Below, one piece after another: positions 1-64,000 of a stretch of 64,000 nucleotides of DNA (position 1 is its first letter; each line of letters begins with the position of its first letter). Below the pieces are notes generated by a model that saw nothing but the letters and a program-made list of their open reading frames with translations, did no database searches and was not told the DNA's origin. Origin of the DNA: Anaerolineae bacterium. Lineage in GTDB: Bacteria; Pseudomonadota; Alphaproteobacteria; DSM-16000; Inquilinaceae. The stretch is taken from the NCBI GenBank assembly GCA_028285185.1, contig JANQQD010000320.1, positions 1 to 64,000 of the forward strand, in the 5' to 3' direction. The translations under genes were made by a program, and so were the position numbers.

Positions 1-673
1 CGAGATGCGACTGCATCTTCGGCAGATAGAAGTATGGCCCGGAACCGTTTTCCATCAGCCGCTTGGCATTGCGGAAGAAGTAGAGGCCGAAATCGAACAG
101 GGAGCCTGACATGGGCTCGCCATCTACCAGCACATGGGCTTCCGGCAGGTGCCAGCCGCGTGGGCGCACCAGCAGCACGGCCGTCTTTTCGGCCAAGCGA
201 TAGGCCTTGCCCGTGGCCGGGTCGTCGAAGGCGATCGTGCCGGCAATGGCGTCGGACAGGTTCACCTGCCCGTCGATCAGGTTGGCGAAGGTGGGCGTGC
301 TGGCGTCCTCGAAATCCGCCATGAACACCTTCGCACCGGAATTGAGCGCATTGATCACCATCTTGCGGTCGACCGGCCCGGTGATCTCCACCCGCCGGTC
401 CTGCAGATCGGCCGGCATGGGCGCCACGGTCCAGTCGCCGTCGCGGATGTGCTTCGTTTCCGGCAGGAAGCCGGGCAGCTCTCCGGCATCGAGGCGCGCC
501 TGTCGTTCGACCCGCCGCTCCAGCAACTCCAGCCGGCGTTTGCCGAAGCGGCGCTGCAGGTCGGCTACGAAGCCGAGGGCTTCCGGCGTTAGCACGGCCG
601 CGAAGCCCGCGGCCGTGGGCGCGCGCAGGGTCACGCCGTCCACGGGTTCCTCGGTCACGACATCCTCGGGCAT
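1..673 (-). CDS. aceB: Malate synthase A, N-terminal part (cut by window edge)
   Basis: Condenses glyoxylate with acetyl-CoA to malate in the glyoxylate shunt (cytosol). About 224 codons are visible, read leftward from an ATG at 673. The segment [14 protein letters not shown], followed by NLIDGQVNL, is typical of malate synthases. The last visible stretch ([11 protein letters not shown], then [12 protein letters not shown]) matches the conserved core shared by AceB proteins. The C-terminal catalytic half lies outside the window. It follows the ParA-like gene on the same strand with about 110 bases between them; whether they are co-transcribed is unknown. Family identity is secure; the choice of A rather than G type rests on these motifs and the lack of G-type insertions in the visible part. 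Confidence 0.9.
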
Positions 674-781
674 GGGTTCTCACTCCCGCATCAGGGTTCT
701 TTGTGTCTGGCCGCGACCCTAGCATAGGGCGTAGCGGAGGCGCGACATGCTGCGGCGCAATATCCCGCGGGCAGGAAGATC

Positions 782-1417
782 TCAGGCGGCCTTGGCCAGG
801 ATCTCTTTGGCCAGCGCCCGGATCTCAGTGGCCGCTCGGGTGCGCTTGTCCGTCTCGGTCACGCTGTGGCCGTCGAGAAGCGCGGCGGCAAAGCTGACGC
901 GGTTGCCGACATGGGCTTCGGCCACGGCGGCACCGAGTTCCTCCATCTTGGCAATCAACGCATCGGCCAGCCTGGCACGCGGCGGCACCCGGTTCAGCAC
1001 GATCAGGGCGGGCACACGTTCCTGCTTGGCCAGCTCCAGCGTCGGCGTCGTCGCCCAGAAATCCATCGGGCTCGGCTGCACCGGCACGATCACCAAGCTG
1101 GCGGCGCGGACGGCGATGCGCGCCTCCGTTTCCGCATGGGGCGGACTGTCGATCACCACCACGTCGTGGCCGCGCGCCAGCCGCGTCACCTCACCCGCGG
1201 CCCGCCAGCCGTTGATCTGGCTGTGCGTGATGTCCATCTGGTCGCCCTGGCGGGTGCGGCGCGCCTCGTACCATCGTGTCAGGCTGGCCTGCGGGTCGAT
1301 GTCGACGGTTGCCACGGACTTGCCGGCCTGCCGGAACGCGATCGCCAGATGCGCCACCAGTGTCGTCTTGCCGGCGCCGCCCTTCTGCTGTGCCACCGTG
1401 ATCACCTTGCCCGCCAT
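782..1417 (-). CDS. Orphan ParA-family partition-type ATPase
   Basis: A 211-residue single-domain P-loop ATPase. The deviant Walker A motif KGGAGKTT lies at residues 12-19, with the signature lysine early in the loop. The Walker A' region VDIDPQASLTRWY and the Walker B strand VVVIDSPP follow. ParA proteins dimerise on ATP and bind DNA nonspecifically to position plasmids, chromosomes or protein cargos. No ParB gene or parS-like repeat is seen nearby, so this belongs to the orphan ParA group that often positions cellular cargo; the cargo cannot be named. The ATG at 1417 was chosen because homology begins at once (MAGKVITVAQ); an upstream in-frame extension to 1537 is arginine-rich and looks non-coding. 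Confidence 0.85.
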   Translation of the reverse strand: MAGKVITVAQQKGGAGKTTLVAHLAIAFRQAGKSVATVDIDPQASLTRWYEARRTRQGDQMDITHSQINGWRAAGEVTRLARGHDVVVIDSPPHAETEARIAVRAASLVIVPVQPSPMDFWATTPTLELAKQERVPALIVLNRVPPRARLADALIAKMEELGAAVAEAHVGNRVSFAAALLDGHSVTETDKRTRAATEIRALAKEILAKAA

Positions 1418-1635
1418 CGTCGCCCTCTCTCCCACAGCAGCCGGCCGCATACTGCACAGCGGTCGGCAAGTCCTGCAACCGCTGAACCCTCTAGTTGTGG
1501 ATGAAGGACTCCGCAAGGGTTGTCTGCGGCCACGCAAGGCGGCGGCGATACGATGCCATGCCCCGCGCCGAAACGGCGTGGGGAAAGGCCCCCTGGAGGC
1601 CCAACACCGAACAAGACTGGTAAAAGATCTGAGAT

Positions 1636-2091
1636 TTAGGCGTAGGCGTTGACGACGCCGGCCGTTTCGAACCCGCGGCCACCGCCAAGAACGGCCGGCG
1701 TCGTCGGGGACTGCTGCGGGATTTCGCTGTCGAAGCCGTCGAACCCGCGATCGCCGCCCGCGGCCACCGTGGTTCCGGCATCTTCGTGCTTACCGCCCTC
1801 GGACGCGCCCGCCGCTTCCGCAGCCTCGTCCCGCGAGGCCATCATCTGGTAGAAGCGGATGACTTCCTTCGCCGGCAGCTGGCGCACCAGCCGGTCCGTA
1901 TCCCGCTCGCGATACTCGAACACCATGCGGTTGATCGAGTCGTCCAGCCGGACCCGTACGCGGATGTCCTGGCCGCCACCTTCGGGGACAATCGCCGCCG
2001 GCGCGTCGGCCACCGCACCCGCCTGCCCTTCCGGCAGGGGCACCATGCCCATCTGGGCATTGGTTGCGGTTATGGAGCCGATGCTTTCCAC
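1636..2091 (-). CDS. flaG: FlaG-family flagellar protein
   Basis: A 151-residue protein. The middle (about residues 42-85) carries the FlaG signature: a short beta segment, a D-x-x-x-x-R element, then the strand DRLVRQLPAKEVIRFYQMM, close to the usual family pattern V-RQIP-E-x-L. FlaG proteins influence flagellar filament length and often sit by flagellin genes; here no other flagellar gene is in view. The C-terminal 65 residues are Gly/Ala/Thr-rich and probably disordered. Start is a GTG at 2091 with a strong ribosome site (AAGGAGG, 8 bases upstream). It is the only sign of motility in the window. Confidence 0.75.
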   Translation of the reverse strand: MESIGSITATNAQMGMVPLPEGQAGAVADAPAAIVPEGGGQDIRVRVRLDDSINRMVFEYRERDTDRLVRQLPAKEVIRFYQMMASRDEAAEAAGASEGGKHEDAGTTVAAGGDRGFDGFDSEIPQQSPTTPAVLGGGRGFETAGVVNAYA

Positions 2092-2424
2092 GACACTATC
2101 CTCCTTGACTAAATACTAGCCGTGCCAGTCAAAGAAGTCAAGCTTTACGACATTGAAAAGTCGAAAAATATATTAACGATTTCGTAACCAATTTTCTATC
2201 CCTTTATTTATAGCTGATCTTGGTTATGGAATTCTTATCATTATATTTAGCGAAAATTTGGCCTAAGGTCGGCAATACATGACATACCCCAACTCCTCGA
2301 ACGGTCGCATCGGCAAGTGTCTGAAGACGCGTGCAAGACTTCGCCAACTCGCTATGCTGGAAGAGAACCGGAAGCGCGATATGGCTGTCCGCATATCGGA
2401 CCGCCTGGCTCCATCGGGGGAACC
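2092..2424. other. AT-rich intergenic region
   Basis: About 330 bases between the divergent flaG and phosphatase genes. Positions 2110-2290 are conspicuously AT-rich in an otherwise GC-rich window, with runs such as AAAAATATATTAA and TTTATTTATAG. No coding region is seen. It holds one reasonable sigma70-type promoter pointing right (listed separately). A GTG at 2317 could extend the phosphatase into this gap but lacks a ribosome site. Confidence 0.6.
2220..2247 (+). promoter_or_regulatory. Putative sigma70 promoter for the phosphatase gene
   Basis: TTGGTT at 2220-2225 and TATATT at 2242-2247, spaced 16 bases, inside an AT-rich stretch. Both hexamers match four of six or better. Transcription would start near 2254 and give a leader of about 170 bases if the TTG start at 2425 is used. 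Confidence 0.35.
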
Positions 2425-3141
2425 TTGATCACGTCAACCGAAGCGCCGTCCGTTCCGGAGGGCACAAGGGTCTATGCCGTCGGCGACATCCACGGGCGCG
2501 CGGATCTGCTGAGTGCGCTTTTGCGCAAGATCGAGGCCGACGCCGCCGACGCCGCCGATATGGACCGGCGGCTGATCTTCCTCGGCGACTATGTGGACCG
2601 CTGGCCCCTCGTGCCCAAGGTGATCGACATCCTGCTGGATCATCTCCCCGACGGATTTGCCGCAACCTTTCTGCGCGGCAACCATGAGCAGATGATGCTC
2701 GACTTCCTGAACGATCCGGACACGCTCTATGGCTGGGTCGGCAATGGCGGCGACGCCACGCTTGACGGTTATGGCATCAGCTGGACCTACGATGCAGAGA
2801 CGGTACAGACCCGTTTGCTGGAGCGCATGCCTGAGCGCCATCAGGCCTTCTTAAGCGCGCTGGAGCTTAGCCACACGGTCGGCGACTACCTTTTCGTGCA
2901 CGCGGGCATACGCCCGGGCGTACCGCTGGACCAGCAGTCGCCCCAGGACATGATGTGGGTTCGCAACGTCTTCCTGAACAGCAAAGCCGAGTTCGCCAAG
3001 ATGGTCGTGCACGGCCACACGATCGTGGATCGGCCGGAATTCCGCACCAACCGCATCGGCATCGACACAGGCGCGGTGATGACGGGACGCCTGACCTGCC
3101 TGGTGTTGCAGGGGCGCGAGCAACGGTTGCTGAGCACCTGA
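2425..3141 (+). CDS. Serine/threonine-type metallophosphoesterase (PphA-like)
   Basis: About 238 residues of the PPP/calcineurin-like phosphoesterase fold. Metal and phosphate ligands appear in the usual order: GDIHGR, GDYVDR, GNHEQ, VHAGI and HGHT. Bacterial relatives dephosphorylate phosphoserine/threonine proteins or diadenosine polyphosphates; the substrate here is unknown. The usual GDxVDRG motif reads GDYVDRW, a change of the conserved glycine. The start is taken as TTG at 2425 because GGGGGAA lies 4 bases upstream and homology starts about 9 residues later. A GTG at 2317 would add 36 residues without similarity. The gene stands alone between the AT-rich gap and the ACT-domain gene. Confidence 0.8.
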   Translation: MITSTEAPSVPEGTRVYAVGDIHGRADLLSALLRKIEADAADAADMDRRLIFLGDYVDRWPLVPKVIDILLDHLPDGFAATFLRGNHEQMMLDFLNDPDTLYGWVGNGGDATLDGYGISWTYDAETVQTRLLERMPERHQAFLSALELSHTVGDYLFVHAGIRPGVPLDQQSPQDMMWVRNVFLNSKAEFAKMVVHGHTIVDRPEFRTNRIGIDTGAVMTGRLTCLVLQGREQRLLST

Positions 3142-3319
3142 ACCGGTCACGCTGGCCACCGGATGCCGGTGTTCATGGTTCTTTCACCAACATCGGGTTA
3201 GACACCTGCCATGGAGCGGGGACGCACCGGGTTGCCTGGGCGATTGCATCGCGGGCCGGATTGGGGCTTAGGATGGTGGCAGAGCCACGCTGATGGATCG
3301 CCAGAAAGGCGGACTTGCC

Positions 3320-3874
3320 ATGACCGATGTCGTACGACTGTCAATCTGGTGCCGGGACCGTGTGGGGCTGGTGTCGGCGATTGCCGCCCGCCTTTTCGAT
3401 CTGGGCATCAATCTTGGTGACGGCACCTTCGCCACGCTTGGCGAAGGGGCTGAGTTCACAGCCCTTTGCGAATTGCCGACCGGGCTGGAACCGGCTGCCC
3501 TGCGGGACGAGCTGGCCAGACTGCCTGAGTTGGACGCAGCCACCATCCATATCAGCCCCTTCGGGCTCGGCATGCATCAGCTCGATGCTGCCAGGGTCAC
3601 GCATGAGATCACATGCGTCGGGCCGGATCAGCCGGGCCTGCTGGCGCGGCTGTCGGAAGCGCTGGTCGGTTCCGGCGCCAACATCGCGAGCCTGGTGGCA
3701 ACGCGCCTGGAGGGCCGCGTCGAACTCTACCGAATGGTGCTGACAGTGGGAATCCCGGGCAACCGTGCCGAAACCTGCCTCGCCACCCTGCGTAACACCG
3801 CGCAACAGCTGGGCCAGACACTCACCTGGACGGACGCGACCGCAGGCAAAAAGCAGGCGCTGGTCGGCGGCTGA
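3320..3874 (+). CDS. Double-ACT-domain protein, GcvR-like
   Basis: A 184-residue protein made of two ACT domains. The first (about residues 3-80) begins with RLSIWCRDRVGLVSAIAARL; the second (about 88-165) begins with HEITCVGPDQPGLLARLSEAL and has the glycine-rich GSGANIASL turn. This layout matches the glycine cleavage regulatory protein GcvR, which senses glycine and antagonises GcvA in enterobacteria. A LysR regulator of the GcvA type lies 17 kb away, but nothing here links them. No catalytic domain is fused, so a ligand-sensing role is likely. The ATG at 3320 is preferred over one at 3293 because AAGGCGG sits upstream of it and the ACT fold begins right after. Confidence 0.7.
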   Translation: MTDVVRLSIWCRDRVGLVSAIAARLFDLGINLGDGTFATLGEGAEFTALCELPTGLEPAALRDELARLPELDAATIHISPFGLGMHQLDAARVTHEITCVGPDQPGLLARLSEALVGSGANIASLVATRLEGRVELYRMVLTVGIPGNRAETCLATLRNTAQQLGQTLTWTDATAGKKQALVGG

Positions 3875-3890
3875 GGACGGCCCGGAGGCG

Positions 3891-4421
3891 ATGAGGAGAA
3901 CAGAGCTGAATGGAACTTCGAGCGTGCCGCGACAGCAGAGTATGACGACAAGACCGTCGGGCTGGCGGATCTATTGGTGGATCTGGATGATCGCGTCGAC
4001 CGCGTGGGTCGGCTTCGCGCTTGCGGCATTTCCCCAGACGCGGGACTGGGACGGGCTGTGGGATGCAATGATGGCCAGCGAGATCGGGCTGGTCGACACG
4101 TCGGAATGTGCCACCAGCGTTCAGGACACGACCGCGGCCCAGGTGTGCAGTCATGCCGTCAGCCAGCGCCGAAGCCGGATCTGGACCCAGCGCGAGAATC
4201 AGCTCGTCACCGCCTTCGGCAATGTGGGCATCGTGGTCGGCCCGCCCCTGCTGGCCCTGGCGGCAACCTTTCTCGTCACCGTCTTCGCAGGGGACCGTTT
4301 CGACCGGCACCCGCCCCCGCCGGCCCGCCACTCACGCGACCATTACCAGCGCACGGCACCAAAGCTTCAGCCGACGAACTACCGGCCCCCCAACCGGCGG
4401 CGGACCCACGTTCCGGAGTGA
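3891..4421 (+). CDS. Small membrane protein with two transmembrane segments, unknown
   Basis: A 176-residue protein I do not recognise. Two hydrophobic spans are clear: one near residues 26-48 (from WRIYWWIWM to FALAAF) and one near 105-130 (from NVGIVVGPP to FLVTVF). Between them is a soluble loop of about 55 residues with two cysteines, which may lie in the periplasm. The C-terminal tail of about 45 residues is Pro/His/Arg-rich and likely disordered in the cytosol. The ATG at 3891 has GGAGG 5 bases upstream; an ATG at 3942 is an alternative. It starts 16 bases after the ACT gene and ends only 17 bases before the convergent barrel gene. Confidence 0.55.
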   Translation: MRRTELNGTSSVPRQQSMTTRPSGWRIYWWIWMIASTAWVGFALAAFPQTRDWDGLWDAMMASEIGLVDTSECATSVQDTTAAQVCSHAVSQRRSRIWTQRENQLVTAFGNVGIVVGPPLLALAATFLVTVFAGDRFDRHPPPPARHSRDHYQRTAPKLQPTNYRPPNRRRTHVPE

Positions 4422-4438
4422 CGCCGCCCCCCGCGCTG

Positions 4439-5185
4439 TCAGAACAGGTAGATGATGCCGATAATGAAGTCGTGGGCGTAGAACTCGCCGGCGGAGACTT
4501 CGTCGCCGTTGGGGTAGAGGCCGGTCTTGATCTCGCCCAGGCTGCTGAAGCGATAGCCACCCTCAAGCGCCCAGTTCTCAGCGATCCGCACCATCGCGCC
4601 GGCCTGCACCGACCAAGCGAAATTGTGCTCGAAATTGCCGCTGTGGACGCCGTCACCACCTGCGATGACGTCGAACTGGAAGGCGTCGGAAAAGTGCCGC
4701 GCCACACCGACGCCCGCGCCGACATAGGGTCGCCACGGAGACCCGGTATCGAAATCGTACAGAACATTGAACATCAACTGGTCGGTCGACACATTGTTCT
4801 GATAGTCCAGGATCTCGTTTGCGCTCTGCACGCGCGTGTCGAAATCGTGCCGGAACCGATGGATCAGCTCGAATTCCGTGCGCAGCGGCAGATCCAGATA
4901 GTCGTCCCAGCGATAGCCGAGCACGATGCTGCCCCCGCCCGTCGCCTCCGGGCCCGGTGAGTTCTCGCTGAAGGTCGGGCGATCGGGGTTCAGTTGAACA
5001 TCGCCCACATCCGTCAGCATGAACATGCCGCGGAAACCCGCATAGAAACCATACTGGTCGCCCAGCACCGATCCGCTGTCGTCCGGCGGCGGAGGCGGCG
5101 TCGACGGATCGTCCTGCGCGGTCGCAGGTGATTGGGCGAAGACGGAGGTGGCAACCGCCGCCATGAGGGCAAGGCGGCGCATCAA
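4439..5185 (-). CDS. Outer-membrane beta-barrel protein, opacity/OmpW-like
   Basis: A 248-residue exported protein. The first 24 residues form a Sec signal peptide (MMRRLALMAAVATSVFAQ, cut near ATAQ-D). A short acidic proline-rich linker follows, then alternating amphipathic strands with many aromatic residues (YGFYAGFRGMFML, VLGYRWDDYLDL, LMFNVLYDFDT, WRPYVGAGVGVARHF) and a C-terminal strand ending in FIIGIIYLF. Ending on phenylalanine is the usual outer-membrane insertion signal. Size and strands fit the 8-stranded surface-antigen/opacity barrels. Role unknown. It stands alone, convergent with the two-span membrane protein. Confidence 0.75.
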   Translation of the reverse strand: MMRRLALMAAVATSVFAQSPATAQDDPSTPPPPPDDSGSVLGDQYGFYAGFRGMFMLTDVGDVQLNPDRPTFSENSPGPEATGGGSIVLGYRWDDYLDLPLRTEFELIHRFRHDFDTRVQSANEILDYQNNVSTDQLMFNVLYDFDTGSPWRPYVGAGVGVARHFSDAFQFDVIAGGDGVHSGNFEHNFAWSVQAGAMVRIAENWALEGGYRFSSLGEIKTGLYPNGDEVSAGEFYAHDFIIGIIYLF

Positions 5186-5392
5186 TCCCGTTCCATTTTC
5201 CGGACAATCCCCTCAGATGCCTGGATTCCCAGGATTTTCAGCGTTTATAGACCTGCGACAGAGAGCCCGCAATGGCTGCCGGCCACGGGCCGTGAAGATG
5301 TTGCCGACACGCAACAGTGCCGGAATGGCCGTTGACTGCGGCGGCGCCCGCATTTTGGACAGCGCCTTGGGCAAGCTGCTATACGCTGCGCC

Positions 5393-6385
5393 ATGCAGCA
5401 CTTCGACACCGAAATCGTAGGCGCCGGCGGCACCGGGATCTCCCGGGCGGCAGAGGCCCTGCGCGCCGGCCAGCTGGTCGGCCTGCCGACCGAGACGGTG
5501 TACGGCCTGGCCGGTGACGCCACCAGTGATGCAGCCGTGGCGGCCATCTTCGCAGTCAAAGAGAGGCCAAGGTTCAATCCGCTGATCGTCCACGTGGTCG
5601 ACGCAACTGCAGCTGAGCGCCTGGTGCAGTTCGATCTGCGGGCCGAGGCATTGGCCGAGAGTTTCTGGCCCGGCCCGCTGACGCTGATCCTGCCGCGGCG
5701 CCCGGAGAGCCCCGCCTCTCTCCTGATCTCAGCCGGCCTGGACACGATCGCGGTTCGCGTTCCCTCTCACCCCGTGGCAAGGACCGTGCTTGAAGCCGCC
5801 GGACTGCCGCTTGCCGCACCCAGCGCCAATCGATCGGGCGCCGTCAGCCCGACCGACCCGCGCCATGTGTATGAAGAACTGGCTGGCCGGATCCCATTGA
5901 TTCTGGCCGGCGGCCGAGCCGATGTCGGAGTTGAGTCGACGGTTCTGGATCTCACCGGCTCGGAGCCTGCGATCCTGCGCCCCGGTGGGGTCACGGCGGA
6001 GGACCTGACGGCGGTGCTTGGAACCGTCGGCTTGGCCGCAGGCAGCGACGCCCGACCGCGGTCACCCGGAAGGCTGCCCAGCCACTATGCGCCGGCAACG
6101 CCGCTGCGCCTGGATGCGCGCGACGTGGCGCCGAACGAAGCTTTGCTGACCTTCGGCCCCGACCTGCGCAAGGGGGACCATATCCGCAATCTCAGCGAGA
6201 AGGGCGATCCGGCGGAGGCTGCGGCAAATCTGTTCGCCATGCTGAGAGAGCTGGACCGCCTGAACCTGCCCGGGATCGCGGTCGCTCCGATCCCGGACAC
6301 CGGCCTTGGCGTGGCCATCAACGACCGGCTGCGGCGCGCAGCCGCCCCCAGGCACTCACCGCCGACGGACGGCACTGCAGGATGA
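5393..6385 (+). CDS. tsaC: L-threonylcarbamoyladenylate synthase (Sua5 type)
   Basis: Makes threonylcarbamoyl-AMP from threonine, bicarbonate and ATP, the first step of t6A37 tRNA modification (cytosol). At 330 residues it is the longer Sua5 form: the YrdC domain spans about residues 12-200 and carries GLPTETVYGLAGDA, the KERP motif and NPLIVHV, then SANRSGAVSPT; the C-terminal Sua5 domain (about 220-320) begins near SPGRLPSHYAP. All core YrdC motifs are intact. It overlaps the following oxidase gene by four bases (ATGA), so it is probably translated with it, although the functions are unrelated. Confidence 0.93.
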   Translation: MQHFDTEIVGAGGTGISRAAEALRAGQLVGLPTETVYGLAGDATSDAAVAAIFAVKERPRFNPLIVHVVDATAAERLVQFDLRAEALAESFWPGPLTLILPRRPESPASLLISAGLDTIAVRVPSHPVARTVLEAAGLPLAAPSANRSGAVSPTDPRHVYEELAGRIPLILAGGRADVGVESTVLDLTGSEPAILRPGGVTAEDLTAVLGTVGLAAGSDARPRSPGRLPSHYAPATPLRLDARDVAPNEALLTFGPDLRKGDHIRNLSEKGDPAEAAANLFAMLRELDRLNLPGIAVAPIPDTGLGVAINDRLRRAAAPRHSPPTDGTAG

Positions 6386-7809
6386 CGACCGATACGACCG
6401 GCCGGGCAGAGGCCCTTGCCGCCATGCGGGCCCGCGTCGGACCCGGCGGTTGGGTGGAAGATGCCGACCGACTGGTCCCCTATCTCAGGGAGTGGCGCGG
6501 CAACTATCAGCCTCAGGCCACCGCCGTCGTCAGGCCGGCATCGACCGCGGAAGTCGCAGACGTGGTGCGCCTGGCCGCCGACGCCGGCATCGCCATCGTG
6601 CCCCAGGGCGGCAACACGGGCTTGTGCGGTGGTGCCGCTGCCGCAGAACATGGCCGCGACATTATCCTGTCGACGGAGCGGCTGAACCGCATCCGCGCCA
6701 TCGACCCGCTGAATTACACGATCACGGCGGAAGCCGGTGTGGTGCTGCGCACGGTGCAAGAGGCAGCGGACTCAGCCGACCGCCTGTTCCCGCTCAGCCT
6801 CGGGGCCGAGGGCTCGTGCCAGATCGGCGGCAATCTGGCGACCAACGCCGGTGGAACGGCCGTGCTGCGTTATGGCAATGCCCGTGACCTGACGCTGGGG
6901 CTGGAGGTGGTGCTGCCGGACGGCGCGATCTGGGACGGTCTCAGGTCGCTGCGCAAGGACAATACGGGCTACGACCTGAAGCACCTGTTCATCGGGGCAG
7001 AGGGCACGCTGGGCATCATCACGGCCGCGGTCCTGAAGCTGTTCCCCAAGCCGAAACAGGTGGAAACTGCGCTGATCGCCGTGCCGGATGCCACGGCAGC
7101 CGTGGCGTTGCTGGCTCGTGCACGCACCGGCAGTGGCGACGCCGTCAGCGCCTTCGAGCTGATCCCGCGCATCGCCATCGACATGGCGCTCAAACACGTC
7201 GCCGGCACGGTCGACCCGCTGACCGAACCGGCGGAGTGGTACGTGCTGGCGGAACTGACCGAGCCGGTCGCCGATGCGCACCTGAGAGAGAAGCTGGAGG
7301 CGTTGCTTGAGCAGGCCTTCGAGGATGAGCTGGTGCTGGACGCCGTCATCGCGTCCAGCGGAACGCAGGCACAGCAGCTCTGGTTCCTGCGCGAGGCGAT
7401 CGTCGAGGCACAGCGCTTCGAAGGCGCTGCCATCAAGCACGACGTGTCGGTCCCTCTAGCGGCCGTGCCGGAGTTTTTGCGCCGAGCCAGCGAGGCGGTT
7501 GCCGCGGCCGTTCCCGGTGTGCGGGTCATTCCATTCGGCCATCTCGGCGACGGAAACGTGCACTTCAACCTGAACCAGCCGCCGCAAGGCGATGGCGCGG
7601 CCTTTACCGCCAGGCTGCAAGAGGTCAACCGGCTTGTGCATGATGTCGTCGTCGATCTGAACGGGTCGATCAGTGCGGAGCACGGCATCGGCCGGCTGAA
7701 GCGCGACGAACTGGCGGAGCGCAAGTCGTCGGTCGAAATGGACCTGATGCGCAAGGTTAAGTCCGCGCTAGACCCCGCCGGCATCATGAATCCCGGGAAG
7801 GTGCTTTGA
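6382..7809 (+). CDS. FAD-linked 2-hydroxyacid oxidase/dehydrogenase (GlcD-like)
   Basis: A 475-residue flavoprotein of the VAO fold. The FAD-binding PCMH domain spans about residues 40-220, with VPQGGNTGLCGGA binding the pyrophosphate and GNLATNAGGTAVLRYGN near 153-169. The FAD-oxidase C-terminal domain follows, with PFGHLGDGNVHFN and the terminal signature EHGIGRLKRDEL. Relatives oxidise D-2-hydroxyglutarate, D-lactate or glycolate. This full-length single chain resembles D-2-hydroxyglutarate dehydrogenases most, but the substrate cannot be fixed by eye. Its start overlaps tsaC by four bases and its stop overlaps the following protease by four. Confidence 0.85.
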   Translation: MTTDTTGRAEALAAMRARVGPGGWVEDADRLVPYLREWRGNYQPQATAVVRPASTAEVADVVRLAADAGIAIVPQGGNTGLCGGAAAAEHGRDIILSTERLNRIRAIDPLNYTITAEAGVVLRTVQEAADSADRLFPLSLGAEGSCQIGGNLATNAGGTAVLRYGNARDLTLGLEVVLPDGAIWDGLRSLRKDNTGYDLKHLFIGAEGTLGIITAAVLKLFPKPKQVETALIAVPDATAAVALLARARTGSGDAVSAFELIPRIAIDMALKHVAGTVDPLTEPAEWYVLAELTEPVADAHLREKLEALLEQAFEDELVLDAVIASSGTQAQQLWFLREAIVEAQRFEGAAIKHDVSVPLAAVPEFLRRASEAVAAAVPGVRVIPFGHLGDGNVHFNLNQPPQGDGAAFTARLQEVNRLVHDVVVDLNGSISAEHGIGRLKRDELAERKSSVEMDLMRKVKSALDPAGIMNPGKVL

Positions 7810-8993
7810 CGTTGCGCCGCGGCGGCCTTGGGCTCGGCCGCCGGGGTTTGCTGCGGCTGGGCTTGGCGGCCGGACCATTCATGCTGGCCGCGGGAGCGCC
7901 GCGGATTGCCCTTCCGCAGGCACCGTCTCCCCGCGAGATCATCGAAACTACGATTGCACTGACGCAGCGCCACCATTTCCTGTTCGCCGATACCCCGCCC
8001 GATCCTGTACCGGCGGCCTGGAACACCGCCAAGTCGGTCGCGCTTGCCGCCAGTGACCGGGTGCTGCCGGATGCCGAAGTCGTGCACTTGGCGAACGACA
8101 TGCTGGAGGCACTCGGCACTTCGCACACGGCGCTCTATTGGCGTGGGCAGCAGACCTATTGGGCGTTGCGCAACATCTTCTCCAGAGAGCTCGACAGCTT
8201 TCCCATGCCGCAGATCGGCGCCTGGTTCCGAACCGTGGACGGCCGTTGGTTCGTCACCGATGTCTATGCCGGCTCGGCCGCAGAAGCCGCCGGCCTGCGC
8301 CGTGGCGATGAGATTGTGCTGGCCGACAACACGCCGTTTCAGCCGGTGACGTCGTTCGACCGTGACGGTGTGAGCCTTTGGATCGTTGCCGCAGCCGATG
8401 CCGCGCCCCGCAGAGTCGAGGTCCACCCTGCCCGGCTCGGCGTCCAGCGCATGATGCTTAATGGGGCGGAACGCTCAGTTCGGATCGTCGCCGATGGGTG
8501 CGCACGCGTCGGTTACCTCCACCTGCCGACAGGCACCCATGCCGCGTTCCTTCAGACGCTGACGGACGCCGCCGAGCGCTTCGAGCAAGAAGCGACTGCC
8601 ATGGTGCTGGACATGCGCGGAGGTTTCGGTGGTGCCGGCCCGGACTATGCGGCCGTGTTTCTTGACGGCGGCGTCTTCAGCAAACCGCTCGTCGTGCTGA
8701 TCGACCGCGACACACGCAGCGGCAAGGAATGGGTGGCGCACCTGTTGCGGGAAAGTGGCCGCGCGACGCTGGTCGGCACCCGCACCGCCGGTGCCTTTCT
8801 TGGCGGCAGCGTCTTCCCGATCGGGGATCGCTTCCTCCTCTCTTTGGCGGTCTTGCCGCGCGCACCCGACGGCACGGAACTGGAGGGCATCGGGGTCCCG
8901 CCGCACATCCAGATCGACCGCCCGCTCACCCATTCCGGTGGGGCCGACCCGCAGCTTGAGGCGGCGCTTGGGCATCTCCGCAGCGTCTGTTGA
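7806..8993 (+). CDS. Exported S41-family (CtpA-like) PDZ protease
   Basis: A 395-residue protein with an N-terminal twin-arginine-like signal (LGRRGLLRLGLAAG) cut near residue 38. A helical cap holds residues 40-135. A PDZ domain (about 140-195) has YAGSAAEAAGLRRGDEIVLAD. The S41 tail-type protease core spans about 220-370; the nucleophile segment reads DRDTRSGKEWVAHLL, and the strand VLDMRGGFGGAGPDY matches the family's VLDLRxNxGG. Probably cleaves C-termini in the periplasm. The start is a TTG overlapping the stop of the oxidase gene; a second TTG lies two codons on. Serine and lysine-region residues look plausible but were not aligned. Confidence 0.72.
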   Translation: MTLRRGGLGLGRRGLLRLGLAAGPFMLAAGAPRIALPQAPSPREIIETTIALTQRHHFLFADTPPDPVPAAWNTAKSVALAASDRVLPDAEVVHLANDMLEALGTSHTALYWRGQQTYWALRNIFSRELDSFPMPQIGAWFRTVDGRWFVTDVYAGSAAEAAGLRRGDEIVLADNTPFQPVTSFDRDGVSLWIVAAADAAPRRVEVHPARLGVQRMMLNGAERSVRIVADGCARVGYLHLPTGTHAAFLQTLTDAAERFEQEATAMVLDMRGGFGGAGPDYAAVFLDGGVFSKPLVVLIDRDTRSGKEWVAHLLRESGRATLVGTRTAGAFLGGSVFPIGDRFLLSLAVLPRAPDGTELEGIGVPPHIQIDRPLTHSGGADPQLEAALGHLRSVC

Positions 8994-9041
8994 CGGCGGA
9001 TCCGGTCACCGCGTTTCCGCCACAATCCTCCTCTCGACTCC

Positions 9042-9755
9042 ATGTTAACGAATACGGGGCCGTCGAGATCCCGGCAGGCAGGAGAGCAGACGATTCCTTT
9101 TCCGCATTACAGCCGGGGGGAACGGATCGCTGACGCATGCGTCCACATCCTCGGCACGACGGCCAGCATCATCTGCGTCCCCGCGCTGATCGGCATTGCG
9201 CTGGCGGAAGGGGGCGGCTGGCTGACGATCTTCAGCCTCGTGCTCTACGGCATCGGCTTCGCCGGGATGCTTTGGGCCTCCGCCCTCTACCACATGACCA
9301 GGAAGCCGGAGCGCAAGGAGTTCCTGCGCCGGCTGGACCATTCGGCCATCTTCGTGATGATTGCTGGCAGCTATTCGCCCTTCGTGCTGGTCAATGTCGG
9401 CGGCGCCTGGGGCTTCGGCTTGTTCGGCTTTGTCTGGGCGGTGGCGCTGTTCGGCGTGCTGTTGAAACTGCGCTATCCGCGCAAGTGGGAGCCGGTGACG
9501 ATCGCTGCCTATCTCGGTCTCGGCTGGGTCTGCGTGGTGGCCATCGGTCCACTGGTCGAAGCCGTATCGGCACCAGCCCTGGTGCTGTTGGCCGCCGGCG
9601 GTGTCATCTACAGCGTGGGCGTACTGTTCTATGTGCAGAAGCGGATGAAATACCGCACGGTCATCTGGCACGCGATGGTGCTGGTCGCCGCCGGCTGCCA
9701 CTATGCGGCTGTCATGACGTCGGTTGCGCTCAATGGCGGCGCGTCCTCGGCATGA
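9042..9755 (+). CDS. Hemolysin III family membrane protein (YqfA/PAQR-like)
   Basis: A 237-residue polytopic protein with about seven hydrophobic spans. It carries the HlyIII/PAQR hallmarks: a first-span serine/histidine-type pattern (HILGTTASI), ALYHMTR near residue 86, the segment RRLDHSAIFVMIAGSYSPF near 100-118 and a C-terminal span with WHAMVLVAAGCHY. The three histidines fit the proposed zinc site of the superfamily, which in PAQR receptors supports hydrolase activity. Bacterial members are tied to membrane lipid homeostasis; toxicity is not implied. No clear ribosome site precedes the ATG at 9042. Confidence 0.88.
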   Translation: MLTNTGPSRSRQAGEQTIPFPHYSRGERIADACVHILGTTASIICVPALIGIALAEGGGWLTIFSLVLYGIGFAGMLWASALYHMTRKPERKEFLRRLDHSAIFVMIAGSYSPFVLVNVGGAWGFGLFGFVWAVALFGVLLKLRYPRKWEPVTIAAYLGLGWVCVVAIGPLVEAVSAPALVLLAAGGVIYSVGVLFYVQKRMKYRTVIWHAMVLVAAGCHYAAVMTSVALNGGASSA

Positions 9756-9997
9756 AGCGGCCGTGGCTGTGGGTGATGCGTTCAGGGGCCCTTGATCGGC
9801 TGGCCGACGGGCACGACTTCTTAAGATAAATTCGCCGAGATGCCGCCATGGTGAGGGATTGTTGCCTGAATGCCGCGGCGGCGCGTGCGCCGGAAACAAG
9901 AACGGAGATCGCTGTGACGGAGGGGTTGTCCAGCGTGCTCCTGCGAAGCAGACCGTTTCTCGATTGTCTGTGAATGCCCAGGAAGTGGAGCGACCAC

Positions 9998-10471
9998 ATG
10001 TCCGAACAGACGCCTGCCGACTTTTCAAATGGCAAGACCAAAGCCGGTCGGGACGCCGATAAGCTGGCGACCATGCTGACCTGCATTCTTGCGGACAGCT
10101 ATGCCCTGATGGTGAAGAACTTCTTCGCCAGCCTGCACCGGCTGACGGAGGAGCACTATGACAATCTGTTCGTGGCCGTGGACGCCCTGACCAAACGCAT
10201 TCGCAACCTCGGCTATCCTGCCCCGAAGAGTTTTGTGGAGCTGGCAGGCCGGACCACCATCGACGAGACCACCTCCGACCAGTCGGCGGAGCAGATCACC
10301 GCATCGCTGCTGCGCGACCACGAGACGCTGATCAGCCGACTGCGCAGCGTCGTCGACACGGCGATCGCCTGCAAAGACGCGGTCACGGCGTCGCTCGCCA
10401 GGGAGCGCATGGCGTTCCACGAAAAGGCGATCGCGATGCTGCGCTCTGTGCGCACGGCGCCGTCACATTGA
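9998..10471 (+). CDS. Dps/ferritin-like protein with degenerate ferroxidase site
   Basis: A 157-residue four-helix protein that aligns with Dps: ILADSYALMVKN (helix A), LHRLTEEHYDNLFVAVDALTKRIRNLG (helix B), then LLRDHETLISRLRSVVDTA (helix D region). True Dps proteins carry about a dozen residues (HWNVxGxxF) between these first two segments; here that loop is missing, removing the first ferroxidase histidine. His47 and Asp62 remain, but the glutamate four residues after Asp62 is Lys66. Iron oxidation is therefore doubtful; DNA binding or a structural role may remain. The ATG at 9998 is preferred because GGAG lies 8 bases upstream; 9974 is possible. Followed by a hairpin at 10480. Confidence 0.72.
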   Translation: MSEQTPADFSNGKTKAGRDADKLATMLTCILADSYALMVKNFFASLHRLTEEHYDNLFVAVDALTKRIRNLGYPAPKSFVELAGRTTIDETTSDQSAEQITASLLRDHETLISRLRSVVDTAIACKDAVTASLARERMAFHEKAIAMLRSVRTAPSH

Positions 10472-10479
10472 CGGGCCCA

Positions 10480-10505
10480 GATGCGGGCGGCCCCGCGCCC
10501 GCATC
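10480..10505 (+). terminator. Terminator-like hairpin after the Dps-like gene
   Basis: GATGCGGGCG at 10480-10489 pairs perfectly with CGCCCGCATC at 10496-10505 across a six-base loop. It starts 9 bases after the stop. No T-run follows, so it may protect the 3' end instead of terminating by itself. Confidence 0.5.
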
Positions 10506-10532
10506 GTGCCGCGCAGCCTCACCATCCAGCGT

Positions 10533-10588
10533 TGGACCGCAGGCGGCCTCTAGCAAGGCCGCCTGCAATGGCGCCGCACTGCGGTCCA
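10533..10588 (+). promoter_or_regulatory. Nested, overlapping inverted repeats (possible leader structure)
   Basis: Inner hairpin: GCAGGCGGCCT at 10539-10549 pairs with AGGCCGCCTGC at 10556-10566 across CTAGCA. Outer pair: TGGACCGCAG at 10533-10542 with CTGCGGTCCA at 10579-10588. The two left arms share GCAG (10539-10542), so the full outer and full inner stems exclude each other by four base pairs. It could act as a terminator for upstream transcripts or an alternative-fold leader for leucine dehydrogenase. Confidence 0.4.
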
Positions 10589-10805
10589 GGGAGGTTTCGC
10601 AATCTTCCAAGATTGGCCGCTAGGTATTTGTTTTGTTGCGATAATCCGGGATCTACGAAAGCCAATTCCCACCGCCCTCGGCTATCATTTCATTCTGCGC
10701 AACCGTTCGATCGTGGATTTTGAGATCGACGGCTTGGGGCCATTTGGCCGCCGCCTGGCCACCACCCCGCCGCGCCCAACGATAAGGATTCACCGAGGAG
10801 ACACC

Positions 10806-11867
10806 ATGTGCGCCTTCGACCATCGCAGCTTCGCCGGCCACGAGGCCGTCACCTTTGCGCATGACCCGGCGACCGGCCTGCACGCGATCATCGCCATCCA
10901 TTCAACGGCACTGGGCCCGGCTGCCGGGGGCTGCCGGATGTCGAGCTATCCTTCGGCGGATGCCGCGATCGATGACGTGCTGCGTCTGTCCCGCGGCATG
11001 ACCTACAAGAATGCCATCGCCGACCTGCCGTTGGGCGGGGGCAAGTCCGTGATCATCGGCGATCCGGCGTCGGACAAGAAGCCCGCGCTGCTGGAAGCCT
11101 TTGCGCGCGCCGTCGACGGGCTGGGCGGCTGTTACTATGCCGCCGAAGACATGGGGATCGGTCTGGCCGACGTGCAGGCCATGGCCCGCGTCACCCGCTA
11201 TGTGGCCGGCCGCCACACCGGGTCGGCTGCCAGCGGCGATCCCTCGCCGGTAACGGCGCGCGGCGTCTTTCTGGGCCTCAGGCTGGCGGTTCTGAGAAAG
11301 CTGGGGCGTGACAGCCTTGACGGTGTCCGTGTCGCCGTCCAGGGGCTGGGCAATGTCGGCCTGAACCTGTGCCGCAAGCTTCGCGCCGCCGGGGCGACCT
11401 TGGCGGTCACGGATGTCCGCGCCAGCGCGATCAACTTCGCCGTCACGGAGCTGGGGGCGGAACCGGTTGCGCCGGACGCCATTATCGACAGCGATGTCGA
11501 CGTTTTCGCGCCGTGCGCCGGCGGTGCGGTGCTGACCCCGGAGACGATCGCGCGGCTGAAGGCGCCCATCGTAGCCGGTGCCGCCAACAACCAGTTGCTG
11601 GACGATGACTGCGGCGAGCAGCTGCGGCAGCGCGACATCCTCTACATGCCCGACTATGTCATCAACGGCGGCGGCATCATCAACGTCGCCGCGGAGATCG
11701 CGGGTCGCTATGACCCGTCCTGGGTGGAGCACAAGCTGCAGCGCCTGATGGCGACGCTGAACGCCATCGTGACGGATGCCGACAGGACCGGCCTGCCCAC
11801 CAATATCTTGGCCGACCGCATGGCCGAACGCCGCATCGCCAGCGCGGAACAGTGCCGGGCTGCATGA
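10806..11867 (+). CDS. Leucine dehydrogenase (Glu/Leu/Phe/Val dehydrogenase family)
   Basis: Reversible NAD-dependent oxidative deamination of leucine and other branched-chain amino acids to 2-oxo acids. The 353-residue protein has the N-terminal substrate domain with HSTALGPAAGGCRM (about residues 34-47) and the catalytic-lysine segment GMTYKNAIADLPLGGGK near 63-79, then a Rossmann domain with VQGLGNVG near 180. The C-terminal segment DYVINGGGIINVAAE is typical of leucine rather than glutamate dehydrogenases. Start at 10806 follows GAGGAG; an earlier in-frame ATG at 10713 would add residues unlike the family. No other catabolic gene for branched-chain amino acids is nearby. Confidence 0.9.
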   Translation: MCAFDHRSFAGHEAVTFAHDPATGLHAIIAIHSTALGPAAGGCRMSSYPSADAAIDDVLRLSRGMTYKNAIADLPLGGGKSVIIGDPASDKKPALLEAFARAVDGLGGCYYAAEDMGIGLADVQAMARVTRYVAGRHTGSAASGDPSPVTARGVFLGLRLAVLRKLGRDSLDGVRVAVQGLGNVGLNLCRKLRAAGATLAVTDVRASAINFAVTELGAEPVAPDAIIDSDVDVFAPCAGGAVLTPETIARLKAPIVAGAANNQLLDDDCGEQLRQRDILYMPDYVINGGGIINVAAEIAGRYDPSWVEHKLQRLMATLNAIVTDADRTGLPTNILADRMAERRIASAEQCRAA

Positions 11868-11992
11868 CGGAAAGGCCAGGCGCTGAGCGGGAAGTGGGGC
11901 GCCCCGACGCCGCCCGGCGACGATGCATATTGTCGCCCGTGAACTGACGGCGGATTGCACCGATCGGCGGATGCTGGTCTAAGGGTCGGTGA

Positions 11993-14710
11993 ATGCGTTC
12001 GGGCAGATGGCCTGGCGCAACCCGGACGAGCGCCGACAGCATGCCCAGCACGACGGCTGCCCGCATCGACACCGCCGAAGACACTGCCGCGCCGACGCTG
12101 ACGGCGCTGTTCGACGATTTCGCCGCGCGTGGCGCGCGCCCCGCGTTGATCACAGTCGGCCTCGGCCAGGCCTGGTCTTATGCCGAACTGCGCGACCAGT
12201 GCGACCGCCTGGCTGCGGGCCTACTGGCGGACGGACTGGCTCAGGGGGAGCCGGTGGCGCTGCTCGGCCCCAGCCGGGCGGAATGGGTGGCGCTGGCGCT
12301 GGCGGTGATCCTGGCGGGCGGAACCGTGGTGCCGCTCGATACCGTCATGGCGCCCGACGATCTCGCCTATGCCTTGCAGGATTGCGGCTGCCGGCGTGTC
12401 TTCGCCTCGACAGACAGGCTAGAGCAACTGGCGCCGATCATCGCGGCCGAGGGGCTGGCGCTCGGCCTGCTTGACGCAGACAGCGACGGCGATGCGGGGC
12501 GAAGCTGGCGCGCCTGGCTTGCCGACCGGCCGGCTATCCTGCCCACGCCGGCCGCGTCCGACCGCGCCGTGCTGTTCTACACATCCGGCACCACGGGCCG
12601 CCCGAAGGGCGTGCCGCTGACGCATGCCAACATCGCGTTCTGCGTCCACGCCCTGCTGGAACGCGATCTGGTGACGGCGGATGACCGGGTGCTGGTGCCG
12701 CTGCCGCTCTACCACGTCTATCCCTTTGTCGTCGGAATGCTGACGCCGCTAGCGCTCGGCATCACCATCGTCTTTCCCGAAGGCCTGACGGGGCCCCAGA
12801 TCGTGGCCGCGCTCAAAGAGGGCGAAACCACGGTGATGGTCGGCGTGCCCCGGCTCTACGAGGCGCTGATGGACGCCGTGCGGGGCCGGCTGAAGGCGCT
12901 TGGCCGCGTGCCGGCCGCCCTGTTCGGCGGCGCGCTCGCCCTCTCCTCATGGCTGCGGCGCCGGATGGGATGGCATGCGGGCCGGGTGCTGTTCGGCTCA
13001 TTCCGCCGCCGTATCGCGCCGCGGCTCAGGCTGATGGTGTCTGGCGGGGCGAAGCTGGACCCGGCACTGGCCTGGGGGCTGGAGGGGTTGGGCTGGGAGT
13101 TGCTCTCGGGCTACGGGTTGACCGAGACCAGCCCCATCGTCGCCTTCAATGTGCCCGGTCGGGTCGACATCGCCACCGTCGGCGTCCCACTCAATGGCGT
13201 GGACCTGCGCATCGAAGGCCCGGACAGCGACGGCAATGGCGAGATCCTGGTGAAGGGGCCGAACGTCTTCGCCGGCTATCACCAGGCGCCCGACGCGACC
13301 GCCGCTGCCTTTACCGAAGACGGCTGGTTCCGTACCGCCGATCTCGGGCGGGTGGACGATCGCGGCTTTCTGCAGATCGCCGGCCGGCGGGCGGAGCGCA
13401 TCGTGCTGGCCGGCGGCAAGAACGTCTATCCCGAAGCCGTGGAAGCCGCCTTCGATGACGAGCCCGTGATCCGCGAGATCGCAGTGCTGGAACTGGACGG
13501 CCGACTTGCCGCACTGGCGATGCCCGATGCGCAAGCGGCACGCCGGGCCGGCGCGCTGGACGTGGCGGAGGCGGCGCAAGCTGTGGTCCGCACGGTTGCG
13601 GAGCGCCTGCCCGCCCATATGCGCCCCCACGCCGTGGCCCTGACCCGCCAGCCGCTGCCGCGCACGCCATTGGGCAAGCTGCGCCGCCATCAGCTGCCAG
13701 ATCTCTACCGCCAGGGCATGGAGGGCCGACAGGCCCCCGCCAAGGCGGAGTTGTCCGAAGCCGACCTGGCCCTGCTGCGGGCGCCGGCCGTGGCTCCGGT
13801 ATGGAACTATCTCAGCCGCCGCTATGCCGACAAGCCCGTCGCCCCCGCAGCCGACCTTGAGGGCGATCTTGGCATCGACTCGCTGGAATGGGTGAACCTG
13901 TCGCTGGAGCTTGAAGAGCGCGCCGGCGTGGTGCTGCAGCAGGAGGATCTCGGCCGCATCCAGACCGTGCGCGACCTGCTGGAACACGTGCTGACGTCCC
14001 AGGGCCAAGACCGCCCCCCGGCGGCGGCGACCAAATGGGAGGCCTGGGCCGAACCGCGCGGCCCCGTCTGGCGCATGGGCGGTCGGTTCATCTACCTGCT
14101 CAACCGCCTGATCCTGGCGCTGCTGGTGCGTCATCGCAGTACCGGGGCGGACCAGGTGCCGGTTGCCGGCCCGGCGGTGCTGACACCCAACCACATCAGC
14201 TTCCTCGACGCGTTCTCGGTGGGTGCCGGGCTGCCGTTCCGCCAGGCCCGGCGCGTCTACTGGGCCGGCACCACCACCTACCTCTTCCCCAATACGGTCA
14301 TGCGGCTGTTCAGCCGGGCGGCCAACATCTTCCCCGTGGAGCCGGGGCAGACAGCCGGCTTCAGCCTGAAACTGGCCCGCCGCGTGCTCGACCGGGGCGA
14401 GGCGGTCGTCTGGTTCCCCGAAGGCGCGCTGTCGCGCGATGGCGAGCTTGGGCGGTTCATGCCCGGCCTTGCCCGGCTGGTTGCGGGAACCGATGCGACG
14501 TTCGTTCCCATCCATATCAAGGGCACGCGCGAGGCCTGGCCGCGCAGCCGGCGGCTGCCTCGCCCTGGGCGGGTCAGCGTCGTCTTCGGTGCCCCGCTGA
14601 CGCAACAGGCGCTGATCGCCCGGGGGGAAGGCGAGACGGAGGCGGAGCGCATGGTCGACGGCCTGCGCCAAGAGGTGGCAGCGCTCGCCGCGAGGCACGG
14701 CGCAGGGTGA
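11993..14710 (+). CDS. Acyl-adenylating synthetase - ACP - PlsC acyltransferase fusion (Aas-like)
   Basis: A 905-residue three-part protein. Residues 35-575 are an ANL adenylation domain: FYTSGTTGRPKG near 195-206, GYGLTETSP near 373-381, TADLGRVDDRGFLQIAGR near 448-465 and the terminal catalytic lysine in PLGKLRR (Lys562). Residues 600-668 form a carrier domain with GDLGIDSLEWV, Ser630 being the phosphopantetheine site. Residues 690-895 are a PlsC-type acyltransferase with NHISFLD (His734, Asp739) and FPEGALSRDGELG. It likely activates a fatty acid, loads its own carrier, and passes the acyl group to a lysophospholipid or glycerol phosphate at the inner membrane. E. coli Aas has the two enzymatic domains in the opposite order and no carrier. 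Its stop overlaps the transporter GTG start. Start could also be ATG at 12041. Confidence 0.88.
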   Translation: MRSGRWPGATRTSADSMPSTTAARIDTAEDTAAPTLTALFDDFAARGARPALITVGLGQAWSYAELRDQCDRLAAGLLADGLAQGEPVALLGPSRAEWVALALAVILAGGTVVPLDTVMAPDDLAYALQDCGCRRVFASTDRLEQLAPIIAAEGLALGLLDADSDGDAGRSWRAWLADRPAILPTPAASDRAVLFYTSGTTGRPKGVPLTHANIAFCVHALLERDLVTADDRVLVPLPLYHVYPFVVGMLTPLALGITIVFPEGLTGPQIVAALKEGETTVMVGVPRLYEALMDAVRGRLKALGRVPAALFGGALALSSWLRRRMGWHAGRVLFGSFRRRIAPRLRLMVSGGAKLDPALAWGLEGLGWELLSGYGLTETSPIVAFNVPGRVDIATVGVPLNGVDLRIEGPDSDGNGEILVKGPNVFAGYHQAPDATAAAFTEDGWFRTADLGRVDDRGFLQIAGRRAERIVLAGGKNVYPEAVEAAFDDEPVIREIAVLELDGRLAALAMPDAQAARRAGALDVAEAAQAVVRTVAERLPAHMRPHAVALTRQPLPRTPLGKLRRHQLPDLYRQGMEGRQAPAKAELSEADLALLRAPAVAPVWNYLSRRYADKPVAPAADLEGDLGIDSLEWVNLSLELEERAGVVLQQEDLGRIQTVRDLLEHVLTSQGQDRPPAAATKWEAWAEPRGPVWRMGGRFIYLLNRLILALLVRHRSTGADQVPVAGPAVLTPNHISFLDAFSVGAGLPFRQARRVYWAGTTTYLFPNTVMRLFSRAANIFPVEPGQTAGFSLKLARRVLDRGEAVVWFPEGALSRDGELGRFMPGLARLVAGTDATFVPIHIKGTREAWPRSRRLPRPGRVSVVFGAPLTQQALIARGEGETEAERMVDGLRQEVAALAARHGAG

Positions 14711-16014
14711 CCGCGACTCCACAGGATCCTGCAGGATCCGCCCCTCGCGCCGGGCCCCGCGCGCTCTGGTCCTGGGCCACCTTCGACTGGGCCAATAACG
14801 GCTTCTCCACCGTCATCCTGACCTTCGTCTTCAGCGCTTACTTCGCCCGCGGCGTCGCGGAGTCCCCGACCGAAGGCACCACGCTATGGGGATATGCGCT
14901 GTCGATATCCGGATTAACCATTGCGCTGGCGAGCCCGGTCGCCGGCGCCGTCGCCGACCGGCGCGGGCGGTTGAAGCCGTGGCTCGGCACGGCCACCGCC
15001 GTCTGCGTTGCGGCTACGGCCCTGCTTTGGTTCGTCCGGCCAGATCCCGCCGACGCGATCATGGCATTGGCGCTGATCGTCATCGGCAATGTCGCGTTCC
15101 ATCTGGCGCTGGTCTTCTACGACAGCCAGCTTGCCCATCTGGTACCGCGAGAGCGCGTCGGCCGCTGGTCAGGCTGGGCCTGGGGTCTGGGCTATGCTGG
15201 CGGCCTGTCCTGTCTCGGTGCATCGCTGCTTCTGTTCGTTCAGGCAGAAACCCCCATCCTACCGCTGGATCCGGAGACGCAGGAACATATCCGCATCGTG
15301 GGGCCGTTCGTCGCCCTGTGGTTTGCCGTCTTCGCCCTGCCCCTGTTCCTGTTCGTGCCGGACCGCGCCGATACCGGCACCCCGATCGTCCGTGCGGCGC
15401 GCGAGGGCCTCAGGCAGCTCTCCGACACCTTCAGGGAGGTACGCCGCAGGCATGCCAACATCCTGCGCTTCCTGATCGCGCGCATCCTCTATAACGACGG
15501 CCTCAACACCCTGTTCGCCTTCGGCGGCATCTACATGGCCGGCACCTTCAGCATGTCGGTGGCCGAAGTGCTGATCTTCGGCATCGCCATCAACCTGACG
15601 GCCGGCCTCGGTGCCGCGATCTTCGGCTGGGTCGACGACCGCATCGGCCCATGGCGGACGATCATGATCGGGCTTGCGGGGCTGCTCGGTTTCGGCATCC
15701 CGCTGTTGCTGGTCGAAAGCCGCGACTGGCTCTGGGTTTTCGCGTTGCCGCTGGGCCTGTTCGTCGGGCCCGTGCAGTCGGGAAGCCGCTCGCTGATGGT
15801 TCGCCTGGCGCCCGAAGGCATGGTCAGCGAGACCTTCGGCTTCTACCAGGCCTCGGGCAAGATCACCGCGTTCATGGGACCAGCCATCGTCGGCACGGTG
15901 ACCGCCTGGACCGGCAGCCAGCGCATCGGCCTCGCCCCGATCCTGATCTTCGTCATCGCCGGCGCCCTGATCCTGCTGACGGTGCGCGAGCCGGGGCGAC
16001 GAGCCGGGGTCTAG
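14707..16014 (+). CDS. MFS transporter, UMF1/Atg22-like
   Basis: A 435-residue inner-membrane protein with about 12 hydrophobic spans. The opening span FDWANNGFSTVILTFVFSAYF is close to the signature of UMF1/Atg22-type permeases. MFS loop motif ADRRGRLKPWLG lies near residue 82. A cytosolic loop holds the middle (VPDRADTGTP to RRHANILRF). UMF1 proteins are poorly characterised. The start is GTG at 14707, overlapping the TGA of the acyltransferase fusion (GTGA), so translation is coupled. By analogy with LplT-Aas, where an MFS flippase feeds lysolipids to the acyltransferase, a lipid substrate is a reasonable inference, not something the sequence proves. Confidence 0.82.
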   Translation: MTATPQDPAGSAPRAGPRALWSWATFDWANNGFSTVILTFVFSAYFARGVAESPTEGTTLWGYALSISGLTIALASPVAGAVADRRGRLKPWLGTATAVCVAATALLWFVRPDPADAIMALALIVIGNVAFHLALVFYDSQLAHLVPRERVGRWSGWAWGLGYAGGLSCLGASLLLFVQAETPILPLDPETQEHIRIVGPFVALWFAVFALPLFLFVPDRADTGTPIVRAAREGLRQLSDTFREVRRRHANILRFLIARILYNDGLNTLFAFGGIYMAGTFSMSVAEVLIFGIAINLTAGLGAAIFGWVDDRIGPWRTIMIGLAGLLGFGIPLLLVESRDWLWVFALPLGLFVGPVQSGSRSLMVRLAPEGMVSETFGFYQASGKITAFMGPAIVGTVTAWTGSQRIGLAPILIFVIAGALILLTVREPGRRAGV

Positions 16015-16016
16015 CC

Positions 16017-17318
16017 TTGCAAACCGAACACCGCCCGCCATCGGATCTGGCATTGAGCCCGCGCGAACGCTTCAATCGCATCCCCGAATCCGGCCTCTGC
16101 ATCGGCTGCGGCCTGTGCCAGAGCCTGGCGGGGCCCGAATGTATCAGCATGGCCATGACGACGGAGGGCAACCAGCGGCCCGTGGTCCGCGGCCGGCTTG
16201 ACGATCGAATGGTCGACCGCATCTACGCGGTCTGCCCCGGCACCCGCGTCGACGGCCTGGCGGAACGGCTGCTCACAGAGGACACCAGTGTTGATGCGGT
16301 CTGGGGGCCCTTCCAGCGCATCGTCTACGCCTATGCGGCCGATCCGGAGGTGCGTTTCCAGGGTTCCACCGGCGGTGTCCTGAGCGCGCTAGCCCTCTAC
16401 CTCCTGGAAAGCCGTAGGGTCGACTTCATCCTGCACGCCAAGGCGTCGGCGGCACACCCCACCTGGGGCGAGCGCCATGTGAGCTTCGATGCCGCCGCCG
16501 TCATGGCCGGTGCGCAGTCGCGGTATGGGCCGACGGCACCGCTGGTCGACTTTCGCGAGATCCTGGACCGGGGTCGGCCCTTCGCCTTCATCGGCAAGCC
16601 GTGCGACGTGGCCGCATTGCGGAACTATGCCCGGCTCGACGACCGGGTCGATCGCCTATGCCAGTTTCATCTCGCGCCTGTCTGCGGCGGCTTCATGGAA
16701 CCGGCTGCCATGCGCCGGTTCCTCGCCTCACTGGGCCTGGCGGAGGCGGACGTGACCCGCTTTTCCTATCGCGGCCGCGGCTGCCCCGGCCCGACCCGCA
16801 TCGAGACCGCCGACGGACGGGTGATCGAGAAGACCTATCTAGACATGTGGGGAAAGGACGAGAGCGCCTGGGGCCTGCCGTTCCGGTGCAAGATCTGCCC
16901 TGACGGCATCGGCGAGGCCGCCGATATCGCCGCTGCCGACACCTGGCCCGGCGGAGCACCGACCCCGGAAAGCCAAGCCACGGACAAGGGAACCAATGCG
17001 GTGCTCGCCCGCACGGCCAACGGGCGGGACCTGCTGGACGCCGCGGCCCGCGACGGCGCGATCGTCATCGACGGCGAAGCCGGCCCGCGCGAAATGGATG
17101 TCTATCAACCCCATCAGGTCAGCAAGAAGCTGGCCGTCTGGGCCCGCCACGCAGGGTTGCGAGCCGCCGGCCGCTTGGCCCCAGAGACGGCACGCCTGCG
17201 GATCGAAGAGTTGGCCCGCACCGCCGGAGTGTCATCCAACCTGGCGCAGGCACGCGGGACGAGGCGGCGAGCCCGAGAGGGACGGACGGATGAGCCGACC
17301 CCACGGCCGGCTGACTGA
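16017..17318 (+). CDS. FrhB-family Fe-S flavoprotein (F420 hydrogenase beta-subunit-like)
   Basis: A 433-residue protein of the coenzyme F420 hydrogenase/dehydrogenase beta family. A ferredoxin-like cysteine set lies at the N-terminus (Cys28, Cys31, Cys34, Cys42: CIGCGLCQ then GPEC). The FrhB core follows, with FQGSTGGVLSALALYLL near 117-133, IGKPCDVAALRNYA near 192-205, YRGRGCPGP near 252 and FRCKICPDG then ADIAAADTW near 286-310. Relatives transfer electrons between ferredoxin, flavin and an organic acceptor, for example reducing vinyl or prenyl groups (BciB, geranylgeranyl-type reductases). Start is a TTG two bases after the transporter stop; no ATG fits. The cluster context suggests a membrane-lipid-related redox step. 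Substrate unknown. Confidence 0.78.
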   Translation: MQTEHRPPSDLALSPRERFNRIPESGLCIGCGLCQSLAGPECISMAMTTEGNQRPVVRGRLDDRMVDRIYAVCPGTRVDGLAERLLTEDTSVDAVWGPFQRIVYAYAADPEVRFQGSTGGVLSALALYLLESRRVDFILHAKASAAHPTWGERHVSFDAAAVMAGAQSRYGPTAPLVDFREILDRGRPFAFIGKPCDVAALRNYARLDDRVDRLCQFHLAPVCGGFMEPAAMRRFLASLGLAEADVTRFSYRGRGCPGPTRIETADGRVIEKTYLDMWGKDESAWGLPFRCKICPDGIGEAADIAAADTWPGGAPTPESQATDKGTNAVLARTANGRDLLDAAARDGAIVIDGEAGPREMDVYQPHQVSKKLAVWARHAGLRAAGRLAPETARLRIEELARTAGVSSNLAQARGTRRRAREGRTDEPTPRPAD

Positions 17319-17413
17319 GCCTCCGGTTCGGTCTGCCCAACGGCACGGTCGAGCCACAATCTTGCCCCAAGCACTGCGCAGGTTTGGCGATCCAGACTGA
17401 CGGGAGCGGCATC

Positions 17414-17845
17414 ATGATCCGCGCGATTGTCGTTTCGACCCTCCTGGCTGGGATGTCGATCCCCGCCCTCGCCGATCACCGTCCCGGGCATCACACGCCG
17501 CCGGGGCATCTCGATCGAGGAAGTAGTTCATCCGATTCCGTCACCGTGTTGCTGCCCGGTTTCGGATTCTCCATCAGCGACCGGCAGACTGCCGTGGCCT
17601 ACTACAGGAACAATCCCGGGGCACTCGGATCGCTCTCTGCTCTGCCGCCAGGCATCGCGCGTCAAGTGGCGCGTGGCCGTGGGTTGCCGCCAGGGATTGC
17701 ACGGCGTGCCGCACCGGCCGGTCTTGTCAGCCTGCTGTCTCCGGTTCCGGATGGCTTCAGCTTGGTAGTTGCCGGAGACCGGTTGGTGCTGCTGCAGATC
17801 TCTTCGGATGTCATATACGACATCATCGATCTGCTGGGCGGGTAG
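17414..17845 (+). CDS. Small exported protein with RcnB-like repeats
   Basis: A 143-residue protein with a signal peptide (MIRAIVVSTLLAGMSIPALA-D). The mature part begins with a His/Pro-rich stretch (HRPGHHTPPGH). Two copies of LPPGIAR follow near residues 77 and 92, then a strand pattern ending in DRLVLLQISSDVIYDIIDLL. This layout resembles small periplasmic proteins annotated near the RcnB nickel/cobalt homeostasis family, but the match is by eye. The His-rich N-terminus could bind metal. The ATG at 17414 follows ACGGGAG. It stands alone after the FrhB-family gene, about 95 bases downstream. Confidence 0.6.
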   Translation: MIRAIVVSTLLAGMSIPALADHRPGHHTPPGHLDRGSSSSDSVTVLLPGFGFSISDRQTAVAYYRNNPGALGSLSALPPGIARQVARGRGLPPGIARRAAPAGLVSLLSPVPDGFSLVVAGDRLVLLQISSDVIYDIIDLLGG

Positions 17846-17890
17846 GCGCTGGCAGCGCTGATCTAATGGTCAATTGGTGAGGTCGGAGAA

Positions 17891-18514
17891 TTAAAGCTCA
17901 CTGCTAATGTGATCAACGAAGGAGACCGTCCAAGTATCGCTTTCGCCCGACGGATGCCGGCTCCCAATTCGGTAGAGATGGTCGAAAGCCTCAATCGGTG
18001 CGACCGGTTCATAGATCTTGACCATCCGTCTCGGCCGATTTTCGATCGATATGCCGAACAGGCAATGCGTCACATCCAAATCGTTGTCGGACACCGGGAA
18101 GACTGTTTTAACGGAATCGAGGAACTCCCGCCCCGGATACCGCATCCGCCCGATGCACAGCTGGGGCGCCAGCGACGACACGCTTTCGCTTATCATCCCT
18201 TCGTAGACATTTCGGCACGGCGAATAGGTGAGCTCACTCAGCAGAGTGCCGCTGAAGTCCTCGCCGTATGCGCCAACGACTCCCGTGCCCACAACGGTGA
18301 ACTTCCAATCGCGCAAGCCCGATCGTTTCAGCAGCATCAGGCTGGGCAGGACGGTCTTCAATTCAATGGGATCGACCGCAGATTTCGGGATCAGGCCCGT
18401 CTCCGAAGCATGAGTACTCCAGAAATCCAGGAGAATCCTATGAACGCTCGTCGCCGTCCAGGAACCTTCCACCGGAGGTCCGAGAAGCTCTGAAGTTTGC
18501 GGGTCCAGCGTCAT
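17891..18514 (-). CDS. PAS_5-type sensory domain protein
   Basis: A 207-residue soluble protein. From about residue 25 it follows the alphaproteobacterial PAS_5 pattern: FWSTHASETGLIPKSAVDPIELKTVLP, then WKFTVVGTGVVGAYGEDFSGTLLSEL, YEGMISESVSS and a C-terminal strand set (LFGISIEN). Proteins of this family are single-domain PAS sensors of unknown output. There is no kinase, cyclase or DNA-binding part. Codon use includes more A/T-ending codons than its neighbours, and the upstream flank is less GC-rich, which may mark more recent acquisition. Convergent with the RcnB-like gene. Confidence 0.65.
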   Translation of the reverse strand: MTLDPQTSELLGPPVEGSWTATSVHRILLDFWSTHASETGLIPKSAVDPIELKTVLPSLMLLKRSGLRDWKFTVVGTGVVGAYGEDFSGTLLSELTYSPCRNVYEGMISESVSSLAPQLCIGRMRYPGREFLDSVKTVFPVSDNDLDVTHCLFGISIENRPRRMVKIYEPVAPIEAFDHLYRIGSRHPSGESDTWTVSFVDHISSEL

Positions 18515-18769
18515 AGGGCGGTCCGAGACATCTCTTTCCGACGGACGGTATCCTTGATGATGCAGGCCATCAACTTGGTTCTCTGATGTGGGGCGATGCC
18601 GGGCAAAGTCTTTTCAAACCGTAGCGTGTCACAGTCACCGGTATTGCACATACAAAATCCAAACTACCCACTATCAGCACCCCATGGCGATTTTACATAC
18701 TTCATACGGATATTGCGTTGCCAGCCAGGTTCAAGCCTTGCCATCATCAACTCTTAGTGAGCTCAGGAA

Positions 18770-19678
18770 TTGGACGGTGTGACAGCAGCCAAGCCGATGG
18801 CCCGTGAGCCTGTCAGAGATCCCACCGCGATGACGACGGGATCTTCCGCGTGCCGCCTGTCCGTGTTCCTGTCCCGCCGTTCTGCCGTCGGCGTGATCCT
18901 GCGCCGCGGACCGAGCCGGTGGGTGCAGATGGTGCACTGGGACCGCCGGTCGGACCGGTTCACGCCGGGCCAGTGGTTCCATGGCCGGGTGTACGAGCGC
19001 CGATGCGACCTCTCGCCCGACGGCCGGTACTTCCTCTACTTCGCGGCCAAACATGGCCGGACCGGCCGGCGTGGCGATGATATCGGAGATGCCTGGACCG
19101 CTGTCTCGCGCCCGCCCTATTTCACGGCGCTGGGCCTCTGGCCCAATGTCGGCAGCTGGTACGGCGGCGGCGTGTTCAAGGCGGACCGCAGAGTGCTGCT
19201 GGATGCAACCTGTACGCTGGAGCCGCATCGCAAGTTCAAGGTGAAGCACCTCAAGGTCGAGCCCATGGCCGCGAAGACGTCACCCTGGGAACAGCGGCTG
19301 CTGCGCGACGGCTGGCGCCTGGTCGAACGCGGTTTCGACCCGCGCTCCTTCGCCCGCGTCGGCGAGCGAGAGGTATGGGAGAAGCGGCATCCCGACGATG
19401 CCGTCACGCTCTGTCGACAGCTTGACGATGTCGACTTCCGGCGTTTCGGGGGCCCCTATTGCGAGGCCGTCTGGCTCGAGACGGGCGGCGACCTGATCCC
19501 GATCGACGGTGCTACGTGGGCGGATTGTGATACCTGGGAACGGCTCGTCTTCGTGCGCGGCGGCCGATTGTTTGCCGCGACCCTGACAGCGGCCGGACTG
19601 CGGGCCCGAGAGCTGTACGATTTCAATCCCTTGCAGCCCAGGCAGCTGCCGCCGCCCCGATGGGCACAACGGTGGTAG
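18770..19678 (+). CDS. Conserved hypothetical protein
   Basis: About 302 residues from a TTG at 18770; a GTG at 18779 (AGGA upstream) or ATGs at 18797 and 18830 may be the true start. I do not recognise a named domain. The N-terminal half has an aromatic-rich beta pattern: WVQMVHWDRRSDRF, WFHGRVYERRCDLSPDGRYFLYFAAKH, YFTALGLWPNVGSWYGGGVF. The second half holds LRDGWRLVERGFDP and paired Trp/Asp motifs. No signal peptide or membrane span is evident. The phrase LSPDGRYFLYFA recalls a beta-propeller-like strand. It ends 5 bases before the convergent DUF1127 gene. Confidence 0.6.
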   Translation: MDGVTAAKPMAREPVRDPTAMTTGSSACRLSVFLSRRSAVGVILRRGPSRWVQMVHWDRRSDRFTPGQWFHGRVYERRCDLSPDGRYFLYFAAKHGRTGRRGDDIGDAWTAVSRPPYFTALGLWPNVGSWYGGGVFKADRRVLLDATCTLEPHRKFKVKHLKVEPMAAKTSPWEQRLLRDGWRLVERGFDPRSFARVGEREVWEKRHPDDAVTLCRQLDDVDFRRFGGPYCEAVWLETGGDLIPIDGATWADCDTWERLVFVRGGRLFAATLTAAGLRARELYDFNPLQPRQLPPPRWAQRW

Positions 19679-19683
19679 CGAGG

Positions 19684-20166
19684 TCAGCGACCACCAACTA
19701 CGGTCACTCGCGCGACCCGAGGCCAAACCCATCTCGCCGCTGCCGTCCGGCCGAGGCCACTCCTGTAGGCACGCCGCCCGCGAGAGACAGCACGCCGCCG
19801 GTTTTCATTGGCGGGCCGGTCGTCGGTCTCAGCGACCAGTCTGCGCTCAGGCATTCCCCCAGGATCCGGAGCCGATAGCTCCCGCGCGAGCGACTGGATC
19901 TCACTGCGGTCGGCACCGATGTCGCGCAGGGTCCGGTCGTCCAGCCTTTGTAGGGCGGCAGCAGTACGGCGCCGACGGCGCCACGCGGCGATCCTGCGTA
20001 CCACGGCCGCTGCAACGCGGCGGCAGACGCTGGCCAGCGCCCGCGTACCTCTCGCTATGCCCCGGGCTCCAGCCCGCAGGGCATCGCGTATGCAGCGAGC
20101 CCGGGCATCCGCCCCCCGTTCCAGCAGATGGGTCAGTTCCGGATTGCTCAGGTACCAGCGGATCAT
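19684..20166 (-). CDS. DUF1127 protein, long form
   Basis: A 160-residue very arginine-rich protein. The DUF1127 motif lies near residues 70-98: RRRRTAAALQRLDDRTLRDIGADR, then SEIQSLAREL. Short DUF1127 proteins in alphaproteobacteria bind RNA and affect phosphate and carbon metabolism and small RNA stability. This one is longer, with an N-terminal basic helix-rich part (IRDALRAGARGIARGTRAL) and a basic C-terminal tail of about 55 residues. Start ATG at 20166 is preceded by AAGGA; a longer frame to 20229 exists but lacks similarity. Divergent from the LysR gene. Confidence 0.7.
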   Translation of the reverse strand: MIRWYLSNPELTHLLERGADARARCIRDALRAGARGIARGTRALASVCRRVAAAVVRRIAAWRRRRRTAAALQRLDDRTLRDIGADRSEIQSLARELSAPDPGGMPERRLVAETDDRPANENRRRAVSRGRRAYRSGLGRTAAARWVWPRVARVTVVGGR

Positions 20167-20319
20167 GGTCGTCTTCCTTCGCTGGCGACGGTTACAGGTG
20201 AGTAGATCTTGCCTGTCCACCCGCCACACAGTAGACCGCGTCTCAACAATTCTTCATGATCTGCCTCGCCCGCAAACGATGAATTCTCATACTCACGTTA
20301 GGTATTCTAATCTGAAACC

Positions 20320-21249
20320 ATGCGCCGACGCCTACCCTCCCTGAACGCCCTCCGCGCGTTCGAGGCAGCCGCCCGCCACTTGAGCTTCAAGCGTGCGGCG
20401 GAAGAACTGCATGTCACGCCGGCGGCGATCAGCCATCAGATCAAGGCGCTGGAAGAAGAGCTTGGTCAGCCGCTGTTCCGTCGGCTCAACCGCCTATTGC
20501 TGCTGACCGATGCCGGCCAACTGCTGCTTCCGGGGGCTAGTGAGGGTTTCGATCGCCTGGCCGAAGCGGTCTGCAGGCTGGGACAGACGCGCACCCTTAG
20601 CACCCTGGTGGTCAGCGTCGCCCCGTCGTTTGCCAGCAAATGGCTGGTCCCGCGTCTGGAACGCTTCGCCGCCGCGCATCCCGAGATCGATGTGCGGGTC
20701 TCCGCCAGCATCACGCCGGTGGACCTTCACCGCGACCCGGTCGACATCGCGATCCGCTTCGGCTTCGGCCGCTACCCGGGCCTAGAGGTCACAAAGCTGT
20801 TCGACGAAGCGGTGGCGCCGCTATGCGCACCGCACCTGATCTCCGGTGATCCGCCGCTGAGGAGGCTGGAGGACCTGCGCCACCACACCTTGCTGCATGA
20901 CGACTCGGCCGAATTTCACGGCGTCGGCACCAGGCCGGACTGGCGCATGTGGCTAAAGGCGGCGGGCGTCGACGGCGTCGATACCACGCGCGGGCCGCAT
21001 TTCAGCTTCGCCGACCATGCCATTCAGGCGGCCATCGAAGGGGCTGGCGTGGCGTTGAGCCAGACCGCTCTGGCGCAAGGGGATCTGGAAGCTGGCCACC
21101 TGGTCATGCCCTTCGCCCTGTCGCTGCCGATTGACCCGGCCTACTACATCCTGACCACCGAAGGCCTGCTGCGCCGGCGGCCCGTGGGCGCCTTTCGCGA
21201 CTGGGTACTGGCGGAAGTCGGCCGGCCGACGCGCCCCACCAAAGACTAG
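20320..21249 (+). CDS. LysR-family regulator, GcvA-like
   Basis: A 309-residue transcription factor. The winged helix-turn-helix (residues 5-64) reads LNALRAFEAAARHLSFKRAA, then VTPAAISHQIKALEEELGQPLFRR, typical of the GcvA branch. The periplasmic-binding-like effector domain follows from about residue 90 (VSVAPSFASKWLVPRLERF). It sits just upstream of the cyclase, TAXI receptor and TRAP permease genes in the same direction, so it may control them; no effector is suggested by sequence. It is divergent from the DUF1127 gene. Confidence 0.9.
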   Translation: MRRRLPSLNALRAFEAAARHLSFKRAAEELHVTPAAISHQIKALEEELGQPLFRRLNRLLLLTDAGQLLLPGASEGFDRLAEAVCRLGQTRTLSTLVVSVAPSFASKWLVPRLERFAAAHPEIDVRVSASITPVDLHRDPVDIAIRFGFGRYPGLEVTKLFDEAVAPLCAPHLISGDPPLRRLEDLRHHTLLHDDSAEFHGVGTRPDWRMWLKAAGVDGVDTTRGPHFSFADHAIQAAIEGAGVALSQTALAQGDLEAGHLVMPFALSLPIDPAYYILTTEGLLRRRPVGAFRDWVLAEVGRPTRPTKD

Positions 21250-21383
21250 CCCCGCCGACCCTGTGCCGCATTTCAGCGCTGGACAGTTCCCGGGCGATGC
21301 AGTCCCATTGCCATCGGAGACGACGGCCGACCAACGGTCGCGAGCCAGAGATAACGGACCAAGCAACAGCAGGGGTGGGAAAC

Positions 21384-22217
21384 ATGTGTCCTCCGAAATG
21401 CCAGGAAACCGTACTGCAGCGACTGCGCACGGGCCGGCGCGGCCTGATGAAAGCGGCCGGTATGGCCGCGGCGGGCGGTGCCGCGACGATGGCGCTGCCG
21501 AAGGCGCCCGTGCGTGCCCAGACCGCCGGCAGCTTCAGCCGCGTCGTCGACCTGACCCATACGATGGGCCCCGATTTCCCGACCTTCGGCGGCGGCGTCA
21601 ACTTGGAGTTCGAAGATATCACCGTCTTCAGCAATGACGGCTACAACCTGAAGCGATGGCTGCTGATCGAGCACACCGGTACCCACATGGATGCGCCCTT
21701 CCACTTCTCAGAGGATGGGCAGTCGGCCGACGAGATCCCGATCGAAAACCTGGTGGCGCCGCTTGCCGTCGTGGATATCTCCGCCAAGGCCGAAGACGAC
21801 CCCGACGCACAGCTGACGCCGGACGACCTGGCGGCCTGGGAGGCGGAAAACGGACCGATCCCTGAAGGCGCGTGCGTGGCCATGCACAGCGGCTGGGACG
21901 CCAAGGTCGGCGGCGACGGCTTCCGCAACGCCGATGCCGACGGGGTGATGCACTTCCCCGGCTTCCATGTCGAAGCGGCGGCCATGATGATGGAAGAGCG
22001 CAGCGTCGTCGGCATTGCGGTCGACACGCTGTCACTGGATTTCGGCCCGTCGCCGGATTTCGCGACCCACTATCTCTGGCTGCCGTCCAACCGGTGGGGC
22101 ATGGAGGCCGTGGCCAATCTGGGCCAGCTGCCTCCGGTCGGGGCGACCATCGTGGTCGGCGGCCCCAAGATCAAGGGCGCGACGGGCGGCCCGTCCCGTG
22201 TGATCGCGCTGGCTTGA
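21384..22217 (+). CDS. Exported cyclase-family (kynurenine formamidase-like) hydrolase
   Basis: A 277-residue protein of the cyclase/KynB fold. The metal-binding signature HTGTHMDAPFHF sits near residues 100-111, with VVDLTHTMGPDFPTFGG earlier and HFPGFHVEAAAMMMEER later. A twin-arginine-like signal (TGRRGLMKAAGMAAAGG, residues 17-33) suggests export, unusual for formamidases, which are cytosolic. Family members hydrolyse cyclic or arylformamide substrates. The ATG at 21384 follows GGTGGGA; a longer frame to 21297 was rejected. It starts the gene set with the TAXI receptor and TRAP permease and may process the transported compound outside the cytosol. Confidence 0.82.
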   Translation: MCPPKCQETVLQRLRTGRRGLMKAAGMAAAGGAATMALPKAPVRAQTAGSFSRVVDLTHTMGPDFPTFGGGVNLEFEDITVFSNDGYNLKRWLLIEHTGTHMDAPFHFSEDGQSADEIPIENLVAPLAVVDISAKAEDDPDAQLTPDDLAAWEAENGPIPEGACVAMHSGWDAKVGGDGFRNADADGVMHFPGFHVEAAAMMMEERSVVGIAVDTLSLDFGPSPDFATHYLWLPSNRWGMEAVANLGQLPPVGATIVVGGPKIKGATGGPSRVIALA

Positions 22218-22227
22218 CGCGAGGTGC

Positions 22228-22297
22228 GGAGGCGGCGCACCCTCGCCGCCTCCGACCGACGGGACAGAGCACGAGGTGCGTGCTGCCTGTCCCGTCG
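22228..22297 (+). repeat. Two tandem hairpins between cyclase and TAXI receptor genes
   Basis: First: GGAGGCGGCG at 22228-22237 pairs perfectly with CGCCGCCTCC at 22244-22253. Second: CGACGGGACAG at 22257-22267 pairs with CTGTCCCGTCG at 22287-22297, continued inward by AGCACG/CGTGCT. Both lie within the 119-base gap and neither has a T-run. They may stabilise mRNA ends or reduce read-through so the receptor is expressed at its own level. Confidence 0.6.
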
Positions 22298-22336
22298 ATC
22301 CAATGTCACCGACGATCGAACAGAAGGAACAGTCTC

Positions 22337-23308
22337 ATGCGACCCTTGCGTCTCGCCGCCTGCGCCCTGGCCTTGGGGCTATCGGCCATGGCCGCCCCAA
22401 GCGCCGAGGCTGAAGTGCGTGTCACCCTGAAATCGGCGTCCTCCACCTCGTCCTACTACGTCATGATGGTGCAATTGGCGGAGATGCTGCGCCTCGAGAG
22501 CGACGGCGAGGTGCTGCCGACCGTCGAGGAAAGCCAGGGATCGGTGCAGAACGTGACGGAGGCCGGACGGCGCGAGGGGGCATATCTGTTCACCACACCG
22601 CCCAGCCTGCTGGACACGGCCCGCGCCGGCGAAGGCCCGTTCGAGGGCATGACCGGGTTCGAGCGGGTGCGCACGTTGTTCGTGATGCCATTCGTTACTG
22701 TGCATTTCGTGGTGGATGCGGAAGCCGAGATCACCGACCTGACCGAACTGGCCGGCCATCCCTATATCCCCGGCGGCACCGGCACCTTCTGCGAGCGCCG
22801 CACCAATCGGATCTTCGAGGTTCTGGGCGTCACCGATGTGGACGCCGTGGATGTGGAGCTGAACAATGCGGCCAGCGCCATCCGCAATGATCGCGTGGTC
22901 GGCTTCACCACGTGCAGCTCGCACCCCACCCCTCAGCTTGTGGAGCTGGCGACCACCGTCGACGTCGAGATCCTGAGCCTGACGGACGAGCAGCGCGAGC
23001 AGTTGATCGCGGCCGACCCGCTGTCCGGCCCGATGACCATCGCTGCCGGCACCTACAATGGCCAGGACGAAGACGTGCAGACCGTCGGCGTGCCCGTGGG
23101 TGCCTACACGACGACGGATATGGACGACGACACCGCCTACTTCATCGTGAAGTCGTTCTGGGAGCAGCGCGACCAGTTGGCGGAAGAGAACCCTTGGTGG
23201 GTCGCCGTCACGCCTGAGCTGATCGGCCTGATGGGCACGGAGCTGCACCCCGGTGCCTTGCGCTACTACGAGGAAATCGGCGTCGACATTCCGCAGGATA
23301 TGCGCTGA
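22337..23308 (+). CDS. TAXI-family TRAP transporter solute receptor
   Basis: A 323-residue periplasmic binding protein with a Sec signal peptide cut near SAEA-E (residues 22-27). The early segment VTLKSASSTSSYYVMMVQLAEMLR and YIPGGTGTFCERRTNRIFEVLG follow the TAXI pattern (type II periplasmic-binding fold). It captures a small solute and delivers it to the fused membrane subunit encoded 60 bases downstream. A Cys at GTGTFCERR is in place of the usual hydrophilic residue. Ligand unknown; TAXI receptors bind glutamate-like or other organic acids. The ATG at 22337 follows AGAAGGAA. Confidence 0.88.
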   Translation: MRPLRLAACALALGLSAMAAPSAEAEVRVTLKSASSTSSYYVMMVQLAEMLRLESDGEVLPTVEESQGSVQNVTEAGRREGAYLFTTPPSLLDTARAGEGPFEGMTGFERVRTLFVMPFVTVHFVVDAEAEITDLTELAGHPYIPGGTGTFCERRTNRIFEVLGVTDVDAVDVELNNAASAIRNDRVVGFTTCSSHPTPQLVELATTVDVEILSLTDEQREQLIAADPLSGPMTIAAGTYNGQDEDVQTVGVPVGAYTTTDMDDDTAYFIVKSFWEQRDQLAEENPWWVAVTPELIGLMGTELHPGALRYYEEIGVDIPQDMR

Positions 23309-23322
23309 CCCGACAGATGCCG

Positions 23323-23350
23323 ACCGCGCGGCCCTGAGCGACCGCGCGGT
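23323..23350 (+). repeat. Hairpin between TAXI receptor and TRAP permease
   Basis: ACCGCGCGG at 23323-23331 pairs with CCGCGCGGT at 23342-23350 around a 10-base loop, in the 60-base gap after the receptor stop. Without a T-run it is more likely an mRNA-stabilising or attenuating structure than a full terminator. Confidence 0.5.
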
Positions 23351-23368
23351 AGGCGCATCGATAGCCCA

Positions 23369-25180
23369 GTGAGTGAGACCAACGAGCCCGCCGCGCGCGC
23401 CGAGACCGGCGCGTGGCGGTGGGTGGTGCTTGGCGTCGCGGCAGTCGGCGTCGGCTTTCACCTCTATGTCGCGTTTTCCGGCCTGATCCCCAACCTGATC
23501 ACCCGGCCCGCGCATATGGCGCTGGCCGTGGTCTGGATCTTTCTGATCCGGCCCAAGCGGCGCGGCGGCGCCGTTGCCGTGACGCTTGCCGGCGTCATCG
23601 CGACCGCCGCGCTCTTGGCCTGCGGCTACATCATGGCCAATCGTAGCGACCTGGTGCGCCAATACGGTGCGCTCTACGAGCCGGTGCAGTATGCCGTCGC
23701 GGCGGTGCTGCTCCTGGCCGTGCTGGAGATGGCGCGGCGCGCGATCAAAGCCGTGCTGCCCGCCGTCGCGTCGATCGTGCTGGCCTATGGCCTGTTCGGC
23801 CATCTGATCCCTGGGCATTTCGGTCATGCCGGCATGCCGCTGTCGTCGTTCCTGGGGACGCTGACGATCACCGAAGGCGGGCTATGGGGATCGCTGACCG
23901 GCATCTCGGTCGATACGATCTCGCTGTTCCTGATCCTGGGTGCTTTCATCTCCGCCGGTCAGGCGGGCACGGGGTTCATGTCCTTCGCCACGCAGTCCGC
24001 AGGTCGCCTCAGGGCCGGTGCAGCGAAGGTGGCCGTCGTCTCCTCCGCCCTCTACGGCACTATCTCGGGCGTAGCGGCGGCCAATACGGCGTCGACGGGC
24101 ATGGTCACCATTCCGGCGATGAAGCGCCATGGCTACCCGCCCCGGCTGGCCGCAGCCGTCGAAGCGGTCGCCTCGACCGGCGGGCAGATCATGCCGCCGA
24201 TCATGGGTGCGGGCATCTTCGTGATGGCTGAGCTCTTGAGGCGCCCCTACGCGGAGCTGATGGTCGCCGCCACACTGCCGGCGGTGCTGTTCTTCTGGGC
24301 GGCGTGGACCGGCGTGCACAACTTCGCCCGGCGGTTCGCTCTGGTCGGGCTGACCGCAGCAGATCTGCCCGGCTGGGGCAAGGTCGCCCGCACCGTACCG
24401 TTCTTCCTTGTGCCGTTCCTGATCCTGATCGGGGCCCTGGCGCTGACTGACGTCACGCTGTCCTATGCCGCCGTCTACGCGACCCTTGCGACATGGCTGC
24501 TGCTGGCGTTGGACGAGAATGGTCGGCCGTCCTTGTCCCTCTGGCTACGACGAACAGAGACGGCCATCGTCAATGCGGCCGCGCAGATCAGCATCATCGC
24601 CGCGATCATCATCTGCGCCAGCATCATCGTCGGCGTCTTCAACATGACTGGGCTCGGGGTCAAGCTGACCTCGATCATCCTGTCGCTGTCTGGCGGCGAG
24701 CTGTGGGCCGCCCTGCTGCTGACGGCCCTTGCCAGTCTGGTGCTGGGCATGGAGCTGCCGACCACGGCGGCCTACATCATCTGCGTTGCCGTCGCCGGCC
24801 CGGCGCTGACGGAAATGGGGCTGGAGGACATCTACGCCCACCTGTTCGTCTTCTGGTACGCACTGCTGTGCACGATCACGCCGCCGGTCTGCGGCAACGT
24901 CTTCATCGCCGCCGGCATCGCGCAGACGTCGTGGCTGCCGGTCGCGGGCACGGCGATGCGCCTGGGCATCGGGCTGTTCGTCGTGCCGCTGGCCTTCGTG
25001 TGGAACCCGTCGCTGCTGTCACTGGCCGAAACGCCGCTGCTGGCCCTTGCGGCCATGGCCAAGGTGGGGGCGGGCCTTTGGCTGATCAGCTACGGCATTA
25101 TCGGCAGCCCCGGCCGGGCCTGGCTGATGCCGGCGTCACTCGCAGCCGGGTTCGGCCTGATCTTCCTCTGGGGCGTTTAG
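23369..25180 (+). CDS. TRAP transporter fused permease (DctQM type)
   Basis: A 603-residue integral membrane protein with roughly 15-16 hydrophobic spans. The N-terminal 130 residues form the small-subunit-like part; the DctM-like part starts near LIPGHFGHAGMPLSSFLGTLTITEG. Family motifs include SGVAAANTASTGMVTIPAMKRHGY and STGGQIMPPIMGAGIFVMAE near residues 232-290 and MELPTTAAYIICVAVAGPAL near 460. It drives Na+/H+-coupled uptake of the ligand held by the TAXI receptor. Start is GTG at 23369, with no ATG nearby. Somewhat shorter than many fused TRAP permeases but complete. Confidence 0.88.
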   Translation: MSETNEPAARAETGAWRWVVLGVAAVGVGFHLYVAFSGLIPNLITRPAHMALAVVWIFLIRPKRRGGAVAVTLAGVIATAALLACGYIMANRSDLVRQYGALYEPVQYAVAAVLLLAVLEMARRAIKAVLPAVASIVLAYGLFGHLIPGHFGHAGMPLSSFLGTLTITEGGLWGSLTGISVDTISLFLILGAFISAGQAGTGFMSFATQSAGRLRAGAAKVAVVSSALYGTISGVAAANTASTGMVTIPAMKRHGYPPRLAAAVEAVASTGGQIMPPIMGAGIFVMAELLRRPYAELMVAATLPAVLFFWAAWTGVHNFARRFALVGLTAADLPGWGKVARTVPFFLVPFLILIGALALTDVTLSYAAVYATLATWLLLALDENGRPSLSLWLRRTETAIVNAAAQISIIAAIIICASIIVGVFNMTGLGVKLTSIILSLSGGELWAALLLTALASLVLGMELPTTAAYIICVAVAGPALTEMGLEDIYAHLFVFWYALLCTITPPVCGNVFIAAGIAQTSWLPVAGTAMRLGIGLFVVPLAFVWNPSLLSLAETPLLALAAMAKVGAGLWLISYGIIGSPGRAWLMPASLAAGFGLIFLWGV

Positions 25181-25295
25181 GCTGCGGCCGCACTTGGCGC
25201 CATGCCGACAACGCGGGGCTGCGCGATGGGCCCTGCCGTAAACTAGAATCGGAACTGCGAGGGCAGTGAAACGCTCGAAAATGGGGAGTATCGCC

Positions 25296-25517
25296 ATGCC
25301 CCAAAGCTCTTATCGCGTCATTCATGTGATCGGCAGCAGCCCGACTTCGTGGGAGGAAGCGGCCACCAATGCCATTGGTGCCGCCGGGCGCCATCTCCGG
25401 GATCTGCGCATCGCCGAGGTGGAAAAGCTGGATCTTCGCGTCGACGACCACGGCAAGGTCGTCTCGTACCGGGCGCGCATGTACTTGTCGTTCCGGTACG
25501 AAGGCGAGCCTGAGTAA
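25296..25517 (+). CDS. Dodecin family flavin-binding protein
   Basis: A 73-residue protein matching dodecins: short beta-alpha-beta-beta fold with VIHVIGSSPTSWEEAATNAIGAA and IAEVEKLDLRVDDHGKVVSYRARMYLSFRY. Dodecins assemble into hollow dodecamers that store or buffer flavins in the cytosol. The SxTSWEEA segment is the family hallmark. The ATG at 25296 follows GGGGAG; ATGs at 25266 and 25281 are possible but unsupported. It is followed by a terminator at 25582, so it forms the end of a unit. Confidence 0.88.
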   Translation: MPQSSYRVIHVIGSSPTSWEEAATNAIGAAGRHLRDLRIAEVEKLDLRVDDHGKVVSYRARMYLSFRYEGEPE

Positions 25518-25581
25518 ACCCGGGCCGGCCGGACACGTCCGCGCCGGTGATGATGCCACGTGATGTCGGGTGGTCTGACCG

Positions 25582-25609
25582 AAGCGGCGGCCTGTGGGTC
25601 GCCGCTTTT
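25582..25609 (+). terminator. Rho-independent terminator after dodecin
   Basis: AAGCGGCG at 25582-25589 pairs with CGCCGCTT at 25600-25607 across a 10-base loop, followed by TT. It lies 65 bases after the dodecin stop. Confidence 0.65.
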
Positions 25610-25713
25610 CCATGCCGGCCCGCAGGCCCTTGCCCGACCCTCCCCCCATCGGCAACTCTAGGGCGCTGCCGGAGCATCGCATCCCATACCGCCGGGCAAG
25701 GATTTTCCCCGTC

Positions 25714-26463
25714 ATGGCCGAAGCCTCGTTTGACTTCAGCGGCCGCTGCGCCGTGGTCACCGGTGCCGCCATGGGCATCGGCGCTGCCGTGGCAAAGCGG
25801 TTGGGCGAAGCCGGTGCTGCGGTCTCGCTCTGGGACATCGATGCCGACGGCGTGTCCGCGGCGGCCGCGGCCAGCGGCGCCCCGTCGGCCATCGCGGTCG
25901 ATGTGACCGACGACCAGGCCGTTGCCGAGGCGGCCGACCGCACGATCCGCGAAATCGGTGCCGTGCATGCAGTCGTCACTGCTGTGGGCTTGCCGGGCCC
26001 GCGGCAAGGTGCGCTCAACTTGCCGCCCGACCAATGGCGCTGGCTGGTTGACGTCAATCTGCACGGCACCTACCTGGTGCTGCGGGCGCTGGTGCCCGCC
26101 ATGGTCCGTCAAGGCTTCGGGCGCGTGGTCACCGTGGCGTCCATCGCGGCAAAGGAAGGCAGCCCCTTGGCCCCGGCCTACAGCGCCGCCAAGGCCGGCG
26201 TCGTGGCGCTGACGAAATCGCTGGGGCGGGAACTGGCGACCACCGGGGTGGCGGTGAATTGCGTGGCGCACGGGGCCATCGACACACCAATGCTGGAAGG
26301 GCTCTCGCCGGAACGGCAGGCGGCGATGGCGGACAGGATCCCCATGGCCCGGCTGGGCCGGCCGGACGAGGTTGCGGACATGATTCTGTGGCTCTTGTCC
26401 GAGCGCTGTGCCTATACGACCGGCCAGGTATTCGACATCTCCGGCGGACGCGCCACCTATTGA
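25714..26463 (+). CDS. SDR-family NAD(P) oxidoreductase
   Basis: A 249-residue classical short-chain dehydrogenase. The cofactor loop TGAAMGIGAAVA lies near residues 15-26, acidic VDVTDD near 63, and the catalytic set Ser in TVASIAAKEG and Tyr-Lys in YSAAKAG near 151-157 is intact. The C-terminal signature GQVFDISGGRATY is typical of 3-oxoacyl-ACP reductase-like SDRs. Substrate unknown. It precedes the second SDR by 50 bases and then the TetR regulator, suggesting a small catabolic unit. The ATG at 25714 is preferred over one at 25594, which would add an unrelated leader. Confidence 0.85.
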   Translation: MAEASFDFSGRCAVVTGAAMGIGAAVAKRLGEAGAAVSLWDIDADGVSAAAAASGAPSAIAVDVTDDQAVAEAADRTIREIGAVHAVVTAVGLPGPRQGALNLPPDQWRWLVDVNLHGTYLVLRALVPAMVRQGFGRVVTVASIAAKEGSPLAPAYSAAKAGVVALTKSLGRELATTGVAVNCVAHGAIDTPMLEGLSPERQAAMADRIPMARLGRPDEVADMILWLLSERCAYTTGQVFDISGGRATY

Positions 26464-26512
26464 GGGACGAGATGCGTTGCGGACGGACGGCCGCAAACGG
26501 AGGAGACCAGCG

Positions 26513-27220
26513 ATGACAGAGACAGCAGTAGCGGTGGTGGCGGGTGTCGGCCCCGGCCTGGGGCGCGCTGCAGCCGAACGGTTCGCGGCCGCGGGCGCCA
26601 AGGTGGCCATGCTGGCGCGCGACGCGGCGAAGCTCGACGGGTTGGCGGCGACGAACCCGGAACACCTGAAGCCCTATGCCTGCAGCGTGACCGACCCCGA
26701 AGCCGTGTCGGACACGTTCCAGCGGATTGAGCGGGAACTGGGCACACCAGACTGCGTCGTCTTCAACGCCGGCACCTTCCAGCGGGGCTCCGTGGTGGAC
26801 ACGGACCCGGCGGAATTCGAACGGTGCTGGCGCGTCGGCTGCTTCGGCGGCTTCCTGGTGGGGCAGGCCGCGGCCAAGGCGATGCTGCCACGCGGACGCG
26901 GGACGATCCTGCTCACCGGCGCCACGGCGTCACTGCGCGGCGGCGCGAACTTCGTCAACCTGGCATCGCCGAAATTCGCCCTGCGCGCCGTCGCCCAGAG
27001 CATGGCGCGCGAGCTGGGCCCGCAGGGCATTCACGTCGCCCACATCATCATCGACGGCCAGATCAGTTCCCCCCGCTATGCCGATCTCGCCGCGGACCGG
27101 GCGCCGGACGGAATGCTGGCGCCGGAAGCGATCGCTGAGGTCTATTACTCCCTGCACTGCCAGCACCGTAGCGCTTGGTCGCATGAGGTGGACCTGCGCC
27201 CCTGGGTCGAGCGGTTCTGA
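26513..27220 (+). CDS. Atypical SDR-family protein lacking the catalytic tyrosine
   Basis: A 235-residue Rossmann-fold protein related to SDRs. The glycine loop is GVGPGLGRAAAERFA (residues 11-25), VFNAGTF matches the NAG motif and ILLTGATAS the serine strand. At the active-site helix the sequence reads NLASPKFALR: the lysine is present, but the residue four before it is Leu instead of Tyr. Later parts (MARELGPQGIHVAHIIIDG) match an SDR subgroup that shares this Leu. Catalysis by the usual mechanism is unlikely; it may bind NAD(P) or use another residue. GGAGGAG precedes the ATG at 26513. Confidence 0.78.
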   Translation: MTETAVAVVAGVGPGLGRAAAERFAAAGAKVAMLARDAAKLDGLAATNPEHLKPYACSVTDPEAVSDTFQRIERELGTPDCVVFNAGTFQRGSVVDTDPAEFERCWRVGCFGGFLVGQAAAKAMLPRGRGTILLTGATASLRGGANFVNLASPKFALRAVAQSMARELGPQGIHVAHIIIDGQISSPRYADLAADRAPDGMLAPEAIAEVYYSLHCQHRSAWSHEVDLRPWVERF

Positions 27221-27311
27221 CCACGCGGGCCGCCGGACATGCCAGGCTTGCGGCGGATCGTCACAAACGCCATATTGAGTGACGAATGACGGATTTCTTC
27301 AGTGATCGCAG

Positions 27312-27974
27312 ATGGGCACGGTAACGGCAAAAGCGGAGGAAACGCGGGCGCGGATCATGGCGGAGGCGGTGCGCCACTTCCGCACGCTCGGCTATACGAA
27401 GACCACCGTGGCCGACATCGCCAAGGCTTGCGGCATGTCGCCGGGGAACGTCTACCGCTTCTTCGACAGCAAGGCGTCGATCAACGAAGCGATTGCCAGA
27501 GTGATGCTGGCTGAGGTGGAAGAGCGGGCGGAGGAGATCCTTGCGCGCTCGCAGCCGGCGGCGGAGCGGCTACGCGGCTTCCTGGTGGAAGTCCACGAGA
27601 TGACGCGAGAGCGCTATGTCGACCAGAGCCAGGTGCATGAGATGGTCGCGGCGGCGATCTCGGAACGCTGGCATGTGATCGAAGACCATCTGAGGCACAT
27701 GCGCGCGATGCTGCAGCGGATCATCGAGGACGGCGTTCAATCCGGGGAGTTCCGGCCGGTCGACGCGGCAACGACCGCACGTTGCGCCCATTCCGCCATG
27801 GGGAAGTTCTTTCACCCGATCCTGGTGGCGGAGTGCATTGCGGAGGACCTGCGCACCCAGGCATCGGAGATGGCCGATTTCATTCTCCAGGCCCTGCAAG
27901 CCGGCATCACGCTGCCCGATATCGAGCCGCCTTGCGAGACGGTGCGCCAACGGTTGGACAAGGCCGGGACGTAG
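27312..27974 (+). CDS. TetR-family transcriptional regulator
   Basis: A 220-residue repressor. The N-terminal helix-turn-helix (residues 9-55) reads TRARIMAEAVRHFRTLGYTK, TTVADIAKACGMSPGNVYRFF, then DSKASINEAI, a classic TetR pattern with Tyr-Phe before the linker. The C-terminal ligand-binding part is helical and includes SERWHVIEDHL. It lies downstream of two SDR genes in the same direction and may regulate them; no palindromic operator was identified in the 90-base gap upstream. Effector unknown. Confidence 0.88.
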   Translation: MGTVTAKAEETRARIMAEAVRHFRTLGYTKTTVADIAKACGMSPGNVYRFFDSKASINEAIARVMLAEVEERAEEILARSQPAAERLRGFLVEVHEMTRERYVDQSQVHEMVAAAISERWHVIEDHLRHMRAMLQRIIEDGVQSGEFRPVDAATTARCAHSAMGKFFHPILVAECIAEDLRTQASEMADFILQALQAGITLPDIEPPCETVRQRLDKAGT

Positions 27975-28012
27975 GCGGACCAAGGACGACGAGGGCGCCG
28001 GCTGGGCAACCG

Positions 28013-28297
28013 CTACTCGGTCTGGGAGATCATCACGACGAAGGGCAGCGCGTCGTTCTTCAAGAACAGGTTCCCGACGGCCGTCACCACCTGCTTATCC
28101 TTGTTCTTCATGGCCGAGTTCAACTCGTAATGATCGCGATCGGAGATGATCTGCTGGTCGTGGATTTGGCGCATGAAGACCTCGACGATCTCGTCCGCCG
28201 GCCGCTGGAACAAATCGTCGTCGGCATCGAAGAGGTACGTACCGTCAGAACCGGAAACCTCGCCCAACACAATCGCCTGACAGTGAATCTTCGCCAT
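28013..28297 (-). CDS. Small conserved hypothetical protein
   Basis: A 94-residue soluble protein I do not recognise. It opens with MAKIHCQAIVLGEVSG and has an acidic patch (DADDDLFQ) and alternating hydrophobic segments suggestive of a mixed alpha/beta fold. No signal peptide or metal motif. A strong ribosome site (GGGGGG about 8 bases upstream) and normal codon use support it being real. It converges on the TetR gene. Confidence 0.6.
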   Translation of the reverse strand: MAKIHCQAIVLGEVSGSDGTYLFDADDDLFQRPADEIVEVFMRQIHDQQIISDRDHYELNSAMKNKDKQVVTAVGNLFLKNDALPFVVMISQTE

Positions 28298-28516
28298 GCT
28301 CGCCCCCCTTCAACGCACGCTGCTTCAGTGTTGGCGCTGAAGCTACGTCACACGTGTTGCCATAGCATGACAGGTTTGCCGGCAGGCGCCGGACATTGGC
28401 CGTGAAGCCGCTACCAAACGGGTTTGGATGGGGCTACGCTCATGATGTTGTCGGCGCAGCATCCCAAGTGATGCTCCGACCGCCGGGCCTGACTCTCTAG
28501 AATGGGGAGAGACATC

Positions 28517-28951
28517 ATGATGCACTGCCGCTGGATCGGTCTCTCCTTGACGGCCCTCGTCTTGCTTTCTTGCGCCGATCATCCAGGCGACCCCGTCGCA
28601 CCGCCGTCTGCCTGCGCCATCGCCGACGGTGCGCTTGACACCGCAGCGTTCGTGATCGCCGAGGCGCCGACCGCTGGCGCACGTGTGTCCAGCGGCTTTC
28701 CGGTCAGCGGCTGTTCCCGCACGTTCGAAGGCACCGTCGTCTGGCGTCTGCTGGCGCGCGACGGCAGCGTGCTGGCGGACGGGTTCACCAGCGGCGGCGC
28801 TGTCGACGGTCCCGGCCCCTTTGCCTTCACGGTCAGCTACGCCGTTGCGGAACGGCAGGTCGGCCACCTTGAGGTGTTCGAAGAGGACGTGTCGGGCGGC
28901 GAAGGCTTCCCGCCGGGACGGACCATACTTCCGCTGGTGCTGCAACCCTGA
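28517..28951 (+). CDS. Lipoprotein with Gmad2-like immunoglobulin fold
   Basis: A 144-residue protein with a lipoprotein signal ending at LLSC (Cys19). From about residue 45 it follows the Gmad2 pattern: VIAEAPTAGARVSSGFPVSGCSRTFEGTVVWRLLARDGSVLADGF, then GPGPFAFTVSYAV. Gmad2 domains occur in exported bacterial proteins and probably bind peptide or glycan ligands. An extra Cys near residue 73 could pair with Cys38. ATG at 28517 follows GGGGAGAG; one at 28502 is an alternative. Convergent with the next gene. Confidence 0.7.
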   Translation: MMHCRWIGLSLTALVLLSCADHPGDPVAPPSACAIADGALDTAAFVIAEAPTAGARVSSGFPVSGCSRTFEGTVVWRLLARDGSVLADGFTSGGAVDGPGPFAFTVSYAVAERQVGHLEVFEEDVSGGEGFPPGRTILPLVLQP

Positions 28952-28979
28952 CCCTGGGCTCAGCCGGATCGGCGGGGCA

Positions 28980-29534
28980 TCAGCAGATGCCGGGATCCTT
29001 TTCGGCCCGCGTGTAGAGACCTTCCAACGTGTACTCGAAGTCCGGCGGGTAGGCGCCGCAATGGCGGTAGTTCGGATCAGCGGTGACACAGCCGGGGCCG
29101 CAGAGCTGCACGGCCAACGCTTCGTCGAAGATGTTCAGCCACAGCCGCCCGCCGGGCGTCGCGATATAGCCGTCCACGCCCTCTTCCAGGTCGCTCAGCA
29201 TATCGTCGACCGACGGAACCTCGCTGTCTGACTCAAGCGCGTACGCCCCATGCGTATGGTATGAGGCCAGCGCTTGGAACCCGGCTGGCGGCTCGTCAGG
29301 CAAACAGCTGTCCACGGCGCCACGCACCGCTTTCGTGGCTGCCAACTGGCCGCTCGCATCGATGCCGAAATAGCCGCAATACTCCACGTTCTCTGCGATC
29401 GACTGAACCTGCAGCGTGTCGAAGAACGCCGCGGCGAAGATGTCGAGTTCGTCATAGAGCTCGCGGCGGTCTTGCGCGTGAGCCAGATCCGCCGACACAA
29501 GGACGAACAAGCCGAACAGACGCCACCCCGACAT
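28980..29534 (-). CDS. Exported DUF4329/JAMM-like protein
   Basis: A 184-residue protein with a signal peptide (cut near AHA-Q, residue 20). The core resembles DUF4329 domains: EYCGYFGIDASGQL, then SYHTHGAYALES and EVPSVDDML. Glu51, His93, His95 and the Ser108-x2-Asp111 set are arranged like a JAMM metalloprotease site, although the gap before the serine is longer than in classical JAMM enzymes. Cysteines at 53, 77 and several near the C-terminus (143, 147, 158, 184) suggest disulfides in an oxidising compartment. Possible periplasmic isopeptidase or inactive relative; function unproven. Divergent from the lipoprotein pair. Confidence 0.6.
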   Translation of the reverse strand: MSGWRLFGLFVLVSADLAHAQDRRELYDELDIFAAAFFDTLQVQSIAENVEYCGYFGIDASGQLAATKAVRGAVDSCLPDEPPAGFQALASYHTHGAYALESDSEVPSVDDMLSDLEEGVDGYIATPGGRLWLNIFDEALAVQLCGPGCVTADPNYRHCGAYPPDFEYTLEGLYTRAEKDPGIC

Positions 29535-29786
29535 CGCTGTCCCCTCCCGTCACCGTGTATGATTATGATGCGAGCCCCACACGCTCCGCGGACACTGCCT
29601 TCTGCGCCGCCACGCCTCAAGCGGTATTGGGGTTCCATACCGACCAGAGACCAGCAGTGCGGCCCGGACGCTGCGGCCCGCTATGGTTGCGATGGGGGCC
29701 TGGCCAGTCTAATGTCACAAAGTGTATCGGCATTGCGGATGGAGAGTATCGGTCCGCAATCTCTGCGAACACCCCGGCAGGTGAAA

Positions 29787-30401
29787 ATGGCGGCGAGTCT
29801 TACCTTTAGATTTCTGAACGGTGCCATTTCGTTATTGCTGTTCATGACCATAGCTGGATGCGCATTAGTCGACGAAGAAGTCATGCTGCGACCTGTCAGC
29901 GATGTGCCGCCGAGTTCTATCGGTCAGGGCCAGCGGGTCGCGCTGAACGTCGTTGACGAGCGGTCTTCGACGCTCATTGGCGAGAGGGGCCCCGACGGTA
30001 CGGCCGACATCCGTTCAGTGCAGGACGCGCGCCGGGTTGTCGACGATGTGCTCAATCAGGGGCTGCAAAACCAGGGTTTCGTGCCTGTCCAGCCAACCGC
30101 GGTGGAGCCGGTGACGCTGAAGGTGGAGCTCCGCGAGCTTCGCTATGACGTGGCTGATCGCCTTCCCCTTCCTGAGCCTCGCGTCAATGCTGTCCTGAAG
30201 GTGGTCGCGCAGAATGGTGACCGCAGTTTCGAACAGCTCTATCGGGCACAGACCGCGACCGAGAGCTTCCTGCCGCCAACCGCGGCTGAGGACTCTCAAC
30301 TGATCAATCGGGCTCTATCCGATGTGATCGATCGGATTCTGACCGACCGGCAGCTCCTCGAGTTCCTTGCTGAGCCCCAGACCACGAGCCAGGGACCTTG
30401 A
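29787..30401 (+). CDS. YajG-family-like lipoprotein, copy 1
   Basis: A 204-residue lipoprotein: signal peptide ends at the lipobox IAGC (Cys25). The mature part follows YajG-type proteins: SIGQGQRVALNVVDERSSTLIGERG, AVDDVLNQGLQNQGF-like helix and LKVELRELRYDV. YajG proteins are poorly understood outer-membrane lipoproteins. About 130 bases on is a second, similar copy. Start ATG at 29787 is preferred; a GTG six bases earlier is possible. The longer frame from 29274 overlaps the opposite gene and was rejected. Confidence 0.68.
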   Translation: MAASLTFRFLNGAISLLLFMTIAGCALVDEEVMLRPVSDVPPSSIGQGQRVALNVVDERSSTLIGERGPDGTADIRSVQDARRVVDDVLNQGLQNQGFVPVQPTAVEPVTLKVELRELRYDVADRLPLPEPRVNAVLKVVAQNGDRSFEQLYRAQTATESFLPPTAAEDSQLINRALSDVIDRILTDRQLLEFLAEPQTTSQGP

Positions 30402-30530
30402 ACACTTGTCCGGGGGCACACTCCCAACTCAGCAGTCCCGAGCGATACTGCGTAGCGGCGGCCAAGTCTTCAGTTGGCCAGAGTGGCGGGGCCTAGTCCG
30501 CAGCAAATCCAGTCCAATGGATGCCAATTC

Positions 30531-31181
30531 ATGAAAGCTAAGTCCATTCTCCGGCTGCTGACCGGGTCTTTCGTGTTGCCATTGATCCTCGCGATAGGGG
30601 GATGCGCAGCCTTCAACGAGGACATAATGCTGCGGCCCGTCAGCCGCGTTGAGGCGAGTACGATCGGTCAGGGTCAGCGGGTGGCCGTGAGCGTCGTCGA
30701 TGAACGTCCGTCGAGGCTGATCGGCATTCGCGGTCACATGCGGACGGCGGAGATCAGGGCGGTGCAAGATGTCCCCCGGGTCGTGGGAGATGCCATCCGC
30801 CAAGGGCTGCAGAACCAGGGTTTTGAGCCGGTGCCGGAGTCCGATGCGGAACCGGTTGGGCTTGAGGTGCAGATTCAGACATTCAATTACGACGCGACGG
30901 CGGGCGGCGGATTCTTCACCGGCGGCATATACACGAACGCAGTGTTCAAGGTTGTCGCGCGCAACGGCGACGACGACTTCGATCAGGTCTATCGCTCGGA
31001 AATCACGGATGAAGCCTTCATAACGCCGACGGAGGCGGAAGACTCAGCGCAGATCAACCAGACCCTCTCCGACGTGATCGATCGCGTTTTGTCCGATCAG
31101 GAACTGCTAGGCTTCCTTGCCGAAGGTGCCACGGGCGGCTCGGCCACCGCGATCCCGGAGCCCCAGGCTGCATTGGACTGA
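30531..31181 (+). CDS. YajG-family-like lipoprotein, copy 2
   Basis: A 216-residue paralogue of the preceding lipoprotein, with lipobox IGGC (Cys25). Shared blocks include IMLRPVSR near residue 32, STIGQGQRVAVSVVDERPSRLIGIRG, RQGLQNQGFEPV and SDVIDRVLSDQELLGFLAE at the C-terminus (copy 1: SDVIDRILTDRQLLEFLAE). Copy 2 adds a glycine-rich insertion (TAGGGFFTGGIYTN) and a longer tail. The pair is a clear tandem duplication that has diverged. Both likely sit in the outer membrane facing the periplasm. Confidence 0.68.
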   Translation: MKAKSILRLLTGSFVLPLILAIGGCAAFNEDIMLRPVSRVEASTIGQGQRVAVSVVDERPSRLIGIRGHMRTAEIRAVQDVPRVVGDAIRQGLQNQGFEPVPESDAEPVGLEVQIQTFNYDATAGGGFFTGGIYTNAVFKVVARNGDDDFDQVYRSEITDEAFITPTEAEDSAQINQTLSDVIDRVLSDQELLGFLAEGATGGSATAIPEPQAALD

Positions 31182-31301
31182 CGCAGCACGGTATCCGTCC
31201 TGCACAGAGGCCTCGCTTAGCCGGCACGCGCACCGTCCGGTGATCCGCTCAATGGCTCGAGCCGTAGCCATTGGGCCCGATCACACGCAAGACAAAGCGC
31301 G

Positions 31302-32642
31302 GTGCCCATGCCCATTCCGACCAGGACGCTGCTCAGCTATGGCGCCCTCGCCTTTCCGCTGGCCGTCTGCCTGTTCTGCCTGCAGGTCTTCGTGCCGACC
31401 TTCTATGCCGCGGGCACCGGTCTCAGCCTGTCGACGGTCGCCGCGGTGCTCTTGATCGCCCGGCTGTGCGACATGGCGACGGATCCCGTGGTCGGCTATC
31501 TGTCGGACCGCACGCCAGCATCGCTCGGCCGTCGGCGGATCTGGGTCGTGATGGGCCTGCCCCTGGTGGGCGTCGCGGCGTGGGCGCTGTTCCTGCCGCC
31601 GGCGGATCCGGGCGCCGGCTATCTGTTGTTCTGGACGACCGTGATCTATCTCGCCGGCACCATGGTCGTCGTGCCCATGAACGCCTGGGGCGCCGAGCTG
31701 TCACCCCACTATCAGGAACGCAGCCGGGTGACCGGATACCGGGCGCTGTTCGGGCTGTTCGGCACGCTGGCGGCCCTGCTGGTGCCGGCGACCCTGGGGC
31801 ATGCCGATGCGCGGGATCTTGACGGCGCGCTCGCAGCAAACGCGGTCCTGGTCCTGGCAACGCTCGGCATGGCGTTCATCCTGACATGCGTCCATATCCC
31901 GGATCGCTCGAATGTCCGTCTTCCGGATGCCTCCATCAGAGCCTGCTTCGCCATCCTGCGCGGCCCCTCGCCCGTTCGCCGGCTGCTCGCCGCGTTCCTC
32001 GTGAACGGCGTGGCGGGCGCAATTCCGGCCACACTCTTTCTCTTCTACGTCACCCATGTCATCGGCCGCCCGGGCTGGGCGGCCCTGCTGATGGTCTGCT
32101 ATTTCGCGGCCGCGGCCATCTCCGTCCCACTTTGGGTGCGGGCCTCAAGGCTGTGGGGCAAATGCGCAAGCTGGCGGTTCGCCATGGTCGTGGCCAGTCT
32201 GGCCTTCGCATGCGCGCCGTTTCTCGGCCCGGGGGACGAGGCCGTCTTCCTGGCGATCGTGCTGTTGACCGGGCTGACGGCCGGCGCCGATCTGGTCTTG
32301 CCCGCGGCACTTCAAGCCGATCTTATCGATTGGGATGACCTCAAATCCGGCTTTCGCCGGGCCGGCATCTTCTATGCCGTCTGGGGCTCTGCGACGAAGT
32401 TGTCCTTCGCGCTGGCCATCGCCGTTACCTTTCCGCTGCTGGACCTCTTCGGGTTCACGGCCGATGGGCATAACACGCCGACCGCCGTATCCGCGCTGGC
32501 CTGGCTCTACGGCTTCCTGCCGGTGGTTCTGAAGCTTGCCGCGCTGGCCATGATGCGCGGCTATCCGATCACGGCGTTTGAACATCACCGCATTCGCCGG
32601 AGCCTGGATATGCGGTCGGCACCCGCCACCGCGACCGTGTAG
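31302..32642 (+). CDS. MFS transporter, GPH (MFS_2) sugar:cation symporter type
   Basis: A 446-residue membrane protein with 12 predicted spans. The GPH/MFS_2 pattern is clear: ARLCDMATDPVVGYLSDRT in the first loop, SLGRRRIWVVMGLP, WGAELSPHYQERSRVTGYRALFG and DWDDLKSGFRRAGIFYAVWGS near residue 345. Members carry sugars, glycosides, carnitine-like compounds or lysophospholipids with Na+ or H+. Substrate unknown. Start is GTG at 31302 or ATG at 31308. Confidence 0.85.
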   Translation: MPMPIPTRTLLSYGALAFPLAVCLFCLQVFVPTFYAAGTGLSLSTVAAVLLIARLCDMATDPVVGYLSDRTPASLGRRRIWVVMGLPLVGVAAWALFLPPADPGAGYLLFWTTVIYLAGTMVVVPMNAWGAELSPHYQERSRVTGYRALFGLFGTLAALLVPATLGHADARDLDGALAANAVLVLATLGMAFILTCVHIPDRSNVRLPDASIRACFAILRGPSPVRRLLAAFLVNGVAGAIPATLFLFYVTHVIGRPGWAALLMVCYFAAAAISVPLWVRASRLWGKCASWRFAMVVASLAFACAPFLGPGDEAVFLAIVLLTGLTAGADLVLPAALQADLIDWDDLKSGFRRAGIFYAVWGSATKLSFALAIAVTFPLLDLFGFTADGHNTPTAVSALAWLYGFLPVVLKLAALAMMRGYPITAFEHHRIRRSLDMRSAPATATV

Positions 32643-32778
32643 CCGGCGAGAATGAACATCTCTGACAACTGAGCCTGTCGCGCCGTTCGCGCCACCTTCC
32701 CCTTCGTTGAGGCACCCACAGACCGCAGGTCCACCCAGCCCATGCGGCGGTTCCCCAAAACCGAAGAGGAATGAGAGA

Positions 32779-33444
32779 ATGATCCCGACCCTAATCAGAT
32801 CCGCCCTTGCGGGCGTGATCGTCAGCCTTGCGACAACCGCCCCCGCCTGGTCGTTCGACCCGCCCACGGCTGCGGAGTTCCTGGGACGCTTCAGCGTGCC
32901 GGAGGAGGTTACGCTGCGCGTGGAGGACGACGGCAGCGTCCTGGTCTCCGCGCCGCCAGGGTACCAGGGCTATGTCAGCATGACCTTCCGCGACGATGAG
33001 TTGCCGGCGCCGGGCAGCCGCGAGGTGTCCATCGACGTCACCATGATCAAGGATGGCGGCGGCTGGCCGGACAATCTGGTGGGCATCGGTCTCACCCACG
33101 GACTGCGCGAGGGCGAGCCGGGCACGCCGTTCTCCCTCACCGTGGTGTCGCCGCAGGATGGCGGAACCCTGCGGTCGGGTAGCTACACCGGCGACGGCTT
33201 CTCGATCGGCCAGGCGCTGGGCAGCGGCAATATGGGCCTCGGGCAGACAGTGCGCCTGACGATCCGCGAAGAGGGCGGCAGCCTCGTCTACCGCGTGGAA
33301 AGCGGTTCGGGCTCGACCAGCGAGACCAGCGTGGCGAGCGACCTTGTCACCGCCGGGATGCAGCCGGGCCCGCGCATCGGGATCATCCTGGTGTCAGGCG
33401 GGACCTACAGGATCGACAACCTCTCGATCGTGAGTTCGCAATAG
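32779..33444 (+). CDS. Exported protein of unknown function
   Basis: A 221-residue protein with a signal peptide cut near PAWS-F (residue 25). The mature part is rich in beta-like alternation (VTLRVEDDGSVLVSAPPGYQGYVSMTF, VRLTIREEGGSLVYRVES, RIGIILVSGGTYRIDNLSIV), the last segment like a jelly-roll or concanavalin-type lectin strand. I do not recognise the family. It stands alone after the GPH transporter and is followed by a strong hairpin. ATG at 32779 chosen for the signal peptide. Confidence 0.6.
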   Translation: MIPTLIRSALAGVIVSLATTAPAWSFDPPTAAEFLGRFSVPEEVTLRVEDDGSVLVSAPPGYQGYVSMTFRDDELPAPGSREVSIDVTMIKDGGGWPDNLVGIGLTHGLREGEPGTPFSLTVVSPQDGGTLRSGSYTGDGFSIGQALGSGNMGLGQTVRLTIREEGGSLVYRVESGSGSTSETSVASDLVTAGMQPGPRIGIILVSGGTYRIDNLSIVSSQ

Positions 33445-33459
33445 GCCCTGGGGGCGCTT

Positions 33460-33493
33460 GGGGGAACCGGACGCCGAACCGTCCGGTTCTCCC
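33460..33493. terminator. Bidirectional terminator-like hairpin
   Basis: GGGGGAACCGGACG at 33460-33473 pairs with CGTCCGGTTCTCCC at 33480-33493 (one G-T wobble) around a six-base loop. It lies between two convergent genes (stops at 33444 and 33506), as expected for a shared terminator, but has no T-run. Confidence 0.6.
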
Positions 33494-33505
33494 ACGCGAG
33501 CGACC

Positions 33506-34351
33506 CTAGAAGCTGGTCAGATCGGTGCTGCGCGGGTCGCTCACGCGGTACTCCTTGAATGCCCCGTCAGATCTGGCCAACGCGCGCCAGGGCCGGGCCA
33601 GCGTGAGGGGCGTCGCGAACTCCGGCGCCGATCGATCCAGTGGTCCGCAGACCGGCCCAGGCGTGTCGTCAATCCACCCGCGGGCGACGTACCCACCGTC
33701 TGGTCCGATCAGCCCGGACGGCAGCCGATGGGCGCACTGGGCCGGTGTGGCCAGGCTGACCCAGTAACAATTCGTCGCGGCGTGCGCGCGCGCCAGAACG
33801 TCGAACACCGGGTCTTCGGCATAGGCCGACAGGAGCACGCAGTCGACGCCCAGCCGCTCGTACTCGGCGAAGAGTTCCGGAAACTTGATCTCGATGCACA
33901 GCGCACAGCCGAAGCGAAAACCATCGATGTCGAACACGCGCGGCTCCGGCGGGGCCGGCGTGAACCAGCCCGTAAGCTCCGTGTGCGAGCAAAGCCGCTT
34001 GTCGTAGCGGCCGATCAGGTGTCCGGCGTCGGAGATCACATAGAGGCTGTTGTGGGGCCGGTGCGGGGCCGTCAGGCGGTGGGCACAGCCGACGACCGTC
34101 CAGAGGCCCAGACGACCGGCGTGACGCGCCGTCGCCTGCAGTTCCGCGACGACTACGCTCCAGTCGACCGCGTCCCAGTCCCGGACCTGCGACTTGACGT
34201 ATCCTGACAGCGCCCCTTCCGGAAACTGAGCCAGACGCGCGCCGGCCTCTCGCGCCGCGGTCATCATCTCGCGGATATGTCGGCCGTTAAGCCGGACATC
34301 GTCCGTGATTTCACTCTGCACAGCGGCGATTGTGATCGCTTCGGCGCCCAT
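33506..34351 (-). CDS. Carbon-nitrogen hydrolase (nitrilase superfamily)
   Basis: A 281-residue enzyme with the Glu-Lys-Cys triad: Glu45 in FPEGALSGY, Lys118 in YDKRLCSHTE, Cys152 in CALCIEIKFPEL. These hydrolyse or transfer amide C-N bonds; cysteine is followed by Ile-Glu instead of the Tyr-Asp of common amidases, placing it away from well-known branches. Substrate unknown. It reads toward the terminator hairpin and is preceded, 23 bases upstream on the same strand, by the GNAT gene, so the two may be co-transcribed. Confidence 0.83.
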   Translation of the reverse strand: MGAEAITIAAVQSEITDDVRLNGRHIREMMTAAREAGARLAQFPEGALSGYVKSQVRDWDAVDWSVVVAELQATARHAGRLGLWTVVGCAHRLTAPHRPHNSLYVISDAGHLIGRYDKRLCSHTELTGWFTPAPPEPRVFDIDGFRFGCALCIEIKFPELFAEYERLGVDCVLLSAYAEDPVFDVLARAHAATNCYWVSLATPAQCAHRLPSGLIGPDGGYVARGWIDDTPGPVCGPLDRSAPEFATPLTLARPWRALARSDGAFKEYRVSDPRSTDLTSF

Positions 34352-34374
34352 GCCGGTTCCTCTATCCGGCGCCG

Positions 34375-34905
34375 TCAGCCATCGCCCATGGCCTTCGCGA
34401 AATCCGCCAGGCGCGCGCCGGCCAAGCGAAAGTACACTTTCTCCGTGACGCGGTTGGCAGCCAGGCGATCGTAGAATGCCAATGCCCGGGGGTTGTCCGT
34501 CTCGGCGGTCCAGTCGAACCTGTGACAGCCGCGTTCCACGGCAAGACCGGCGATCCGGCGCATCATCGCCTCGCCCACACCCCCGCCCCGCCCGCCGTCC
34601 AGCACGAACAGGTCCTTCATGAACAGCACGCCATGCTCGTTGGGCGCCGGGTGGAGAATGGCGAAGGTGGCGTACGCAACAACCGTGCCTTCAAGGAAGC
34701 CGAGCAGCATGCGGCACTCGGCGCCGTCGGCCAGAAGCGCCTCGGCTGCTTGCCGAGAGGCCGCCTCTGCCCCTTCGCGCACGCCCCAATAGTGACGATC
34801 AGTGGCCAACAGCAGGCCCGAGACGCTGTCGAGGTCCCGCCGGTCGGCGATGCGTGTGGTGAGTCCGGTTTCCGGCGCTGCCATGTCGATGTGCCGGGAA
34901 GTCAT
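34375..34905 (-). CDS. GNAT-family N-acetyltransferase
   Basis: A 176-residue acetyltransferase. The acetyl-CoA loop reads DLFVLDGGRGGGVGEAMMRRIAGLAVERG (about residues 103-131), a Q/R-x-x-G-x-G/A variant, with motif B near NPRALAFYDRLAANRVTEKVYFRL. Acts in the cytosol on an unknown amine. The ATG at 34905 is chosen because AGGCGG lies just upstream; an earlier codon at 34917 would touch the tRNA. It starts 13 bases after the tRNA-Glu 3' end, so transcription from the tRNA promoter may run into it. Confidence 0.8.
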   Translation of the reverse strand: MTSRHIDMAAPETGLTTRIADRRDLDSVSGLLLATDRHYWGVREGAEAASRQAAEALLADGAECRMLLGFLEGTVVAYATFAILHPAPNEHGVLFMKDLFVLDGGRGGGVGEAMMRRIAGLAVERGCHRFDWTAETDNPRALAFYDRLAANRVTEKVYFRLAGARLADFAKAMGDG

Positions 34906-34918
34906 TTCCGCCTGCACA

Positions 34919-34994
34919 TGGCGACCCCAACGGGAGTCGAACCCGTGTCTTCACCGTGAAAGGGTGATGTCCTAGGCCTCTAGACGATAGGGTC
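34919..34994 (-). tRNA. tRNA-Glu (anticodon UUC)
   Basis: A 76-base cloverleaf including an encoded CCA. Acceptor GACCCTA pairs with TGGGGTC (one G-T), discriminator G. D-arm GTCTAGAGGCCTAGGAC, anticodon loop CTTTCAC with anticodon TTC, and T-arm ACGGGTTCGACTCCCGT all match bacterial tRNA-Glu. It reads Glu codons GAA/GAG and also serves tetrapyrrole synthesis through glutamyl-tRNA. Confidence 0.95.
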
Positions 34995-35014
34995 GCAGTC
35001 TCAGAGACGAAGCC

Positions 35015-35043
35015 GATGTAGACCGACGAAGCATCGAAATCAA
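35015..35043 (-). promoter_or_regulatory. Sigma70 promoter of tRNA-Glu
   Basis: On the reverse strand TTGATT (35043-35038) and TACATC (35020-35015) are spaced 17 bases. Transcription would begin about 35008, 14 bases before the mature tRNA 5' end at 34994. Confidence 0.6.
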
Positions 35044-35045
35044 GG

Positions 35046-35073
35046 AAAAGGGCGGCCCCGATCCGGGCCGCCC
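35046..35073 (-). terminator. Rho-independent terminator of the PFK gene
   Basis: GGGCGGCCC at 35050-35058 pairs perfectly with GGGCCGCCC at 35065-35073 around a six-base loop. Read on the reverse strand it ends in TTTT (35049-35046). It lies 17 bases after the PFK stop and insulates the tRNA promoter immediately beyond. Confidence 0.85.
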
Positions 35074-35089
35074 CTTCGTTATGCCCCGG

Positions 35090-36322
35090 TCACTCCGACG
35101 CCGCAGCCTGTTGGCTCAGAATCTTCGGCACCGGATAGTTGCGCAGACGGAACGCGTCCGGCATGCCTTTGCCCAAGAGCGGGCGCAGGTAGAGCCGGAA
35201 AGCGTCGGTCACGCCCGTGCCCGACGGCTTGATGAATTCGTCCGGCATGGTCTTCGTCTTGCCGGCGATCTCCTCCAGAGGCGTCAGGTGGTATTCGACC
35301 GAATAGAAGCCGGTGCGGTGAATGGTCACCGACCCGTTCTCTTCACGCCACCGGGCGTACTGCACGGCCTTCTCGCCGACTTCCCGCGCCTCGCGCTGGT
35401 CGACATCGGACACGCAGCCCAGGAACGACCGCTGCGGATAGCCGAAGGTGTCACCGCGCACACGCGACAGGCCGAGGCGCTTCTTCACCACATCGGTCAA
35501 GAGATCGGCCAGAGCGCCGGTGCCCGACAGTTGCACATTGCCGTGTGCATCCCGCTCCACCGATTCCGCCAGCTTGGTGATGATGGGCGTGCCTTCCTTG
35601 TCGTGGATGCCTTCCGACACGGCGACGACACAACGGCCCCATTTGTCATAGGCAGCCTTCACATCGGTCAGGAACTGGTCGGTCTCGAAGTCGCGCTCGG
35701 GGATATAGATCAGGTGCGGGCCGTCATCGGGGTATTTCTGGCCCAACGCGGAGGCTGCGGTCAGGAACCCGGCATGCCGGCCCATCACCACGCCGATATA
35801 GACGCCCGGCAGCGACCAGTTGTCGAGATTGATGCCGGCAAAGGCACTGGCCACATAGCGCGCCGCCGACGGGAACCCAGGGCAGTGGTCGTTGACCACC
35901 AGATCGTTGTCGATCGTCTTGGGGATATGGATGCATTTCAGACGATAGTTGGCGGCTGCCGCCTCTTCAGCGACGATCCGGATGGTGTCGGAAGAATCGT
36001 TGCCACCGATATAGAAGAACGTTGTTACCTCATGCGCCCGCATAACTTGGAAGATTTCGTTGCAGTACTTCCGGTCGGGCTTGTCGCGTGTGCTGCCCAG
36101 CGCCGAAGACGGCGTATTAGCGACCTCTTCAAGGTTATGTGTGGTCTCTTGCGTGAGATCCATGAAGTTTTCATTGATGATGCCGCGCACGCCGTGGAAC
36201 GCGCCGTATACGCGCTCGACATCCGGGATCTTGCGCGCCTCGACCACCACGCCGGCCAGAGATTGGTTGATGACCGCCGTCGGTCCGCCACCCTGCGCGA
36301 CCAGCACCTTGCCTGCTAACAT
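35090..36322 (-). CDS. pfp: Pyrophosphate-dependent 6-phosphofructokinase
   Basis: Phosphorylates fructose 6-phosphate, probably with pyrophosphate, in a reversible glycolytic step. The 410-residue protein has the PFK fold: AQGGGPTAVINQSLAG near residues 9-24, FYIGGNDSSDT near 103-113 and IPKTIDNDL near 133-141. Asp after GGN and Lys in PKTIDND are the usual marks of PPi enzymes; ATP-PFKs have GGDGS and PGTIDND. The start at 36322 is chosen since homology begins at MLAGKVLVAQ; GGAGGG lies about 10 bases upstream. It is monocistronic with its own terminator. glpX, encoding the reverse-step phosphatase, lies 2 kb upstream. Confidence 0.9.
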   Translation of the reverse strand: MLAGKVLVAQGGGPTAVINQSLAGVVVEARKIPDVERVYGAFHGVRGIINENFMDLTQETTHNLEEVANTPSSALGSTRDKPDRKYCNEIFQVMRAHEVTTFFYIGGNDSSDTIRIVAEEAAAANYRLKCIHIPKTIDNDLVVNDHCPGFPSAARYVASAFAGINLDNWSLPGVYIGVVMGRHAGFLTAASALGQKYPDDGPHLIYIPERDFETDQFLTDVKAAYDKWGRCVVAVSEGIHDKEGTPIITKLAESVERDAHGNVQLSGTGALADLLTDVVKKRLGLSRVRGDTFGYPQRSFLGCVSDVDQREAREVGEKAVQYARWREENGSVTIHRTGFYSVEYHLTPLEEIAGKTKTMPDEFIKPSGTGVTDAFRLYLRPLLGKGMPDAFRLRNYPVPKILSQQAAASE

Positions 36323-36529
36323 GAACCTTGTCCCTCCAAGGGCTTGCTTTTCATGGCTTGTCCGCCGGCCGGCAGCACCATCGGCCGACAGACGCATCCG
36401 CCCCGCCGAAACCCTGGGCATTCCCTCTTGGAAGGCTCTGATGCGCCGCGGATCACAGCTTCGGCGGCGAAGATATCTAGGTTATCACAATCGGCCGTCG
36501 CCAGCCACCGCAGGTGCGAAGGTCGGGCG

Positions 36530-38329
36530 CTACCAAGGTCTGGCTGCGTCTTCAATGCGGAACGAGACCCGCTCGCGCCCCTGCCACCGGTCGAGCCGCA
36601 GGGTGCCGGCGACATGGGCCGGTGCCCCTCCGCCCGCCATCAGTAAATCGCCCAGCGGCGTGCCGGCGGCCCGAAAGGCGATCGCGCCGATCCAGCGCCC
36701 ACCGGCATCCGTCAGCCGGCAGCGCACATGCCCGGCGCCCACGACAGCCACATCGCCTATGCGTGCGCTCGGAACAAGAAACCTGGGCTCCGGATAGCCG
36801 GCACCGAATGGCCCCAGCCGCTCCAGCGACGCGGCGATTGCGCCGTCCATGGCCGCCGTCACGGCAAGCGTTCCGTCCAGCACCAAATACGGAACGCTTT
36901 CGTCGTCCGCCGCCCCTGCGATCCGATCCGTCAGAAACGCAGTGAGATCCGGCAGTCGATCGGCGGTCACAGTGAACCCCGCCGCCATGGGATGGCCACC
37001 GCCGGCGATCAGCAGCCCGGCATGCCGTGCCTCGGCGATCGCCGCGCCGAGATCGATCCCGGGCACCGACCGCGCGGAGGCAGTGCAGACGCCGTTGGCA
37101 ACTGCCACGACGCAGGCCGGCCGCTGGTACCGTTCCTTCAACCGGCCCGCGACGATGCCAATCACACCCGGATGCCAGCCTTCGCCCACGGCCATGACCA
37201 GCGGTCCATCGGCCCCCGCTTGCCCCACCGCTGCCTGTGCCGCATCCAGAACGGCCGCCTCGATGGCCTTGCGGTCCGCATTGTGCTGGTCAAGCGTCGC
37301 CGCGATCTCTTCGGCCTGCAGAGGATCATTGGTAGCCAACAACCGGGCGCCGAGATCGGCCCGGCCGATGCGGCCCCCCGCATTGATCCGCGGCCCCAGC
37401 AGAAAGCCCAGATGCTCGGCATCCGGTCGGCTGGACAAGCCCGCGCGGTCGGCCAAAGCCGCCAAGCCCGGATTGCGGCGACCGGCCATCACCTGCAGGC
37501 CGCGCGCGACGAAGACGCGGTTCAGCCCGGTCAGCGGCACGACATCGCAGACCGTGCCCAGTGCCACCAGGTCGAGCAGTTCCATCAGGTCCGGTTCGGC
37601 GCTGCCCTCGAAATAGCCCTCGCGCCGCAGTGCCCGATTGACCGCCACGGACGCCAGAAACGCAATGCCGCATGCCGCGACATGGCCCAACCGGCCGACC
37701 GTTGCGGTTGTTTCGTCCAGTCGGTTCGGGTTGACCACGGCAAAGGCCGGCGGCAGGCCCGCTTCCGGTGCGTGATGGTCGAGCACGATGACATCCAGCC
37801 CCCGCGTCGCAGCGGTGGCCAAGGGCTCGAAAGCGGTCGTACCGCAGTCGACCGCGATGACCAGGCCGATGCCCTCATCTGCCAGCGCGGCCAGTGCCTG
37901 CCCGCTCAGACCGTATCCTTCGCCCTGGCGGTCGGGAACATAAAGGCGGGCATCATGCCCGAGCGCACGCAGGTGCCTCAGCACCACAGCGGCGGCCGTC
38001 GCGCCATCGACGTCGTAGTCGGCGAACACGGCGACCGGTTCCCGCGACCGGACGGCCGCTGCGATCCGCGCTGCGGCCTTGTCCATGTCCTTCAGCGACG
38101 ATGGGTCCGGCAGAGCCAGGCGAAGGCTTGGTGCGAGGTGGGCGTCCACCTCCTCCGGCGCAATGCCGCGGCCGACGATCACGCGCGCCAGCAGTTCCGG
38201 CAGGTCGTGGCGCTGCTGAACCGCTCTCGCCAGCCGCGGGTCCACATCCCGCATCCGCCAGCGCCGGCCGCTGGCCGGACGAAGTCGGTCAAGTGTGTCG
38301 GCGGCAGGACCGGAAGGTGCAGGGATCAT
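36530..38329 (-). CDS. recJ: Single-strand-specific exonuclease RecJ
   Basis: 5'-3' exonuclease acting on single-stranded DNA in recombination and mismatch repair. The 599-residue protein shows the DHH domain (FADYDVDGATAAAV, VIAVDCGTTAFE, DVIVLDHHAPEAG), ALGTVCDVVPL, GPRINAGGRIG, and the DHHA1 domain with LIAGGGHPMAAGF near residue 460. All metal-binding motifs are intact. Its ATG overlaps the end of glpX by four bases, so it is the last gene of the cluster aminotransferase-hom-glpX-recJ, an order common in alphaproteobacteria. Confidence 0.96.
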   Translation of the reverse strand: MIPAPSGPAADTLDRLRPASGRRWRMRDVDPRLARAVQQRHDLPELLARVIVGRGIAPEEVDAHLAPSLRLALPDPSSLKDMDKAAARIAAAVRSREPVAVFADYDVDGATAAAVVLRHLRALGHDARLYVPDRQGEGYGLSGQALAALADEGIGLVIAVDCGTTAFEPLATAATRGLDVIVLDHHAPEAGLPPAFAVVNPNRLDETTATVGRLGHVAACGIAFLASVAVNRALRREGYFEGSAEPDLMELLDLVALGTVCDVVPLTGLNRVFVARGLQVMAGRRNPGLAALADRAGLSSRPDAEHLGFLLGPRINAGGRIGRADLGARLLATNDPLQAEEIAATLDQHNADRKAIEAAVLDAAQAAVGQAGADGPLVMAVGEGWHPGVIGIVAGRLKERYQRPACVVAVANGVCTASARSVPGIDLGAAIAEARHAGLLIAGGGHPMAAGFTVTADRLPDLTAFLTDRIAGAADDESVPYLVLDGTLAVTAAMDGAIAASLERLGPFGAGYPEPRFLVPSARIGDVAVVGAGHVRCRLTDAGGRWIGAIAFRAAGTPLGDLLMAGGGAPAHVAGTLRLDRWQGRERVSFRIEDAARPW

Positions 38330-39324
38330 ATGTGGTACGCAGGCTCGGGGATCTCACCCTGCTGCGACTGGAGCCGGTGATGTGCCTCTATGCGGCGAAC
38401 CGTACCGGTCTGAGACCGCATGACCAGCGAATAGGTGACCGCACCATCGCTGAACCGTCTCACCCCGCGCAGCAGCGATCCGGTGGTCACACCAGTGGCG
38501 GCAAACATGACCTCACCTGAAGCCATGTCGTCGAGCGTGAAAATCCGATCCACGTCCGCAATGCCCACGGACTGCGCCAGCTCCAGTTCTTCGTTCGAGC
38601 GCGGGGCCAGGCGAGCCTGCATCTGGCCATCGACGCAGCGCAGGGCAGCCGCTGCCAGTATGCCCTCCGGCGCGCCTCCGACGCCCATAAAGATATCGAC
38701 CCCGCTCAGCGGCTCTGCGGTCGCAACGACGCCGGAGACGTCGCCATCCTGCATCAGCATCACCCTGGCGCCGGCCTCGCGCACGGCGGCGACGAGGCCC
38801 GCATGGCGCGGCCGATCCAGCATGCCGACGGTCAGATCGGCGATGTCTGCACCCTTGACCCGGGCAAGGGCGCGAAGATTGTCGGCCGGCGGCGCATCCA
38901 ACGACACGATTCCGGCCGGCAAGTCCGGACCAACGGCAATCTTCTCCATATAGATGTCAGGAACCGGCATCAGGCCGCCCTTGCTCGCCATCGCCAGCAC
39001 TGAGATGGCATTGGGACCGCCCAGCGCCGTGACCGTGGCGCCTTCAAGCGGGTCCACGGCGACGTCGATTGCGGGGCCCTCTCCGCCGCCCACTGCGGCC
39101 CCGGACGGAAGGGAGACGGCATCGTCTTCGCTGCCCTCCCCGATCAGCACGGAACCGGCGATGGCCAGGCTGTTGAGCGTGCGCCGCATGGCCGCGATCG
39201 CCGCCTGTTCCGCTGCGATATCGTCGCCGCGCCCCATGAACTGAGAGGCGGCCAGCGCCGCGGCTTCCGTGACCCGAACCGCTTCCAGGGCAAGGTTGCG
39301 GTCCATGTGTTCGTCACTGGACAT
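38326..39324 (-). CDS. glpX: Class II fructose-1,6-bisphosphatase
   Basis: Removes the 1-phosphate of fructose 1,6-bisphosphate in gluconeogenesis (cytosol). The 332-residue GlpX-type protein carries LIGEGSEDDA near residues 61-70, VDPLEGATVTALGG near 92-105, MGVGGAPEGILAAAALRC near 198-215 and GSLLRGVRRF near the C-terminus. The Li+-sensitive Mg-dependent metal site (GEG and D-x-L-E-G-T-like set) is intact. It follows hom by 24 bases and overlaps recJ by four. Confidence 0.95.
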   Translation of the reverse strand: MSSDEHMDRNLALEAVRVTEAAALAASQFMGRGDDIAAEQAAIAAMRRTLNSLAIAGSVLIGEGSEDDAVSLPSGAAVGGGEGPAIDVAVDPLEGATVTALGGPNAISVLAMASKGGLMPVPDIYMEKIAVGPDLPAGIVSLDAPPADNLRALARVKGADIADLTVGMLDRPRHAGLVAAVREAGARVMLMQDGDVSGVVATAEPLSGVDIFMGVGGAPEGILAAAALRCVDGQMQARLAPRSNEELELAQSVGIADVDRIFTLDDMASGEVMFAATGVTTGSLLRGVRRFSDGAVTYSLVMRSQTGTVRRIEAHHRLQSQQGEIPEPAYHI

Positions 39325-39348
39325 TCCCGCTCCACCCCCGCGGTTCGA

Positions 39349-40653
39349 TCACGGATCCAGAGTTTCGATCCGGACCAGGACAGGCGCTTCCAGGACCACC
39401 GGCAATGCGGCGATCTCGCCGAGCGCCGCCTGCATCGCGCTCTCGTTCGTCTCATGCGTCGTCATAACCACAGGCACCGCCAGGTCGGGCGATCGGGCGC
39501 GCTGGATGAAGCCTTCCAGGCTGATGTCGTGGTCCCGCATGCGTGCGGCAATCTCCGCGATCACGCCCGGCCTGTCCATCACCATGAGACGCAGATAGTA
39601 CGCCCCCTGACGCTCACCGATAGGCACCGGCACCAGTGGCGGCAGGCGGCCGGCCGGCGCGCCCAGCGGCGGCACGCGCGAGCCGCGCGCGATGTCCAAC
39701 AGGTCCGCCACCACGGCCGACGCTGTGGGCCCAGCGCCTGCGCCGCGGCCGACCATCATCACTTCGCCCACTTCATGGCCGTACGCTACAACCGCGTTCA
39801 GCACGCCCTCCACCGACGCAATCGGCAATTGCCGCGGGACCATGCAGGGATGGACGCGCAGGCTTATGCCCGCATCCCTCCGCTCCGCCAGGCCCAACAG
39901 CTTAATCCGGTAGCCGAGTTCCTCGGCATAGGCGATATCGGTCAGCGACAGGCCGCGGATGCCCTCCACGTGCACGCCTTCGAAGGCGATCGCCCCGTTG
40001 AAGGCAAGCTGGGCCAGCAGCACCAGCTTGTGTGCCGCGTCCAGACCGTCCACGTCCATTGTGGGATCGGCTTCCGCGTAACCGCGCGCCTGCGCCTCGG
40101 CCAGCTCTGCGGCAAAGTCGCGGCCGCCTTCGCGCATGCCGGTCAGAATGTGGTTGCACGTGCCGTTGAGGATGCCGACGACGCGGGTGAGCCGGTTTGC
40201 GGCAAGCCCCTCGCGCAGCCCCTTCACCGCCGGAATCCCGCCCGCCACAGCGGCTTCGTAGCCAAGCGCAACCGACTTCGCTTCCGCCGCCCACACCAGG
40301 TCGGCGCCGTGATGCGCCAACAGCGCCTTGTTGGCGGTGACCAGGTGCCGGCCGGCGTCGATCGCTTCCCGGCAGACGGCGCGGGCCACGCCGTCGGCCC
40401 CGCCGATCAACTCAATGACGGCTTCTGCAGGCGCGGCGCGCGCCATCTCCACGGCGTCGCCGTACCATTCGATATCGTCAAGGTCGACGCCCCGATCCTT
40501 GGCACGGTCGCGCGCGGAGACGGCGACCACCTGCAGGCGCCGACCGCTGCGCTGTGCGTGCAGCGACGCTTCGGCCTGCACCAGACGCACGACCTCGGCC
40601 CCCACCGTGCCGAGACCGGCCACAGCGACCGACAAGGGCCGAGCCTCGATCAT
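39349..40653 (-). CDS. hom: Homoserine dehydrogenase
   Basis: Reduces aspartate semialdehyde to homoserine on the path to threonine and methionine. The 434-residue monofunctional enzyme has the Rossmann loop VAGLGTVGAEV near 10-20, TANKALLAHHG near 105-115, GIPAVKGLREGL, NGTCNHILTGM near 162-172 and YAEADPTMDVDGLDAAHKL near 192-210. A C-terminal ACT domain (from about residue 355: YLRLMVMDRPGVIAEIAARM) would give feedback control, usually by threonine. Overlaps the upstream aminotransferase gene by four bases. Confidence 0.95.
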   Translation of the reverse strand: MIEARPLSVAVAGLGTVGAEVVRLVQAEASLHAQRSGRRLQVVAVSARDRAKDRGVDLDDIEWYGDAVEMARAAPAEAVIELIGGADGVARAVCREAIDAGRHLVTANKALLAHHGADLVWAAEAKSVALGYEAAVAGGIPAVKGLREGLAANRLTRVVGILNGTCNHILTGMREGGRDFAAELAEAQARGYAEADPTMDVDGLDAAHKLVLLAQLAFNGAIAFEGVHVEGIRGLSLTDIAYAEELGYRIKLLGLAERRDAGISLRVHPCMVPRQLPIASVEGVLNAVVAYGHEVGEVMMVGRGAGAGPTASAVVADLLDIARGSRVPPLGAPAGRLPPLVPVPIGERQGAYYLRLMVMDRPGVIAEIAARMRDHDISLEGFIQRARSPDLAVPVVMTTHETNESAMQAALGEIAALPVVLEAPVLVRIETLDP

Positions 40654-41873
40654 GGCGTGACCAGTTCGCCCACCGGTTGCTCAACGTCGATCGAAGAATT
40701 TCCGAGGAACGCTTTGATATTCCTTATCGCTTGCCGCGTGCGTTGGCGGTTCTCCACAAGCGCCAGCCGCACGTACCCTTCGCCGTACTCACCGAAGCCC
40801 ACACCCGGCGATACCGCCACCTTGGCGTGGCGCAGCAACAGCTTGCTGAATTCCAACGACCCCAGAGAGGCATACTGTTCCGGCAACGGCGCCCACGCAA
40901 ACATGGTGGCAGGCGGGCTGGGGACCCACCAGCCGCAGCTCCTGAGCCCCTCCACCAGCACGTCTCGGCGGCCGCGATAGAGCTCGCGTACTTCCTCCAC
41001 GCAATCCTGGGGGCCGTTCAGTGCCGCCGCGGCCGCCACCTGAACCGGCGTGAACGCCCCATAGTCCAGATAGGATTTAACCCTGGCCAGGGCTGCGATC
41101 AGTCGGCGATTGCCCGCCGCAAAGCCGATCCGCCAGCCCGGCATGGAATAGGTCTTGCTGAGCGAGGTGAACTCCACCGCGATCTCTCGCGCCTCTGGCA
41201 CCTCCAGGATCGACGGCGGCGGATGCCCGTCGAAATAGATCTCCGAATAGGCGATGTCCGACAACACATAGATGCCGTGCGTCCGACAATAGGCGACCAC
41301 TTCCCGGTAGAAATCCAGATCCACCACCTGGGTCGTGGGGTTCGCCGGGTAGTTCAGCACCAGTGCGGTCGGCTTCGGCACGCTGTGCCGGTAGGCCCGG
41401 TCGAGCTGGCGCATGAACTCCTCACCGGCCAGTGCGGGCAGGCTGCGGATCGCCGCACCGGCGATGATGAATCCGAACATATGGATCGGATAGCTGGGGT
41501 TCGGCGCCAGGATGATGTCGCCCGGGCTCGTGATCGCCTGCGCCAGATTGGCGAGACCCTCCTTTGAGCCGAGGACCGCCACCACTTCGCTTTCCGGGTC
41601 GAGACCGACGCCGAACCGCCGCTCGTAGTATCCCGCCAATGCGCGACGCAGGCCGGGAATGCCGCGCGAGTTGGAATAGCGGTGCGTCCGCGGGTCCTGC
41701 ACGGTGGCGACCAGCTTGTCGACTATATGGCGCGGTGTCGGGCTATCGGGATTGCCCATGCCGAAATCGATGATGTCGTCGCCGGCAGCTCGCGCCCGCG
41801 CCTTCATCGCGTTGACCTCAGCGAAGACGTAAGGCGGCAGGCGCTTCACCTTGTGAAACTGCTGGTCGATCAC
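40650..41873 (-). CDS. Class I/II aminotransferase (AlaC/DapL-like)
   Basis: A 407-residue PLP enzyme of fold type I. It opens with VKRLPPYVFAEVNAMKARARA then DIIDFGMGNPDSPTP; the catalytic lysine lies in SLSKTYSMPGWRIGF near residue 227-241, and NYPANPTTQVVDLDF is the usual Asn-Pro substrate loop. This subgroup, always next to hom in alphaproteobacteria, resembles alanine transaminase AlaC and is often annotated as LL-diaminopimelate aminotransferase; the exact amino acid cannot be decided here. It begins the four-gene cluster running leftward to recJ. Confidence 0.9.
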   Translation of the reverse strand: MIDQQFHKVKRLPPYVFAEVNAMKARARAAGDDIIDFGMGNPDSPTPRHIVDKLVATVQDPRTHRYSNSRGIPGLRRALAGYYERRFGVGLDPESEVVAVLGSKEGLANLAQAITSPGDIILAPNPSYPIHMFGFIIAGAAIRSLPALAGEEFMRQLDRAYRHSVPKPTALVLNYPANPTTQVVDLDFYREVVAYCRTHGIYVLSDIAYSEIYFDGHPPPSILEVPEAREIAVEFTSLSKTYSMPGWRIGFAAGNRRLIAALARVKSYLDYGAFTPVQVAAAAALNGPQDCVEEVRELYRGRRDVLVEGLRSCGWWVPSPPATMFAWAPLPEQYASLGSLEFSKLLLRHAKVAVSPGVGFGEYGEGYVRLALVENRQRTRQAIRNIKAFLGNSSIDVEQPVGELVTP

Positions 41874-41963
41874 CGTATCTTTCTCCTCACGGGCAATTAT
41901 GGCGGAGCGGCCGCGCCGCGTCTGCGCGGGGCACGGGCGGACCTTTCCGACTGCAGCGTGCCC

Positions 41964-43904
41964 CTACTCCAGGTAAATCTCGGCGCGTTCCGCATCCGCC
42001 GGCGAGCCGCCGCCAACGGCCTCATAGACCGCCTCAACGGCCATGCTGCCTGGGCTCATCCCCAGGCCGGCGAGGCTCGCCGCAACGGCCTGCGCCCGCT
42101 CCGTTGCGACTCGGGCGGTGGCGGCAAGCGGCACGGTCAACCCACCGCCGCGTCCGCCGCCGCCGGAAAAGGCCACGATGCGAACCGAACGGCCGGTCGC
42201 CTGCTGCTCTTCCATAACCCGCTCGAGCACGGCCCGATTGGACGCACCGACGGTGGTCGTACCGGGGCTGAAAAACAGCGTGGCCACGCGTTCGGCACTG
42301 TCGACGGCTGGTGACGGGCGCGACGACGCGGTGACCACGGCCGGTGATGCGGAAGCCGGTGGTGGTGCTGGCGCCGGGGCGGGCGCCGCGGCAACCTCTT
42401 CCGGCTGCTGTGCCGCCTCGACCGCCGCTGGCGGGCTGGGTGCTGCCGGTGGCTGCGGCCCGGCGCTGGCATCATCGGCTTCAGCCTGTGTCGGCGGCGG
42501 CGCGGCGGCAATTGGGGGAGGCGCAACGGTCGGTACCGGCAACGCCGCCTCCGCCGGTGCGGTCGGCGCGGGCGCAACCGGTGCCGAGGGCACGACTGCG
42601 CGCGCGGGCGGGGGCGCCGCCGTCGCCACAGCGCTTGGCGGCGTCGGCTGTTGCGCCGTGGGCGCCGGTGCCGGCGCTACATCGCGCGGCACGCTGCCAT
42701 AGGGCACCGTCGGTGGACCGTCGGGAATCGCCGGATTGACCCGGGGCGGAGCCGCGCCCTGGCGCAAAGCGTCACGGTCGGCCTCAAGCTGCTGCTGAAG
42801 GGCGATCACCTCCTCCGCAGTCGGTAGATCGTCGGGCCGGTCCGGCACATCCGCAAGATTGGGATAGTCTTCCGATACGGCCGGCCGCGGTATCGTCTCC
42901 AGGGCCGAGGCTGCCTGCGGCACGTCCTCTCCGCCGGGCCTGCCCGGTATCGCCCCAGGCTGCGGTGCCTGCGCCACCGTCGGCGCTCCTGCGCCAGGCG
43001 GGCGCGTCAGCGCCTCTTCGTCGGTCGGCGGGGCCACCGGCGGTGTGAGCTCAGCCGGCGGCAGCGGGGGTGCCGCCGGCTCTTCGAACGCCGCCGGCGG
43101 ATTCGGTTCGGGGCCGGTGGGTGCCGCAATCACGCTGGATCCCCGAGCCGCCGGCGGCGGTCCGGCCGGCGCGGGCGGTGGCGGCGGGACCGGCGATGCG
43201 ATGGCTCCGGCAGCCGCATCTCCGGATGGCACCGTCGGCACATCCGGCACCGTAGCGTCGACCGGCGGCACCGGGGCCACAACGGGCGGGGCCGGCGGCG
43301 GCAAGGCCAGGTCGGGCGCCGGCGTGGCCACCGCCGGCGGACGCGCCGTCACGGTCGGCGCCTGCGCCGTCTGCACGACGGGCGCCGACGGTGCGGCGGG
43401 CTGCGCCTCCGGCAACGGTTCCCGCGTCACGGTGGGGGCGCTGCCGGCCGGCTCAGCGGGTATGGGCGCCGGTACGGGCGATGGCGTGGTGCCCGGCGCG
43501 TCCGTCACTTCGAATTCCGGGTTGGCCGGTGTCGGTGGGCGCGTGTCGTCGGCCACCTGGCTCGGCAGCCGTGGCCCGTCGGCGACCGCTGCCGGCGGCT
43601 CGACTGAGACATCCACACCCAGGTCGCCGTCATCGGCTGCCGGCCGACTCGCATCGTCCTCTGCCGATGCGGGCGGCAGCCGTTCGGGACGCGGCGATTC
43701 AGCCAATTCCGGCGGCGTGGTCAGATTGGCCGGCGCAGCCACCCGTGGTTGGATCTCACCCACGTAGGGTGCGTCGTCGAACAGCCGGCCGTCCCCGCAG
43801 GCGGCCAACGTTGGCAGCAGAAGGGCCGAAAGGGCGGCCGCGGAGGAATTCCGGCAGCGGCTCCATGTCCGCCGACCGGCTTGAGAGGGCGCAAGGCGGG
43901 TCAC
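41964..43904 (-). CDS. OmpA-like lipoprotein with very long Pro/Ala-rich linker
   Basis: A 646-residue lipoprotein. The signal ends at the lipobox LAAC (Cys36). Residues 40-530 are almost wholly Pro, Ala, Val, Asp and Thr (repeated APPP, PPTP and VPP elements), surely extended or disordered. The last 110 residues form an OmpA-like domain: ATLFFSPGTTTVGASNRAVLERV, VRIVAFSGGGG, and ATERAQAVAASLAGLGM. The domain probably binds peptidoglycan while the lipid anchor sits in the outer membrane, so the linker could span or brace the periplasm. The GTG at 43904 is chosen since AGGAGAG lies 9 bases upstream; ATGs further up give a leader without signal peptide. The frame is long, so part of its length might be repeat drift. 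Confidence 0.75.
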   Translation of the reverse strand: MTRLAPSQAGRRTWSRCRNSSAAALSALLLPTLAACGDGRLFDDAPYVGEIQPRVAAPANLTTPPELAESPRPERLPPASAEDDASRPAADDGDLGVDVSVEPPAAVADGPRLPSQVADDTRPPTPANPEFEVTDAPGTTPSPVPAPIPAEPAGSAPTVTREPLPEAQPAAPSAPVVQTAQAPTVTARPPAVATPAPDLALPPPAPPVVAPVPPVDATVPDVPTVPSGDAAAGAIASPVPPPPPAPAGPPPAARGSSVIAAPTGPEPNPPAAFEEPAAPPLPPAELTPPVAPPTDEEALTRPPGAGAPTVAQAPQPGAIPGRPGGEDVPQAASALETIPRPAVSEDYPNLADVPDRPDDLPTAEEVIALQQQLEADRDALRQGAAPPRVNPAIPDGPPTVPYGSVPRDVAPAPAPTAQQPTPPSAVATAAPPPARAVVPSAPVAPAPTAPAEAALPVPTVAPPPIAAAPPPTQAEADDASAGPQPPAAPSPPAAVEAAQQPEEVAAAPAPAPAPPPASASPAVVTASSRPSPAVDSAERVATLFFSPGTTTVGASNRAVLERVMEEQQATGRSVRIVAFSGGGGRGGGLTVPLAATARVATERAQAVAASLAGLGMSPGSMAVEAVYEAVGGGSPADAERAEIYLE

Positions 43905-44238
43905 CGAGGGGTCTCTCCTCTGCTCGCTCGGCTCAGGCACACAACATCCACATCCTATGCCCTTACCGAACAAACGCATCGACAATATGTCCATCAGTGC
44001 AACAAGAGGTGGCGAAGGATCAACGGGAAGGCGCAACCGATGGGGGCGTGATCGTGTACCAACGGGGGGCATCCATCAAGCGACCGCTCACACAAGCCCC
44101 CGATTGCGTTGGACGCGGTGCCGGAATGCTGCCATGCAGCGCCCCCGTGACCTGGATCATTTCGTGTACGCTGTTCATGCGTTACATCTGAAATACGTGG
44201 GACTCTGATCAACCTAATCAATCCAGGAAGGTCCGGAC
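43905..44238. other. Divergent intergenic region upstream of phaC
   Basis: About 334 bases between the OmpA-like lipoprotein and phaC, transcribed away from each other. No gene is seen. It holds a PhaR-type palindrome at 44129-44139 (listed) and moderately AT-rich segments at 43960-43995 and 44185-44225 that could hold promoters, but I could not fix -35/-10 pairs with confidence. Confidence 0.55.
44129..44139. promoter_or_regulatory. Putative PhaR operator (CTGC-N3-GCAG)
   Basis: CTGCCATGCAG, a perfect palindrome 100 bases before the phaC start. From memory, PhaR of Paracoccus and relatives binds CTGC-N3-4-GCAG and represses PHA genes until polymer forms. No phaR gene is in the window. Confidence 0.45.
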
Positions 44239-46068
44239 ATGGCCGAGAATTCCGGTCCCGAAAGGGATGGGGGTAGGCCGACGATTGACGCGCAGATACC
44301 CAACCCCATCGCCATGGGCCAAGCCATGGCGGATATCGCCGCCCGCAGTCAGCGGTTGGTTGCAGAATTCCTGCAGCGCCAGGCCGCACAGTTCGGCAAA
44401 GCGAGAAACTTCGACCCGCTGACGGTCGGCAATGCCTTCATGGAGATGACGAGCCGCCTGATGGCCGATCCGGCACGGCTGATGCAGGCGCAGATGAGCC
44501 TTTGGAACGACCACCTGGCGCTCTGGCAGCGCGCGACGCAGAGGTGGCTGGGCCAAGAGGTGGAGCCCGTGATCGAGCCCGCGCAGGACGACCGGCGGTT
44601 CCGCGACCCGGCCTGGGACGAGAATCACATCTTCGATTTCATCAAACAGTCCTACCTGCTGACCGCCCGCTGGATGCAGTGGACGATCCGCGATGTCGAC
44701 GGCCTGGACGGTGAGGCGGCGCAGAAGGTCGAGTTCTACACCCGGCAATTCGTCGACGCGCTGGCGCCCTCTAACTTCGTGATGACCAACCCCGAAGTGC
44801 TGCGCACGACCTTCGAAACCGGCGGCGAGAACCTGCTGAGGGGCCTTGAGAACCTGCTGTCGGACCTGGAGAAGGGCGGCGGACGCCTGCAGTTCGGCAA
44901 GCTTCCCGACGATGCCTTCACCGTCGGCCGCGATCTGGCGGCAACACCGGGCAAGGTCATCTATCAGAACGACCTGATGCAGCTTCTGCAGTACGCCCCC
45001 TCCACGACAGACGTCGCGCGCCACCCGCTGCTGATCGTCCCGCCGTGGGTGAACAAATACTACATTCTCGACCTCAGGCCGCGGAACAGCTTCATCAAAT
45101 GGGCCGTCGACCAGGGGCACACAGTCTTCCTAACGTCATGGGTGAACCCCGACGATCCCCACTCAGAGGCGTCCTTCGATGATTATCTGCTGCGGGGGCC
45201 GATGGCGGCCCTCGACGCAATCGAACAGGCGACCGGCGAGCGTGAAGTGAATGTCGTCGGTTATTCCCTCGGCGGCACGCTGTTGGCGATTGCGCTCGCC
45301 TATATGGCGGCCAAGGGCGACGACCGCCCAAAGAGCGCAACCTACCTGGCCACGATGACGGACTTCGCGGAACCCGGCGAACTCGGCGTGTTCATCGACG
45401 AGGAACAGCTGTGCCGCATGAGGCGGGCCAACACCGAGCCCCAATCCGTGAATGGCTCGGAAGTGGCGGCAACCTTCAGCATGCTGCGGGCCAACGACCT
45501 GATCTGGTCCTTCGTCGTCAACAACTACCTGCTCGGCAAGGACACGTTTCCGCTGGACCTGCTGCACTGGAACGGCGACACGATGCGTGTCCCGACCGCC
45601 ATGCACAGCTTCTATCTTCGCAACCTCTATCAGGACAACAAGCTGCCGCAGCCCGGGGGCATCGCCGTCGACGGCGTGCCGATCGACCTGGGCAAGATCA
45701 CCGTGCCGGGGTTCATGGTCTCGACAAAGGAAGACCACATCGCACCGTGGAAGTCGACCTATGCGCTGACCCAGATGACCGGCGGCAAGATGCGGTTCTG
45801 CCTAGGCGCGTCCGGCCATGTGACCGGGATCGTCAACCCACCCTCGGATGACAAGTACTGCTACTGGACGAGCGAAAAGACGCCAGACGATGCGGATGCC
45901 TGGCTGCTGCTCGCCGACAAGACCGACGGGTCATGGTGGCCGGAATGGCAGTCATGGATTTCCACATTGGACGGCACAGCGTCAGTTCCGGCACGCCCGC
46001 CGGGCGGCGGTCAGCTTGACCCGATCGAGGACGCGCCCGGCAGCTATGTAAAGAAGCGGGCGGCCTGA
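44239..46068 (+). CDS. phaC: Class I PHA synthase with serine in the nucleophile position
   Basis: Polymerises (R)-3-hydroxyacyl-CoA into polyhydroxyalkanoate on granules. The 609-residue protein has the class I N-terminal domain and the alpha/beta hydrolase core: NKYYILDLRPRNSFIKW near residues 272-288, SWVNPDDPHSEASFDDYL, NVVGYSLGGTLLA near 338-350, and the Asp/His partners Asp499 (KEDHIAPW) and His527 (LGASGHVTGIVNPP). Known synthases have GxCxGG with an essential cysteine; here codon 45265-45267 is TCC, giving GYSLGG (Ser343). Everything else is intact, so it could be an active Ser variant, a depolymerase-like hydrolase or a weak enzyme. No phaA/B or phasin is nearby. Ribosome site AGGAAGG precedes the ATG. 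Confidence 0.9.
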   Translation: MAENSGPERDGGRPTIDAQIPNPIAMGQAMADIAARSQRLVAEFLQRQAAQFGKARNFDPLTVGNAFMEMTSRLMADPARLMQAQMSLWNDHLALWQRATQRWLGQEVEPVIEPAQDDRRFRDPAWDENHIFDFIKQSYLLTARWMQWTIRDVDGLDGEAAQKVEFYTRQFVDALAPSNFVMTNPEVLRTTFETGGENLLRGLENLLSDLEKGGGRLQFGKLPDDAFTVGRDLAATPGKVIYQNDLMQLLQYAPSTTDVARHPLLIVPPWVNKYYILDLRPRNSFIKWAVDQGHTVFLTSWVNPDDPHSEASFDDYLLRGPMAALDAIEQATGEREVNVVGYSLGGTLLAIALAYMAAKGDDRPKSATYLATMTDFAEPGELGVFIDEEQLCRMRRANTEPQSVNGSEVAATFSMLRANDLIWSFVVNNYLLGKDTFPLDLLHWNGDTMRVPTAMHSFYLRNLYQDNKLPQPGGIAVDGVPIDLGKITVPGFMVSTKEDHIAPWKSTYALTQMTGGKMRFCLGASGHVTGIVNPPSDDKYCYWTSEKTPDDADAWLLLADKTDGSWWPEWQSWISTLDGTASVPARPPGGGQLDPIEDAPGSYVKKRAA

Positions 46069-46141
46069 CACTAGGCCAGGGCGCCCGCGGCGCAAGGGCC
46101 CGGAGAGGAGGAGGTCGCCGCGCAACGGCGTGACGCTCTGT

Positions 46142-46441
46142 CTATTCGTGGCCGTGCTGCCCGCTGATTTCACCTTCCTTGAACAGATTGTCCTTCAGTT
46201 CGTGCGCGAAGTCGTCGTTGTTGCGGCGTATCCACTCCAGCAGCATGGCCGCGTGCTCCATCTCCTCGCGCATGTTGTGCAGCAAGATCTCTTTCAGCGC
46301 GGGATCTTCGCAATCGTCGGCACGCTGACGGTACCAGTCGACGGCCTCCAGTTCCTCCATCAGCGAGGTGATGGCCTGATGCATGGCAATCGTCTCGCTG
46401 CTCAGCCGCTCTCTGGGGGCGTGCAGACCTTCGCTCGACAT
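46142..46441 (-). CDS. EncFtn-type ferritin-like protein without encapsulation tag
   Basis: A 99-residue protein of the encapsulated ferritin family. Signature segments: SEGLHAPRERLSSETIAMHQAI, SLMEELEAVDWYRQR (Glu29, Glu30, Glu32, Trp36, Tyr37) and NMREEMEHAAMLLEWIRRN (Glu60, His63). These are the residues that form the iron sites at the dimer interface in the Rhodospirillum rubrum protein, so ferroxidase activity should be kept. The chain ends with FKEGEISGQHGHE and lacks the C-terminal peptide that normally targets it into the encapsulin shell. No encapsulin gene adjoins it. Convergent with phaC. Confidence 0.85.
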   Translation of the reverse strand: MSSEGLHAPRERLSSETIAMHQAITSLMEELEAVDWYRQRADDCEDPALKEILLHNMREEMEHAAMLLEWIRRNNDDFAHELKDNLFKEGEISGQHGHE

Positions 46442-46689
46442 GTCTCGCTCCGAATATCGTCTTTGGGGGGATCACCGATCGTTCGACACTGTACCGGAAC
46501 CGCCGACGTATGCGAGCCTGCAGGAACGACGATATGCAGCCTTGACGCGAAGCACGCGGCGGTCATCCTCGCTTAACCGTCCTGCCCGATCATTCGCATC
46601 GGGCGACAAAATGCGCCACTGTCGGCAGTATGGATCCATCGGACGTGCCGCAGCGAAGACCAGCAATGCCAGTGCCAAGGCGACTCGGC

Positions 46690-47514
46690 ATGGATCGACT
46701 GACGCGGTTGCCGTTTCTCTTGACGGGGGCGGCCAGGTCGAACGATGCCCGGCTCGTCGCGGACACGGGGCGCAGATGGGCACTGGCGGCCGTCTTTTTT
46801 CTTGGGCTACTCATCATTGCTGTGGCCGTACCACAGGCCGGTCACACGGCAGGACCGCAGCCGGCCATCACGCCGGATGAGGTCGCAGATGCGGTGCGGT
46901 CCGTATTGCGCGGCTCCACCTATCAAACCGAGCTCCCCGGGGCCGGCAGGGCCACAGTCGATGGTGCCACGGCCGGGCCGCGTGATCGGCCGCCCGACCT
47001 GCGGCCGGAAGCGCCTCAGCCATGGCAGACGCCGTCCGCCGTGGAATCGCTCGCCAAGGTTTCGCTGTGGATACTGGCGGCCGTCGTGCTGATCGTTCTC
47101 TGCTTCTGGCTGACCGGTCTCGTTCCCGGGCGGCGGGCAAGCCGCGCCAACCCGAGTGCGCTGCAGGCGGATGGCTCTGGCAGTAAAGTCCGGACCGGCG
47201 ATCCGCCGGATGCACTCGCGGACGCAGACCGGTTGGCCCGCAGCGGCGACTTCGACGGCGCGATCCACTGCCTTCTGCTGGCCGCGCTTGAGCGCCTTCG
47301 CGGGATCCTCGATCAACCGATCGCACCCTCGCTGACCGGCCGCGAGGTGGTGGACCGAAGCGGGCCGGCAGCCGGTGTGCAGGCAGCGCTCCGTACGCTG
47401 GTCATGAGCGTCGAGATCTCCCGCTTCGGCGGGCGTGCTGCAGACGCAGATGTCTACGATCGGTGCCGGGAGAGCTTTCGCCACTTGTCGGCCTCGGCCG
47501 GATCAGCGGCATGA
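46690..47514 (+). CDS. DUF4129-containing membrane protein
   Basis: A 274-residue protein with two transmembrane spans (near residues 35-57 and 120-142; the second reads VSLWILAAVVLIVLCFWL). Between them lies a Pro-rich extracytoplasmic loop. The cytosolic C-terminus holds DUF4129: DADRLARSGDFDGAIHCLLLAALERLRG, then LTGREVVDR. DUF4129 proteins often adjoin transglutaminase or MoxR/DUF58 genes; role unknown. Start chosen at ATG 46690 (AAGGCG upstream); ATGs at 46630 and 46666 are possible. It begins the operon and overlaps the DUF4350 gene by four bases. Confidence 0.78.
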   Translation: MDRLTRLPFLLTGAARSNDARLVADTGRRWALAAVFFLGLLIIAVAVPQAGHTAGPQPAITPDEVADAVRSVLRGSTYQTELPGAGRATVDGATAGPRDRPPDLRPEAPQPWQTPSAVESLAKVSLWILAAVVLIVLCFWLTGLVPGRRASRANPSALQADGSGSKVRTGDPPDALADADRLARSGDFDGAIHCLLLAALERLRGILDQPIAPSLTGREVVDRSGPAAGVQAALRTLVMSVEISRFGGRAADADVYDRCRESFRHLSASAGSAA

Positions 47515-48732
47515 CGACCGGGCAACAGAACGTCGTTTCCCGCCGTGTCACGGCGTGGCTCTTGGCCGTCGGCGTCGTTTCGTTCACCTGTGCCGTCCTG
47601 CTGTCGATGTTCGGCGGTGGACTTGGTCCCGGACCCAGCGCCGGGGCCAACGGCTATTCCGTGTCTGCGATCGGTCACCGTGCCCTGGCGGAGACGCTGC
47701 GGTCTCTCGGCATCCAGGTCGTACTCAGCCGGCATCGCTCTGCGCAACGGGCCGGCAGTGCGGCGCTTCTGGTGGTCGCCGAACCCCAACTGTCGTCGGA
47801 GGACGCAAAAGACCTCCGCACCGAGTTCGCGGCGGCTGACACCATTCTCCTCGTCCTGCCGAAATGGCGGGGCCGGGCGGGCGCTCTCAACCCGCTCTGG
47901 GTCGAGAGGACCCGCCTCTTGCCGGAGACCACCGTTGAGAGGGTCTTGCGAGCCGTCGCCAGCGACGCCTCCATCACCCGCATCCCCGGCAGTCTGACGT
48001 TTAGCGCCTATGGCCTGCAAGGCTCGGTCGGTTCCGAGGTCGAGGCGCAGGTCATCAACTCCCCAGCGATGGAGGCGAGGATACGCGCGGGCGGCGGCAT
48101 CCTGGTGGGCGAGGTCCAAACCGGCACGGGCCAGCGCATCGTGGTCGTGTCCGACCCCGATATCCTTTCCAACCACGGGCTGGGGCGAGACGACAATGCG
48201 GCGATCGTCGTCTCGCTGATCGAAGAGCTGCGGCCGCCCGGTGCCCCGGTGATCTTCGACGAAGTGGTGCACGGCTTCGCCCGCCGGCCAAGCGTCTGGC
48301 AGCCGTTGTTCGAGGTTCCCCTGGTCGTCCCGACTGCGCTGGCGGGGATCGCGGTTGCCTTTGCGCTGTGGGGCGGGACCGGCCGGTTCGGCGGCCCCAT
48401 TCCCGTGCCCAAGCGGCTGCGGGCGGGCAAGCGCGATCTGATCGCCAATGCTGCGGATCTTCTCGCTCTCGGCGGACATCACAGGGAAACGCTGCAACGC
48501 TATTTCGCCATCACGCTGCGCGGCGTTGCCGCGCGCCTCAATGCCCCCTCGGGGCTGGACCAATGGAAGATGATGGACTGGGCCGACCGCCTTGCGCAGA
48601 GGCGCGGCCTTGCCTGCCGGATCCGCCCCCTTGGCGATGAGCTGAAGAAGCTCACCGCCGCTTCGCGTTTCGATGCCGACAGGGCGCTGTACCTGGCAGC
48701 GCGCCTGCATCGGTGGAGCAAGGACATGACGG

Positions 48733-48743
<11 letters not shown>
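47511..48743 (+). CDS. DUF4350-containing membrane protein
   Basis: A 410-residue protein with an N-terminal span ([22 protein letters not shown]) and another near residue 270 ([17 protein letters not shown]). The region between (about 45-250) is the DUF4350 domain, with [26 protein letters not shown] and [25 protein letters not shown], a glutamine-amidotransferase-like Rossmann layout of unknown activity. The cytosolic tail is helical. It overlaps DUF4129 by four bases and MoxR by 11 bases. Confidence 0.8.
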
Positions 48744-49688
<945 letters not shown>

Positions 49689-49689
<1 letters not shown>

Positions 49690-50999
49690 TGCGTCCGACC
49701 CGTCTCGCGGTCCTGGTCTTTGCGGCGGCCGTCCCGCTGGCGATCGTCGCGATCCTGGTCGACGAGGACCTCTGGGCCGTCGGTCTGGTCTATGTGGGTG
49801 CGGCTTTGGCGGCTGTGGCGATGGATGCCCTTTCGGCACTGCCGCCAAGTCGGCTTCGTCTGGAGTTGCAGGGTCCGGAGGTTCTCTTCATCGGCGACTC
49901 CGCAGAGCTGACAATAAGACTCTCCGACACGCAGTGGCCGCGAGCGACACGTCTTGAGCTGCTCTGCGACGTCGGCCCCGGCTTTCGGCCGGAGACGCGA
50001 CAGCCGGTCCGGGTTCTGTTGCAGGGGCATGCCGATACGTACATCCCCCTGGTCCCCGAACAGCGGGGCACGGTTCACATTCAGCGCCTCTGGATGCGAT
50101 GGCTGGGGCCCTTCGGCCTGATCTGGCGCTTGCGCATCCACCCCATCGACGAGACCCTGGCAGTGGTGCCGAACATCCACGCGGTCCGATCGGCGGCGAT
50201 CCCGTTCGTGGCGCGGGATGCCTTTATCGGTATCAAGGTCCGACGACAGCTTGGCGGGGGAAGCGAGTTCGAGTCGCTGCGTGACTACATGCCCGGGTTC
50301 GACCACCGCTCCATCGACTGGAAGCATTCCGCACGGCACTGCAAGCTGATCAGCAAGGAATTCCAGGCCGAGCGCAATCACAACGTGATCCTGGCCTTCG
50401 ACACGGGCCACCTGATGAGAGAGCCGCTCGACGGCATTCCGCGCCTGGATCACGCGATTAACGCCGGGTTGCTGCTGGCCTATCTGGCGCTGAGGACCGG
50501 TGACCGTGTCGGCACCTTCGCATTCGATGCCCGAATCCGCATGGCATCGGCACCGATCAGCGGCGCCGTCGGCATGCCGCATCTTCTCGAGGCAACCTCG
50601 CGGCTCGACTACCAGTACGAAGAGACGAATTTCACCCTCGGCATCGCGGAGCTCAATGCACGGCTCCGGCGCCGCTCGCTCGTCGTCCTGTTCACCGAGT
50701 TCGTCGACACGGTGACGGCCGAATTGATGGTGGAAACCCTTGGCCGTCTCGCCGATCGGCATCTCGTCGTCTTCGTGACATTGCAGGAGCGGACGGTGAC
50801 GGACACGATCGGCGCGCCGCCGCGTCAGTTCGCCGATATGGCCCGATCGGTCGTCGCGGCGGACTTTGTGCGCGAACGCATGGTGGTGCTCGAACGGATC
50901 CGCCGCCTCGGCATTCACGCGCTGGACGTGCCATCCGGTGCGCTGGCCGTCGATCTGGTCAACCGGTACCTGACCGTCAGGCGAATGGAACTGATTTAG
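49689..50999 (+). CDS. DUF58/vWA-like protein, MoxR partner
   Basis: A 436-residue protein with two N-terminal transmembrane spans (residues 3-22 and 25-50). The DUF58 signature appears near residue 195-215: GSEFESLRDYMPGFDHRSIDWKHSARH. The rest forms a von Willebrand A-like fold: NVILAFDTGHLM near 234-245 resembles the metal-ion motif, with the canonical serines replaced. In characterised MoxR systems the vWA protein is the substrate adaptor for the ATPase. The start ATG overlaps the MoxR stop by one base (TGATG). Confidence 0.9.
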
Positions 51000-51045
51000 G
51001 CAATCGGTCCTGTCATTGTCGACAGAGGGGAGATGCGGCGCAGCC

Positions 51046-52065
51046 ATGACAGGCATCATCCTGAAGAGTGTCCAGTTCCGGCGGCAGCGCGAAGCTGTCT
51101 GGCGGGAGCTGGAGGCGCTCGTGACGCAGGTTGAGAAGCGCGGCCTTCGTTCGCTGGCCAGCGATCAGCTGCTGAGACTGCCGATCCTCTATCGGGCCAC
51201 GCTGTCGTCCCTGTCGGTGGCACGAAGCATCTCGCTCGACAAGAACGTGCTGGACTATCTCGAGAGCCTGTCCAAGCGGGCCTATCTCTGCGTCTACGGC
51301 ACCCGCATTCGGGCTCAGGACGCCGCCTGGCAGTTCTTTGCCGAGACCTTTCCCCGGCTGTTCCGGCTGGCGCGCTGGCACATCGCCATCGCGGGCCTGT
51401 TCATGGCGCTCGGATCCGCGACGGGATGGCTGATGACGGCGGGCGACCCCGACCTGTTCTACAGCTTCGTGCCGGCGGAGGTCGCCCAGGACCGCGGGCC
51501 GGGGAGTTCAACGGCGGCCCTGCGGGAGGTTCTCTACCGCGACGGCCAGAATGCCGAGACGGCGCTGCACACCTTCGCGACCTTCCTGTTCACCCACAAC
51601 GCGCGCATCGGGATCCTGGCGTTCGCGCTCGGGTTTGCGCTGGGCGTGCCCACGCTGATGCTCATGTTCATGAACGGCTTGATACTGGGGGCGTTCGGAG
51701 CCCTCTACCAGTCGCGGGGCCTGTCCATGGAATTCTGGGCCTGGGTGCTGCCGCATGGCGTTACAGAGCTCTTGGCCGTGATCCTCTGCGGCGGCGCGGG
51801 TCTGGTGCTGGCCGACAGCCTGCTTTTCCCCGGACGGCATACACGCCTGGAGACTTTGGCCCTGCGCGGCCGGCAGGCGGCCGCGCTCGTCATCGGGGCG
51901 GTCGCCCTCTTCTTCATCGCCGCCTTGATTGAGGGGCTCTTCCGCCAACTCGTCCAGAGTGTGCCGATCCGCTACGGCGTAGTGGTCGTCACCTTTGCGA
52001 TGTGGGCGATCTATTTCGCCTTGGCCGGACGGGCAAGAGACCATGGCGACCAGCAGCCACAGTGA
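51046..52065 (+). CDS. SpoIIM-family membrane protein
   Basis: A 339-residue protein with a helical cytosolic N-terminus (about 100 residues) and five or more membrane spans. The SpoIIM motif lies near 185-215: FLFTHNARIGILAFALGFALGVPTLMLMFMNGLILGAF, then WVLPHGVTELLAVILCGGAGLVLAD. SpoIIM proteins outside sporulating bacteria are of unknown function, frequent beside RDD and MoxR genes. ATG at 51046 is preferred over 51016. It overlaps the RDD gene by 23 bases. Confidence 0.85.
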   Translation: MTGIILKSVQFRRQREAVWRELEALVTQVEKRGLRSLASDQLLRLPILYRATLSSLSVARSISLDKNVLDYLESLSKRAYLCVYGTRIRAQDAAWQFFAETFPRLFRLARWHIAIAGLFMALGSATGWLMTAGDPDLFYSFVPAEVAQDRGPGSSTAALREVLYRDGQNAETALHTFATFLFTHNARIGILAFALGFALGVPTLMLMFMNGLILGAFGALYQSRGLSMEFWAWVLPHGVTELLAVILCGGAGLVLADSLLFPGRHTRLETLALRGRQAAALVIGAVALFFIAALIEGLFRQLVQSVPIRYGVVVVTFAMWAIYFALAGRARDHGDQQPQ

Positions 52066-52960
52066 CGTGCCCGCAGCCGCGAACCGATCGCGGCTGAACC
52101 GGGAGATCGTGACGCCGGAAGGCGTGCCGCTGGAGGTGACGCTGGCGGATCGCGCGCAAAGGGTCGCGGCCTTCGCGATCGACATGCTGATCGTTGGGGG
52201 GATCCTGATCGGGCTGGTCATCCTGATCGGGCTGGCCGGCGATATCAGCTTCCGGGACAGCTGGATCCTGTCGTTCTTCCTTCTGGCGGCGTTCTTCCTG
52301 CGCAACTTCTACTTCGCTGCGTTCGAGCTGCGCTGGCAGGGAGCGACGCCGGGCAAGCGGGCCGTCGGCCTTCGGGTCATCGATCGCGGCGGGGCCGCCC
52401 TGCAGGCCGATGCCGTCATGGCGCGCAACTTCATGCGGGAGATCGAGATCTTCCTGCCGCTCAGCCTTGTCGCTGCGGCACCGCTGGAGGTGTCCGACCG
52501 GTGGCTGACGATATCCTCCCTGGTCTGGGCGTCGCTGTTCCTGCTGATGCCCTTCTTCAACCGGGACAACCTTCGCGTGGGCGACATGGTCGCTGGGACC
52601 TGGGTCATCATCGCGCCTAAGGCGGCGCTGCTGTCCGACATGGCGCAGACTGCGGCAGCCCACACGCCCCAAACAGCGCCGGATGCTGCAGCATTCCGGT
52701 TCACGGCCACCCAGCTGGACACCTACGGCGCCTACGAGCTGCAGGTTCTGGAAGAGGTATTGCGCGGCAAAAGCGGCCTCGACACACGCTATACCGAACA
52801 GGAAGTCTGCCGGCATATCGCCCGCAAGATCGGCTGGGCAACGGAGATCCCGACGGCCCAAACGCGCCGCTTCCTCGCCGACTTCTATGCCGCGCTACGT
52901 GCCCATCTGGAAAGCCGGATGCTGATGGGCCACCGGCGGCAGAGTAAGCACGACCGCTGA
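52043..52960 (+). CDS. RDD-family membrane protein
   Basis: A 305-residue protein. The RDD domain (residues 30-190) has ADRAQRVAAFAIDMLIVGGILIG, ELRWQGATPGKRAVGLRVIDRGG and FFNRDNLRVGDMVAGTWVI, with about four membrane spans. RDD proteins may act in ion or osmolyte transport or as assembly factors. A C-terminal cytosolic extension of about 110 residues (FRFTATQLDTYGAYELQVLEEVLRG) is helical. Ends the operon, 21 bases before the convergent membrane-protein array. ATG at 52043 chosen. Confidence 0.85.
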   Translation: MATSSHSDVPAAANRSRLNREIVTPEGVPLEVTLADRAQRVAAFAIDMLIVGGILIGLVILIGLAGDISFRDSWILSFFLLAAFFLRNFYFAAFELRWQGATPGKRAVGLRVIDRGGAALQADAVMARNFMREIEIFLPLSLVAAAPLEVSDRWLTISSLVWASLFLLMPFFNRDNLRVGDMVAGTWVIIAPKAALLSDMAQTAAAHTPQTAPDAAAFRFTATQLDTYGAYELQVLEEVLRGKSGLDTRYTEQEVCRHIARKIGWATEIPTAQTRRFLADFYAALRAHLESRMLMGHRRQSKHDR

Positions 52961-52981
52961 CGGTCGAGGTCGAAGGCGACC

Positions 52982-53833
52982 TCAGTCGAAGACCGCAGCG
53001 ATCTCGCGTGCGTCTACCCCTTCCTTCGATCGGCGCAGTTCGTAGTAGCACACGCAGCTGAGGACGGATCCAAACGCTTGCCCAAGCGAATCGGCGATGA
53101 ACGTCGCAATCACGGCCAGCGCATTGGCCGTGCCGGCGCTTGGCATCAACGGCGCCACGATACCGATCACGAAGCCGACACAGAACATGAAGATGAAGAA
53201 CAGGACCAAGTAGATGAGGGCGGTCAGGAAGATCTTGCCGCGGCAACCTCTGGTCAGACCGACACTGCGCGCAAGACTGGTGAAGACTCCATCGCGCTCA
53301 ACCACGGTCGCCGGTATCGCCACCCAGTACCGCAACATGACCAGGAGACCGACCACCACCGCAGCAACCAGGATGAGGATTCCAATGAGCCTCAGGTTAT
53401 ACGGCACGAACAGCGAAGGCAGAAAGACAACGCCGGCCGCCAGGGACACCACAAAACCCGCAACAAGGGAGACGCCGATCACCGGAAAGACGCGTGACAG
53501 ACCCCAATTCAAGCAATCCCCGATGCCTGCTTGCCGCCCGCGCAGTGACTGGAAGGTTCCGAACGTGATGGACGCGGTCAGCACCGAGAACAGCATCAAC
53601 GACAGGAGAAGATGAACGAAATCGATGAACGTGAAGTCCCGCGCCCCGGGCCGGCCCTGCAGCGCGCCCCCGCCCTGCTCGAACATCAGCCATTCCACCA
53701 GCAACACCGGGGACAGCAGGACGACGGCTAGCGTACCGAACCGCACGAGGTTGCCGAAATACACCGAGAAGGTGTTGCTCACGACTGTGCCGACCTGGAA
53801 GGCGGCGGGCGCATGTGGCGTTAATTGGGACAT
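52982..53833 (-). CDS. Array membrane protein 1 (polytopic, unknown)
   Basis: A 283-residue membrane protein with about six hydrophobic spans, related to the two genes upstream of it. Shared blocks: FSVYFGNLVRFGTLAVVLLSPVLLVEW, FGTFQSLRGRQAGIGDCLNWGLSRVFPVIG, LTRGCRGKIFLTALIYLV and the end CYYELRRSKEGVDAREIAAVFD. It loosely resembles the membrane domain attached to some glycerophosphodiester phosphodiesterases, without enzymatic part. Its start lies inside the end of a 23-codon zinc-ribbon frame (53821-53892), in another frame. Both are read toward the RDD gene. ATG at 53833 used. Confidence 0.65.
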   Translation of the reverse strand: MSQLTPHAPAAFQVGTVVSNTFSVYFGNLVRFGTLAVVLLSPVLLVEWLMFEQGGGALQGRPGARDFTFIDFVHLLLSLMLFSVLTASITFGTFQSLRGRQAGIGDCLNWGLSRVFPVIGVSLVAGFVVSLAAGVVFLPSLFVPYNLRLIGILILVAAVVVGLLVMLRYWVAIPATVVERDGVFTSLARSVGLTRGCRGKIFLTALIYLVLFFIFMFCVGFVIGIVAPLMPSAGTANALAVIATFIADSLGQAFGSVLSCVCYYELRRSKEGVDAREIAAVFD

Positions 53834-53892
53834 TGGTGTAGCTCGCGATAGGTTTCCTTGCCGCAATTGGGACACTGTATGACCGCAGGCAT
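53821..53892 (-). CDS. Zinc-ribbon mini-cistron (23 codons) before array protein 1
   Basis: Reads MPAVIQCPNCGKETYRELHQ then CPN and stop TAA. The CPNCG and CPN motifs match the N-terminal zinc ribbon of array protein 3 (CPHCGGG...CPYCG). GGGGG sits about 7 bases before its ATG at 53892. Its stop overlaps the start of array protein 1, which lies one base out of frame. It is either a separate translated peptide, a stop-start coupled leader, or a frameshift that split one gene. Confidence 0.5.
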   Translation of the reverse strand: MPAVIQCPNCGKETYRELHQCPN

Positions 53893-54137
53893 CCGCTACC
53901 CCCAATCGTCACGTGGCTTGGGGGTTCTAGCACAGCCGCATTGCCTTTTCGACGCATTCGCAAACCGGCTCACAACCGCCGGCAGTCTGGCAGCACGCGT
54001 TCGCTTTGCTTCAGGAAACGACACGGCGCATAAAGGCCGAAGCCTCCAGCGCGATCGCCCTCGGGTCGTTTTGCAACCTTTCCCAAGCAGCAAAGGGATA
54101 GCAGCAAGCGGCGCCGGCGGCGCCATCGGCCGCGTCA

Positions 54138-54994
54138 TCAACTGAAGACGGCAGCCAGTGTCTTGGCGTCATCGCCCTCTTTGGCGCGCCGCAATTCTTC
54201 ATAGCATACGAACACAACGACGGCCCCGAACGACCGCCTGAATGCGTCGGCTGCAAAGAAGATCACCTCAGCGACTGTCAGTATCCCGTCGACCTCAATC
54301 GTATAAGCCAGAATCACGCTAACGGACTGGGCGAGAAGTATGTAGAGAAAATAAATAATGGCAAAATAGCCATTACTAAAAAAATTTTGACCGTAGAACC
54401 CTTTGTCAGAAATGCGCTCCGCCCCAAGCTGCGGAATATTCCCCTCCGCTCGACGACGATAAGCGGAACGGCAAACAGATACCGCAAAGCGACCGCGAGC
54501 GCGGCGATGAGGCCGCCGAACATCACGGCGTTCGCGAGGACCTCAATGTGCCGGAGCAGGAGCAGACCAGGATAGACGACCAACAGGAAGGCCATCAGCG
54601 ACGCAAGCACCGCCACGATGGACACGACAACCACCGGGACGGCATTCGGCAGCACGCCGCCGAGGCAATCGCCGATCCGCGCCGGCCGGTGCTGCCGTTC
54701 CAGAGAGAGACCGAGCGTGACTGCCACAATCAACAAGGATTGCAGAATTACCGACAAGACGAAGTATTGGACAGACAACCAACCCATACTGAAACCTTGG
54801 CGGTGTCCAAGCATTAGATCGAGCCCACCGCCTCCGCTCACCCAGTCGAGCAGCAACAGAGGCGACAACAAGATGACGCCCAGAGCTCCAAACCGCCGAA
54901 AACTCCTGAAGTAGACCGACACGCTGTTGCCGAAGACGGTGCGGATGGCAAACGGAAACATGACGCCGGATGGTTGGAGACCTGGAGGGGCCAT
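54138..54994 (-). pseudogene. Array membrane protein 2, frameshifted
   Basis: A relative of its neighbours: FGNSVSVYFRSFRRFGALGVILLSPLLLLDW, IGDCLGGVLPNAVPVV, VERRGIFRSLGRSAFLTKGSTVKIFL. The main frame runs from 54994 and dies at 54314. After an A7 run (54378-54384, plus strand) the family sequence continues in another frame: IIYFLYILLAQSV, ILTVAEVIFFAADAFRRSFG and CYEELRRAKEGDDAKTLAAVFS, ending at 54138 like the neighbours. One extra base in the run would restore a single gene of about 286 residues. Could be a sequencing error, a slippage-switchable gene or a true pseudogene. Confidence 0.7.
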
Positions 54995-55069
54995 CAGAAA
55001 CGCCTCGCCACACGCGGTATCAGGTGCGCCGGATCATGAAGATGGGCAGCGGGTTCGACCTCACCGCCG

Positions 55070-56059
55070 TCAGTCGAAGACGGCCGCTGTCCTGCGCGCG
55101 TCGACACCCTCTTCGGCGCGAAGGAGCTCGCAATACGCAACGCATGCGAAGACAGACGCCAGAACCTGTGCCAGCATCTCAATCGCATAGATCGATACTA
55201 AGGCAGCACCGGTGTCCTCAAGCGAACCGTAATAGGTCACTGCCCCTACTGCCCCGACCGTAGATTCAATGATGAGCAGCAGAACAATATAGAAAACGAA
55301 ATAAATAATCGTGATTACGAAAAACTTGCCTCTGCAACCTCTCGTTATTTCCACACTGCGTGACAGCGCCTCGAATACGCTCTTACCTTCAATAATTACT
55401 GCAGGTAGCGCGACAAAGTACCGAATGACGAAGACAAAAAAGATGACGACGGCGGTGATCCAGAAGATTACTGCCAACAAAGCGGCCCCTGCGCTGCCTC
55501 TCGCATCAGCAAGAGCGTCTGCGGCCATGAAGAATAGCGATGGCACCAACCACGCAACAAACATCACCCAGAAGTAGGTCCCGATGACCGGGAGGAGACG
55601 CGACATCCCTCGGCCGAGGGACTCGCCGACTCGCGCTTCGCGTTGACGAAGTGCCTGAAACGCTCCGAAGGTGACAGCCGCAGCTAGAAGATTGATCAGG
55701 ATGATGTATCCAACGAAGTAGACAATGACCAAGCCCGCATCGATCTCGGAGAGACGGGAAGCATCCCACCATAGATCGATCAGCAAACCGCGAGCCCCCT
55801 TCTCGACAGCCGTCCATTCGACCAGCAGAAGGGGTGCCGCCAATAGGACCGTAAGCGAGGCAAAGCAGAAGAAGTTCCTGAAACTCACAGAGAGTCCGCG
55901 GCCAATGACGTCCACGACCCGGAACGACGCCGATTGGTGCCGCGGCTCAAGCCGCATAGGCTCCACCCCACCGCCCCCCGGCGGGCCACAATACGGACAT
56001 CGCGGCAGTCCGCGACCCGATCCGCCGCCGCAATGCGGACACCAACCGCTGGCCTGCAT
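55070..56059 (-). CDS. Array membrane protein 3 with N-terminal zinc ribbon
   Basis: A 329-residue protein. Residues 7-25 form a zinc ribbon (CPHCGGGSGRGLPRCPYCG). About six membrane spans follow, with FGAFQALRQREARVGESLGRGMSRLLPVIG, ALSRSVEITRGCRGKFFVITIIYFVFYIVLLLI and the end CELLRAEEGVDARRTAAVFD. It is the only intact-looking member and probably shows the ancestral form. Codon use is more AT-rich than neighbours, as for the whole array. First gene of the array on this strand. Function unknown. Confidence 0.7.
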   Translation of the reverse strand: MQASGWCPHCGGGSGRGLPRCPYCGPPGGGGVEPMRLEPRHQSASFRVVDVIGRGLSVSFRNFFCFASLTVLLAAPLLLVEWTAVEKGARGLLIDLWWDASRLSEIDAGLVIVYFVGYIILINLLAAAVTFGAFQALRQREARVGESLGRGMSRLLPVIGTYFWVMFVAWLVPSLFFMAADALADARGSAGAALLAVIFWITAVVIFFVFVIRYFVALPAVIIEGKSVFEALSRSVEITRGCRGKFFVITIIYFVFYIVLLLIIESTVGAVGAVTYYGSLEDTGAALVSIYAIEMLAQVLASVFACVAYCELLRAEEGVDARRTAAVFD

Positions 56060-56175
56060 TCCCGCTTCCCCATGGTTCCCGGCCTAGGCGTTGCAACATA
56101 GCAGGAACAGCCGGACGATGTAGGCGGAAAGCCGACGCCCTCCAATTACGAGAAGCTTGGGCCCGGTGCGCCGCT

Positions 56176-56751
56176 TCAAGGCGCGAAGTTGCGCACGAGA
56201 TAGCCGAGAATGGCAGCCCGATCCTCGGGCGTCTGCTCCGGCATGCCCTGTTCGGCCACCATCCAATCCATAAGATGGTCCCATCGCTGCGGCGTCAGCC
56301 GTTGCTGGGTGACCAGTTGCAGCGAATGGCACGCACCGCACAGGTAGAAGGTGATCTCGACACCATCATCGATCGGCAAGCCGCCATAGTCCTCGCTGCT
56401 AGCCGTCAATGTCGGCTGGCTGGCAACCGGCGCCTGGCTCTGCAGGCCGGCCATGGGGTTGACCACGCCCGCCTGTGTTGCCATCGGGTCATAGGCGGCC
56501 ACTGCCTGTCGCTGGGCAGCGAGAGCCGCCTCGCGCTGTTCTTCTTCCAGGCGACGCGCTTCGGTCAGACGCTCTTCTTCCGCACGCCGCGCCTGTTCTT
56601 CCGCTTCAGCGCGTGCTGCCCGCGCTGCGGACTGCCGGTCCGCCAGGTCAATCCGCCATCGCGCGCCGGATTCCCCAACGATCACGCCACCAGCCACGCC
56701 GACAAAGACGCTAAGCACGAGGGCCAGCGCAATGCTCTTCGCCATTTCCAT
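56176..56751 (-). CDS. Membrane-anchored monohaem cytochrome c (SorB-like)
   Basis: A 191-residue protein. An N-terminal span (ALALVLSVFVGVAGGVIVG) is not cleaved in an obvious way and probably anchors it. Residues 32-85 are a charged coiled-coil-like stretch rich in Glu, Arg and Ala. The haem site CGACH (Cys138, Cys141, His142) sits in YLCGACHSLQLVTQQRLTPQRWDHLMDWM; Met163 or Met170 may be the distal ligand. It lies after the sulfite oxidase gene, so it likely takes its electrons in the periplasm. Typical SorB proteins are soluble; the coiled coil is unusual. Confidence 0.75.
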   Translation of the reverse strand: MEMAKSIALALVLSVFVGVAGGVIVGESGARWRIDLADRQSAARAARAEAEEQARRAEEERLTEARRLEEEQREAALAAQRQAVAAYDPMATQAGVVNPMAGLQSQAPVASQPTLTASSEDYGGLPIDDGVEITFYLCGACHSLQLVTQQRLTPQRWDHLMDWMVAEQGMPEQTPEDRAAILGYLVRNFAP

Positions 56752-56772
56752 GATGCAGCGGTCCCATTCAGG

Positions 56773-56804
56773 GGCGCCGCCGGCCCATGCGGGCCGGCGG
56801 CGCC
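56773..56804 (-). repeat. Perfect 14-bp hairpin between sorA-like and sorB-like genes
   Basis: GGCGCCGCCGGCCC at 56773-56786 pairs perfectly with GGGCCGGCGGCGCC at 56791-56804 around ATGC. Located in the 63-base gap. It may attenuate downstream expression or protect the upstream mRNA; no T-run. Confidence 0.6.
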
Positions 56805-56814
56805 GTGCCCGGCC

Positions 56815-58131
56815 TCAGGTGGCAAACAGGGCAATGCGGTGGAACATGTTGTTGACGTAGCCCTTCGGGTTCCAGCCGGGCGTGGTCGGCGGCTGGGCCG
56901 CGCCATTGGCGTCGATCGCCTTGGCCCAGATTTCGTAGTATCCGCCGATCGGCAACTCCACGCTCGCCGTCCAACGGCGCCAGGCATACGGGTTCGGCTC
57001 CGGCGCAAGCTCCGCTGCGGCCCAGGTCTGGCCGAAATCGACGGACACCTCCATGGCCGCCACCGGTGTGTCGCCGCTCCACGCGTGCCCGCGCACGTCG
57101 ACGCTGCCCACGGAAACCTCCGCACCGCTCTCGGGCGCGGTAATCAGCGACTTCACCGGCATGCTCTCGATGATCACCATGTCGGAATCCGGCACTTCCG
57201 TGCCCGGCGCGACGGGATACGCCGGAACGCGATATGAGGCGCCGGTCATCTTGGCCCCGTCATGCACCACGTCACGGACCTGGATGCGTCGCAGCCATTT
57301 CTGCGAGCACGACCCCGGCCAACCCGGGACCACCAGCCGGCATGGGAACCCGTGCAGCGCCGGCAGCGGCTCGCCATTCATCCGCACGGCAATCAGGTTG
57401 TGCGGCTCCATCGCCTTCTCGATGGGCACGCCGCGAGAGATGGGATCCTTCTCCGGATCGCCGGACAGGTGCGTGTCCATGCCATAATGCGCCGTGTAGA
57501 CGGCCGAAGACCGCACACCCGCTGCCTCAAGAACGTCCTTCAGGCGCACGCCGGTCCATTCGGCGCAAGCGACGGCGCCCGTGGTCCACTGATTGCCGGA
57601 CGCACCGGGATTGTAGAACGCCCGGCCGTTGCCGCCGCATTCGACCACCAGGCGCAGCGTGACGACCTCGAACTGGTTTTCCAGATCCTCCAGGCTCAGT
57701 TCCATGGGGCTGTCGACCTCGCCGTCGACCGTCAGCGTCCAGCCCGACGGATTGCCGGCCAGTGCCATATCCGGCACCAGGCCGTTGTTGCGCACGAAAT
57801 GCCGCGCCGCAGGCGTCACGTCGTCGTCCAGCAGATGCGCCGGTGTTTCCATGTTGATTGGCCGGTCGCTCAGAACGACCAGACCATCCTTCTCGGCAAT
57901 CAGCGCCCCTTCATCCATCTGCGCAAAGGCGACCGGGATCAGCCCCGCCGGCATGTTGCGGTGAAAGGGGATGCTGGCACCGATCAGGGAGCCCATGGCC
58001 GCCAGCCCGGCGCCTCTCAAGAACCCGCGGCGATCGGCATGCGCCTTGCGACCGAAGACGATCCGGTCTGCGGTCTGCGGATCCTCTGCATAAAGCTCAT
58101 GCAATCCGCGCTCGCCCTTCATATGCGTCAT
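56815..58131 (-). CDS. Molybdopterin sulfite oxidase/dehydrogenase (SorA/SoxC-like)
   Basis: Oxidises sulfite to sulfate in the periplasm. The 438-residue protein has a Tat signal (DRRGFLRGAGLAAMG, near residue 30-45), then the Mo-cofactor domain with VVECGGNGRAFYNP (the cysteine ligand), GAVACAEWTGVRLKDVL and GFPCRLVVPGWPGS, and the C-terminal dimerisation domain (WSGDTPVAAMEVSVDFGQTW). It precedes a monohaem cytochrome, as SorA-SorB do; SoxC is a close alternative, but no other sox gene is seen. ATG at 58131 follows GGAGGAGG. Confidence 0.9.
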   Translation of the reverse strand: MTHMKGERGLHELYAEDPQTADRIVFGRKAHADRRGFLRGAGLAAMGSLIGASIPFHRNMPAGLIPVAFAQMDEGALIAEKDGLVVLSDRPINMETPAHLLDDDVTPAARHFVRNNGLVPDMALAGNPSGWTLTVDGEVDSPMELSLEDLENQFEVVTLRLVVECGGNGRAFYNPGASGNQWTTGAVACAEWTGVRLKDVLEAAGVRSSAVYTAHYGMDTHLSGDPEKDPISRGVPIEKAMEPHNLIAVRMNGEPLPALHGFPCRLVVPGWPGSCSQKWLRRIQVRDVVHDGAKMTGASYRVPAYPVAPGTEVPDSDMVIIESMPVKSLITAPESGAEVSVGSVDVRGHAWSGDTPVAAMEVSVDFGQTWAAAELAPEPNPYAWRRWTASVELPIGGYYEIWAKAIDANGAAQPPTTPGWNPKGYVNNMFHRIALFAT

Positions 58132-58668
58132 GGTGCCTCCTCCCATTGGTCTTCGTTGCAGCCTTGTCGGTGCAACGCCACAGTCGCCATGGTAGTCGCG
58201 AATGCCCTTAGATCCCAAACCAACTGTGCCTGCGGCGGCACGCCGCTGTCGCCATTGACCATGAAGGACCAGTCCGCCACCTGACCGACGACCTCAGACC
58301 TAACATCAGAAAAGGATGGCAAAGCGTTTTAAAATAATAGATTTTTCGAAACTCTGGCGCTATGATATGAGACAGCTCATGCGGAGTGAGGCGCTTCCTC
58401 AATGCCACCAGGGTTACGCGACGGCCCAGACGCCGTCGGACGTAACCGATATGCGCAATTCCAGATCCGACAACTATACAACTGCCACCTGTACATCATG
58501 CGCAAGCACGCGCCTTGCGTCCGGATCAGTATCGGGTACTGAAGATCATTGGAAGGGCCGTCGATACCTCGCCAAACTCTTGGAAAGTTCGTCGGTCATG
58601 CCGCATGATGCGGGGCCGTCCGGCACGATCTAGGGGACTCCAACACAAATCAAGAATGGGGGACGGGT
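58132..58668. other. Intergenic region upstream of the radical SAM gene
   Basis: 537 bases, less GC-rich near 58310-58370 (AAAATAATAGATTTTTCG). No convincing gene: a 105-codon frame at 58316-58633 has no recognisable features. It holds a nested hairpin: GGTTACG at 58412-58418 with CGTAACC at 58441-58447 outside GACGGC/GCCGTC (58420-58425, 58432-58437). No cobalamin riboswitch consensus was recognised. Confidence 0.5.
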
Positions 58669-60087
58669 ATGCTTGAAGACCTGACGCGCCGCTCTGCGGC
58701 TGACGACACGGCTGGCCATGCCACCGACGTCCAGGGCCCGCCAGTCCGCATGCCTCGCAGCGGTTTCAGAAACCGGCTCTTGATCATCCAGCCGACATAC
58801 CGGCTCTCGCCCGAGGGACCGCTGTACAAGACCAAGCGCCGGTCGCTGGTGGGGCTGACACTGCCGTATCTAGCGGCGCTGACGCCGGCGGACTGGGACG
58901 TTACCCTGCTGGACGAACAGGTCCAGGACATCGACTTCGACGCCGCCGTCGATCTGGTCGCCATCACGACGTGGACCATCAATTCGCTGCGCGCCTATGA
59001 GATCTCGGCGCGTTTCCGCGATCGGGGCATCCCGGTCATCATGGGCGGCCCGCATACCTATTTTCATTCCGATGAAGCGGGCGCGCATTGCGACGCCGTG
59101 GGGATCGGCGAGGCCGAGCATATCTGGGTGCGGATGCTGGAAGATGCCGCGGCGGGCCGGCTGCAGACCATCTATCGTGCGAACGAGCTGCATGACCTGG
59201 TCGGCCTGCCCATGCCCCGCTACGACCTGTCGAAACTGGGCGGCCTGCGGAGCCTGCGCACCTATGCCGTCCAGAACTCCCGCGGCTGTCCGTTCAAGTG
59301 CGAGTTCTGCTCCGAACGCTTCTATGTCGGCACGCGCTATCGCTACCGCCCGGCCGAAGAAGTGGTTGAGGAGATCAAGGCCACCGGTGCCAAGAGCATC
59401 TTCTTCGCCGACAGCATGTTCGCCGGCAAGAAGCAGATGGCCATGGAGCTGATGGAGGCGCTGATCCCGCTGAAGATCCGCTGGTCGACCCTGTGGACCA
59501 CCTATCTCTGCATCGATGACGAGTTCATGGACCTGGCGGCCCGCAGCGGCCTGTTGCACGTCAACATGGGCATGGAGAGCGTCGACCAGGAAACCCTGGG
59601 CAACATGAACAAGAACTTCAACAAGGTGGAGAATTACGACGCGATCCTGGGCGGACTGCGCCGGCGCGGCATCAGCTATTCGTTGAATTTCGTCTTCGGC
59701 TTCGAGGGCGAGAAGCCGACGGTGTTCGAGAACACGCTACGCTTCCTGAACCATCAGAAGGTGCCTGTGGCCTATTTCTATATCCTCGGCCCCCACAAGG
59801 GCACGCCGCTCTATGACCGGATGCGGGCGGAAGGCAAGGTGATTGACGCCATGGAGATGGTGCGCGGACCCGGTATCCACTGCAGCATCACCCCGCCCTA
59901 TTGCACGCCGGAGGAGATGGAAGCCCGGGTACGCAAGATGTATCGGGATTTCTACAATCTGCCGTCGATGCTCAAGCGATTGCCCCTGCCGGTGACCAAG
60001 GCCAACATCGCGTCTTGGGTGCTGAACGTGTCCCAGCGCCGCATGGCCCAGGCGGCCAACGAGTCGAAGCAGTTCGACTGGCTATAG
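58669..60087 (+). CDS. B12-binding-domain radical SAM protein
   Basis: A 472-residue protein. N-terminal cobalamin-binding-type Rossmann region (residues 35-150; LLIIQPTYRLSPEGP, VIMGGPHTYF, AVGIGEAEHIW). The radical SAM core follows: Cys207-x3-Cys211-x2-Cys214 in RGCPFKCEFCSE holds the 4Fe-4S cluster; MGMESVDQETLGNMNKNF near 300 and FVFGFEGEKPT match the SAM-binding strands. C-terminal domain ends in a helical region. Such enzymes methylate or rearrange unreactive carbons (hopanoid, bacteriochlorophyll, antibiotic pathways). It stands alone, so the product is unknown. Strong ribosome site GGGGGACGGGT. Confidence 0.88.
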   Translation: MLEDLTRRSAADDTAGHATDVQGPPVRMPRSGFRNRLLIIQPTYRLSPEGPLYKTKRRSLVGLTLPYLAALTPADWDVTLLDEQVQDIDFDAAVDLVAITTWTINSLRAYEISARFRDRGIPVIMGGPHTYFHSDEAGAHCDAVGIGEAEHIWVRMLEDAAAGRLQTIYRANELHDLVGLPMPRYDLSKLGGLRSLRTYAVQNSRGCPFKCEFCSERFYVGTRYRYRPAEEVVEEIKATGAKSIFFADSMFAGKKQMAMELMEALIPLKIRWSTLWTTYLCIDDEFMDLAARSGLLHVNMGMESVDQETLGNMNKNFNKVENYDAILGGLRRRGISYSLNFVFGFEGEKPTVFENTLRFLNHQKVPVAYFYILGPHKGTPLYDRMRAEGKVIDAMEMVRGPGIHCSITPPYCTPEEMEARVRKMYRDFYNLPSMLKRLPLPVTKANIASWVLNVSQRRMAQAANESKQFDWL

Positions 60088-60108
60088 TGAGCCGGCCATG
60101 AACTTTGC

Positions 60109-60189
60109 AGGTCGGCGTAGAGGCGAAGCCGAAACCCGGCGTCGCCTCCGTGGCACGTTGGATCTCGGCTTTCGCCTCGATGCCGACCT
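60109..60189. repeat. Long imperfect inverted repeat between convergent genes
   Basis: Left arm 60109-60132 and right arm 60165-60189 are about 24 bases each and pair with a few mismatches and one bulge; the loop is 32 bases. It lies between the radical SAM and gamma-carbonic anhydrase genes, which end toward it. It may be a shared terminator or a small palindromic repeat element. Confidence 0.5.
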
Positions 60190-60201
60190 ACGACCCTATG
60201 G

Positions 60202-60738
60202 TCAGCCTGCGAGGCCGATTCCCGCCTCAAGGTAATCGGCAGCCAAGCTGACGTAACGGCCGACGGTGTCGGTCAGCCCGGCCCGCTCCGCCTCCGACAG
60301 GTCGCGCATCTTCTTTGCCGGGTTGCCAGCCCAGAGCTCGCCCGCCGGCACGCGCTTGCCGGGCGTCACCAGCGCGCCGCCTGCAACCATGGCGCCGCTT
60401 TCCACCACCGCGCCGTCCATCACACAGGCCTTCATGCCGATGAAGCATCCGGCCTCCAGGGTACAGGCGTGTATCAAGGCCAAATGGCCGATCGTCACAT
60501 CGTCGCCGATATAGGTGCCAAAGCGCCCACCGGTGACGTGCACAACGCTGCCGTCCTGCAAGTTCACGCGGGCGCCGATGCGGATCTCGTGCACGTCGCC
60601 GCGCACGGTGCAGCCGAACCAGATATTGGTCTGTTCGCCGATTTCGGTATCGCCGATCACGGTCGCCGTCGGTGCGATGAAGACGCGCGGTCCGATTTTC
60701 GGCAGCACACCGCGATAGGGCAGAAGGGTGCCGGGCAT
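60202..60738 (-). CDS. Gamma-carbonic anhydrase-like hexapeptide protein
   Basis: A 178-residue left-handed beta-helix protein. Hexapeptide turns fill residues 20-140; zinc-binding histidines occur in VVHVTGG and TIGHLALIHAC near 66-92, with Arg in CTVRGDVHEIRIG near 44-55. Close to PaaY/YrdA/CaiE-type gamma-CA proteins, which hydrate CO2 weakly or hydrolyse thioesters; activity unproven. It precedes argC upstream by 28 bases on the same strand. Confidence 0.85.
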   Translation of the reverse strand: MPGTLLPYRGVLPKIGPRVFIAPTATVIGDTEIGEQTNIWFGCTVRGDVHEIRIGARVNLQDGSVVHVTGGRFGTYIGDDVTIGHLALIHACTLEAGCFIGMKACVMDGAVVESGAMVAGGALVTPGKRVPAGELWAGNPAKKMRDLSEAERAGLTDTVGRYVSLAADYLEAGIGLAG

Positions 60739-60766
60739 CGGTCGATCCCCCTTGGCTACGGTCAGG

Positions 60767-61810
60767 TCACGGATAGAGCGCCACCTGCTGAAGCCCCGTG
60801 GTCTCGGGCAGGCCGCACATCAGGTTCATGTTCTGGATCGCCTGGCCCGACGAACCCTTGACCAGATTGTCGATGACGGAGATGACCACTGCCTCTCCGG
60901 CACGCCGGTCCGGAAACACGCCGATCAGGCAGCGATTGCTGCCGCGCACATGGCTAGTCGCCGGCGACACGCCGGCCGGCACCACATCGACGAACGGCTC
61001 GTCGCCGTACTGCCGCGCCAGAGCGGCCCACAGGTCGTCCGCCGTCGCTCCCGGCGCCTGGCGGACATGCGAGGTGACCAGCTCCCCCCGGCTCATGGGC
61101 AGGAGATGCGGCGTGAAGCTGATCGCAACGGGTTCTCCCGCCACGCCGGTCAACTCCTGCTCAATCTCTGGCATGTGGCGGTGGCGGCCGATGCCATAAG
61201 CATGTGTGCCCTCGCCCACCTCACAGAACAGGTTGGCTTCCTTCAGGCCCCTGCCCGCGCCGCTGACACCGGAGAGCGCCGTGATCGTGATCGCCTGCGG
61301 ATCCACCAAGCGGTCGCGGACGATCGGGATCAGCGCCAGCAGCACGGCCGTGGGATAGCAGCCGGGGCATGCGACCAGCCGTGTCTGGCGAATGCGATCC
61401 CGCGCAAACTCCGGCAGGCCATAAACGGCGTCATCCTGCAGGTCGAGCGCGCGGTGCTCATGCCCATACCACTCGGCATAAACCGCCGGATCGCGCAGCC
61501 GGAAATCGGCCGACAGGTCGACCACCTTCAAGTGATCCGGCAGCCGCGCCACAATCTCTTGCGTCGTTCCATGCGGCAGGCCGCAGAGCACCACATCCAC
61601 CTGCGACCAGTCGGCATCGTCGACGGTCGTCAGCGCCGGCAATCCGAAGCCAGCAAGGTGCGGAAACACTGCATCGATGGGCTTGCCGGCGTGCCGATCG
61701 GCCGTCAGCACGGTCAGGCGGCAATCGGGATGGCGCAGCAGCAGGCGGACCGCATCAGCCCCCGTATAGCCGCTTGCTCCCAATACACCGACTCTCAGTC
61801 CCGCCGTCAT
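60767..61810 (-). CDS. argC: N-acetyl-gamma-glutamyl-phosphate reductase
   Basis: Reduces N-acetylglutamyl phosphate to the semialdehyde in arginine synthesis. The 347-residue protein has LGASGYTGADAVRLLL near residues 10-25, LPHGTTQEIV near 78-87, catalytic Cys151 in ACPGCYPTAVLL, and GVSGAGRGLKEANLF with HRHMPEIEQEL near 180-215, the usual ArgC signature. ATG at 61810 follows AGGGATC; the frame extended to 61900 lacks similarity. Transcribed leftward with the gamma-CA gene. Confidence 0.95.
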   Translation of the reverse strand: MTAGLRVGVLGASGYTGADAVRLLLRHPDCRLTVLTADRHAGKPIDAVFPHLAGFGLPALTTVDDADWSQVDVVLCGLPHGTTQEIVARLPDHLKVVDLSADFRLRDPAVYAEWYGHEHRALDLQDDAVYGLPEFARDRIRQTRLVACPGCYPTAVLLALIPIVRDRLVDPQAITITALSGVSGAGRGLKEANLFCEVGEGTHAYGIGRHRHMPEIEQELTGVAGEPVAISFTPHLLPMSRGELVTSHVRQAPGATADDLWAALARQYGDEPFVDVVPAGVSPATSHVRGSNRCLIGVFPDRRAGEAVVISVIDNLVKGSSGQAIQNMNLMCGLPETTGLQQVALYP

Positions 61811-61981
61811 GATCCCTATCCGCACGCTCAGAGTTTGACTCTCCACCCACGGCAATAGAGGAACCGCCGATCCGGCGCAATCGCAACCGAATTCATGCAA
61901 TCGTCACCGACGCATGCGCGATCGCGGCAGGGGATGGGTGGTATCTTCCCGACGTACCGGTGCCGACACGGGAGAGCAGAC

Positions 61982-62269
61982 ATGCATACGGTCAGTGTGT
62001 TGGCCAGTTGGATCGGGCGCCGCTCTTTGCTTGCGCTTGCCGCCGCGCCGCTGGCCATGCTCGCGACAAGGTCCAGGGCGGACGACGATGGCATCGCAGG
62101 CATCCGCTATGTGTGCACGACGCCCGATTGCGCGCCCTACATCTACGATCCCGCCATCGGCAACCCGTCGCAGGGCATCCCGCCCGGCACGCCCTTCGAG
62201 GCGCTGCCTGACACATGGCGCTGCCCCAGCTGCGGCTCTGCCCACGACGCCTTCATCCGGATCGGCTGA
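61982..62269 (+). CDS. Exported rubredoxin-like protein with Cx4C
   Basis: A 95-residue protein. Twin-arginine-like signal ([15 protein letters not shown], residues 12-26). The rubredoxin fold (residues 42-93): [45 protein letters not shown]. Cys45 and Cys50 are four apart instead of two, while Cys81 and Cys84 keep the normal spacing. It thus resembles the rare Cx4C rubredoxins. Export is unusual for rubredoxins, which are mostly cytosolic. ATG at 61982 follows GGGAGAG. It precedes phoD by 116 bases. Confidence 0.82.
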
Positions 62270-62385
62270 AGCTGGGCCATCGTTCACCCAAGCGCCACGA
62301 CAGTGTCATGGCCGCGCAATGGCGCACGTATACCAAGTCCGCCTCCACTCATAATCGATGCCAATACTCGGGAGAGGTTAGGACA

Positions 62386-63978
62386 ATGCAGCGCAATCGT
62401 TTCATTCCCTCGCGGCTCAACCGCCGCCGCTTCCTTGCGGGCACGACGGCCGGTGTCGGCCTTGCTGCCGGCAGCAGCCTTCTGCTGCCCCGGCCCGCCA
62501 TCGCCCAGTCGAACCGGCCCCTCATCACGCACGGTGTGCAGAGCGGCGATGTGACTGCATATCGCGGGGGGCAGCCGGGCCAGCACGCGGTGATCTGGAG
62601 CCGCGCGGACCGCCCGTCGCGCATGCATGTGGAATGGTCCACCACAGAGAGCTTCGCCGACTCGCACCATGTGCGCGGGCCCGCCGCTCTGCCGGAGACC
62701 GACTACACCGCGAAGGTCGACCTGCATGGCCTGCCGGCCGGCCAGCACGTGTTCTACCGCGTGCAGTTCGAAGACCTGTCCGACGTCACCGTCAGCAGCG
62801 AGCCGGTGATCGGCAGCCTGCGCACCGCGCCGGGTGAGAAGCGCGACATCAGCTTCGTCTGGACCGGCGACACCTGCGGCCAAGGCTGGGGCATCAACCT
62901 CGATTGGGGCGGCATGCGCGGCTATGCCACCATGCTGGCCAACGACCCGGCCTTCCTGATCCACAACGGCGACACGATCTATGCCGACGGCCCGCTGCAG
63001 GAAGAGGTGGAGCTTGCCGACGGCACGATGTGGAAGAACGTGATGACCGAGGAGAAGGCCAAGGTCGCCGAGACGCTGGCCGAGTTCCGCGGGAACTACA
63101 AATACAACCTGATGGACGAGAACGTGCTGGCCTTCAACGCCGCCGTTCCGGTGTTCTCGCAGTGGGACGACCACGAGACGGTCAACAACTGGTACCCCAA
63201 CGAGGTGCTGACCGACGACCGGTATTCGGAAAAGAGCGTGGGCCTGCTGGCTGCCCGAGCTGTCCGCGCCTTCCATGAGTTCATGCCGACCCGGCAGTTC
63301 GCCATGGATCCGGAGCGCATTCACCGCGCGGTGCACTACGGCCCGTCGCTGGACGTCTTTTTCATCGACAAGCGCACCTTCCGTGGCGACAACAGCCCGA
63401 ACGATCAGGAGGAGGCTGGCGGCGGCGCCACGTTCCTGGGTGCTGCCCAGGTCGCATGGCTGAAGAATGCGCTTCTGAACAGCCGCGCCACCTGGAAGGT
63501 GATCGCATCCGACATGCCGATCGGCATCGTCGTGCGCGACGGCGACCAGCATTTCGAGAACGGCGCCAATGGCGACGGCCCGGTGCGGGGCCGCGAGCAC
63601 GACATCGCCGACATCCTGCGCTTCATCCGCCACAACAATGTGAAGAACACGGTGTGGCTGACGGCCGACGTGCACTACACCGCTGCCCACTACTACGACC
63701 CGAACCAGGCGGTGTTCCAGGACTTCAACCCGTTCTGGGAGTTCGTGTCGGGCCCGATCCATGCCGGCAGCTTCGGCCCCGGCGACATGGACAACACCTT
63801 CGGCCCGCAGGTGATGTACTCCAAGGATCCGGGCGGTCAGCCCAACCTGCCGCCGACCGAAGGCCTGCAGTTTTTCGGCCACGTCCGCATCGACGGCGAC
63901 ACCGAAGTGATGACGGTGACCCTGAAGGACATCGCCGACGAGGCGCTGTGGTCGGTCGACCTTGAGCCGGAGGTGTAA
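62386..63978 (+). CDS. phoD: PhoD-type alkaline phosphatase/phosphodiesterase
   Basis: Secreted phosphoesterase of the PhoD family. The 530-residue protein has a Tat signal (LNRRRFLAGTTAGVGLAAG, residues 11-29). PhoD N-terminal domain: LITHGVQSGDVTAYRGGQPGQHAVIWSRAD. Metal-site motifs: FVWTGDTCGQGWG near 154-166, LIHNGDTIYADG, QWDDHETVNNWYPNE and WLTADVHYTAAHYYD near 420-434. It may release phosphate from organic phosphates, and is usually induced by phosphate starvation; no pho box was identified. ATG at 62386 follows AGGACA. Complete. Confidence 0.92.
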   Translation: MQRNRFIPSRLNRRRFLAGTTAGVGLAAGSSLLLPRPAIAQSNRPLITHGVQSGDVTAYRGGQPGQHAVIWSRADRPSRMHVEWSTTESFADSHHVRGPAALPETDYTAKVDLHGLPAGQHVFYRVQFEDLSDVTVSSEPVIGSLRTAPGEKRDISFVWTGDTCGQGWGINLDWGGMRGYATMLANDPAFLIHNGDTIYADGPLQEEVELADGTMWKNVMTEEKAKVAETLAEFRGNYKYNLMDENVLAFNAAVPVFSQWDDHETVNNWYPNEVLTDDRYSEKSVGLLAARAVRAFHEFMPTRQFAMDPERIHRAVHYGPSLDVFFIDKRTFRGDNSPNDQEEAGGGATFLGAAQVAWLKNALLNSRATWKVIASDMPIGIVVRDGDQHFENGANGDGPVRGREHDIADILRFIRHNNVKNTVWLTADVHYTAAHYYDPNQAVFQDFNPFWEFVSGPIHAGSFGPGDMDNTFGPQVMYSKDPGGQPNLPPTEGLQFFGHVRIDGDTEVMTVTLKDIADEALWSVDLEPEV

Positions 63979-64000
63979 AGGCCTGCCGCAGGGCCGCGTC

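Follow-up and report, generated by a model that had tools for sequence, protein, structure and literature searches.

The window analyzed here is a stretch of 64,000 nucleotides. Within it lies a gene encoding an enzyme with adenylation, carrier, and acyltransferase domains, followed by the genes for a UMF1/ATG22-like transporter and an FrhB/FdhB-family protein. The relevant features are listed below.

10713..11867, plus strand: gene for an ELFV-family amino-acid dehydrogenase (Pfam match), upstream of the enzyme gene and on the same strand
11993..14710, plus strand: gene for the AMP-ACP-PlsC enzyme, 905 amino acids, identified by its Pfam domains and full-length homologues
12122..13282, plus strand: AMP-binding domain, PF00501, 269 bits, residues 44-430, with a YTSGTTGRPK motif
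13676..13678, plus strand: codon for the catalytic-type lysine of the adenylation C-terminal subdomain, K562 (905 numbering), in an LGK motif
13829..13990, plus strand: phosphopantetheine carrier domain, PF00550, 28.9 bits, residues 613-666
13880-13882, plus strand: codon for the carrier serine, Ser630, within LGIDSLEW
14135..14521, plus strand: PlsC acyltransferase domain, PF01553, 66.6 bits, residues 715-843, with NHISFLD and FPEG motifs
14707..16014, plus strand: gene for the UMF1/ATG22-like MFS transporter, 435 amino acids, GTG start, PF11700
16017..17318, plus strand: gene for the FrhB/FdhB-family flavo-iron-sulfur protein, 433 amino acids, TTG start, PF04422 and PF04432

The coordinates of the last three genes, and the manner in which they were predicted to be joined, were borne out by the sequence. 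The GTG start codon of the UMF1 gene at 14707 forms a GTGA overlap across the stop codon of the enzyme gene, and the FrhB gene follows after a gap of two bases. An alternative ATG start at 12041 is possible for the enzyme and would shorten it to 889 amino acids. A genome from the same genus (G001) retains the enzyme, UMF1, and FrhB at 96, 93, and 89% identity, respectively, and thus these are not annotation artefacts. The upstream dehydrogenase, for which the nearest NCBIfam model, the tryptophan dehydrogenase ScyB, scores below its cut-off, is also kept in that genome. It is separated from the enzyme gene by 126-174 bases and is a possible member of the same transcription unit. A scan of the locus for promoters and terminators revealed nothing above chance, and a PADLOC search matched no defence-related protein.

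The overall architecture of the enzyme is that originally predicted, namely an adenylation domain, a carrier domain with Ser630, and a PlsC domain in one chain. Indeed, the matches to PF00501, PF23562 (AMP-binding_C_3, 22 bits), PF00550, and PF01553 are all above the Pfam cut-offs. Loss of the carrier serine or the adenylation lysine in most relatives had been named as evidence that would count against the prediction; in an alignment of 24 proteins both residues, along with the histidine and the aspartate of PlsC, are invariant. The YTSGTTGRPK motif is kept across the homologues, and the same catalytic motifs are observed in more distant ones from Nitrospirota and other phyla. An AlphaFold model of the enzyme, calculated with a 24-row alignment, displays a mean pLDDT of 84 and a pTM of 0.58, and in it the carrier serine (residue 614 in the 889-amino-acid numbering) is positioned at the start of a helix. 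The PDB structures that best match the model belong to adenylating enzymes, and the EntE-EntB adenylation-carrier fusion (3rg2) is among them; the PlsC part resembles the 1-acyl-glycerol-3-phosphate acyltransferase 5kym. The NCBIfam models nearest to the adenylation domain include long-chain-fatty-acid ligases, and on this basis a long-chain fatty acid is the presumed substrate; a malonyl-CoA synthetase is also close, however, and the identity of the acid is therefore not fixed. Given its built-in carrier, the enzyme may have no need of a soluble ACP.

Full-length or near-full-length homologues of the enzyme are found in 20 of the 385 alphaproteobacterial genomes sampled. A 21st match, in G384, is devoid of the carrier and PlsC parts and was left out of this count; those in G139 and G320 are truncated where their contigs end. 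Among the matches listed, distant homologues occur in Nitrospirota, Lentisphaerota, Actinomycetota, and Saccharibacteria. In a phylum-wide sample of 299 genomes searched with a strict threshold, only the genome of the window was matched. That genome also encodes, on another contig, a paralogue with 42% amino acid sequence identity. No named family was found for the AMP-ACP-PlsC architecture, nor was a paper describing it found in the open-access literature.

The protein encoded after the enzyme was correctly identified in the original prediction as a UMF1 MFS transporter. It matches PF11700 (ATG22) with 144.7 bits against a Pfam cut-off of 24.1, and in place of a clear count of the 12 spans predicted, a simple hydropathy scan delineated 17 overlapping hydrophobic segments. 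When the neighbours of the AMP-ACP-PlsC homologues were tabulated, as had been proposed, the pairing with UMF1 was seen to recur in about three lineages and in three gene orders, and most homologous loci had no adjacent UMF1. A lack of conserved neighbours had also been named as counting against the prediction, so that of the two sequence-based objections one applies and the other, loss of catalytic residues, does not. The enzyme gene precedes UMF1 in the window genome and in G001, UMF1 is located upstream of the enzyme in two Kiloniellaceae, and a paralogous cassette in G000, G001, and G004 has the order UMF1, hydrolase, enzyme. Some unpaired loci (L054, L166, and L175) are situated at contig ends, and the pairing may thus be undercounted. 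In the enzyme tree the pairings occupy three distinct positions, and well-supported branches force three changes; the UMF1 tree requires four changes, two of which are forced. The simplest reading is a repeated assembly of enzyme and UMF1, which is favoured over an ancestral linkage followed by many losses and which argues for coupling between the two proteins. A rough estimate of the probability that chance produced the pairing in two lineages besides that of the window is 0.0003-0.005. The two genes also co-occur: a UMF1 match is present in 19 of the 20 enzyme-bearing genomes versus 162 of the 365 others, and in 13/13 of the enzyme-bearing families sampled, the total number of families being taken as about 171 for this test; the co-occurrence statistics are corrected for phylogeny only coarsely. 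In one locus, the enzyme homologue is followed by a VTT/DedA-domain protein.

The third gene was likewise correctly assigned to an iron-sulfur FrhB-like protein. Both PF04422 and PF04432 match above cut-off, at 52 and 90 bits, respectively, and eight cysteines (28/31/34/73 and 196/223/291/294) are invariant in 19 aligned sequences. On the basis of sequence, these would be enough in number for two [4Fe-4S] clusters. The redox step that the protein was proposed to contribute is not a conserved part of the operon: FrhB adjoins the enzyme only within the genus of the window, relatives are present in 23 of the 385 class genomes with inconsistent neighbours, and a conserved three-gene operon was consequently rejected. 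Co-occurrence of FrhB with the enzyme is nevertheless above expectation (8/20 genomes, P 4e-6; 5/13 families, P 0.001), so that a role for it is possible. The CofD model TIGR01819 has no match in the window genome, which is 99% complete in 402 contigs, and the control was above cut-off in three genomes; F420 is thus unlikely to be the cofactor, and an F420-linked redox step is unsupported. Whereas both domains and the eight conserved cysteines are shared with the FrhB/FdhB flavo-iron-sulfur subunits, the window protein differs from these in this lack of a CofD match and in that the flanking genes scanned encode neither a hydrogenase nor a formate dehydrogenase as its partner. FrhB is probably a lineage-specific local addition.

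Taken together, these data suggest a carrier-in-cis acyltransferase for fatty-acid recycling, repeatedly paired with a UMF1 transporter and joined in this genus by FrhB. We assign this reading a probability of roughly 0.5. The adenylation domain would use ATP to activate a free fatty acid, probably a long-chain one, and the activated acyl group would be loaded onto the phosphopantetheine of Ser630 in the same chain. At the inner membrane, the C-terminal PlsC domain would then pass it to a hydroxyl group on a lysolipid or aminolipid, while UMF1 would transport either this acceptor or a precursor resembling an amino acid from one side of the membrane to the other. A lipid-recycling system formed by the enzyme and UMF1 is in this sense plausible but not proven. 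The hydrolase encoded in the paralogous cassette has acid ceramidase as a relative (E about 1e-5) and weakly resembles N-acylethanolamine acid amidase (NAAA); it scores below the cut-off of the C45 model, and a cysteine is found at the same position in both lineages. Such an amidase could plausibly supply free fatty acid, and its occurrence favours fatty-acid recycling. The amidase is missing from the cassette in the window.

The main alternative, unlikely but to be taken seriously, is that the enzyme functions by itself as a fatty-acid scavenging acyltransferase and that in this genus it lies beside UMF1 and FrhB as an incidental result of gene order, devoid of functional coupling. The many homologous loci with neither neighbour and the varied surroundings of the FrhB relatives are in keeping with this, and the lineages in which enzyme and UMF1 are concentrated may simply overlap. 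It accounts poorly, however, for an adjacency to UMF1 that appears in about three lineages with differing orders and so small a chance estimate, and for window genes that overlap or nearly abut and are retained in a second species.

A more ambitious version of the recycling model is doubtful at present, namely that the locus represents a second, unrecognized lipid-remodelling system parallel to LplT-Aas, with a self-loading in-chain carrier, a recurrent assembly with UMF1, and, in the genus of the window, a flavo-iron-sulfur protein that modifies the product. If it were correct, the ATG22-like transporters of bacteria would gain a lipid or acyl-conjugate cargo.

The nature of that cargo bears on another alternative. 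A lysolipid is suggested for UMF1 by analogy. Yet 17 of 28 UMF1 genes not adjoining the enzyme are preceded on their own strand by a large NAD-glutamate dehydrogenase gene, in most cases at a distance of no more than about 100 bases, and UMF1 lies directly 3' of that gene in many families. In yeast, the UMF1 relative Atg22 has been described as an effluxer of amino acids (PMC6933646). For these reasons a lipid cargo is uncertain, and UMF1 may carry an amino-acid-like compound instead of a lysolipid. Observations that point back toward a lipid are the ceramidase-related hydrolase of the paralogous cassette and the VTT/DedA-domain protein that follows one enzyme homologue. It could accordingly be proposed that UMF1 transports an amino acid or a conjugate and that the enzyme acylates an amino-acid-derived acceptor, yielding an aminolipid or an acyl amino acid, with the upstream dehydrogenase belonging to the same unit. 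Both the ELFV amino-acid dehydrogenase just upstream in the window and the relative of N-acyl-amide hydrolases in the paralogous cassette would fit such a scheme. PlsC-family enzymes normally form esters, however, and the enzyme contains no amino-acid-specific acyltransferase domain. In addition, the dehydrogenase in the window stands 126-174 bases away from the enzyme gene, and the Kiloniellaceae pairs have just a remote dehydrogenase relative (31% identity) nearby, at a single locus. We regard this proposal as improbable.

We also considered, and rejected as very improbable, a reading in which the locus is equivalent to LplT-Aas proper, with its parts reordered and the ACP fused on. The set of functions does match (an MFS transporter, an acyl-activating enzyme, and a PlsC domain), but the domain order is reversed relative to Aas, with adenylation-carrier-PlsC in place of PlsC N-terminal to AMP-binding, and the enzyme fails both Aas NCBIfam models (231.7 bits against a cut-off of 1221 and 156.5 bits against 1349). 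In addition, the same genome carries a genuine LplT-PlsC-AMP fusion at another site (the C281 protein of 1162 amino acids, ordered MFS-PlsC-AMP), which reaches 1473 bits where the cut-off is 1349 and whose MFS part matches MFS_1/MFS_3 as opposed to the ATG22-type partner of the enzyme. Enzyme-bearing genomes, moreover, neither avoid nor prefer canonical Aas (3/20 versus 74/365 of the 385 class genomes, P 0.78), and a mutual exclusion of the two was likewise rejected. Of the analogy to LplT-Aas that had been drawn originally, the three-domain enzyme and its recurrent pairing with a UMF1-type MFS protein remain; membership in the Aas family does not, and the likeness of UMF1 to LplT is unsupported.

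If the recycling model is true, bacteria built fatty-acid recycling more than once, and the fused carrier would commit a fatty acid to one lipid, thereby bypassing the CoA and ACP pools. It would also provide a concrete partner for the bacterial UMF1/ATG22-like transporters. The window protein is a member of that MFS family (PF11700), but whereas UMF1 in the class is usually found beside NAD-glutamate dehydrogenase, here it adjoins an acyltransferase. A search of the open-access literature by the UMF1/ATG22 family name returned a single paper, on a fungus, and four papers there name both Atg22 and lysophospholipid, each of them once or twice.

Several known systems can be compared with that described here. 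The EntE-EntB fusion similarly places adenylation and carrier domains in one chain and is a structural match to the enzyme model. It acts on an aryl acid in a siderophore pathway, however, and is without a PlsC domain. Acyl activation and PlsC in one chain, with an adjoining MFS partner, are features of Escherichia coli Aas-LplT and of the fused LplT-Aas proteins (NF005291, NF006386, and NF005959). In those systems, by contrast, PlsC precedes the adenylation domain and the MFS protein belongs to another subfamily; E. coli Aas has an N-terminal transferase and uses a separate holo-ACP, and LplT and Aas function as a complex (PMC11416262). By analogy, a dedicated carrier has its closest functional precedent in the AasR/AcpR pair of Caulobacter, in which AasR loads a dedicated ACP and is proposed to steer free fatty acids into sphingolipid (PMC9386255). 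No serine palmitoyltransferase gene was present among the neighbouring genes scanned at the locus. As in the model proposed here, AasR/AcpR combines an adenylating enzyme with a dedicated carrier and commits a free fatty acid to one lipid, but it does so with separate proteins, delivers the acyl group to serine palmitoyltransferase, and has no PlsC domain.

The paralogous cassette, a second set of UMF1 and AMP-ACP-PlsC enzyme genes, is located in the window's own genome on a contig other than that of the window.

L050:9757-14790 (contig C215 of the window's genome), paralogous cassette; also present at loci L052 and L057

The gene order at L050, L052, and L057 is that of the UMF1 transporter, an amidase similar to acid ceramidase/NAAA, and the three-domain enzyme. 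Putative TenA- and ThiD-like genes, named by eye, adjoin the cassette in all three of these loci. The window's genome contains four UMF1 genes, positioned on contigs C199, C2, C311, and C215, in an assembly with a listed contamination of 8.5%.

In many alphaproteobacterial families, an NAD-glutamate dehydrogenase gene (∼1600 aa) lies immediately upstream of UMF1, and at some of the following loci the two genes overlap.

L178-L205, L252, L254, L257, L259, L261, and L263, NAD-glutamate dehydrogenase followed by UMF1

The three-domain enzyme is encoded in two closely spaced, same-strand copies at locus L162 of genome G198 (6364-9039 and 10771-13425). Immediately after its gene in genome G219 is that for a VTT (DedA-type) and DUF1232 domain protein (L160:10305-11270).

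Relatives of FrhB at L246 and L247, from two genomes, are flanked on their two sides by the same pair of genes; as judged by eye, one may encode an acyl-CoA dehydrogenase and the other an acyl-CoA synthetase.

A short distance upstream of the three-domain enzyme in the window is a dehydrogenase gene.

Window 10713-11867, amino-acid dehydrogenase

The nearest model for its product is the tryptophan dehydrogenase ScyB, with a score of 342.6 bits versus a cut-off of 600.
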